Under the pieces are notes generated by a model. It was not told the origin of the DNA. It saw only the letters and a list, made by a program, of their open reading frames with translations, and made no database searches. This document shows, piece after piece, positions 1 to 28,281 of a stretch of 28,281 nt of DNA. Origin of the DNA: a virus; IMG/VR virus record IMGVR_UViG_3300025168_000480, positions 1 through 28,281 of that record; one strand, given 5' to 3'. Made by a program: the position numbers and the translations under genes. Each line of letters starts with the position of its first letter. The first letter of the stretch is position 1.

Positions 1-555
1 TATATCAGTCGTTACTTCACCAGGTAATTTGAATCCTACATCAGTAGTTGCACTCTCTACAGAGCCATGGTACAGAGCAATTTTAGTTTTATCGGTTTTT
101 ATATTTTTAGATAATATATAATCTTCAGGATCATTAAAAACTGACATAACATTAAATACACAATCAGCTATCTCATATAATCCATTATCTTTAAGATAAT
201 AAAAATTATCTAAATGTAAAGAGTCAACTATAGGTGATAATGCATCCAGTCTGTTTTTATTATTAAGATTACAATCATGATTACCGGCTATAAGTATAGT
301 TGGTGCTATCTTGCTTAATTTAGTAAATAGATCAGAAGTCATCTCAATTAACTCTGGACTCATCTCAGTTTTAGCGTGAGCTATATCTCCTGCTAAATAT
401 ATTAAAGAATTTTCTGGTAAGTTATCTTTTAAATCTTTATACAGTTTTCTAAATACCTGCTTATACTCTTTATGACGTCTAAGATTACGTATATGTACAT
501 CAGCTATATGTGCTATACATTCTACTTTTTTAAAACCTACATCTATACTATTCAA
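1..555 (-). CDS. 47: Recombination endonuclease subunit gp47-like (SbcD/Mre11 metallophosphoesterase), C-terminus off the window
   Basis: A frame open to the left edge encodes about 185 residues of a calcineurin-like metallophosphoesterase. Visible motifs are IADVH (Asp and His metal ligands, near residue 20), LAGDIAH and IAGNHD, followed later by YHGS. This order is the signature of T4 gp47, the nuclease partner of gp46 in recombination-dependent replication and DNA-end resection. The start chosen is TTG at 555-553: it is the first start-like codon in frame, it has AAGGAG 8 nt upstream, and it overlaps the primase stop as TTGA. The upstream ATG at about 561 is in the primase frame. A gp46-like ATPase would be expected further left, outside the window. 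Family assignment is firm; the T4 name rests on motifs plus the neighbouring primase. Confidence 0.85.
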   Translation of the reverse strand, partial: MNSIDVGFKKVECIAHIADVHIRNLRRHKEYKQVFRKLYKDLKDNLPENSLIYLAGDIAHAKTEMSPELIEMTSDLFTKLSKIAPTILIAGNHDCNLNNKNRLDALSPIVDSLHLDNFYYLKDNGLYEIADCVFNVMSVFNDPEDYILSKNIKTDKTKIALYHGSVESATTDVGFKLPGEVTTDI

Positions 556-1472
556 ATCATCTTCTCCTTAATTTTCATCTCCATTAATTTATATGACGTT
601 AACCCTTCACTATCCTGTATTAATGAATTAACTTTTGAAAAACCTAAATCGCTAGGATCTTCTTCTTCTAAATTAATTAATGTAACTGATACACCGTTAT
701 TTATAAAATACTCACAACTCTGCAATGCTTTTGATCGTGCATCTCTATCAAGAGCTATATTAATATTCTTAACATTATTTTCAACTACTGCTTTTTTTAA
801 CTTTTCTAAAACTATTTTACCAAATAACGGTATTGCATTACGCTTTACTGCTAAAGCATCGAACACCCCTTCTACTACCGTTATAGGTTGACTCCAGTCT
901 ATATACAATTCAAATCCTATTATATCTTTTGATACTTTAGGATTTTTATGTTTAAACGTAGCATCATAGTAATATGATCTACCAGTAAAAAAATTTAATG
1001 AACCATCTTTATCATAACTCGGTATAATTACCATTTTACTATAAGGCCCTGTTTCACAGTAACCTATATTATATCTTAAAATATCTTCACGAGATATACC
1101 TCGTTTTTTTAAATAACTTAATGCATTCCAAAACTCTGGATTACTGCTATCAACTGTAAGGAATGATTTAAACTCTTGTGGTAGTGATAAGTCATCATAT
1201 GATTTTTTAACTGACGTAGTAGCGACATAACCAGTAAATTGTTGAAGCTTTTCTATATGCATTTTAGATGCTTTAAGCTTTTTGAACAAATGATATAAAC
1301 TTCGACCTTTAACACCGCATACCCAACATTGCCACATTTGAGTTCTTAAATTAACTTGAAGTTTCTTTTTTGAATGATGGCAGAATGCACAATGAAACGC
1401 TACTTCATCGTTTTGCAGTGGTCTACCTCTATTAAGTAAAGATTCAAGTAAAGTCTGTAGTTTTTTAAGCAT
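552..1472 (-). CDS. 61: DNA primase, gp61/DnaG-like (zinc ribbon plus Toprim)
   Basis: The 306-aa product would synthesise RNA primers for lagging-strand replication. An N-terminal zinc ribbon is visible with C28-x2-C31 and C49-x2-C52. A middle segment carries FTGRSYY (about 162-168), as in DnaG-type cores. The Toprim fold follows, with VVEGVFDAL (E201, D205), ALDRDA (241-245) and DPSDLG for metal binding. Its length is close to T4 gp61 (about 340 aa). No helicase domain is fused, so a separate gp41-like helicase is expected elsewhere. There is no Shine-Dalgarno; instead the 12-mer TTTTCGTATATT ends 5 nt before the ATG, suggesting its own promoter and possibly a leaderless message. The 3' end overlaps the gp47 start (TTGA), so the two are probably translationally coupled. 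Confidence 0.88.
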   Translation of the reverse strand: MLKKLQTLLESLLNRGRPLQNDEVAFHCAFCHHSKKKLQVNLRTQMWQCWVCGVKGRSLYHLFKKLKASKMHIEKLQQFTGYVATTSVKKSYDDLSLPQEFKSFLTVDSSNPEFWNALSYLKKRGISREDILRYNIGYCETGPYSKMVIIPSYDKDGSLNFFTGRSYYYDATFKHKNPKVSKDIIGFELYIDWSQPITVVEGVFDALAVKRNAIPLFGKIVLEKLKKAVVENNVKNINIALDRDARSKALQSCEYFINNGVSVTLINLEEEDPSDLGFSKVNSLIQDSEGLTSYKLMEMKIKEKMI

Positions 1473-1477
1473 ATACT

Positions 1478-1489
1478 AATATACGAAAA
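1478..1489 (-). promoter_or_regulatory. Repeated 12-mer TTTTCGTATATT upstream of primase
   Basis: On the coding strand the 12-mer ends 5 nt before the primase ATG. It is identical to copies at 22070-22081, 22614-22625 and 25242-25253. Read as a promoter, TATATT is the -10 box and transcription would start at or next to the ATG. It could instead be an operator or an RNA-level element. Confidence 0.55.
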
Positions 1490-1513
1490 TAATCATTAAT
1501 AACAAACGTTATT

Positions 1514-1924
1514 TTAATTTTTTTCGTTATACCATGCAGTTGGTATAGATTTATCTGCCCAAATAATATCATTTTTAATACAAAAGTCTGCATATGTAGT
1601 TTTACTGCCTTTACGTATCTTACCTTTAGAGTTTTGAAAAACTAATCTGATATCTAGTTCAGGGTGTTGCTTTTTTATTAATAGATGTTTTTTTCTATCT
1701 TCTAGAACCCAACGACCTTTAGTTTCTACTAATATACCATTAGGTAATGTAAAGTCGATTGTGTATGTATGATTAGTTTCTGGTTTTATATACGGAATTA
1801 CGGTTGTTTCATATTCAAACTTAACCTTTGCCTCAGTGAGTTGCTCAGATACTTTGTGTTCGAATCCGCTTCTATAGCCATGCTTGATAGCATTTGCTCT
1901 TGCTTTTGAAATTTTTCTTGCCAT
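1514..1924 (-). CDS. T7 endonuclease I-like Holliday junction resolvase
   Basis: The 136-aa protein matches phage T7 endonuclease I (gp3, 149 aa) in length and active-site layout. Visible elements are SGFEHKV (E22), TIDFTL (D57) and VETKGRW (E67, K69). These correspond to E20, D55, E65 and K67 of the T7 enzyme with a constant offset of two residues. Such enzymes cleave branched DNA, resolving recombination intermediates before packaging. T4 itself uses the unrelated endonuclease VII (gp49), so this is a functional replacement. The N-terminus is basic. No strong Shine-Dalgarno precedes the ATG. A 6-bp hairpin lies just upstream, across the end of the neighbouring fiber-like gene. The primase gene follows 41 nt downstream. 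Confidence 0.82.
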   Translation of the reverse strand: MARKISKARANAIKHGYRSGFEHKVSEQLTEAKVKFEYETTVIPYIKPETNHTYTIDFTLPNGILVETKGRWVLEDRKKHLLIKKQHPELDIRLVFQNSKGKIRKGSKTTYADFCIKNDIIWADKSIPTAWYNEKN

Positions 1925-1941
1925 AACGTTTACTATAATAA

Positions 1942-1958
1942 ATAGGTTATTTACCTAT
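1942..1958 (-). terminator. Small hairpin across the stop codon of the LamG protein gene
   Basis: ATAGGT (1942-1947) and ACCTAT (1953-1958) form a perfect 6-bp stem with a 5-nt loop, overlapping the stop of the 1038-aa gene. The following bases on the coding strand are T/A-rich but lack a clean T run. It marks the boundary between the structural block and the replication genes and could be a weak terminator or a processing site. Confidence 0.3.
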
Positions 1959-4900
1959 CAAACCGCACTACAAACGTCATATCCACGTTTTGCAGTTTTT
2001 GAATTGGTTTAGCTAATTTAGCTACTGCTAACATTCTACCAAATTCATCGTACAGTCCGACTGTAGTAAGATAAGGATTAAACTCAGGTTTAGTTGCAAA
2101 ATCTCTCAACTCTTCTGAATTAGTAACATTACCGCATTCATCTATTATAGGTTTTAATAAAGTTGGATTTAGAGATAAATTAAAGTCAGAAGCTTTTGTA
2201 TGACATTTTATTTTATGCTCATATATCCGTCTAGTATTCTTTAATGATAATTTAAAATTCTCACTAAAAATAGCTGCAGTTGAGTTACCAATAGTTGCAG
2301 TACCTTCATGTAGAGATCCTGAAAAGTATCTTGGATAATTTGTATTAGTTAATGATAATAAACCTTGTTCGTAAAAAGTATTACCTACTGCATCTTCTTG
2401 ATACGCAGTTGACTCTTTCCAGCTATTATCATATAACGAAAGTACTTGACCTTCAGTCAAAGATGTATTATAGAATCTTATCTCATCTAAAGAGCCACTA
2501 AATGGCTTAACTGGGTATGGAAATGTGTGAGTTATATTAGATCCAGTTACCCAACCTAATCCGTCATCACCTAAGAATATATCAGATTCATTATCTGTAC
2601 AGCCAAGAGAGTCAACTACAGTTCTGTCTAATTTACCGTTAATCCAAAGATTAAGTACATCACCTGCCTTTTCTAGTACTATATGATTATCAACTAAAGG
2701 AGCTAAAGGTAATTTAGATTCTAAAACTGTCGTCTTTTTTCCATCAGACCGTCTAACTACTAAAGTATTAATTTTATTTGATTCACAATATTCTATATCC
2801 TCCCCATCTTGCTGAAAATGAGTATTTTTTAGTTCAATATTGTATGGGTATGTATCGTTAACACCTTTGTTAGAAAATTCTTGAAAGTATTGACCTGAGG
2901 AGTTATCTAGTTTAGAGATATTACTCAATCCAGTTTTAGTTATTAAAGTTACATAATCTCTACCTGCAGTAGAGCCGGATATCATATTAAAACAAGGTAT
3001 CCTAGTACCTCCTGCATTACCACCTGCACCAGTAGTCTCATACCGTTCAGTACGTAATATTGTATTAATTCCAGGTATTTGATTTTCAGGTATTTTAACC
3101 CAAAAACTTATTGCAAATCCTCGAGGGTGTCCTAAATTTAATTTTGTATGATGTGGTATTTTTACACTACCACTATTATTAAACTGAGCACGAATACCAG
3201 ATTGAACTGATGATTGATAGTAATTTATAGAATCAGCTGATCGTATAGAGCCACTTTGTGCGAATACTGCAATACCGGGTGTATATTTTACTTTATCTGA
3301 AATACCGTGATTTTTGTATGTTGATAAATCTTTAACTTTAGTAGGTCCTAAACCTCTGTGTAATAGTATATCTGAAGATCCGCTTGTTTGATTTAAAATA
3401 GTAAATAACTCGTTAAAGCCATAATACCCTACTAGATTACTTTCACTTACAAAATTATTAGAATCAATGCCTTTATCTATAAAATTACCGTAACCATCAT
3501 CTAATAAGTCAAAGGAAGCAGTCATTGGTGCTATTTGATCTAACCGTAAATATGGATGTTTGTAAAGAGTTGTTAAGTGTGTATCTGTTAACGAAGATTC
3601 ATAAAATCGTATATCATCCATTGAGCCTGTAAAAGCGTTCATTTTAGTATCAGCTCCAGGGTTAGCAGTTTGAGTTGCTCCAAGTGAATAGGAACCAGAT
3701 GCACCCACATATAAACTTCTATCATATTGTATAGAAGAAGTAACTGCACGGTATATTTCGTTTGACCATGAATGTGATGGTAAGTTAGCTGTACCAGGCT
3801 CTATAGACTGAGTTGCGTAACCTACCTGTTTTATTACAGTATAACCTCTATGATTGTTAGGGTCAGGTCTAAAAATACGTAGAGTGGTTTTAGCAGGTGA
3901 ATGACCCCAAGGTGGTAGTTCTTGGTATTGAGATCCTGAAGTACCTAAGAATGCATCACCTGGCCAAAATTCTTGCTGTACACTGATAAGGTTCCATGAA
4001 CCAGTTGCTAATCCAAACCCTTTATCTATTGCAGCTTGTATAGTACTGTCAGTTGCATTTGACCCAGTTGCTCCCCAGAACATTTGTAATGGTAACAACC
4101 CTTTAGGATTATTTGTATAACTATCATAAGAACTAGTTAGCATATTTAATTCGAAGTATGCGTTTTTATCTCTAGTAATAATAGTACTCTGTCCAGGAGC
4201 TCCAGTTACATTATTTGGCATCTCGTTCCAATCAGGTGGATTAACCCACATAGTAATATTATAAACCGGCATACCATGAGATGCATTATTACCTAATGCT
4301 TGCCCTCCTTCATAAGTCCACCAATTAGCTACACTTGAACCTGTAAAATCAGCTGCTGGCTTTAATCGTAGTCCGTTACCAGTATTATATGAATGAGTTA
4401 GTTCACTTCCTGGTCTACCATTTACTGTATCATATCCATTAACTTTAAATAATATACTACCTGTACCGACTAGAGCTTGTGAGCCAGTGAGTATTTGAAA
4501 TCCAGTTTCACCTGAACTTGTAGCTTGTTGCAACGCAGTAGTACCATAGAGGTCAACTAAACCACTTTGTGAGCTTTCAAACTCCCAGTGATTTGCAATT
4601 AATGGTGGGGTGTTATAAACTGTTGAAGAGGCAGTTATTAATTTTTCTCTATCTAAAGGTAAAGTTTCTATAAAATGATCTTTAAAATTAATAGAGCCTG
4701 AAAGTATCCTTAAATCGTATATTGTAGATGGTACGGATATAATATGAGCTTTCTCGCCTAAAAAACGAGTTTCTCTTTCTGGTAAATTACCGCCAAAGTT
4801 TTTGCTAGGATTATCAGGATTTCTATAATATAAATGATTTACACTATCATAAATAATACTTTTATATGTACCGTTTAAATTTTTAGATTCAAGATTTATA

Positions 4901-5067
4901 TTTTTACCGCGGATTGGATCTGCAAAACTATATGAATGATAATTAGCACCTAGAAATTGTGCACCATAACTACTACTATACGTTGAGGCATCTAGAATAT
5001 ATTCCTTATGCACATCGAATGGCGTAATCGTAATATCGTTGTTATCTATTTTTTTAAATACTGACAT
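1951..5067 (-). CDS. Large virion adhesin/tail-fiber-like protein with two LamG-like domains
   Basis: This 1038-aa protein has two concanavalin/LamG-like units, each closing with the characteristic F-S/T-G-S-L/M-D-E/D-I-R-F-Y signature. The first is near residue 485 (FTGSMDDIRFYESSLT) and the second near 860 (FSGSLDEIRFYNTSLT). LamG domains are glycan-binding beta-sandwiches common in marine phage fibers and other virion surface proteins. The composition is rich in Ser, Gly, Thr and Asn, with no signal peptide. The last 75 or so residues resemble the C-terminus of the neighbouring 412-aa protein (shared L/ITTVGLY and LAKP/LSKP motifs), suggesting a common attachment or assembly module. There is no Shine-Dalgarno; a TATAAT lies 8 nt before the ATG. 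Role in host recognition is inferred from domains and location. Confidence 0.75.
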   Translation of the reverse strand: MSVFKKIDNNDITITPFDVHKEYILDASTYSSSYGAQFLGANYHSYSFADPIRGKNINLESKNLNGTYKSIIYDSVNHLYYRNPDNPSKNFGGNLPERETRFLGEKAHIISVPSTIYDLRILSGSINFKDHFIETLPLDREKLITASSTVYNTPPLIANHWEFESSQSGLVDLYGTTALQQATSSGETGFQILTGSQALVGTGSILFKVNGYDTVNGRPGSELTHSYNTGNGLRLKPAADFTGSSVANWWTYEGGQALGNNASHGMPVYNITMWVNPPDWNEMPNNVTGAPGQSTIITRDKNAYFELNMLTSSYDSYTNNPKGLLPLQMFWGATGSNATDSTIQAAIDKGFGLATGSWNLISVQQEFWPGDAFLGTSGSQYQELPPWGHSPAKTTLRIFRPDPNNHRGYTVIKQVGYATQSIEPGTANLPSHSWSNEIYRAVTSSIQYDRSLYVGASGSYSLGATQTANPGADTKMNAFTGSMDDIRFYESSLTDTHLTTLYKHPYLRLDQIAPMTASFDLLDDGYGNFIDKGIDSNNFVSESNLVGYYGFNELFTILNQTSGSSDILLHRGLGPTKVKDLSTYKNHGISDKVKYTPGIAVFAQSGSIRSADSINYYQSSVQSGIRAQFNNSGSVKIPHHTKLNLGHPRGFAISFWVKIPENQIPGINTILRTERYETTGAGGNAGGTRIPCFNMISGSTAGRDYVTLITKTGLSNISKLDNSSGQYFQEFSNKGVNDTYPYNIELKNTHFQQDGEDIEYCESNKINTLVVRRSDGKKTTVLESKLPLAPLVDNHIVLEKAGDVLNLWINGKLDRTVVDSLGCTDNESDIFLGDDGLGWVTGSNITHTFPYPVKPFSGSLDEIRFYNTSLTEGQVLSLYDNSWKESTAYQEDAVGNTFYEQGLLSLTNTNYPRYFSGSLHEGTATIGNSTAAIFSENFKLSLKNTRRIYEHKIKCHTKASDFNLSLNPTLLKPIIDECGNVTNSEELRDFATKPEFNPYLTTVGLYDEFGRMLAVAKLAKPIQKLQNVDMTFVVRFDR

Positions 5068-5086
5068 ATAATTCTATTATATAATA

Positions 5087-5119
5087 ATAAACCCTCTATA
5101 ATAAATATAAAGGGTTTAT
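5087..5119 (-). repeat. Inverted repeat in the leader of the 1038-aa gene
   Basis: ATAAACCCT (5087-5095) and AGGGTTTAT (5111-5119) form a 9-bp stem with a 15-nt AT-only-but-one loop, between the 412-aa and 1038-aa genes. No T run follows on the coding strand, so it is not a standard terminator. It overlaps the candidate promoter immediately upstream. Confidence 0.45.
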
Positions 5120-5144
5120 ATATTTAGGCTATTATTCTAGTCAA
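5117..5144 (-). promoter_or_regulatory. Candidate sigma70-type promoter before the 1038-aa gene
   Basis: On the coding strand TTGACT (5144-5139) is followed after 16 nt by TATATA (5122-5117), close to a -35/-10 pair. The -10 overlaps the 9-bp inverted repeat. In sequence this AT-rich, such matches arise by chance fairly often. Confidence 0.3.
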
Positions 5145-5151
5145 GTAAATA

Positions 5152-6390
5152 TTAAAAGTCAAGTTTAACCTTAATTAATGCTTCTCGGTCAAATGATTTT
5201 ATCAATGGTTTACTTAATTTAGCTGTAGCCAGTAATTCCTGTCTATCATTATATAATCCAACTGTAGTAATATACGATTTAGGATCTTTTATCATAGTTG
5301 GGTGACGTAATGCACCTAAAGATCCAGTTGAGAATGTTGGATTATTACTAAAATTGTAATCTGCATTCTTAACACGTACATAATAAAACGTTGATGTAAC
5401 TTCTTCTTCATTTCTTGCAGCAAATCCATAGCTTGAATTGTATGCTGCAGCTCCTGATATAGCTGTATATAACATTGCATTATATTGATTATTTGTATTC
5501 GAAGCAGTAACTGTTCCTGTTGGAGTGATTCCTCGTTCTTTAAGTCTACCTGGATTAAGTATTATAATTCCAAGATCAGGGTAAACTAAACCGTACCCAC
5601 CAGTTACTCCGTCGTCATCAGTAGTTAACTCACCTCCTGCAATAGTTCCACTAACTACACTATAAACACGTTGACCGTCATTTATAGTTGCATCACCGGT
5701 TCCACTGTTATCAATCAGCTTAGTTATATTACCACCTGTAGTAGATATACCACTACCACTTAATACTAACTCCCAATTACCTGGATCTAATTTTTCTTTA
5801 AGTCTAGCTCTTTGAAAGTTAATAGCTAATATATGTTCTTCATCTACTTTATTATCAAAAGTAAATGTATTATCTCCTGGTGCAAGTAGTAAGTTTTTAT
5901 ACTGAGTATATATTGCTTTAGTTGGAAAATCTTCATTTGTAATTATACTACCACTTCCTTGTTTATGCCCGTATGCAATAGCAAACTGTACTGATGAACC
6001 AACTGCTACTGATGAGCTATTGTATACATCCCAGTAATATCTACCAGCATTAGAGGATGTTTGAGCCGATGCAGTATGAAAAGTAGAGATTTCACCTGTA
6101 CCGTTAGACCAAATTCCTGCAGTAACTTTTTCTTTTCTATTTGATATAACATCGTTACCTACATCAAATCTTGAATATATTTTACCTGTAGTAGTTTTTT
6201 GTTCTAGTGCGTCTCTTTCACGAACTATTTGAGTAGCTAACTTCTGTGCTTCTCTTATAATAGCTCCTTGAGCTGAATCTTGAGTAGAAGGTAACCCATC
6301 AGCTTGTCGTTTTTCTTCCTGAAGCTGATTTTTAATCGCTTCTACTTCTGCAATTTCTTTTTCTATTTGAGCTTTAGTTTTATTAGCCAT
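5152..6390 (-). CDS. Virion structural protein, coiled-coil N-terminus and shared C-terminal module
   Basis: The 412-aa product begins with about 60 residues of charged heptad-like sequence rich in Glu, Lys and Gln, probably a coiled coil that trimerises the protein. A Gly/Ser/Thr-rich beta region follows. The last 70 or so residues (from YNFSNNPTF to the end) resemble the end of the downstream 1038-aa protein, including ITTVGLYNDR and ATAKLSKP. That architecture suits a fiber or fiber-connector protein. AGGG lies about 10 nt before the ATG. It follows the 222-aa gene after 16 nt and is probably co-transcribed with it. I recognise no named family. The structural assignment comes from composition, position and the shared C-terminus. 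Confidence 0.6.
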   Translation of the reverse strand: MANKTKAQIEKEIAEVEAIKNQLQEEKRQADGLPSTQDSAQGAIIREAQKLATQIVRERDALEQKTTTGKIYSRFDVGNDVISNRKEKVTAGIWSNGTGEISTFHTASAQTSSNAGRYYWDVYNSSSVAVGSSVQFAIAYGHKQGSGSIITNEDFPTKAIYTQYKNLLLAPGDNTFTFDNKVDEEHILAINFQRARLKEKLDPGNWELVLSGSGISTTGGNITKLIDNSGTGDATINDGQRVYSVVSGTIAGGELTTDDDGVTGGYGLVYPDLGIIILNPGRLKERGITPTGTVTASNTNNQYNAMLYTAISGAAAYNSSYGFAARNEEEVTSTFYYVRVKNADYNFSNNPTFSTGSLGALRHPTMIKDPKSYITTVGLYNDRQELLATAKLSKPLIKSFDREALIKVKLDF

Positions 6391-6406
6391 GTTTTTTCCC
6401 TATTTC

Positions 6407-7075
6407 TTAAAGATCACCACCTGATGTTGCGACTTGTTGTTTATTAACAGTTACGGTTACAGTTGCTCTACCACCTGTCTCATTACCTATAATTGTTAAA
6501 GTAGCTGTTTTTGATTGTATAGGTTGATTTTTTGCTACTACTCTAAAGCTGAATCCTACTGCTGATACTGATTGAGCTGATTCATCATCTCCTACAAATG
6601 TTGGAACAGTTGCGCCTTGCATTAATACACTTTTAACTGCAGTACCAACTTCTAAAAATGCAACGTCACTATTTGATAAGATTGCTGTATAACCTAATGT
6701 TGAGTTACCGCCTTCAAAATTAGAAGTATTTGGTGATACATCAACTGCATCTCCTCCTGCTACTAAAGTAATTGTAGAATTTGGTACCGTTATAACTGGA
6801 ATACGAGTTGTACTTTTTCGTAAAGTAACTAACTTATATTTCATTGTTTGTGTTTCATCTGGAATAGCTTCTATTAGTGGCATATTATCTATTGCAATAC
6901 CGTAAAAATTGCTACCTAGAGAGTGAGCTGGGTTCCATAATGAATAATCAATTTCATCATCAGCTAATGCAAATTGAGTAATCTTAAATTCGTCTGCTCC
7001 TTTTGCTAAAATTTCACGTCCTTTCTTTGTCAGAATGGCGTCCACTGTAATTGATGTATTGTCTAAATATCCCAT
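6407..7075 (-). CDS. Probable tail/baseplate structural protein, 222 aa
   Basis: The N-terminus (GYLDNTSITVDAILTKKGRE, then LAKG and FKITQFALADDEIDYSLW) matches a type I know only as an unnamed structural protein of marine T4-like phages. The second half is a series of short Val/Thr-rich strands (TVPNSTITLVAGG, then TLTIIGNETGGRATVTVTVN), as in an Ig-like beta-sandwich of about 100 residues. Ig-like domains decorate phage tails and capsids and may bind surfaces weakly. AAGGG lies about 10 nt before the ATG. It sits between the 1494-aa and 412-aa structural genes in the same orientation. The exact place in the virion cannot be told from sequence. Confidence 0.6.
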   Translation of the reverse strand: MGYLDNTSITVDAILTKKGREILAKGADEFKITQFALADDEIDYSLWNPAHSLGSNFYGIAIDNMPLIEAIPDETQTMKYKLVTLRKSTTRIPVITVPNSTITLVAGGDAVDVSPNTSNFEGGNSTLGYTAILSNSDVAFLEVGTAVKSVLMQGATVPTFVGDDESAQSVSAVGFSFRVVAKNQPIQSKTATLTIIGNETGGRATVTVTVNKQQVATSGGDL

Positions 7076-7141
7076 AATTTTTTTCCCTTTATATTCTTTG
7101 TCTTTAATAAATATGATTAAACATTAAAAACTGTTGTTTTT

Positions 7142-10100
7142 TTATTCAATAGTTAAGTTTCCTCTAAAAGATGGATCAGAAGTAATAATCTGATTTGGAT
7201 CTCCTATAGTAAATGAAACTACTGGACCTCTATCTGGAGTCTCAGTACTATTAATATTAAAATCTGGAGCTGTTACTTGTGTTCCAGCATGTCTTGTTCT
7301 ATCTGTACCTGTTGTACCACCTAAATTGTAATCAGATACTTCCGCGAGTACTAATGAGTGGCTAAATGCAAATTTGTTAAACGATCTACCATCTTCAAAA
7401 GCTTTACCTAAGGATGCACTCAGCATTGTATGTGCAGTAGTACCATTACCTTTATAGAAGTATTTAGTAGTTTTTCTAAACTCTGACTTTCTGTATTCAC
7501 CAATATGTAAGAAACTTGCCGATGATACATAGCCGGGTGTCTGAACTTTAATATAGTTACTGGTAGCTGTATTATACCCAGATGAACCTAAACTAGAACT
7601 TTTTTGCAAACTAGTAAATGTGTACTGTGAGCTTGATACTTTGTTAGTAACTCGCAGACTACCATTGATTGGTTCTAGCATTGACCCATTTGTAGTAGAT
7701 GACAAATGAGAAGGTACGCTACTTGTACTACCCTGCTTTTCACGTTCTTTAGCAGCTTGATATGCTATTGTATTTTTACCTATACTTTTAGTATTTTTAT
7801 TAGAAAGAGTTATAATAGGTGAATCACTTGATCCTATAGTTCCGTCTACTGTAGTAGTATTTTGAATAAATTCTGGTTTAGCGCTTGGTGTACTTTGTTG
7901 AGTAATTGCACTAAAAGATTTCATTACCGAGTTAAGAGGTGATACTTGTTTAATATTAATTTTAGTTGGCTTCTTTGATGGTTTACCAAGTTTAGCAACT
8001 AAAACTTGAGGTGGTAGTTGATATCCTAATTGAGTAACTCGCGGCTTATTTACTAGCGGTGAGGTTAACTGCTGAACTTTAGCAACTTGAGCAGTGGTTT
8101 GAGCTATAGGAGCTGGACTACCATCTCCTGATATTGACATTCTACCAGGTGGTGATATCTTAGAACGCTCTATAAAGTGAGGTTCAATTACTACTCCTAA
8201 ATCAGCATTAGCTCTAGCTGGTATAAGTCTTTTAAGCATAGTAAATAGTGACATATCATATAATTTTAATTCATTAAGATAAGTCATTTGATTGGTATCT
8301 TTACTATACTTCTTCCAGTATGAAGTATTAAATCCAGATAAATCTACATATTCAGATTCATATGCTTGTTTTGGATCACCAATAAAATTATCTAAAGGTG
8401 CTCTACCTATATGATCAAAAATATCTTTATTAATTTGATCCGTAGGAGAAAAATATATACCTAACCCGTTACTATCTAGCGCATACTTATCGCTGCTAGG
8501 TAATTCAGCGCGACCTTCTGCACTTAAGTGTCTGAGTAGTTTATTCTCTTCAGTTCGTACTTTATTACTTGTATAACTATTAGGACCTAACTCTGGTGTA
8601 TTAATAAAATAATACTCTTCAGAAAAACCATAAGGTGTAGAGTCGGGGTAGTTAATAGTAGAACCTGATACTGAAAACTCTTGTAAGCTATCCCAGTAGG
8701 TGTACTTTACACGTTGATCAGGTTGTACACTTGCTATAGCTTTTGATGAAGTCTCTTTAGCCGCACTTCCTGAATAATGATTTGCTTTATCACTTAACCT
8801 CAGTCTTAATAATAAATTATTAAATGAATCAGTTGGTCCATTAGAAGAATATAACTCTGTAGCTAGTGTATGATCTACTAATGTAGATTGTGATAAAGGT
8901 GTTGCATAGTATCTTAACTCTTGCATAGAACCGCTAAATGGTATACCAAATGCACCATGCTGTTGGTGATGTACATATGCTGAAGTTTTACTGGATGTAA
9001 CGAACCCACCAAGATACGCTCGTTTACCTGCTTCTAAACTTCCTGACCAAGATTTATTTATAGAACTTGAGTAATATGCATCACTACCGGTTACTGTTAA
9101 GCTACAAGATACATTTTGATCTATAACTTCGTAATCACCGCGCAACGCAGTTAATTCATATTTAAAATTACTTCCGGTATGATAAGACCCTAATGGATGG
9201 GAATTTTTATTTGCATGTCTATTAAGTAGTAAAGTCCACCAACCGTGGCCGATTTGCTTATCATTAGTAGATTCAAATATCCTAGCTTTACCAGTTGATG
9301 CAGATACATACCCTTGAGAGCTAGATAATATCATACTAAAGTGACCGAATTCAGTAAACCCTACGGTGCGACCTTCATGTACTGCACTTGAATGACTTCT
9401 ATGTAAAGTAATACCTAATTCATTGTTTACCTGCCATATTGATTGAGTATGAACTCCTACTGTAGTTTCAGGCCATACTCTAACCTCTACTGCATTAGGA
9501 GTTACATTACTAGATGTAACCCAACCTGCAGTTTTATGGTGAGGTCCCCAGAAGGTATCAACTGCTTGTTGTTGATTAAAGTTTAAGCAATATTTAAAAT
9601 TAGGTTCTTTAAATAAAACTGTTTGCTCACTTTTCTTACTTGAACCATACTCATAAACGGGTAAAATATCTTCTGGTATACCGTAGCAGTTTATTAAGCT
9701 ACGGACTCCGGTCATAGTACCTTTACTTTTTAATAAAAGTGGTAAGTTATTTACAATACGTTTCCAAGTCTCAGCTGTTCTTTGTTGAGCGGTCATTGTG
9801 CGTATAGATGCAGTTGGTGAGCTTTGTATTGAGAAACCATTTTCAGTCTTCCCTAATTTATACTCCCATAGCTCTTGATTAGGGTCACCTGTTAGTAAAT
9901 CAATACCATAAGATTTACCTACATGGTATACTAAATCGTCTGACATACCATGCTTATTTTCATAATTAGTATTATGTAAGCGGTTGTTAAGATCAGTAAA
10001 GAATTTAGTATAAGTCCAAGACACATCATGTGATTGAGCAACTAAATCTAAAAATCTTAAATATGTTTCATTATCATCTTTACCGCGATCACTTAAATAC

Positions 10101-11626
10101 TGTGGTACAGTTTTTCTTAATAAATTATTATTTTGACTATCGAATGCACTTGCAGAAGCTGCAGCAGATTTTCTCCAGTTAAGAGCTTTAGTGTTTTTAA
10201 CATTTAAAAGTTCATATGAAGCTCCTGGTAAAAATATACTATGAACTGCCCAGTCAAATAAATCATCTGAATCCCATTGTAAGTAGTCTTCTTTCCAGCG
10301 TGCGTTTTTATATGAACCTGATAATTTAGGAAATGGTGTTATAACTGATCTAGTCCAATCTCGTTCTCCTCCTCCTTTTGATCCTGATAAGGTAATATAT
10401 TTTGAATCAGAACCACTTTCAAAGTATAACCATTTTTCAAAATCATCGAATTCGTTTATTAATTTTACTTTTTTATCTACCCACTTTTTTTGATATTTTT
10501 TATTGTATAAGGTTCCTCGAGAACCTGTATACTCGTAAATGTATACATCTGAAGTTGCAAAATCACTGTATTCTATTTCTTGTGCTGATCTATCGTATTG
10601 ATTTATAACTTGAAGTTTATATATAAAGTTATCAATACGTTGCTTAGCAGAGCTAAAGTGTACATAATTACTAAAGACAGAGTAGTCTATATTGAGCTGT
10701 ATACCATCTGCGCTTGAACTGTAACTATTTAGTATAGTTGTTTGTGTGTCAGGATCTGTACCTAAAACTTGATTATAACTTTTATAATCAGTCTGTAATC
10801 TAGCAGTATCATCTAAGCATAAATCAAAGTTAGGTCCTTGGATTGTTGTACCTTGTAATAGAATCGGTGCATCAAGCATTACTCTATTAATAACTGGTTG
10901 AGTTGCTTCTGCTACTAACCATGATTGATGGTTTACATTAATATTAGATGGTATAGGTTCATAAAGCTTAAGTAATATTGTATTAGGTTCATCTGGGTCA
11001 GTTGGAAAAATATCATCTATTAACCAAGCTGCAACTGTAAATATTTTATTATAGGCTAAATTTAATTGTAGAGCAGTCCACAAGGGATTATTTGGTATAG
11101 CTGCATGCGTATATGGTCCAGTAACTGCTGAAGTAACTTTAAGTCGCTGTAATCTGCTGTAAAAAGTTTCTAGTAAAGCACCTTGATTTACTTCATCATC
11201 TTCTACTACTGATGGTACTATACGTACCTCTTTACGATCTGCACTTATAGAGTGTATCTTAAATTTAGGTCCTACTGGTCCTCCAACTGCATCTCTATGA
11301 AAGTTATAAACTACATCATAAACACCATTATCAAAACCTAAACTATTTAAGTTACCGTTTATATCGAGATCTACTACAGGCATACCTTCTAGATCAGAGC
11401 CTATAGACCAACCCTCAACTTTATGATCAGAAAAAAGTAAACTTTTATTTACATCATATACATGTAACTCGACTCGATCAAAATCACTCTGACCATAGAT
11501 AGGATTTTGTAAATACCCATATACTGTATCCATTGAGGTTACATCGTCTAAAGAATATACCTGAGCTTTAACTTGACCAAAAGTCAAGTCTATTTCATCT
11601 ATATTTTTATAATAATCAAATGGCAT
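7142..11626 (-). CDS. Very large baseplate/tail structural protein with an embedded LamG-like domain
   Basis: At 1494 aa this is the largest gene in the window. A LamG-like domain ends near residue 900 with FSGSMQELRYYATPLS, similar to the two in the 1038-aa protein. The first 650 or so residues contain aromatic-rich segments typical of wedge or fiber-base proteins (for example DLFDWAVHSIFLPGASYELL and WKRIVNNLPLLLKSKGT). The C-terminal 350 or so residues are low-complexity, rich in Ser, Thr, Gln and Pro. By position after gp6 it could fill the role of T4 gp7 or gp10, but no homology is visible. AGGGAAGA precedes the ATG. The start overlaps the stop of the 387-aa gene by one base (TAATG), implying coupled translation. 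Confidence 0.65.
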   Translation of the reverse strand: MPFDYYKNIDEIDLTFGQVKAQVYSLDDVTSMDTVYGYLQNPIYGQSDFDRVELHVYDVNKSLLFSDHKVEGWSIGSDLEGMPVVDLDINGNLNSLGFDNGVYDVVYNFHRDAVGGPVGPKFKIHSISADRKEVRIVPSVVEDDEVNQGALLETFYSRLQRLKVTSAVTGPYTHAAIPNNPLWTALQLNLAYNKIFTVAAWLIDDIFPTDPDEPNTILLKLYEPIPSNINVNHQSWLVAEATQPVINRVMLDAPILLQGTTIQGPNFDLCLDDTARLQTDYKSYNQVLGTDPDTQTTILNSYSSSADGIQLNIDYSVFSNYVHFSSAKQRIDNFIYKLQVINQYDRSAQEIEYSDFATSDVYIYEYTGSRGTLYNKKYQKKWVDKKVKLINEFDDFEKWLYFESGSDSKYITLSGSKGGGERDWTRSVITPFPKLSGSYKNARWKEDYLQWDSDDLFDWAVHSIFLPGASYELLNVKNTKALNWRKSAAASASAFDSQNNNLLRKTVPQYLSDRGKDDNETYLRFLDLVAQSHDVSWTYTKFFTDLNNRLHNTNYENKHGMSDDLVYHVGKSYGIDLLTGDPNQELWEYKLGKTENGFSIQSSPTASIRTMTAQQRTAETWKRIVNNLPLLLKSKGTMTGVRSLINCYGIPEDILPVYEYGSSKKSEQTVLFKEPNFKYCLNFNQQQAVDTFWGPHHKTAGWVTSSNVTPNAVEVRVWPETTVGVHTQSIWQVNNELGITLHRSHSSAVHEGRTVGFTEFGHFSMILSSSQGYVSASTGKARIFESTNDKQIGHGWWTLLLNRHANKNSHPLGSYHTGSNFKYELTALRGDYEVIDQNVSCSLTVTGSDAYYSSSINKSWSGSLEAGKRAYLGGFVTSSKTSAYVHHQQHGAFGIPFSGSMQELRYYATPLSQSTLVDHTLATELYSSNGPTDSFNNLLLRLRLSDKANHYSGSAAKETSSKAIASVQPDQRVKYTYWDSLQEFSVSGSTINYPDSTPYGFSEEYYFINTPELGPNSYTSNKVRTEENKLLRHLSAEGRAELPSSDKYALDSNGLGIYFSPTDQINKDIFDHIGRAPLDNFIGDPKQAYESEYVDLSGFNTSYWKKYSKDTNQMTYLNELKLYDMSLFTMLKRLIPARANADLGVVIEPHFIERSKISPPGRMSISGDGSPAPIAQTTAQVAKVQQLTSPLVNKPRVTQLGYQLPPQVLVAKLGKPSKKPTKINIKQVSPLNSVMKSFSAITQQSTPSAKPEFIQNTTTVDGTIGSSDSPIITLSNKNTKSIGKNTIAYQAAKEREKQGSTSSVPSHLSSTTNGSMLEPINGSLRVTNKVSSSQYTFTSLQKSSSLGSSGYNTATSNYIKVQTPGYVSSASFLHIGEYRKSEFRKTTKYFYKGNGTTAHTMLSASLGKAFEDGRSFNKFAFSHSLVLAEVSDYNLGGTTGTDRTRHAGTQVTAPDFNINSTETPDRGPVVSFTIGDPNQIITSDPSFRGNLTIE

Positions 11627-12789
11627 TACATCTTCCCTATTAATTGTTTAAAGTCAGTATCAATTGTACGTCTATATTGAGATAGAGTAAATGATTGACT
11701 TCGTAAGCTAACTCTGAGTTTAGGTGAGTCATTAGGTTTTAACAATATTACCCCATTATCGTTTCGTACTAATTTTTGTTTTATAGTCTCTCTGTCACCT
11801 ATAATTACTATATCCTCATCAGATGCTAGTTTTGTATCACCTGCTAATTCACCTACTGCAAGTCTTGCTTGTTTCTTTTTAGTAACTTCTATATCTTCTT
11901 CTGATAAAATAAGATCGCTATCAGAAAGGTTTGGTCTAGCCATGTCTCCTACTAACTCGACTGTAGCTTCAAGCTTGACACCGCTCTCTAATTCTATTTC
12001 TTCTTCATCTATTACGTCTTCGATACGAACTGTAAACACTGGTTTACCGTGGCTGTCTACAAAATCAGTAATTGCAGCTATATTAGGTAACGGTTCTTCT
12101 GGTTCATCTGGTATTGGGTCTCCAGTTTCTGGATCTGCAAATACACAACTACCATCATCTATTAAAGCTGCTGGATCATAATTTTCTGCATCAGGATCTG
12201 TACAACCTCTTCTTAACTCTTCTACTACTATAGGATCAGGTAAATCAAATTGAGTTTGTTCTTGACCTAAATCTAAATCTACTACAACTTCGTTATTAAT
12301 AACTATATTAGGAAACTCTACTCTATTGTCACAGTCTTTTTGATTTTCTAAAGCAACTTCAGTTGGTGTTATAGCAGGAGGTGGTTTAACTATATCTTGA
12401 ACCGGATCTACAGGTTGTCTACCCGGATCTACCTTACCTTCTATTTCTTTTATAACCTCGTTAGACTCTTCAATAATCTTATCTATTTCAGTTTTAACTG
12501 GAGATTCTGGTTGAGGTCGTTCAGGATCAGGCTTCGGTGGAGGTGGAGGTATAGTTCTTATAAACTCCGGATTAGGTTTACCATCTTTAATAGGTGGTAT
12601 ATAAGGAGATTCACCTCCTGATGTACGCACTGGTGATTCAGGTAGCGGTCGTGCAATGACTGTAGGTATAGGCTTACCAATAGGTACATCTGACCTACCT
12701 ACATTAGCTTGAGCTTTCTGTAAGGGTGTCTTACCTGCATCTCGTATCTTTTGAGCGCGAGTTATATTAACTTTTTTATTTATAGCCAT
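11626..12789 (-). CDS. Pro-rich structural protein with a DDGSC cysteine/aspartate motif
   Basis: The 387-aa product has a proline-rich, probably extended N-terminal third (PPPPPKPDPERPQPES near 81-96). A GCTDPDAENYDP...DDGSC motif follows at residues 195-215, then an acidic beta-rich C-terminal part. The motif has paired cysteines and an Asp-rich Ca-binding-like spacing. It occurs in secreted Bacteroidetes proteins and in structural proteins of marine phages. Flanking genes suggest a baseplate-associated or fiber-linking role. The stop is joined to the 1494-aa start and the start to the 371-aa stop as TAATG, so the three genes form a translationally coupled run. There is no Shine-Dalgarno of its own. 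The specific function is unknown. Confidence 0.6.
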   Translation of the reverse strand: MAINKKVNITRAQKIRDAGKTPLQKAQANVGRSDVPIGKPIPTVIARPLPESPVRTSGGESPYIPPIKDGKPNPEFIRTIPPPPPKPDPERPQPESPVKTEIDKIIEESNEVIKEIEGKVDPGRQPVDPVQDIVKPPPAITPTEVALENQKDCDNRVEFPNIVINNEVVVDLDLGQEQTQFDLPDPIVVEELRRGCTDPDAENYDPAALIDDGSCVFADPETGDPIPDEPEEPLPNIAAITDFVDSHGKPVFTVRIEDVIDEEEIELESGVKLEATVELVGDMARPNLSDSDLILSEEDIEVTKKKQARLAVGELAGDTKLASDEDIVIIGDRETIKQKLVRNDNGVILLKPNDSPKLRVSLRSQSFTLSQYRRTIDTDFKQLIGKM

Positions 12790-13904
12790 TATCTATTAAC
12801 CTTAAAGTAAAAGTTTTCGTCATAAACGACTACTGAACTATCTGATTGAGTCACTTGAAAACATAGTTTATAATAACGTTCAGGCATAAATGAATCCATT
12901 TCTAATTTCATAAAATTACCTGATGAGTCGCAACTTAATTTAGTTCCTTGATTACTGTAGGGTATAATAAACTCTTCTGTGATCGCATCTTTCACACCAT
13001 AATAAGAGGATGTTGGTAAAAATTTAATAGTTTTAAAATTAGATTGAGTAGAAAAAGTTTTAGTAGGATATCTATCACGTCCTACTACTCTAATTTTAGG
13101 TTGTTCTTTTGTACTATATTCATGTTTAAGATTTTTTACATAAACTACACTTTGATCTGAAGTTAATTCAGATAATCCAGACGAATCAAAACTTGAATCA
13201 TCATAAACTACTTCTAGTCTAGGTTGATATACCGTATTAGTCTGTCTTGAAAAAAATTGAACGCTACCATAATTAGTAGAATCAGTTTCTTGTGATCCTG
13301 AACGTAGTATTATTAACCCGTCGTTATTTCTACTACCGGTTAAAAGGTACTGTATAGCAGGGGTTACATCCATTCTTAAATCAGCTGATTCGTGTTCAAA
13401 TGATTGTGTACCGTAATAATCGTTATACCAAGTACCACCACCTGTAACACTATTAAATACCATAGCTGAACCGTCAGCTAGAGAGCGTGAAGTCCACTGT
13501 GTATCTCTTGCAGCTATATACTCTATACTAGTTGCTTGCTTATCTCTATATATCCATGAAGAAGCTATATTATCAAATAAATTTAATGCAGTAGGTTCCA
13601 GTTTCCTACCTGACCCTTCATCCCAAGATTGAGATACAGCGTATGCAATTAAGGTATATTCTTTTGGTACTTCAAATGCTCCTGCTTGATATAGGTTTAA
13701 ATAAAATCGAGGGTTATTAATTTTACCGGCCGCTACTGATGAACTAACTTGATCTAGAGGGAATTTAATTAAAATTCTAGAGGAATGTATTCCAGCTGAT
13801 GAAGAAATTTTAGTTAATTCGAGTACTGAATCAAGCCCAGCATTTAAGCTTCCAGTTTTTTCGTAGATAGTGTTATCTGAATCTGCGTATATAGATTTTA
13901 TCAT
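12789..13904 (-). CDS. Structural protein with a DNRLRE-like N-terminal beta-sandwich
   Basis: The 371-aa product starts with a pattern resembling DNRLRE-type domains: an N-terminal strand ending DNTIYE, then RILIKFPLD, a RFYLNLY strand, LIAYAVSQSWDEG, and later DVTPAIQYLLTG and NDGLIILRSG (roughly residues 1-230). Such modules are adhesive or structural beta-sandwiches. The remainder is another beta-rich segment. It lies directly after gp6 in transcription order, where T4 has gp7 and gp8, so a baseplate wedge or periphery role is plausible; this is positional inference only. TTAGGAG precedes the ATG at good spacing. Its stop is fused to the next start (TAATG). Confidence 0.55.
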   Translation of the reverse strand: MIKSIYADSDNTIYEKTGSLNAGLDSVLELTKISSSAGIHSSRILIKFPLDQVSSSVAAGKINNPRFYLNLYQAGAFEVPKEYTLIAYAVSQSWDEGSGRKLEPTALNLFDNIASSWIYRDKQATSIEYIAARDTQWTSRSLADGSAMVFNSVTGGGTWYNDYYGTQSFEHESADLRMDVTPAIQYLLTGSRNNDGLIILRSGSQETDSTNYGSVQFFSRQTNTVYQPRLEVVYDDSSFDSSGLSELTSDQSVVYVKNLKHEYSTKEQPKIRVVGRDRYPTKTFSTQSNFKTIKFLPTSSYYGVKDAITEEFIIPYSNQGTKLSCDSSGNFMKLEMDSFMPERYYKLCFQVTQSDSSVVVYDENFYFKVNR

Positions 13905-13914
13905 TTTATAGCTC

Positions 13915-15801
13915 CTAAACTGATACTACACGTCCTTTAATATCTGAATTTGGATATTTAATTTCAAATATGCTAGGGTCAAGTGATGGGTATATTACCT
14001 GATTTCGTGTTGCTTGATTAATGTCGTAAATATTACCTGAATATCCTGATTGCTCGTCTTGAAGATTATATACATCAATTTTTACAATACTCTGAAGTCC
14101 CATTATAGTAGATAATTCAGTATACAGGTCTGATAATATAATAGGTTGGTTTATCTGCCAATCATCTATATTAAAAAACTGTTGTACGCTTTTAATAGAT
14201 TTTAATAATACATCATTACTATTGAATCCTGGTAATGTTAATATTTCAAAATCTATACCGATATTTATGATAAAAGCATTCTTAATAGTAATTGAATCAG
14301 TTAATAACCTATATGGACTTAGATAACTTTTTATATTTTCTTTGGTTGCTGGATTAGTTTTTACCAGCGCTTTATTTGCATTATATGATAACGTATATAA
14401 ACTTACTGCGAATGGATTTCTCAATCTATTATTAGTATCGCTAATATTTAATTTTTCATCTTGAGTAGCATATACTTTTGCTACTGAACCAAAACTACCT
14501 GGCATAGTCATAGTACGAATCATATAATCATCTTTACTAACTACTCGACCTTGAGCGTTAAAAAATGCTAAGGCGTTATCACGTATTTCATCTGCAGACT
14601 CTGCTCCTCTACCACCTTGAGCTGGTACTGGGTTAGTAGCTGCTACTGATTTTTTAGTACTATTAAATAAGACTCTATCTAGCCCCGCTCCTTCACTAAT
14701 AAAATTAATTAAATCTATGTCAGCTATTTCACCAGATGCAACATTATCTTTTATACCATTACCAATAGTATACTCAACTGTTATAGTAGTACTATATGGT
14801 GCTTCTCCGTAAGCTTTAGTATACATAAAATTAGATGGATCAATAAATTGATTACTAGTTGGAGTTACTGTAGGTAATGCAGATCCAGCATTTTTAGGAT
14901 TTGGTATAACCTCTTCATCTGGCCTAGTTGAAGTTCCTGGACCAAACTCTAGTACATATCTACCGTCTTCACGAACTCTAGAGGTAAACCGTTTTGAAGT
15001 CTTTTTTAATTTAAGTAAGTATGGAGTCTCTTGATTATATATGGTTAAATCTGGATCAACATACTGATCATTCTGTACTTGTTTAAATACTGTATCTTGT
15101 GCTAAATATGGAACTTCAGTCCACTCTTTTCCTGATGCATCTGTAACTTTAATTATTTCAATAATATTAGTTCTAGCTAATGCTATCTGTAAAAATGGTT
15201 GCACTGCACCTACTTGAAAAGTTTCAGTAACTGGTGTCCCTGATTGAAATCCTGCTTGCTTTCTTAATAGATAAAAGGTTGGGTCTCCTGTTGAATCATC
15301 TGTAGAAAATATAGAGACCTCTGTAGGGTTAGTAGATCCTGATACAGTAAAATCTATTGGCAGGTTACGTCTGTATACTGTACCATTAGTAGATCTAACT
15401 CTCATACCACCTCTAATAGATAGTGCGTAGTCGAAATCTGGTCTATTATTTAAACCAGCTCCTTTAGCTGGAATAGTTTGAAATATATCTACATCAACAT
15501 TAGCTGATATAGCTTGCTTAGGTTTATACCCGAGAGCTTGAGCTAAGGATATAACATTTTTACGTTCTGATGCGTAGGGTAGTAAGGTTTCCTTAAACTG
15601 TTTATCTAAGTAAAAGCTCAATACATCTCCTACATAAGCAGTCGTCTCTAGGAACATCATTCCTGGAGATGCTTCGCTGAAGTCATTAAAGGTTGTTGGG
15701 TAATAAGTTTTTGCAAAATTTAATAAATTCTTACGGATAGTAGGAAAATCCTTACCAGTATATTTAATATCTTTGCTTATTTTTTTATTTATTGATGCCA
15801 T
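13915..15801 (-). CDS. 6: Baseplate wedge protein gp6-like (baseplate J family)
   Basis: The 628-aa length is close to T4 gp6 (660 aa). The N-terminus has the features expected of gp6/J proteins: KDFPTIRKNLLNFAKTYYP, then FNDFSEASPGMMFLETTAYV with YVGDVLSFYLDKQFKE. A core follows with ADEIRDNALAFFNAQGRVVSKDDY (about 405-430), as in gpJ-type baseplate proteins. gp6 forms the inner ring of the baseplate around the hub and drives its expansion on infection. It lies 7 nt after gp25, the same adjacency found in many contractile-tail clusters. TAGGAAAG lies about 6 nt before the ATG. Confidence 0.88.
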   Translation of the reverse strand: MASINKKISKDIKYTGKDFPTIRKNLLNFAKTYYPTTFNDFSEASPGMMFLETTAYVGDVLSFYLDKQFKETLLPYASERKNVISLAQALGYKPKQAISANVDVDIFQTIPAKGAGLNNRPDFDYALSIRGGMRVRSTNGTVYRRNLPIDFTVSGSTNPTEVSIFSTDDSTGDPTFYLLRKQAGFQSGTPVTETFQVGAVQPFLQIALARTNIIEIIKVTDASGKEWTEVPYLAQDTVFKQVQNDQYVDPDLTIYNQETPYLLKLKKTSKRFTSRVREDGRYVLEFGPGTSTRPDEEVIPNPKNAGSALPTVTPTSNQFIDPSNFMYTKAYGEAPYSTTITVEYTIGNGIKDNVASGEIADIDLINFISEGAGLDRVLFNSTKKSVAATNPVPAQGGRGAESADEIRDNALAFFNAQGRVVSKDDYMIRTMTMPGSFGSVAKVYATQDEKLNISDTNNRLRNPFAVSLYTLSYNANKALVKTNPATKENIKSYLSPYRLLTDSITIKNAFIINIGIDFEILTLPGFNSNDVLLKSIKSVQQFFNIDDWQINQPIILSDLYTELSTIMGLQSIVKIDVYNLQDEQSGYSGNIYDINQATRNQVIYPSLDPSIFEIKYPNSDIKGRVVSV

Positions 15802-15808
15802 GTCTTTC

Positions 15809-16240
15809 CTACATATTCATTACTGTTACACTACCATCTGAGCCGAACTTAAAAGTTACTGATTTGAATTCTGTGATATCATCAACTACACTAAAGTTTA
15901 ACTCTACTACTATTTTATACTGATCTATATTTTCTATATCACGATTTACTTTTACTGGTCCTAATTTTACATACGGTAGCCAAAATTTAACTGAATCCAT
16001 TATTTCGGTACGGATCATTGAAGTTAAATCTCGAGTATTAGGTTCAAATAAAAATCTTCTTAAATTAGTACCAAACTGAGGTTGCATAATCCGTTCACCT
16101 TTATTAGTTAATAAAAGATTAACTATATTAGTTTTAGCTTGATCTAGAGTTGTATAATTTAATTTTAAATTAGATCTCCCAGAACCAAACGGTAACGCTA
16201 TCCCTATACCAATATCATCTCTACCGAACAAGTTTGCCAT
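15809..16240 (-). CDS. 25: Baseplate wedge protein gp25-like (GPW/gp25 family)
   Basis: The 143-aa protein has the GPW/gp25 pattern: NIVNLLLTNKGERIMQPQFG at about 35-54, then TNLRRFLFEP and a short helix ending in a strand. Length fits T4 gp25 (132 aa). gp25 is the most conserved wedge component of contractile machines; it resembles the T6SS protein TssE and helps nucleate sheath assembly. It sits between the 172-aa unknown (4-nt gap) and gp6 (7-nt gap). No clear Shine-Dalgarno is present, so translation may depend on coupling to the upstream gene. Assignment is confident. Confidence 0.92.
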   Translation of the reverse strand: MANLFGRDDIGIGIALPFGSGRSNLKLNYTTLDQAKTNIVNLLLTNKGERIMQPQFGTNLRRFLFEPNTRDLTSMIRTEIMDSVKFWLPYVKLGPVKVNRDIENIDQYKIVVELNFSVVDDITEFKSVTFKFGSDGSVTVMNM

Positions 16241-16243
16241 TTT

Positions 16244-16762
16244 TTACTTTTTAAACTTTTTTACTAACTCAGAATAATCTCTAGTTAGTGCTTTTGCTAC
16301 TCCAGGATCAACTTCAGTAGCATGATTAACTCCACCTGCTATATTAGTTTTAGGCATCATTTCCTGTATTGATGGAGTTCCTGAAGGATTCATATCCCCA
16401 TACCCCATTTTAGCTGCTAATGATGATCTATCAAATCCTTGTGCTGAATCTGCTGTATATGCTTGTCGATTCATAGTTGGATATTCTTGATTTCCTGCTT
16501 CTATCTCTCCAGCTGTTTCATTCAATATTGCATTTAATGTAGCATTTTTAGTATATTGCTTTTGAGCTCTAGGTTTAGGTTTACGTGCTGCTCGCTCAAT
16601 ACCATCTTGAAGACCTAATGCATGCTTTAAGCCTTTTTTAAATTCTTTTTTTGTAACCTTTGGTTTTGCTGCTTTTTGTTCATTTAATAGAGTACGTACT
16701 TCTTTACGAACCTCTTCACGAACAATCTTTCTTATAACTTGTGCTAATTTGTTTGTTGACAT
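16244..16762 (-). CDS. Unrecognised 172-aa basic protein in the baseplate cluster
   Basis: The first 50 or so residues are a highly charged, probably helical or coiled-coil segment (LAQVIRKIVREEVRKEVRTL). A Lys/Arg-rich stretch follows (about 55-75), then a less ordered part rich in Asn, Gly, Ala and Met that ends in a short basic helix (LVKKFKK). GAGGAG sits 5 nt before the ATG, a strong ribosome-binding site. It lies immediately upstream of gp25. The helical start and disordered rest suit a chaperone, scaffold or linker role, but I recognise no family. Confidence 0.5.
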   Translation of the reverse strand: MSTNKLAQVIRKIVREEVRKEVRTLLNEQKAAKPKVTKKEFKKGLKHALGLQDGIERAARKPKPRAQKQYTKNATLNAILNETAGEIEAGNQEYPTMNRQAYTADSAQGFDRSSLAAKMGYGDMNPSGTPSIQEMMPKTNIAGGVNHATEVDPGVAKALTRDYSELVKKFKK

Positions 16763-16829
16763 GTTTCTCCTCTAAATATACTTTATCATATATAAATATA
16801 ACTATTACTAAATTGTCGGTTAAAAACCT

Positions 16830-17426
16830 CTATGATACTCCCACCCATGGCACAGGTGTTGGTACTGGTCCTGCAGGTGTTGGTACTAACCCAGTATATA
16901 ATCCTGATATCATGGTTAAATGTTGTGTAAATCCTGATACTAAAATAGTTGCTATTAGTGAGCATTGATTCGAATGAAATGCATCGTTTATAGTTGATGC
17001 TAATGCTGGTATAGCTCCAAGACCTGGATCTAATTGTGTTACACCAGGCGCTGGTGCTACCGTTGGAGGGTGAGGTGGTACTGGTTGATATTGTACAGCT
17101 GCCCATGCATTTACTGTAGCAGTAGCTGCTGGCAGCCAACCTGGCACTCCTATATCTATACCTTCAGGTGGTACTCCAGCCTGATTAAATACTTGAGCAA
17201 ATGAAGCTTTCCAACCACTCTCCATAGTTGCTTTTACCCAACCACTAGCTACTAGATTATTATAAGGTATAATACCAGCAGTTGTAATTGCTAGTTCATA
17301 TTCGTCAGCTATCTTTTTAGCAGTTGGTGCACCGGCTTGTTGCCAATCTTCGTCTGTATCACCGTTTGCAAAACCACAAAACCATGAGTTCATAGCTGCT
17401 GTAAATCCTGGCCAATTAGCTGGCAT
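16830..17426 (-). CDS. Unrecognised 198-aa probable tail-tip or baseplate protein
   Basis: The N-terminal 120 or so residues are Trp/Ala-rich and probably helical (WPGFTAAMNSWFCGF near the start, later VNAWAAVQYQ). A Pro-rich linker follows (VPPHPPTVAPAPG), then a second Ala/Leu/Ile-rich segment and a Pro-rich tail ending WVGVS. The PTPAGP in the tail also appears near the end of the adjacent gp5-like protein (HPTPAGPSGPP), hinting that both contribute to one complex. AAGGAG lies 8 nt before the ATG. An overlapping minus frame (16786-17139) is rejected as a shadow. No family recognised; a spike-associated role is inferred from position. Confidence 0.5.
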   Translation of the reverse strand: MPANWPGFTAAMNSWFCGFANGDTDEDWQQAGAPTAKKIADEYELAITTAGIIPYNNLVASGWVKATMESGWKASFAQVFNQAGVPPEGIDIGVPGWLPAATATVNAWAAVQYQPVPPHPPTVAPAPGVTQLDPGLGAIPALASTINDAFHSNQCSLIATILVSGFTQHLTMISGLYTGLVPTPAGPVPTPVPWVGVS

Positions 17427-17442
17427 AAATTATCTCCTTTTT

Positions 17443-17458
17443 AAGTCGTTAACGACTT
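17443..17458. repeat. Perfect 16-bp palindrome between the gp5-like and 198-aa genes
   Basis: AAGTCGTT followed directly by AACGACTT forms a perfect palindrome. It abuts the gp5-like stop and lies a few bases before the AAGGAG of the next gene. As RNA it would make a 5-bp stem with a GUUAAC loop. No T run follows on the coding strand, so an operator, RNase site or translational hairpin fits better than a terminator. Confidence 0.5.
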
Positions 17459-18915
17459 TATCCGTTTCTTTGTACCCATACTGTATCACTATAGCTAGTA
17501 GCTAACGAAGCTTTTAAAGTTGCTATATCTGATTGTTGAGTCGCGTATTGAGGTGCTTGTATCGGAGGACCTGATGGTCCAGCTGGTGTAGGGTGAATTT
17601 CACTCTGCAGAGTAGTCAGCATAGCATCTATAATATCACATAAAGTACTTTTCCATAAATCATCTTCATCACCTAAAACTAACGGGTGACCTTTAGTAGC
17701 TTGAGTTGCACCAACTCCTCCATCATCTTCTGATTGTTGTGACTTACCTAAATATATAAGAGGTGCTTCTATTTCTACCTTTTCTGTTGCATTTAAGTAT
17801 ATCGATGGAGTATCAACTAAAAATTCACTACCTGCATCAAAGGTCATATCAGTTTCTGTAGTTAATCCAATTCCACCTCCTCCGAAAATATACGTTCCAG
17901 CTTCCCTACTATTAAATACTAATCTATTCGAAGTTAATAATATCTGACCTTGACGTTCACCTTCTGCATCTATTAGGTCATCAGTTGTCGGAGCTGTTAG
18001 GTCTTCACCTACTGTATTTTCTCCTGCTTCAAAAGATAGTGCATCATATTTAGTAGACCCAAAAGTTAAAGGTACTGTTTGACCTTTAGTCATCCAAATT
18101 GTACCAGCAGCTGTATCAGGATCCTCTATTACATGCTCTCCACCATCTTCTAAATCCTGATCTTGACCGTTACGAATTATAATTAAAGGTTCAGCTGGAT
18201 CGTCTGTAGATGGATCTGACCATAAATTAGGTACGTCAGGGTCTACTACTGCTGAACCAAATCGTATAGAATGACCAAATCTACCTTCAATAGTAAAATC
18301 TCCTTCATAAGGTTGTATTGGTCTAATACGCGGTTGCTCTTTAAATGTTCTACCGAACTCTATATCACTACCCTCATCACCGGATATGTTAGGATTACCA
18401 AACCCTACTTCTTTATATTCAGCTATCTTATCCTTATCCGCTGAGGATATATCAGGTTCTGGTATGCTTAAGAATGGTATAGCGTTATGATGTACAGAAC
18501 CCCAAATGTTTAATATATCATGATAATACATCTGAGTGCTGTCAGGTTGATCAACTGAGTTTTTTTCGCAATACTCTGTAATTAATACTATTTCGTGAAT
18601 AAGTGGATATTGCTTAATGTTACGAGTCAATGGAACTGCCCAGCTTAATTTATCTAAATCTTCTACATTAGCATCACTAAATATACGTCTGACTTGAATA
18701 CAGCCAATTTGCTCTTCTGGATCAGGTATAGAAGAATCGTAATTAGGATGTGAAGGGTTAAGTACTATATCTACTACCTCAGCAGGCTCAGTATGATAGT
18801 TATCGACTTTGAGATTCTGTTGAAAATCGAGATCATTTTGAGTAACTGGAGCTGCAGGTCCATACGGACGATAGCTTTTTCCTTTGTTATTCTTTACCTT
18901 TGAGTACCCGGCCAT
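17458..18915 (-). CDS. 5: Baseplate hub/spike protein gp5-like, without a lysozyme domain
   Basis: The 485-aa protein has an N-terminal segment (about 40-120) resembling the OB-fold of gp5 proteins (EPAEVVDIVLNPSHP, then IGCIQVRRIF and LIHEIVLITEY). Toward the C-terminus (about 355-395) short alternating strands (DMTFDAGSEFLVDTPSIYLN, then EKVEIEAPLIYLGK) look like the beta-helical spike repeats of gp5/VgrG proteins. A disordered tail follows. T4 gp5 (575 aa) has a lysozyme domain between these parts; I see none here, so peptidoglycan digestion must lie elsewhere. The N-terminus overlaps the 131-aa gene by 29 nt, and AAGGGTG precedes the ATG. gp25 and gp6 lie shortly downstream. Confidence is moderate because repeat recognition was by eye. 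Confidence 0.7.
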   Translation of the reverse strand: MAGYSKVKNNKGKSYRPYGPAAPVTQNDLDFQQNLKVDNYHTEPAEVVDIVLNPSHPNYDSSIPDPEEQIGCIQVRRIFSDANVEDLDKLSWAVPLTRNIKQYPLIHEIVLITEYCEKNSVDQPDSTQMYYHDILNIWGSVHHNAIPFLSIPEPDISSADKDKIAEYKEVGFGNPNISGDEGSDIEFGRTFKEQPRIRPIQPYEGDFTIEGRFGHSIRFGSAVVDPDVPNLWSDPSTDDPAEPLIIIRNGQDQDLEDGGEHVIEDPDTAAGTIWMTKGQTVPLTFGSTKYDALSFEAGENTVGEDLTAPTTDDLIDAEGERQGQILLTSNRLVFNSREAGTYIFGGGGIGLTTETDMTFDAGSEFLVDTPSIYLNATEKVEIEAPLIYLGKSQQSEDDGGVGATQATKGHPLVLGDEDDLWKSTLCDIIDAMLTTLQSEIHPTPAGPSGPPIQAPQYATQQSDIATLKASLATSYSDTVWVQRNG

Positions 18916-19282
18916 TTTCTACACCCTTAATTTTATCATCTATATTAGCGTTATTTTTTTCAATAGCGTTTAACTCTGCAAGTAGCTGATTTTTTTCTTC
19001 TTCTGAAATACCAAAATCGTTCTCACCTTGAACGTTATTACCAATAAGTCGTTGAACTACTGCTAGAAGTTTAGCTAATTGATCATCATTTTTTACACTA
19101 ACTTCTAAATAATCTTTTATTAAAGGTACTATAATAGTAGCATCACCTATGTTTTGAACAAACGGTTTTAATTCAGATATTAATAAATTTATCTGAGACT
19201 CCTTCTTCTTGGATGCACCGTATAAATCTTTAGCAATATCTGAAAAGCTTTTTCCTTTAAATATTTCACTATCTTTATCCAT
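18887..19282 (-). CDS. Unrecognised 131-aa acidic helical protein upstream of the gp5-like gene
   Basis: The sequence is mostly helical and charged. The first 30 or so residues (FKGKSFSDIAKDLYGASKKK) precede hydrophobic helices (LLISELKPFV, then IIVPLIKDYLEV and LAKLLAVVQRLIG). The C-terminal 45 residues form a Glu/Asn/Lys-rich coiled-coil-like tail. It overlaps the gp5-like gene by 29 nt and follows the sigma-factor gene by 9 nt. No Shine-Dalgarno is visible; the region before the ATG is AT-rich (TTATTATAT). A tail-assembly or hub-associated role is plausible from position only. Confidence 0.5.
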   Translation of the reverse strand: MDKDSEIFKGKSFSDIAKDLYGASKKKESQINLLISELKPFVQNIGDATIIVPLIKDYLEVSVKNDDQLAKLLAVVQRLIGNNVQGENDFGISEEEKNQLLAELNAIEKNNANIDDKIKGVENGRVLKGKE

Positions 19283-19291
19283 ATATAATAA

Positions 19292-20104
19292 TTAGAAATA
19301 TTTAGAATTTTGTTGACTAGAACTTGCTATAGTATTATCAAGTCGACCTGTCTTCTGATAATCTTCCCACATGTCACGATATATGCGACGCATCTGATTA
19401 ACTACTTTAGTTATATACTGAGTTTTAACATCAGCCATTTCACGTATCATAATATACAATGCTTTTTTATTATATATTTCTATATTTTCTCTGCGCCTAA
19501 ATAACTCTGCTATAGCAGCTGCTACTCGTATATCTTTTTTTCTAGTAAATATAGTATTAAGATTAGCGTCCCAATATTCAACCATTAAGTCAGTAAAGTC
19601 TTTTCGTGCCTCTTTAATATCTTCACGAACTATTTCATTAGTAATATTACGTTTAATATCTATAGCATCTACAGAAGTACGCTGCTTCATTTTTTTATAA
19701 TTTTCGTTGTTATTATAAATTAAATAATTTTTAGCAACTATACTAAAATAAGAATAAGCTTTTGAACCTTTAGTTGGATCATACTTATCAATTTTCTCTA
19801 TAAGGTACGCAACTACCTCAGCTTGTACATCAACATAAGGATCGTCGAAACAATAAAATTTAAAGGTATGAATAATATTTTCCGTAAGTTTCATAAACGG
19901 TTTATGTATATGTTGAGAATAAACTTTATTACGCAAAAAATAATCAGGTTCATTATTATAAGCTATAATAGCACGTTCATTTTCTTCGTGAAAATACCCT
20001 CTCCGCTTTTTTGCTTTTGTTACCTTACGTTCTGTTTCGAACTCATCATACCATTCATAAAATTCTTGTACTGGTGATAAGCTAGCGCTTACTTGATTTA
20101 TCAT
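19292..20104 (-). CDS. 55: Late-transcription sigma factor, gp55-like
   Basis: The 270-aa product has a sigma70 region-2-like core at about 88-130: DDPYVDVQAEVVAYLIEKID, then KYDPTKGSKAYSYFSIVAKN, with the aromatic/basic YFS-VAKNYL helix that contacts the -10 element. No region 4 is visible, as in T4 gp55 (185 aa). This version is longer, with basic N-terminal (KVTKAKKRRG) and C-terminal extensions. gp55 directs host core polymerase to late promoters (TATAAATA in T4), usually with sliding clamp and gp33. It lies directly upstream of the baseplate block it would be expected to activate. GGAGAAGAGG precedes the ATG, and the start overlaps the 96-aa gene by 23 nt. Confidence 0.85.
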   Translation of the reverse strand: MINQVSASLSPVQEFYEWYDEFETERKVTKAKKRRGYFHEENERAIIAYNNEPDYFLRNKVYSQHIHKPFMKLTENIIHTFKFYCFDDPYVDVQAEVVAYLIEKIDKYDPTKGSKAYSYFSIVAKNYLIYNNNENYKKMKQRTSVDAIDIKRNITNEIVREDIKEARKDFTDLMVEYWDANLNTIFTRKKDIRVAAAIAELFRRRENIEIYNKKALYIMIREMADVKTQYITKVVNQMRRIYRDMWEDYQKTGRLDNTIASSSQQNSKYF

Positions 20105-20372
20105 CCTCTTCTCCGAGTGTGTCTAATTTTTGTATAATTGCTTTAAGCTCTTTAAAAAAGTAGCCTACTTCATCATCTGATGAGAACGAGCCTTTATTAT
20201 CTATCTTTTTAATCTCTCTATTCATATCAGTAATTGTCTTTGAGAATTCTCTTACCCAAGTTTCAAGGTTTTCTATATATTCTTCACCCTGTTCATATTT
20301 ACGTAACAGGTTATATATAATATACAGAGTACCAGCAAGAGCTAGCGTAAGTATTATAATTGTTATTATCAT
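20082..20372 (-). CDS. Small membrane-anchored coiled-coil protein, 96 aa
   Basis: One N-terminal membrane segment (residues 1-22, mostly Ile, Leu, Thr and Ala) is followed by a charged helical tail (YEQGEEYIENLETWVREFSK, then MNREIKKI and FFKELKAIIQKLDTL). Topology is probably N-terminus in the membrane and the tail cytoplasmic. The start overlaps the HD-gene stop (ATGA, 4 nt) and the end overlaps the sigma-factor start by 23 nt, so all three are probably one transcript with coupled translation. I know small proteins like this beside gp55 in marine T4-like phages, but no function. Confidence 0.6.
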   Translation of the reverse strand: MIITIIILTLALAGTLYIIYNLLRKYEQGEEYIENLETWVREFSKTITDMNREIKKIDNKGSFSSDDEVGYFFKELKAIIQKLDTLGEEDDKSSKR

Positions 20373-21190
20373 CCGAATAACTCATCAAATAATTTACTAG
20401 CATCAGAACCTGTATTCAGCTGTGACGCTGGAGTAGGTTTCTTTTTAGGTGCAGGTTTAGGAGCTGTTGAAGGCTTTTTAACTACATGCTTCATCATCTT
20501 ATCTTTAGGAACATCTGTTAATGTTCTAGTTCCTTGTAATCCATTCTCACCATATTTCCACCTCTCCCACTCTACCCTCGAAGCTATCATATCAGCTTGA
20601 TGGAGTATTAATGGTAGGTTAGAACGTAGTCTTGAATCTGGATTAAAGCTGACAAGATAAGGTTTGTTAGCTTCCTCATACATACCATCATGTATCCGTA
20701 TACCTAAAAATTCATTCCAAGAATATGTAATACCGAAATGCTGTAATAAGAATAAGCTCCTGTCAGGAACTAAACTAAATTCAGTTTTAGGATTAACTGT
20801 ATAGAGAGCACCTTGATTCTTTCTATGCCATTCAGACTCATTGGGTATGTACGTATCATTTTCTAAATCACCTACCTTACCTAAGTCATGATTTAATGCG
20901 GCAAACATTAGCTCTTCTACTGAGTAATTATCTGTATAGGCGCCTTGCATCATCCATGAATTATATAAATCGAAAGCACAATCCATCACACGAAGTACGT
21001 GATCAACATAACCACCAGGAAAGCAGTTATGATAAGATTCTCTAGAGCTAGCAGGAGCGAACATCATCCTATCCGCAAAGTGATTATACATTTCAAGAAG
21101 TTTATCTTTACGTTCACCACTAAACTGATGCTCTATCCTTCCTATTAGATCATCCCAGTTTTCTTTAATTTGTTTTTCGTTTAATTTCAT
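20369..21190 (-). CDS. HD-domain phosphohydrolase-like protein
   Basis: The 273-aa product carries the spaced His/Asp ligands of HD superfamily enzymes: H64 (GGYVDHVLRV), H101-D102 (LNHDLGKVGD), H151, H167-D168 and a late D200 (ILHQADMIASR). HD proteins hydrolyse phosphomonoesters, nucleotides or cyclic nucleotides with bound metal; the substrate cannot be told here. A Pro/Lys-rich linker (about 235-260) leads to a short C-terminal peptide (SKLFDELFG) that could be a protein-binding tail, for example for a sliding clamp. Translation starts 9 nt after the ClpP stop with no clear Shine-Dalgarno. A role in nucleotide metabolism or signalling is possible. Confidence 0.75.
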   Translation of the reverse strand: MKLNEKQIKENWDDLIGRIEHQFSGERKDKLLEMYNHFADRMMFAPASSRESYHNCFPGGYVDHVLRVMDCAFDLYNSWMMQGAYTDNYSVEELMFAALNHDLGKVGDLENDTYIPNESEWHRKNQGALYTVNPKTEFSLVPDRSLFLLQHFGITYSWNEFLGIRIHDGMYEEANKPYLVSFNPDSRLRSNLPLILHQADMIASRVEWERWKYGENGLQGTRTLTDVPKDKMMKHVVKKPSTAPKPAPKKKPTPASQLNTGSDASKLFDELFG

Positions 21191-21199
21191 ATTAATATA

Positions 21200-21850
21200 T
21201 TAATGTATTATTCCGTCAATGACACCCAGCTTTTGAGCATCTTTAGAAGATAAATATAAATCCGTTTTTGTCTGTTCAGACCAGAATTTTTTATCTTTAA
21301 TTGTTTTTTCCCCTAGAATAGAGTTGGCCATATCTTCAAGGTGAGCGTTATATTTATGAGCTGCTTTAAGATCAGATGATTTACCAGCTTGCATAGACGA
21401 GCCTTCATGAATCATAATTGTTGATCTCTTGCTAGCTAAACGTTTACCAGTTCCACAAGCTAAAATCATTGCAGCTGCACTCATTGCTTTACCTCTGCAT
21501 ATAGTATTAACTTTAATACTACTGTTTCTTTCTAAACTTTCTATATAGTCTATAATACCAAACATCTCATATACATCTCCACCTACTGAATCTATTATGA
21601 CGTTGATAGGTGAGGTATCTCCTTCTTCTCTATTCTTAATAATAGCGCGACATCTAACCATAAAATCATATAAGCCAAAATCTTCTATCTCACCTACTAT
21701 ATAAACTACACTATCCTCTACATCAACTGCAAATTCTATTTCTTTATACAGATGCTTTTTCTCTAGATCATCTTCATAATAAACCTCATCCTCAGATGTA
21801 TTAGTCTTTGCTTCTTGTTCCTCGTAAGTACCGTATATATCTCGTGCCAT
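21200..21850 (-). CDS. ClpP-family serine protease with intact catalytic triad
   Basis: The 216-aa protein contains the ClpP fold signatures: NVIIDSVGGDVYEMFGIIDY (about 83-102), GKAMSAAAMILACG with nucleophile Ser124, STIMIHEG with His148, and TDLYLSSKDAQKLGVIDG with Asp197. All three align with the E. coli Ser-His-Asp triad, so it should be active. The first 35 or so residues are an acidic extension instead of the usual N-terminal loop, so docking to a Clp ATPase may differ. T4-like phages use an unrelated prohead protease (gp21); a ClpP homologue could mature the head, remodel host protein turnover or pair with a host ATPase. No Clp ATPase is in the window. AAGGAT precedes the ATG. Confidence 0.88.
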   Translation of the reverse strand: MARDIYGTYEEQEAKTNTSEDEVYYEDDLEKKHLYKEIEFAVDVEDSVVYIVGEIEDFGLYDFMVRCRAIIKNREEGDTSPINVIIDSVGGDVYEMFGIIDYIESLERNSSIKVNTICRGKAMSAAAMILACGTGKRLASKRSTIMIHEGSSMQAGKSSDLKAAHKYNAHLEDMANSILGEKTIKDKKFWSEQTKTDLYLSSKDAQKLGVIDGIIH

Positions 21851-21852
21851 AA

Positions 21853-22062
21853 TTATCCTTTTAATATTTGTTTTAATTTATCAAATGGCTTTGTCTTTCC
21901 TTCAAAAGCCTCTTCAACACTTATACTATCATAACCGAGTGCGCAAGCTAGACGCTTACATACTCTTTTGAAGTCATGTATGTCTACATTTTCATTAACA
22001 TCTAATTCAACCTTCTGAATTTCTTTAGAATATGTACCACGGGTGTATATTAGTTTATCCAT
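21853..22062 (-). CDS. Unrecognised 69-aa protein upstream of ClpP
   Basis: A small soluble protein with an N-terminal beta segment (KLIYTRGTYSKEIQKVELDV) and a helical C-terminal half (FKRVCKRLACALGYDSISVE). It has two cysteines (about 35 and 40) but no zinc motif. It ends 2 nt before the clpP start, so the two are probably co-translated; an adaptor or regulator of the protease is possible but unsupported. There is no Shine-Dalgarno. The 12-mer TTTTCGTATATT ends 7 nt before the ATG, suggesting that transcription of this gene and clpP starts at or beside the start codon. Confidence 0.6.
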   Translation of the reverse strand: MDKLIYTRGTYSKEIQKVELDVNENVDIHDFKRVCKRLACALGYDSISVEEAFEGKTKPFDKLKQILKG

Positions 22063-22069
22063 ATTGTAT

Positions 22070-22081
22070 AATATACGAAAA
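22070..22081 (-). promoter_or_regulatory. Repeated 12-mer TTTTCGTATATT before the 69-aa/ClpP pair
   Basis: An identical copy of the intergenic 12-mer, ending 7 nt before an ATG that lacks a Shine-Dalgarno. With TATATT as -10, the transcript would begin at the A of ATG. Confidence 0.55.
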
Positions 22082-22093
22082 ATAAATTTAAGA

Positions 22094-22606
22094 TCAAACT
22101 AATCTAATTTTTAATTTACGACTAATTTTTTTAATTTGAGATTCAACAGCTTTTTTATCTTTTTTGAGAGAAGCTTTTTTTAACTGTTTTTTGAGATCAT
22201 ATAACTCTGCCATTAACGTACGTTTTTCAGCTTCACGCTCTCGTTTAGTTAATCGCTTTTTAGTTTTTTTAGATTCTATAATTGTGGCTGGAAGTGTACC
22301 TTTCAATTTAGGTTGTTCAGTTCCTTTATGAAACACGTTACCCTCTTTATCAACAAACTCGTTCATCCATTGCCAACCCTTAGGTCTACCTGTCGGTTTA
22401 TATCTTGGAGTAAATTTAGGTGGTTCGGTAATTCGGTTTACACATTTATGGCAAAGAGTAGCAGTAGTATCTATATTTACTTTAACCCACTCTCCACAAA
22501 ATCTACCTGACCAGTACTTACCATTCTCAATACTGTTACGACAGATCATCCATCGCTCACCTTTCTCAATATAACTTTTGTAGACTGTTGTATTCTTCTT
22601 TGCCAT
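22094..22606 (-). CDS. Zinc-ribbon-like basic protein, 170 aa
   Basis: The N-terminal 60 residues hold four cysteines (C22, C37, C52, C55; the last pair as LCHKC) in a spacing that could bind one zinc. The middle is Pro/Lys/Thr-rich (PKFTPRYKPTGRPKGWQW). The final 55 residues are a strongly basic helical segment (TKREREAEKRTLMAELYDLK and onward). This arrangement suggests nucleic-acid binding, perhaps transcription- or translation-related; I recognise no family. There is no Shine-Dalgarno. The 12-mer TTTTCGTATATT ends 7 nt before the ATG. It is followed by the 69-aa gene, which has its own 12-mer copy, so the genes may be separately initiated. Confidence 0.6.
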   Translation of the reverse strand: MAKKNTTVYKSYIEKGERWMICRNSIENGKYWSGRFCGEWVKVNIDTTATLCHKCVNRITEPPKFTPRYKPTGRPKGWQWMNEFVDKEGNVFHKGTEQPKLKGTLPATIIESKKTKKRLTKREREAEKRTLMAELYDLKKQLKKASLKKDKKAVESQIKKISRKLKIRLV

Positions 22607-22613
22607 ATAATTA

Positions 22614-22625
22614 AATATACGAAAA
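22614..22625 (-). promoter_or_regulatory. Repeated 12-mer TTTTCGTATATT before the zinc-ribbon-like gene
   Basis: Third copy of the 12-mer, preceded on the coding strand by a longer T run (nine Ts in all before CG). It ends 7 nt before an ATG without a Shine-Dalgarno. Confidence 0.55.
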
Positions 22626-22643
22626 AAAAATTAGTTAACCAAC

Positions 22644-23927
22644 TTACCCTCTATATTTGTAACTTTTTTTAACTCGAGCTACAGGGGGTGGGCGTTTAAC
22701 TACTCGTTTTTTAGATTTATTTTTCTTAGATTCAACCATACCAATTAACTTTTCTTTATCAGTTTTTTCTACTTCACCATGATATAATTCGTGCTCTGAT
22801 TCGTTACCTTCTATAGGAGTATCAACGCTCTCCTTAACTTCCTCTTGTTTAGCATCCTGTAGACCTTCTTCTTCTAGAACATCAATCCAAGCATCTAAAC
22901 CATTCTGAACCCTTGCTGTAGATAGTATTTCCTCGTTAGTTTTTATAGCAGTCTCTAAATCATCTACTACTAAATCTTTTTTTTCAATTTTAATACTTTC
23001 TGTTATACTTTGACTGTACCCCTGATCCTTTAATTCTGGAGAAGGTTCACTCCACTCTGCTGGTATAGGGTATGGTTTGTTAAATTCCATTCCATCCGGT
23101 ACTGACATTACTATATCAGAATCCTTACCCTTCACTTGAGCGAACGCCATATTAGCTGCAACTACAAGTGCTATTGCTAAAGGATCAAATACAAATATTA
23201 TAAGTAATAAAAACCAGTTAACAACTTTATTCATAGGTTGACCAGTTGTTTCTGCTAAATATTTAAGTGGACCTAATTCACTCTCTGCTTCATTAGATAT
23301 CTCTTTATCTAATAATGCCATGTCAGTTTTATTAATTGAATCCATTACAGCTTCAATTTTAATATTAATACCATCTCTACTCGTGGTAGCAGTTAATAAC
23401 TCGGTTTGTAATGCTCTACGAGCTGATGAAGAAGATGTTGTAATTAACTGTCCTGATTCTTTATCAATATACTGTACCTGCGCTGGATTAGATAAAGCTA
23501 TCCTTAAATCTGAAATTGATTTAGTTAAACTACTTTTTTCAATTTTAAGATCCTGTTTTTGCTCTTCAAATCTAATCTGTTTTTGATTTAAAATCATTAA
23601 CGACTTATCTAATAGTTCAGATTGATTTGCAGTTGATTGATATGCTCCAGATAGAAACCCATATATACCTCCTGATGTTATTACTATTAAAACAAAACAT
23701 GCGATTGAGAGGTAGGCCCTTAATCCTTTGTTAATAGTATCCCAGTACTGGTAAAGCAGTGACGCTACGACAAGTTTAGCAAACTCGAGTGAACCTGCCA
23801 TAATCATTACTTGAAAGCTAGCTCCTGCAAATAGTTTACTTAAACCATATACAGAATAGAATGCTGCTGAACCTGAAACAGCTAGTGCACTTAACGCTAT
23901 TAATAATGGAAACAGCTGTTTACGCAT
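22644..23927 (-). CDS. Four-TM inner-membrane protein with a coiled-coil loop and basic tail
   Basis: The 427-aa protein has three N-terminal membrane segments (about 6-26, 34-59 and 71-94), a soluble coiled-coil region of about 110 residues (103-215), and a fourth membrane segment (235-262, including FVFDPLAIALVVAANMAF). A long charged C-terminal tail ends in Lys/Arg/Pro-rich sequence (KKRVVKRPPPVARVKKSYKY). The coiled coil lies between TM3 and TM4, on the side opposite the tail if the segments are as drawn. I know similar proteins from marine phage genomes only as unnamed membrane proteins. A role in altering the host envelope or superinfection exclusion is speculation. It begins 2 nt after the 57-aa gene, with which it is surely co-transcribed. 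Confidence 0.7.
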   Translation of the reverse strand: MRKQLFPLLIALSALAVSGSAAFYSVYGLSKLFAGASFQVMIMAGSLEFAKLVVASLLYQYWDTINKGLRAYLSIACFVLIVITSGGIYGFLSGAYQSTANQSELLDKSLMILNQKQIRFEEQKQDLKIEKSSLTKSISDLRIALSNPAQVQYIDKESGQLITTSSSSARRALQTELLTATTSRDGINIKIEAVMDSINKTDMALLDKEISNEAESELGPLKYLAETTGQPMNKVVNWFLLLIIFVFDPLAIALVVAANMAFAQVKGKDSDIVMSVPDGMEFNKPYPIPAEWSEPSPELKDQGYSQSITESIKIEKKDLVVDDLETAIKTNEEILSTARVQNGLDAWIDVLEEEGLQDAKQEEVKESVDTPIEGNESEHELYHGEVEKTDKEKLIGMVESKKNKSKKRVVKRPPPVARVKKSYKYRG

Positions 23928-23929
23928 TA

Positions 23930-24103
23930 CTATCCTTCTAATTCAGTAAAATTAACTATTTGTTTATTTATTGATTGTAACTTATTTATAATACCTACAG
24001 CTTCTACTTTAGATATAGCATTAGATTCTAACCCTCTCTTTAATGTTTCAAGAAGATTAGATATAGCTTCGGCTCTGTTTTGTACTTGATCTTTATATTT
24101 CAT
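23930..24103 (-). CDS. Short helical protein, 57 aa
   Basis: A minus-strand reading frame from ATG at 24103 to TAG at 23932-23930 encodes a mostly helical 57-aa protein beginning MKYKDQVQNRAEAI and ending IVNFTELEG, with regularly spaced Leu and Ile as in an amphipathic helix pair. It ends 2 nt before the ATG of the four-TM protein, an operon-like spacing that supports it. Only a weak AAAG-type ribosome site is present. The 125-nt region upstream is almost pure A/T. No family recognised. Confidence 0.6.
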   Translation of the reverse strand: MKYKDQVQNRAEAISNLLETLKRGLESNAISKVEAVGIINKLQSINKQIVNFTELEG

Positions 24104-24110
24104 ATATATC

Positions 24111-24212
24111 TTTATTATAATTATCTATTATATTATTTTTATTAATTATTATTATATTTAATTATTATTACTATTATTATATTATAAATTATAGAATATA
24201 ATTAAAAAATAT
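24111..24212. other. Almost pure A/T intergenic tract, about 100 bp
   Basis: Only three G/C bases (24125, 24171, 24194) occur in 102 nt, with repeated TTA/ATT triplets. Several TATAAT-like hexamers are present on the coding strand, before the 57-aa/four-TM pair. It could hold a promoter, an easily melted region or an origin-like element; no open frame is present. Confidence 0.6.
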
Positions 24213-24228
24213 CGTAAAGGCAACTGTT

Positions 24229-24459
24229 TTAGAGTATTTCTGCAGTTTTTATTTGTTCACAGAAGAGAAACATACCATTCTTCTGGAATACCTTCTCAAC
24301 ACCACTACAGTTATCACGTAGATGCTCTACCCAGACACGTATCATTGCATTAACATCATCAGAATTAATGCCATGAGATCTCGGTGACATTTGATGCTGA
24401 GGTATAGCTCTATGTATTACCCAATACTCATTATCGTATTGTAAAACTTTTTTTTTCAT
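24229..24459 (-). CDS. Unrecognised 76-aa protein
   Basis: A small soluble protein with a basic start (MKKKVLQYDNEYWVIHRAIP), a His/Gln-rich turn, a helical middle (DDVNAMIRVWVEHLRD) and two cysteines (about 51 and 68). Mixed helix and strand are expected. It has no clear Shine-Dalgarno; a GC-rich spot (GCTGGCCCGC) lies between it and the DUF2061 gene. It is followed by the near-pure A/T tract. No function inferred. Confidence 0.45.
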   Translation of the reverse strand: MKKKVLQYDNEYWVIHRAIPQHQMSPRSHGINSDDVNAMIRVWVEHLRDNCSGVEKVFQKNGMFLFCEQIKTAEIL

Positions 24460-24492
24460 AATGTAAGGTTTATTGACTTGCGGGCCAGCTTT

Positions 24493-24732
24493 TTAGTTTT
24501 TTTCTATAACCTTTTTTACATTCTTGTCTATACCGTATTTGTTTCGTATCCAGGCTCGTTCATGAAAATAATATAAAATCATTTTAGTGATTATCTCCAA
24601 TCCACTGACAGTTAATCCAGCAGTAATACTGCCTGTCACTAACCAAGTTAATAAAAGAGTATCCAAGCTGGCAATTGTTCTCCAACTCAGAGTCTTTAAT
24701 AAACTTCTCCTTTTACTAGCAAACATCATCAT
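24493..24732 (-). CDS. DUF2061 family membrane protein
   Basis: The 79-aa sequence matches DUF2061: a basic SLLKTLSWRTIASLDTLLLT start, a second membrane segment (GSITAGLTVSGLEIITKMIL), then YYFHERAWIRNKYG. The family is made of two-TM inner-membrane proteins of unknown role, found in marine bacteria and in marine T4-like phages. It follows hsp20 closely, a pairing that looks operonic. Three consecutive ATGs occur at the start; the first is used because TAGGG lies upstream of it. Function unknown; the family call is confident. Confidence 0.85.
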   Translation of the reverse strand: MMMFASKRRSLLKTLSWRTIASLDTLLLTWLVTGSITAGLTVSGLEIITKMILYYFHERAWIRNKYGIDKNVKKVIEKN

Positions 24733-24739
24733 ATAAACC

Positions 24740-25153
24740 CTATGTAATAGTTATTGTTTTAGGTTTAGCTTCTTCTGCAAGTGGTGCAGATAAATGAAGT
24801 AACCCATTTTCTAGTTTTGCTTTCAACTGACCTAAGTCAAATCTTCTGCTAATTCTCCATCCAAAGTTAAATGCTCGTTTAGCAATATTCCTTTGAATGT
24901 ATTCATTCTCGTTAGAGCTTGAATCCTTCTTGTATTCTACTCGAAGTACATCCCCCTCAATAGTGAGTTCAATGTCTTTGTTTGTTAAACCTACGCACGC
25001 AATATCAATATTGAGCCCTTCTTCGGCCTCATATATGTCTACTGGATGGTTTAGTTTGGATGCATCTGCAAATTGATAATCTACATCTGTCTTGAAATAG
25101 TCCTTAAATAGGACGTCGAATGGCGATGTGCCGAATGGTGTTAAATTTCCCAT
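24740..25153 (-). CDS. hsp20: Small heat-shock protein Hsp20 (alpha-crystallin domain)
   Basis: The 137-aa product has an N-terminal arm, then an alpha-crystallin domain starting at VDIYEAEEGLNIDIACVGL and continuing LTIEGDVLRVEYKKDS. The conserved late motif ENGLLHLSAP is followed by a short tail ending ITIT, the I-x-I/V dimer contact. Hsp20 oligomers hold unfolding proteins without ATP. Phage copies are typical of marine T4-like genomes and may help scaffold or assemble virions. It has the clearest ribosome site in the window (AAGGAG, 8 nt from ATG) and a leader of about 90 nt with a hairpin and a copy of the 12-mer promoter-like motif. Confidence 0.93.
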   Translation of the reverse strand: MGNLTPFGTSPFDVLFKDYFKTDVDYQFADASKLNHPVDIYEAEEGLNIDIACVGLTNKDIELTIEGDVLRVEYKKDSSSNENEYIQRNIAKRAFNFGWRISRRFDLGQLKAKLENGLLHLSAPLAEEAKPKTITIT

Positions 25154-25200
25154 AATAAATCTCCTTAGATAATTTTAATATTAAACATTATTGTTTTAAC

Positions 25201-25233
25201 ATAACTTGCTGACCCGCAGTATCAATAAGTTAT
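25201..25233 (-). promoter_or_regulatory. Hairpin in the Hsp20 leader
   Basis: ATAACTT (25201-25207) and AAGTTAT (25227-25233) form a 7-bp stem enclosing a smaller CTG/CAG stem. It lies between the 12-mer and the AAGGAG of hsp20, where 5' UTR regulation would act. The ribosome-binding site itself is not clearly sequestered. Confidence 0.35.
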
Positions 25234-25241
25234 TTAATATA

Positions 25242-25253
25242 AATATACGAAAA
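25242..25253 (-). promoter_or_regulatory. Repeated 12-mer TTTTCGTATATT before hsp20
   Basis: The fourth copy of the 12-mer lies 88 nt before the hsp20 ATG, the only copy not adjacent to a start codon. If it is a promoter, hsp20 would have a structured leader of about 80 nt plus a strong ribosome site. Confidence 0.55.
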
Positions 25254-25270
25254 AATTATTTTATATCCAA

Positions 25271-25999
25271 CTAAGGCGTAGAAAATATATATGTGTATAT
25301 AATACGTCCATTAGCATTTTGTTTTTTTCGATAATCTCGAAGTATACTGCCATGTCGTACCATATGGGTTTTAGCTTTTTTTAATCTAGTTTCATCTGTA
25401 CAGCTAATACATAATAACCCGTTAATAGAGGTTGCACGTACAAGGTCATCATCTATACTGTCATAAACTTCTTGCAGTAAATCAGTCACCTGATCTTCAG
25501 ACATCATACTCGGTTCAGAACGAAACTCTTTAGGCATTAATCTACGTTTACTCATTATACGAGTCATATAAAAATCTACATCTTCTACATTGAGTGATGT
25601 AAACCAATTACTAAACTGACGAAGATTATTATTAAAGAGTTCATCTCTATCATCTTCATGAATTATATCCCACACCATTGATATAATAATACGATTAGAT
25701 TCGTCTATAGCTTTAACATATGCTCGTTGCTTATCAACTGGTAATTTATCAAACCATAGTTGAAACCCTTCTTGATATTTAGCTACTGAAGATGAAGTCC
25801 AAGATCCACTCATATCAACCTCATTAAAAAACTCTTTACGAACATCGGGACTACGAGAGTATGATGAAGGGGTAGATATATCATCATTTGTAGAGTATCG
25901 ATTCATAGCTGTATCCTCGCGAGGTGACCCCCACATTTCAAGCTTATACAGCTTACCGTTACATTTTAACTCTTTAGATACCATTGGTCTACTAATCAT
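25271..25999 (-). CDS. Unrecognised 242-aa protein directly downstream of the tmRNA
   Basis: This soluble protein begins MISRPMVSKELKCNGK and has a Ser/Thr-rich, probably disordered stretch (about 30-70). A helical acidic core follows with several Trp (WTSSSVAKYQEGFQLWFDKL, later VWDIIHEDDRDELF). The C-terminal half is mixed (LLCISCTDETRLKKAKTHMV) with a final strand RIIYTYIFSTP. No catalytic motif is visible. It starts about 20 nt after the tmRNA inverted-repeat arm. ACCTT-TAT-AAGGT forms a small hairpin that includes its AAGG ribosome site, so translation may be modulated. A link to tmRNA function is possible only by proximity. Confidence 0.55.
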   Translation of the reverse strand: MISRPMVSKELKCNGKLYKLEMWGSPREDTAMNRYSTNDDISTPSSYSRSPDVRKEFFNEVDMSGSWTSSSVAKYQEGFQLWFDKLPVDKQRAYVKAIDESNRIIISMVWDIIHEDDRDELFNNNLRQFSNWFTSLNVEDVDFYMTRIMSKRRLMPKEFRSEPSMMSEDQVTDLLQEVYDSIDDDLVRATSINGLLCISCTDETRLKKAKTHMVRHGSILRDYRKKQNANGRIIYTYIFSTP

Positions 26000-26017
26000 A
26001 TTATTACCTTATAAAGG

Positions 26018-26194
26018 TCCACCTCCACCGGGCTTATACGACTTGCCCTGTTAATGCCGTTCGGTTCTGGGTGCTTTATTAAGCAGCCATTGCCATTTCA
26101 ACTTGTGCGCCAGTTATGCGTGACCTTCCTTAAATCCTTATCTCTCTGTCAAAGCCAGTCACCCCCATGATGTAAATTATTTAGTGGAGGTGGA
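26018..26194. repeat. 11-nt inverted repeat flanking the coding half of the tmRNA
   Basis: TCCACCTCCAC (26018-26028) is the exact reverse complement of GTGGAGGTGGA (26184-26194). The latter covers the tmRNA acceptor 3' strand, discriminator and one T-stem base pair end. The two arms could pair in the precursor RNA and compete with the true acceptor stem. Confidence 0.7.
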
Positions 26195-26240
26195 GGGTTT
26201 CGAACCCTCGTCCAAAAGAGCAGCTAATAAAAGTACTAGC
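26030..26240 (-). ncRNA. ssrA: Circularly permuted (two-piece) tmRNA, ssrA
   Basis: The acceptor half is encoded first. It has a 7-bp hairpin (26240-26223), then a T arm (26209-26193: GAGGG, loop TTCGAAA, CCCTC), then CACCTCC (26192-26186) and discriminator A (26185). CCA is not encoded (CTA). A 15-nt spacer precedes GGGGGTG (26166-26160), which pairs with CACCTCC in all seven positions with a G3-U70 wobble, the alanine identity element. TGGCTTTGACAG matches the tmRNA D-loop region, and AGAGAG can pair with CTCTTT as helix P2. The tag frame lies at 26111-26079 with its stops in the loop of a TGCTT/AAGCA hairpin, as in bacterial helix P5; a GGGC/GCCC hairpin ends the gene. tmRNA with SmpB rescues stalled ribosomes and tags products for proteolysis. 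PK1 was not resolved and outer ends are approximate. Permuted tmRNA is known from alphaproteobacteria, cyanobacteria and some betaproteobacteria. Confidence 0.86.
26079..26111 (-). other. tmRNA tag reading frame
   Basis: After TAACT, the usual context of a resume site, the frame reads GAQVEMAMAA and then two TAA stops. If the resume codon is GCA instead of GGC, the tag is AQVEMAMAA. The MAA end resembles the LAA/VAA degrons recognised by ClpXP-type proteases. The coding-frame boundary of one codon is the main uncertainty. Confidence 0.75.
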
Positions 26241-26242
26241 GG

Positions 26243-26503
26243 TCAATTCATTGTTTGTTTTATCTTAATTAATTCTGCACACTTCTCATACTCTTCACGA
26301 TCGGCGTGCTGAAAATATTCTATTACTTCGTTTATGGTAGACACCCTTCCTGGTTGTTTAAGCATCCAGGTACCTGATGGTAAATCTTGTATATCTATTT
26401 CACTGATCAAATACTCGTAAGTATTGTTCATTGCAGCTTCAAGTAGCTCTAGATCTTCATCTGAATCACCAAATGTTTCTATAGGTTCATTAAATCCATC
26501 CAT
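26243..26503 (-). CDS. Unrecognised 86-aa acidic protein with a UVR-like C-terminal helix pair
   Basis: The N-terminal third is acidic (FGDSDEDLELLEAAMNNTYE). A middle SGTWMLKQPG segment precedes a helical end (VIEYFQHADREEYEKCAELI) resembling the UVR-type helix pair seen in UvrB/UvrC and McsA proteins, which mediates protein contacts. This resemblance is weak. The start lies one base after a possible 17-codon upstream frame (TGACATG), and the end touches the start of the tmRNA gene, so the tmRNA may be processed from the same transcript. Confidence 0.5.
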   Translation of the reverse strand: MDGFNEPIETFGDSDEDLELLEAAMNNTYEYLISEIDIQDLPSGTWMLKQPGRVSTINEVIEYFQHADREEYEKCAELIKIKQTMN

Positions 26504-26504
26504 G

Positions 26505-26558
26505 TCAACAGCCGCCTTTGCAGTGAGCTGTTCTAGGAATCATAAATCTTTTTATCAT
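26505..26558 (-). CDS. Possible 17-codon upstream reading frame
   Basis: ATG at 26558 to TGA at 26507-26505 reads MIKRFMIPRTAHCKGGC. AAAGGG lies about 10 nt before the ATG, and the stop is followed after one base by the 86-aa ATG. Its 3' half forms a 6-bp hairpin (AACAGC/GCTGTT, 26507-26532). It could be a leader peptide that couples translation; chance remains possible at this length. Confidence 0.3.
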   Translation of the reverse strand: MIKRFMIPRTAHCKGGC

Positions 26559-26589
26559 CTCTATTCCCTTTATAATAATTAGTAATAGT

Positions 26590-27051
26590 TTAATCAAATA
26601 ATTGTTTAATTTGCTTATGTTTTTTATAGAGTGTATTCATAGTTTTAAGATCTTTTTTATCCACTGAATTAGAGGCATTGATCTTAAATACTGTATCTGT
26701 TACATACATTCTATCTGCTCGATACTCTTCCGTATCGAAGTTCTTTTTATCTTCAGTATTAGATATATTAAGTATAATTAAAGTCTTTAGAGTTTTTAAT
26801 TTACCTAATACACCTTCTACCTTAGGACTGTATACATCCTTTGGAATCTCTTCTGCTATATTAAATATGCTACCTAGCTTACCTAATAAATCAGAAGTTT
26901 CCGATTTCTCTCCAACCGTTCGAAGTGCTTCAATATTTTCATAATGTTCCATGAGCTTGTTAGCTCGTTTAGAAAGATTACTAGATATTTGTTTTTTTAG
27001 TGTTGGTGACTGCTTTTTTCCGCGCTGTCTTCTTGACTGCTTTTTTGCCAT
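26590..27051 (-). CDS. Unrecognised 153-aa basic helical protein
   Basis: The N-terminus is very basic (MAKKQSRRQRGKKQ), followed by helices (LSKRANKLMEHYENIEALRT), a Leu/Ile/Lys-rich middle (VLGKLKTLKTLIILNI) and a Lys-rich helical end (TLYKKHKQIKQLFD). Nucleic-acid or membrane-surface binding is plausible. With the ATG at 27051 it overlaps the 83-aa gene by 71 nt in another frame. The alternative start, Met34 at 26952, would remove the overlap but has no ribosome site, whereas GGAT lies just before 27051. Confidence 0.55.
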   Translation of the reverse strand: MAKKQSRRQRGKKQSPTLKKQISSNLSKRANKLMEHYENIEALRTVGEKSETSDLLGKLGSIFNIAEEIPKDVYSPKVEGVLGKLKTLKTLIILNISNTEDKKNFDTEEYRADRMYVTDTVFKINASNSVDKKDLKTMNTLYKKHKQIKQLFD

Positions 27052-27232
27052 TTGATCCGTTTGGTTTCTTTTTATAAGTCGAACGTCTCTTATATAACTT
27101 ATGTGTAACTGACTTTAATTTTTCTTGTGTTGTTTCTAAAGTAGTTTTAACTACTTCTAAATCTTTTGAGTTTTTAAAGTGCATAGCTGCAGCACCTATT
27201 AGTAACCCAATTACTATTCCTAAATATAACAT
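26981..27232 (-). CDS. Membrane-anchored Lys-rich protein, 83 aa
   Basis: Residues 1-18 form one hydrophobic membrane segment (LYLGIVIGLLIGAAA). A charged helix follows (TTLETTQEKLKSVTHKL), then a histone-H1-like tail rich in Lys, Ala and Thr (KKAVKKTARKKAVTN). The basic tail would face the cytoplasm and could bind DNA or RNA at the membrane. The last 71 nt are shared with the 153-aa gene in a different frame. GGTAAGAG lies upstream of the ATG. No family recognised. Confidence 0.6.
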   Translation of the reverse strand: MLYLGIVIGLLIGAAAMHFKNSKDLEVVKTTLETTQEKLKSVTHKLYKRRSTYKKKPNGSNGKKAVKKTARKKAVTNTKKTNI

Positions 27233-27261
27233 TGTTATCTCTTACCTTTATTTGGTAGATG

Positions 27262-27291
27262 ACCTCGAGCCCGTTTAATAAAGCTCGAGGT
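27262..27291 (-). terminator. Strong hairpin downstream of the two-TM protein gene
   Basis: ACCTCGAGC (27262-27270) and GCTCGAGGT (27283-27291) form a perfect 9-bp GC-rich stem with a 12-nt loop; flanking TAGA/TCTA can extend it across a small bulge. It is the most stable hairpin in the window. No T run follows on the coding strand, so it may be a factor-dependent terminator or an mRNA 3'-end stabiliser. Confidence 0.6.
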
Positions 27292-27310
27292 GTCTACTAG
27301 TTGTTAACTA

Positions 27311-27535
27311 TTACTTCTTTACAAAGAATGAAGCTACTAATAGTAATACGATAAGTCCTACGAACCCACCATTTCCTAATGCAGTAACGATAGCAGTTAA
27401 ATTAGCTATTACGTCCATTCCGAATACTGAACCGCCTGTTAAGACTGTCCAAAGGATTGTTACTGGCAATACTGCCATTAAGATAGTCATTAGACCACCA
27501 AAGAATCCTGTTACATATTTGATTACATTTTCCAT
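27311..27535 (-). CDS. Small two-TM membrane protein, holin-like
   Basis: The 74-aa protein has two hydrophobic segments: about 10-35 (FFGGLMTILMAVLPVTILWT) and about 50-72 (AIVTALGNGGFVGLIVLLLV), with a short Gly-rich turn between and a basic end (FFVKK). Size and topology resemble class II holins, which permeabilise the inner membrane for lysis. No endolysin gene adjoins it, so another membrane function is possible. AGGAG lies about 8 nt before the ATG, and strong hairpins flank the gene on both sides. It lies in the same orientation after the outer-membrane-like gene. Confidence 0.6.
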   Translation of the reverse strand: MENVIKYVTGFFGGLMTILMAVLPVTILWTVLTGGSVFGMDVIANLTAIVTALGNGGFVGLIVLLLVASFFVKK

Positions 27536-27610
27536 GTTATAAATCTCCTATATTTTGTATTTGTCGAATACTAGTTTTGTGGCACAATTGCCGGTGCTTT
27601 ACAAGGGTTG

Positions 27611-27625
27611 ATCCCATTATGGGAT
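27611..27625 (-). terminator. Hairpin after the outer-membrane protein gene
   Basis: ATCCCA, loop TTA, TGGGAT form a perfect 6-bp stem 10 nt after the stop of the 144-aa gene. No T run follows on the coding strand. A second small stem (GGCA/TGCC, about 27583-27594) lies further on. Together they make a structured intergenic region of about 100 nt before the two-TM gene. Confidence 0.4.
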
Positions 27626-27634
27626 ATTAATTAC

Positions 27635-28069
27635 TTAGAAACGGTACGCCAACCCTAGGTTGAATGTACCTTCTCTTTCTCCGTTTGAATCTTCTTTAAG
27701 ACCCATTGTATAATTAGGTTCTACTGCTAACCCTTTCCATACGTTGAATGAATATCCTAACCCTAAAGTTAAGTTGTCCATTAATTCTTCGGTTGGTGCT
27801 TGAACTGAAATGTACATATTTGTATTCCAGTTATAACGACCAAAAAGGTCGTAAGAAGCATCACCTAAAGAATCTTCTCCAGCTGTGATTAAACCAACTG
27901 TCCAAGTATCGTTAATTGAATAACCAATACCCATGTTGTCAGTTAAGCTAGACATTTCCCACTCTGCGCCTTCTTCGGCTGCAGTGTAAGTTGTAACTAC
28001 TATAAAATTCTGTGCTGATGCGAACATAGTTGCAAAGCCCAGTGCTAATGTTAAAAATAAATTTTTCAT
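27635..28069 (-). CDS. Secreted outer-membrane beta-barrel-like protein, 144 aa
   Basis: A classical signal peptide (KNLFLTLALGFATMFASAQ, cleavage after the Ala-Gln region near residue 20) is followed by alternating beta-strand patterns (NMGIGYSINDTWTVGLI, YDLFGRYNW, MYISVQAP, LTLGLGYSFNVWKGLAVEPN). The final strand NLGLAYRF ends in Phe, the mark of outer-membrane barrels inserted by BamA. Size fits a six- to eight-strand barrel. Such a protein on a phage could alter the host surface, block superinfection or mimic a host porin; the choice cannot be made here. GAGGAAAT precedes the ATG. The upstream palindrome carries a TATAAATA late-promoter match. The SAQ-type signal end recalls Bacteroidetes. 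Confidence 0.75.
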   Translation of the reverse strand: MKNLFLTLALGFATMFASAQNFIVVTTYTAAEEGAEWEMSSLTDNMGIGYSINDTWTVGLITAGEDSLGDASYDLFGRYNWNTNMYISVQAPTEELMDNLTLGLGYSFNVWKGLAVEPNYTMGLKEDSNGEREGTFNLGLAYRF

Positions 28070-28127
28070 ATATTTCCTCTTTTTGTTTAATTTAAGTTAA
28101 CCCTTGTAATAGCGTTTTAAATCTGTT

Positions 28128-28164
28128 GCATATATAAATAAACTGTTAAGATATTTATATATGC
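28128..28164. promoter_or_regulatory. 13-bp AT palindrome with divergent TATAAATA boxes
   Basis: GCATATATAAATA (28128-28140) and its exact reverse complement (28152-28164) are separated by 11 nt. Each arm holds TATAAATA, the T4 late-promoter -10 sequence read by gp55. The copy on the minus strand points toward the outer-membrane gene 80 nt away. It could alternatively be a bidirectional hairpin between genes. Confidence 0.45.
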
Positions 28165-28189
28165 CCCGGATTTATTCTATACGCAACCT

Positions 28190-28281
28190 CTATTTAGTTG
28201 CTTTAGTTTTTTTAATTGTTCTCTTGTTAACGATCTTCTTTGTAGACTCATCTGCTCTAGTTTTAAGTAAACTTATTACTA
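28190..28281 (-). CDS. C-terminal end of a basic protein, truncated by the window edge
   Basis: A frame open to the right edge ends at TAG (28192-28190) and encodes a Lys/Thr-rich tail (KIVNKRTIKKTKATK). Basic tails of this kind are common in phage DNA-binding or structural proteins. A second frame in the same stretch starts after three stops and gives only about 24 residues, so it is less likely. No function can be assigned. Confidence 0.45.
   Translation of the reverse strand, partial: VISLLKTRADESTKKIVNKRTIKKTKATK

Follow-up and report, generated by a model that had tools for sequence, protein, structure and literature searches.

The window analysed here is a 28,281-base virus record from IMG/VR, and on its minus strand, at approximately 26244-26019, we found a circularly permuted (two-piece) tmRNA gene. 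Read along that strand, the sequence gives an acceptor piece, a spacer and a coding piece, in that order; the parts are collected in Table 1. A preliminary description had placed the gene at 26030-26240, with about 190 nt of mature RNA and 15 nt between the halves. The locus stands, but the pieces reach slightly further (about 60 nt and 137-148 nt) and the spacer, counted from A73 to G1, is 18 nt long; the sequence there reads A-CUA, and CCA is not encoded. The ends proposed at 26166 and 26185 fit the helices, and direct reading bore out the seven acceptor base pairs including G3-U70, the T arm, the D-loop, and the tag frame followed by TAA TAA and a stop-codon hairpin. Among relatives the spacer is 16-22 nt in most and about 69-90 nt in some.

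Table 1. Features of the two-piece tmRNA gene and its flanking reading frames in the window.
Feature	Position	Strand	Basis or remark
Upstream ORF, 86 aa	26243-26503	-	its stop codon lies at the start of the acceptor piece
Acceptor (3') piece	26185..26244	-	sequence, RF04321, alignment, covariation
P2c strand GACC, acceptor piece	26244-26241	-	covariation
P2b strand, acceptor piece	26233-26227	-	covariation
P2a strand, acceptor piece	26220-26216	-	covariation
T arm	26209-26193	-	sequence, covariation
Acceptor 3' strand CACCUCC	26192-26186	-	sequence
Discriminator A (A73)	26185	-	sequence
Spacer, A73 to G1	26167..26184	-	putatively removed in maturation
Coding (5') piece from G1	26019..26166	-	3' end at least to the pseudoknot end (26030), possibly to the G-rich tail end (26019)
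Acceptor 5' strand GGGGGUG with G3-U70	26160..26166	-	sequence; pairs 7 bp with CACCUCC
D-loop region ACUGGCUUUGACA, without D stem	26147..26159	-	sequence, RF04321, alignment
P2a strand, coding piece	26146-26142	-	covariation
P2b strand, coding piece	26135-26129	-	covariation; two U-U mismatches in the window copy
P2c strand, coding piece	26125-26122	-	covariation
AUAACU directly 5' of resume codon	26112..26117	-	A at -4 is 26115, invariant
Resume-codon hairpin AACU (26115-26112)/AGUU (26103-26100)	26100..26115	-	covariation, moderate support
Tag frame GGC...GCU, GAQVEMAMAA; resume codon GGC	26082..26111	-	sequence, relatives
Stop-codon hairpin UGCUU/AAGCA, helix 5-like	26072..26085	-	read directly, fold
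Stop codons UAA UAA	26076..26081	-	sequence
Post-tag H-type pseudoknot	26030..26060	-	covariation
Pseudoknot S1, ACGGC with GUCGU	26060-26056 with 26042-26038	-	
Pseudoknot S2, GGGC with GCCC	26048-26045 with 26033-26030	-	
G-rich tail GGUGGAGGUGG	26019..26029	-	sequence, fold, comparison
Downstream ORF, 242 aa	25271-25999	-	starts some 20 bases past the G-rich tail

The Rfam model RF04321 (tmRNA_permuted) matched 26079-26234 on the minus strand over its full length (model positions 1-213), with a score of 69.5 bits where the cut-off is 47 (E = 1.2e-11 for the entire window). The covariance-model check proposed for this locus was thus positive, and this was the sole gathering-level Rfam match within the window; no riboswitch emerged from the same scan. 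The beta_tmRNA model (RF01850), whose cut-off is 84, reached 44.3 bits and covered model positions 62-182 only. ARAGORN, suggested as a further check, reported nothing in the window, although many relatives do get ARAGORN calls. In blastn comparison with named phages, no close tmRNA relative was found; the matches were short, none covering more than 15% of the query. The model match agrees with the covariation among relatives and with the conserved tag, both described below, and on these sequence-based grounds we regard as confirmed the proposal of a two-piece tmRNA gene, circularly permuted and carried by a phage.

Relatives were collected from marine viral contigs and aligned (66 distinct sequences). 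A scan for the acceptor/spacer/5' pattern found 111 viral contigs, some of which carry other kinds of permuted tmRNA, and a scan for the tag pattern found 68. When 50 viral records related through neighbouring proteins were considered, all of them fragments, RF04321 was above cut-off in 22 and gave no hit in 28. Across the roughly 65 distinct relatives the acceptor piece consistently precedes the coding piece, and the acceptor, T arm and tag are kept, which is what the anticipated search for the same order in viral contigs was to look for.

Helices were examined by counting distinct strand combinations and shuffling the partners among sequences 1000 times, a procedure that does not correct for relatedness. 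The acceptor stem was 100% paired, and G3-U70 was present in all 60 sequences analysed. Acceptor position 5-68, G-C in the window, is A-U or C-G in relatives, a range of variants too small for the shuffle to be informative. The T stem was also 100% paired (79% shuffled, 0/1000). The candidate P2 helix of the preliminary description, the connector helix of tmRNA, proved to consist of three covarying segments, all above the shuffled controls: P2a (97% paired against 70% shuffled, 0/1000), P2b (98% against 86%, 0/1000) and P2c (93% against 77%, 2/1000), the last with the combinations GGUC/GACC, GAUC/GAUC, GUUC/GAAC and GACU/AGUC. P2b and P2c connect the coding piece with the stretch that extends the acceptor piece on its 5' side. 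Despite the relatedness among the sequences, so many different compensations would be hard to obtain otherwise. The small hairpin at the resume codon has moderate support; it occurs as AACU/AGUU, AACA/UGUU and AAUC/GAUU, with one A-A exception and only four distinct combinations in the shuffle test. By its place it corresponds to 'helix m' of one-piece tmRNAs, a helix itself described as weakly supported (PMC1168896). A CGC/GCG pairing that would turn this hairpin into a pseudoknot hardly varies and was left unsupported.

The preliminary description had seen little room for pseudoknots after the tag. On the contrary, the coding piece carries one there, at 26060-26030, and its pairing covaries. 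Of 31 distinct relatives, 30 have S2 strands that match perfectly as a Watson-Crick 4-mer, against a shuffled mean of 8.8 and a maximum of 17; S1 is mostly paired with little variation (89% against 84% shuffled, 18/1000). It is pseudoknot 1 (PK1) that lacks room.

PK1, upstream of the tag, is typical of tmRNA, though not universal. In the family, 35-41 nt separate the D-loop from the resume codon, and all but about 10 nt of these lie inside P2a-c; PK1 therefore seems to be absent, as judged from the alignment. The same spacing is 63-67 nt in alphaproteobacterial two-piece tmRNAs mapped with ARAGORN, 58 nt in phage Mosig and 64 nt in the tmRNA of a Pelagibacter metagenome-assembled genome (MAG). 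Other permuted tmRNAs of viral contigs mostly show 58-89 nt, and one (L105) is short too, at 36 nt; some of these values are unreliable, the motif anchor being able to shift. In E. coli, tagging is undiminished when a hairpin, a single strand or unrelated sequence takes the place of PK1 (PMC2481249; PMC4236655), so that a missing PK1 would be a variant and is no argument against function or against membership among tmRNAs.

The tag is nearly fixed in the family as G(E/A)(Q/H/T)VE(M/L)AMAA, with GEQVEMAMAA, GEHVEMAMAA, GEQVELAMAA, GAQVEMAMAA (the window), GETVEMAMAA and a few more as variants, and it shows synonymous codon changes at A7, A9 and A10. It ends in a hydrophobic residue and Ala-Ala, followed by the stop within a hairpin. 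An A at -4 of the resume codon (A138 of alignment A1) is invariant, and occupies the position of E. coli A86 (PMC2481249; PMC4236655), the main frame determinant in that organism (PMC2481249). A tag in another frame (GCGAAC..., AN-type) was rejected, having no stop in place.

Most members of the family have a GGNGG-type tail (GGAGG or GGTGG) 3' of the post-tag pseudoknot. The window's tail, GGUGGAGGUGG, is almost perfectly complementary to the acceptor 3' strand, and the tails of its nearest relatives are complementary to theirs; in the minimum-energy fold of the window's precursor the tail pairs with that strand, replacing the tRNA-like fold. Among relatives the tail does not track changes in the acceptor, with no covariation, and a regulatory role for such an alternative fold is therefore not proposed. 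The tail is Shine-Dalgarno-like, but in the window it is too distant from the next start codon.

The gene lies between two phage ORFs of the same strand, and the acceptor piece shares its first bases with the TGA stop (26245-26243) that ends the upstream ORF. Together with a baseplate wedge protein encoded in the window, this agrees with the phage neighbourhood originally reported. An Hsp20/alpha-crystallin family gene (24740-25153, minus strand; PF00011, E = 7e-11) is located nearby, and a distant homologue of it is annotated in cyanophage S-H38. In many relatives a ATATTTATA motif, possibly a phage promoter, directly precedes the tmRNA. The motif also precedes some ORFs of the window (25246 and 16799, both minus strand) and is lacking at the window's tmRNA, which may be co-transcribed. 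Among named phages, only distant protein relatives were found, Microcystis phage Mel-JY01 and Flavobacterium phage immuto, and RF04321 had no match in Mel-JY01. An SmpB gene was found in none of 26 phage records, which included contigs of 170,801 and 155,892 bases, Mosig and Mel-JY01. A search of a bacterial collection gave a single match, of a long-tag form, on a 6.4-kb contig in a Pelagibacter MAG bin (G057 contig 10, L219). As this MAG has its own ordinary tmRNA on another contig, the 6.4-kb contig is probably viral or mis-binned, and Pelagibacter was not adopted as host on the basis of this match.

Phage-encoded permuted tmRNAs, about which the preliminary description was uncertain, are already documented: among 133 unique structures of phage tmRNAs, 53 were classed as two-piece, and 50 of the 53 came from marine or aquatic samples (PMC9004378). 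The window gene thus joins a known kind, and is less novel than had been implied. The SsrA of Pelagibacter phage Mosig EXVC030M (MT647606.1) and that of methylophage Melnitz (PMC9004378) are likewise permuted two-piece tmRNAs borne by marine T4-like phages. As in the window family, no SmpB gene was found in Mosig and its tag, GEDNFALAA, starts with Gly; unlike the window, Mosig encodes CCA, has the longer spacing given above and carries a different tag. A glutamine riboswitch has been reported with ssrA in Melnitz (PMC9004378), whereas Rfam gave none in the window. Alphaproteobacterial two-piece tmRNAs of the Caulobacter type, whose model RF01849 is merged in RF04321, share the order of acceptor piece, spacer and coding piece, the tRNA-like domain and the P2 joint. 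Most of their scores lie at about 110-165 bits, the stretch ahead of the tag measures 63-67 nt, and the tag is usually of the ANDN... type, whereas members of the window family reach about 54-71 bits, have 35-41 nt at that place and carry G..VE.AMAA tags. With the betaproteobacterial RF01850 the window shares the GGGGGUG/CACCUCC acceptor stem, and this is the best older permuted model over the tRNA-like part. The family is distinctive, as far as the alignment tells, in its tag, its lack of room for PK1 and its long inter-piece helix.

From the conserved structure, the tag and the phage setting we infer that the gene very probably encodes a functional two-piece tmRNA of a marine myovirus-like phage. 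Against this reading count the score, far below that of most alphaproteobacterial hits, the failure of ARAGORN to call the window copy, the lack of room for PK1, the two U-U mismatches in P2b, the 28 related fragments with no hit and the precursor fold in which the tail occupies the acceptor strand. Its transcription, processing, charging, use of SmpB and benefit to the phage can be proposed as follows. The gene would be transcribed from the minus strand as a single precursor, from which host tRNA-maturation enzymes would cut out the 18-nt spacer, RNase P acting at G1 (26166), and a 3' end nuclease and a CCA-adding enzyme at A73 (26185). Addition of CCA is proposed because it is not encoded, and the published view of two-piece tmRNA processing involves RNase P and tRNase Z (PMC3985003). 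Pairing in the acceptor stem and along the P2a/P2b/P2c helix, which is long, would hold the pieces together, and the RNA would be charged with alanine through G3-U70 by the host alanyl-tRNA synthetase. As no SmpB gene was found in the 26 phage records, host SmpB would be bound before entry into stalled ribosomes. Translation would resume at GGC, adding Ala and GAQVEMAMAA, after which the ribosomes would be recycled and the tagged product opened to degradation. During infection the RNA would thus probably rescue ribosomes in concert with SmpB, RNase P and the alanyl-tRNA synthetase of the host, with ribosome recycling, amino-acid recovery or redirected host proteolysis as candidate benefits. 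A further proposal, which we consider doubtful, is that the family is a phage-specialised minimal two-piece lineage that has dropped PK1, sets the resume site by the extended inter-piece helix and the small conserved resume-codon hairpin, and uses the fixed AMAA tag to steer rescued products differently from the host tag.

The RNA might instead be a decoy which, charged or bound to SmpB, inhibits or titrates host trans-translation rather than performing it. A precedent is the tmRNA-like RNA of mycobacteriophage DS6A, a phage-borne tmRNA homologue without a tag frame (PMC11915505), and the lack of room for PK1 and the best-energy precursor fold, which hides the acceptor strand, would both suit such a role. 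A decoy, however, needs no reading frame, and the window family conserves its tag frame, the A at -4, the stop codon and the stop hairpin, with synonymous changes in the tag; PK1, moreover, is dispensable or replaceable in E. coli (PMC2481249; PMC4236655). We therefore regard a decoy as very improbable.

Still less credible is a host gene that has degenerated, or was captured not long ago, and serves no function in the phage. Its covariance-model score is low relative to bacterial tmRNAs and the gene is missing from many related fragments, but compensatory changes in at least four helices over about 60 phage sequences contradict decay and, with the near-invariant tag, point to purifying selection within the phage lineage. 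As for a tRNA-like or terminator-like element that is not a tmRNA, the acceptor/T-arm half, taken by itself, looks like the 3' half of a tRNA, and weak blastn matches to several tRNA and tmRNA genes were seen. The full-length match to RF04321 and the conservation of the tag and both pieces in relatives leave this reading next to no probability, and an intrinsic terminator was looked for and not found.

The gene and its relatives add a widespread and distinct family to the two-piece tmRNAs of phages, one liable to be missed or under-scored by ARAGORN and older Rfam models. In this natural alignment covariation makes it possible to read the helix between the pieces, the pseudoknot after the tag and, with less support, the resume-codon helix ('helix m'). 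If active, the RNA would be a natural tmRNA without PK1, giving a direct view of the minimal requirements of a two-piece tmRNA, and it bears on why phages carry a ribosome-rescue RNA without SmpB.

Two relatives in the family, L127/L219 (8241-8728 and 276-763, both minus strand) and L170 (9912-10399, plus strand), have 37-aa tags, compared with a published commonest length of 10 aa. The tags are GTQIKSVKAGIFASLAAIRLLATETVATEESVYAMAA and GTQIKSVKAGTFAALAAIRLLATEEVVVEENVLAMAA, both ending in AMAA and followed by a normal stop hairpin and then a terminator-like hairpin; ARAGORN chooses a wrong tag in these relatives. Unrelated permuted tmRNAs on the viral contigs L111, L113, L133, L159, L107 and L092 have ARAGORN-predicted tags of at least 26 aa, for example ANDDSFDFAALSFTGNTVGGRVALAA. 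Complete tRNA genes lie within the tmRNA spacer in L213 (tRNA-Glu TTC, 1597-1669) and L224 (tRNA-Ala TGC, 3674-3748), so that a single precursor would give rise to a tRNA as well as the two pieces of the tmRNA.
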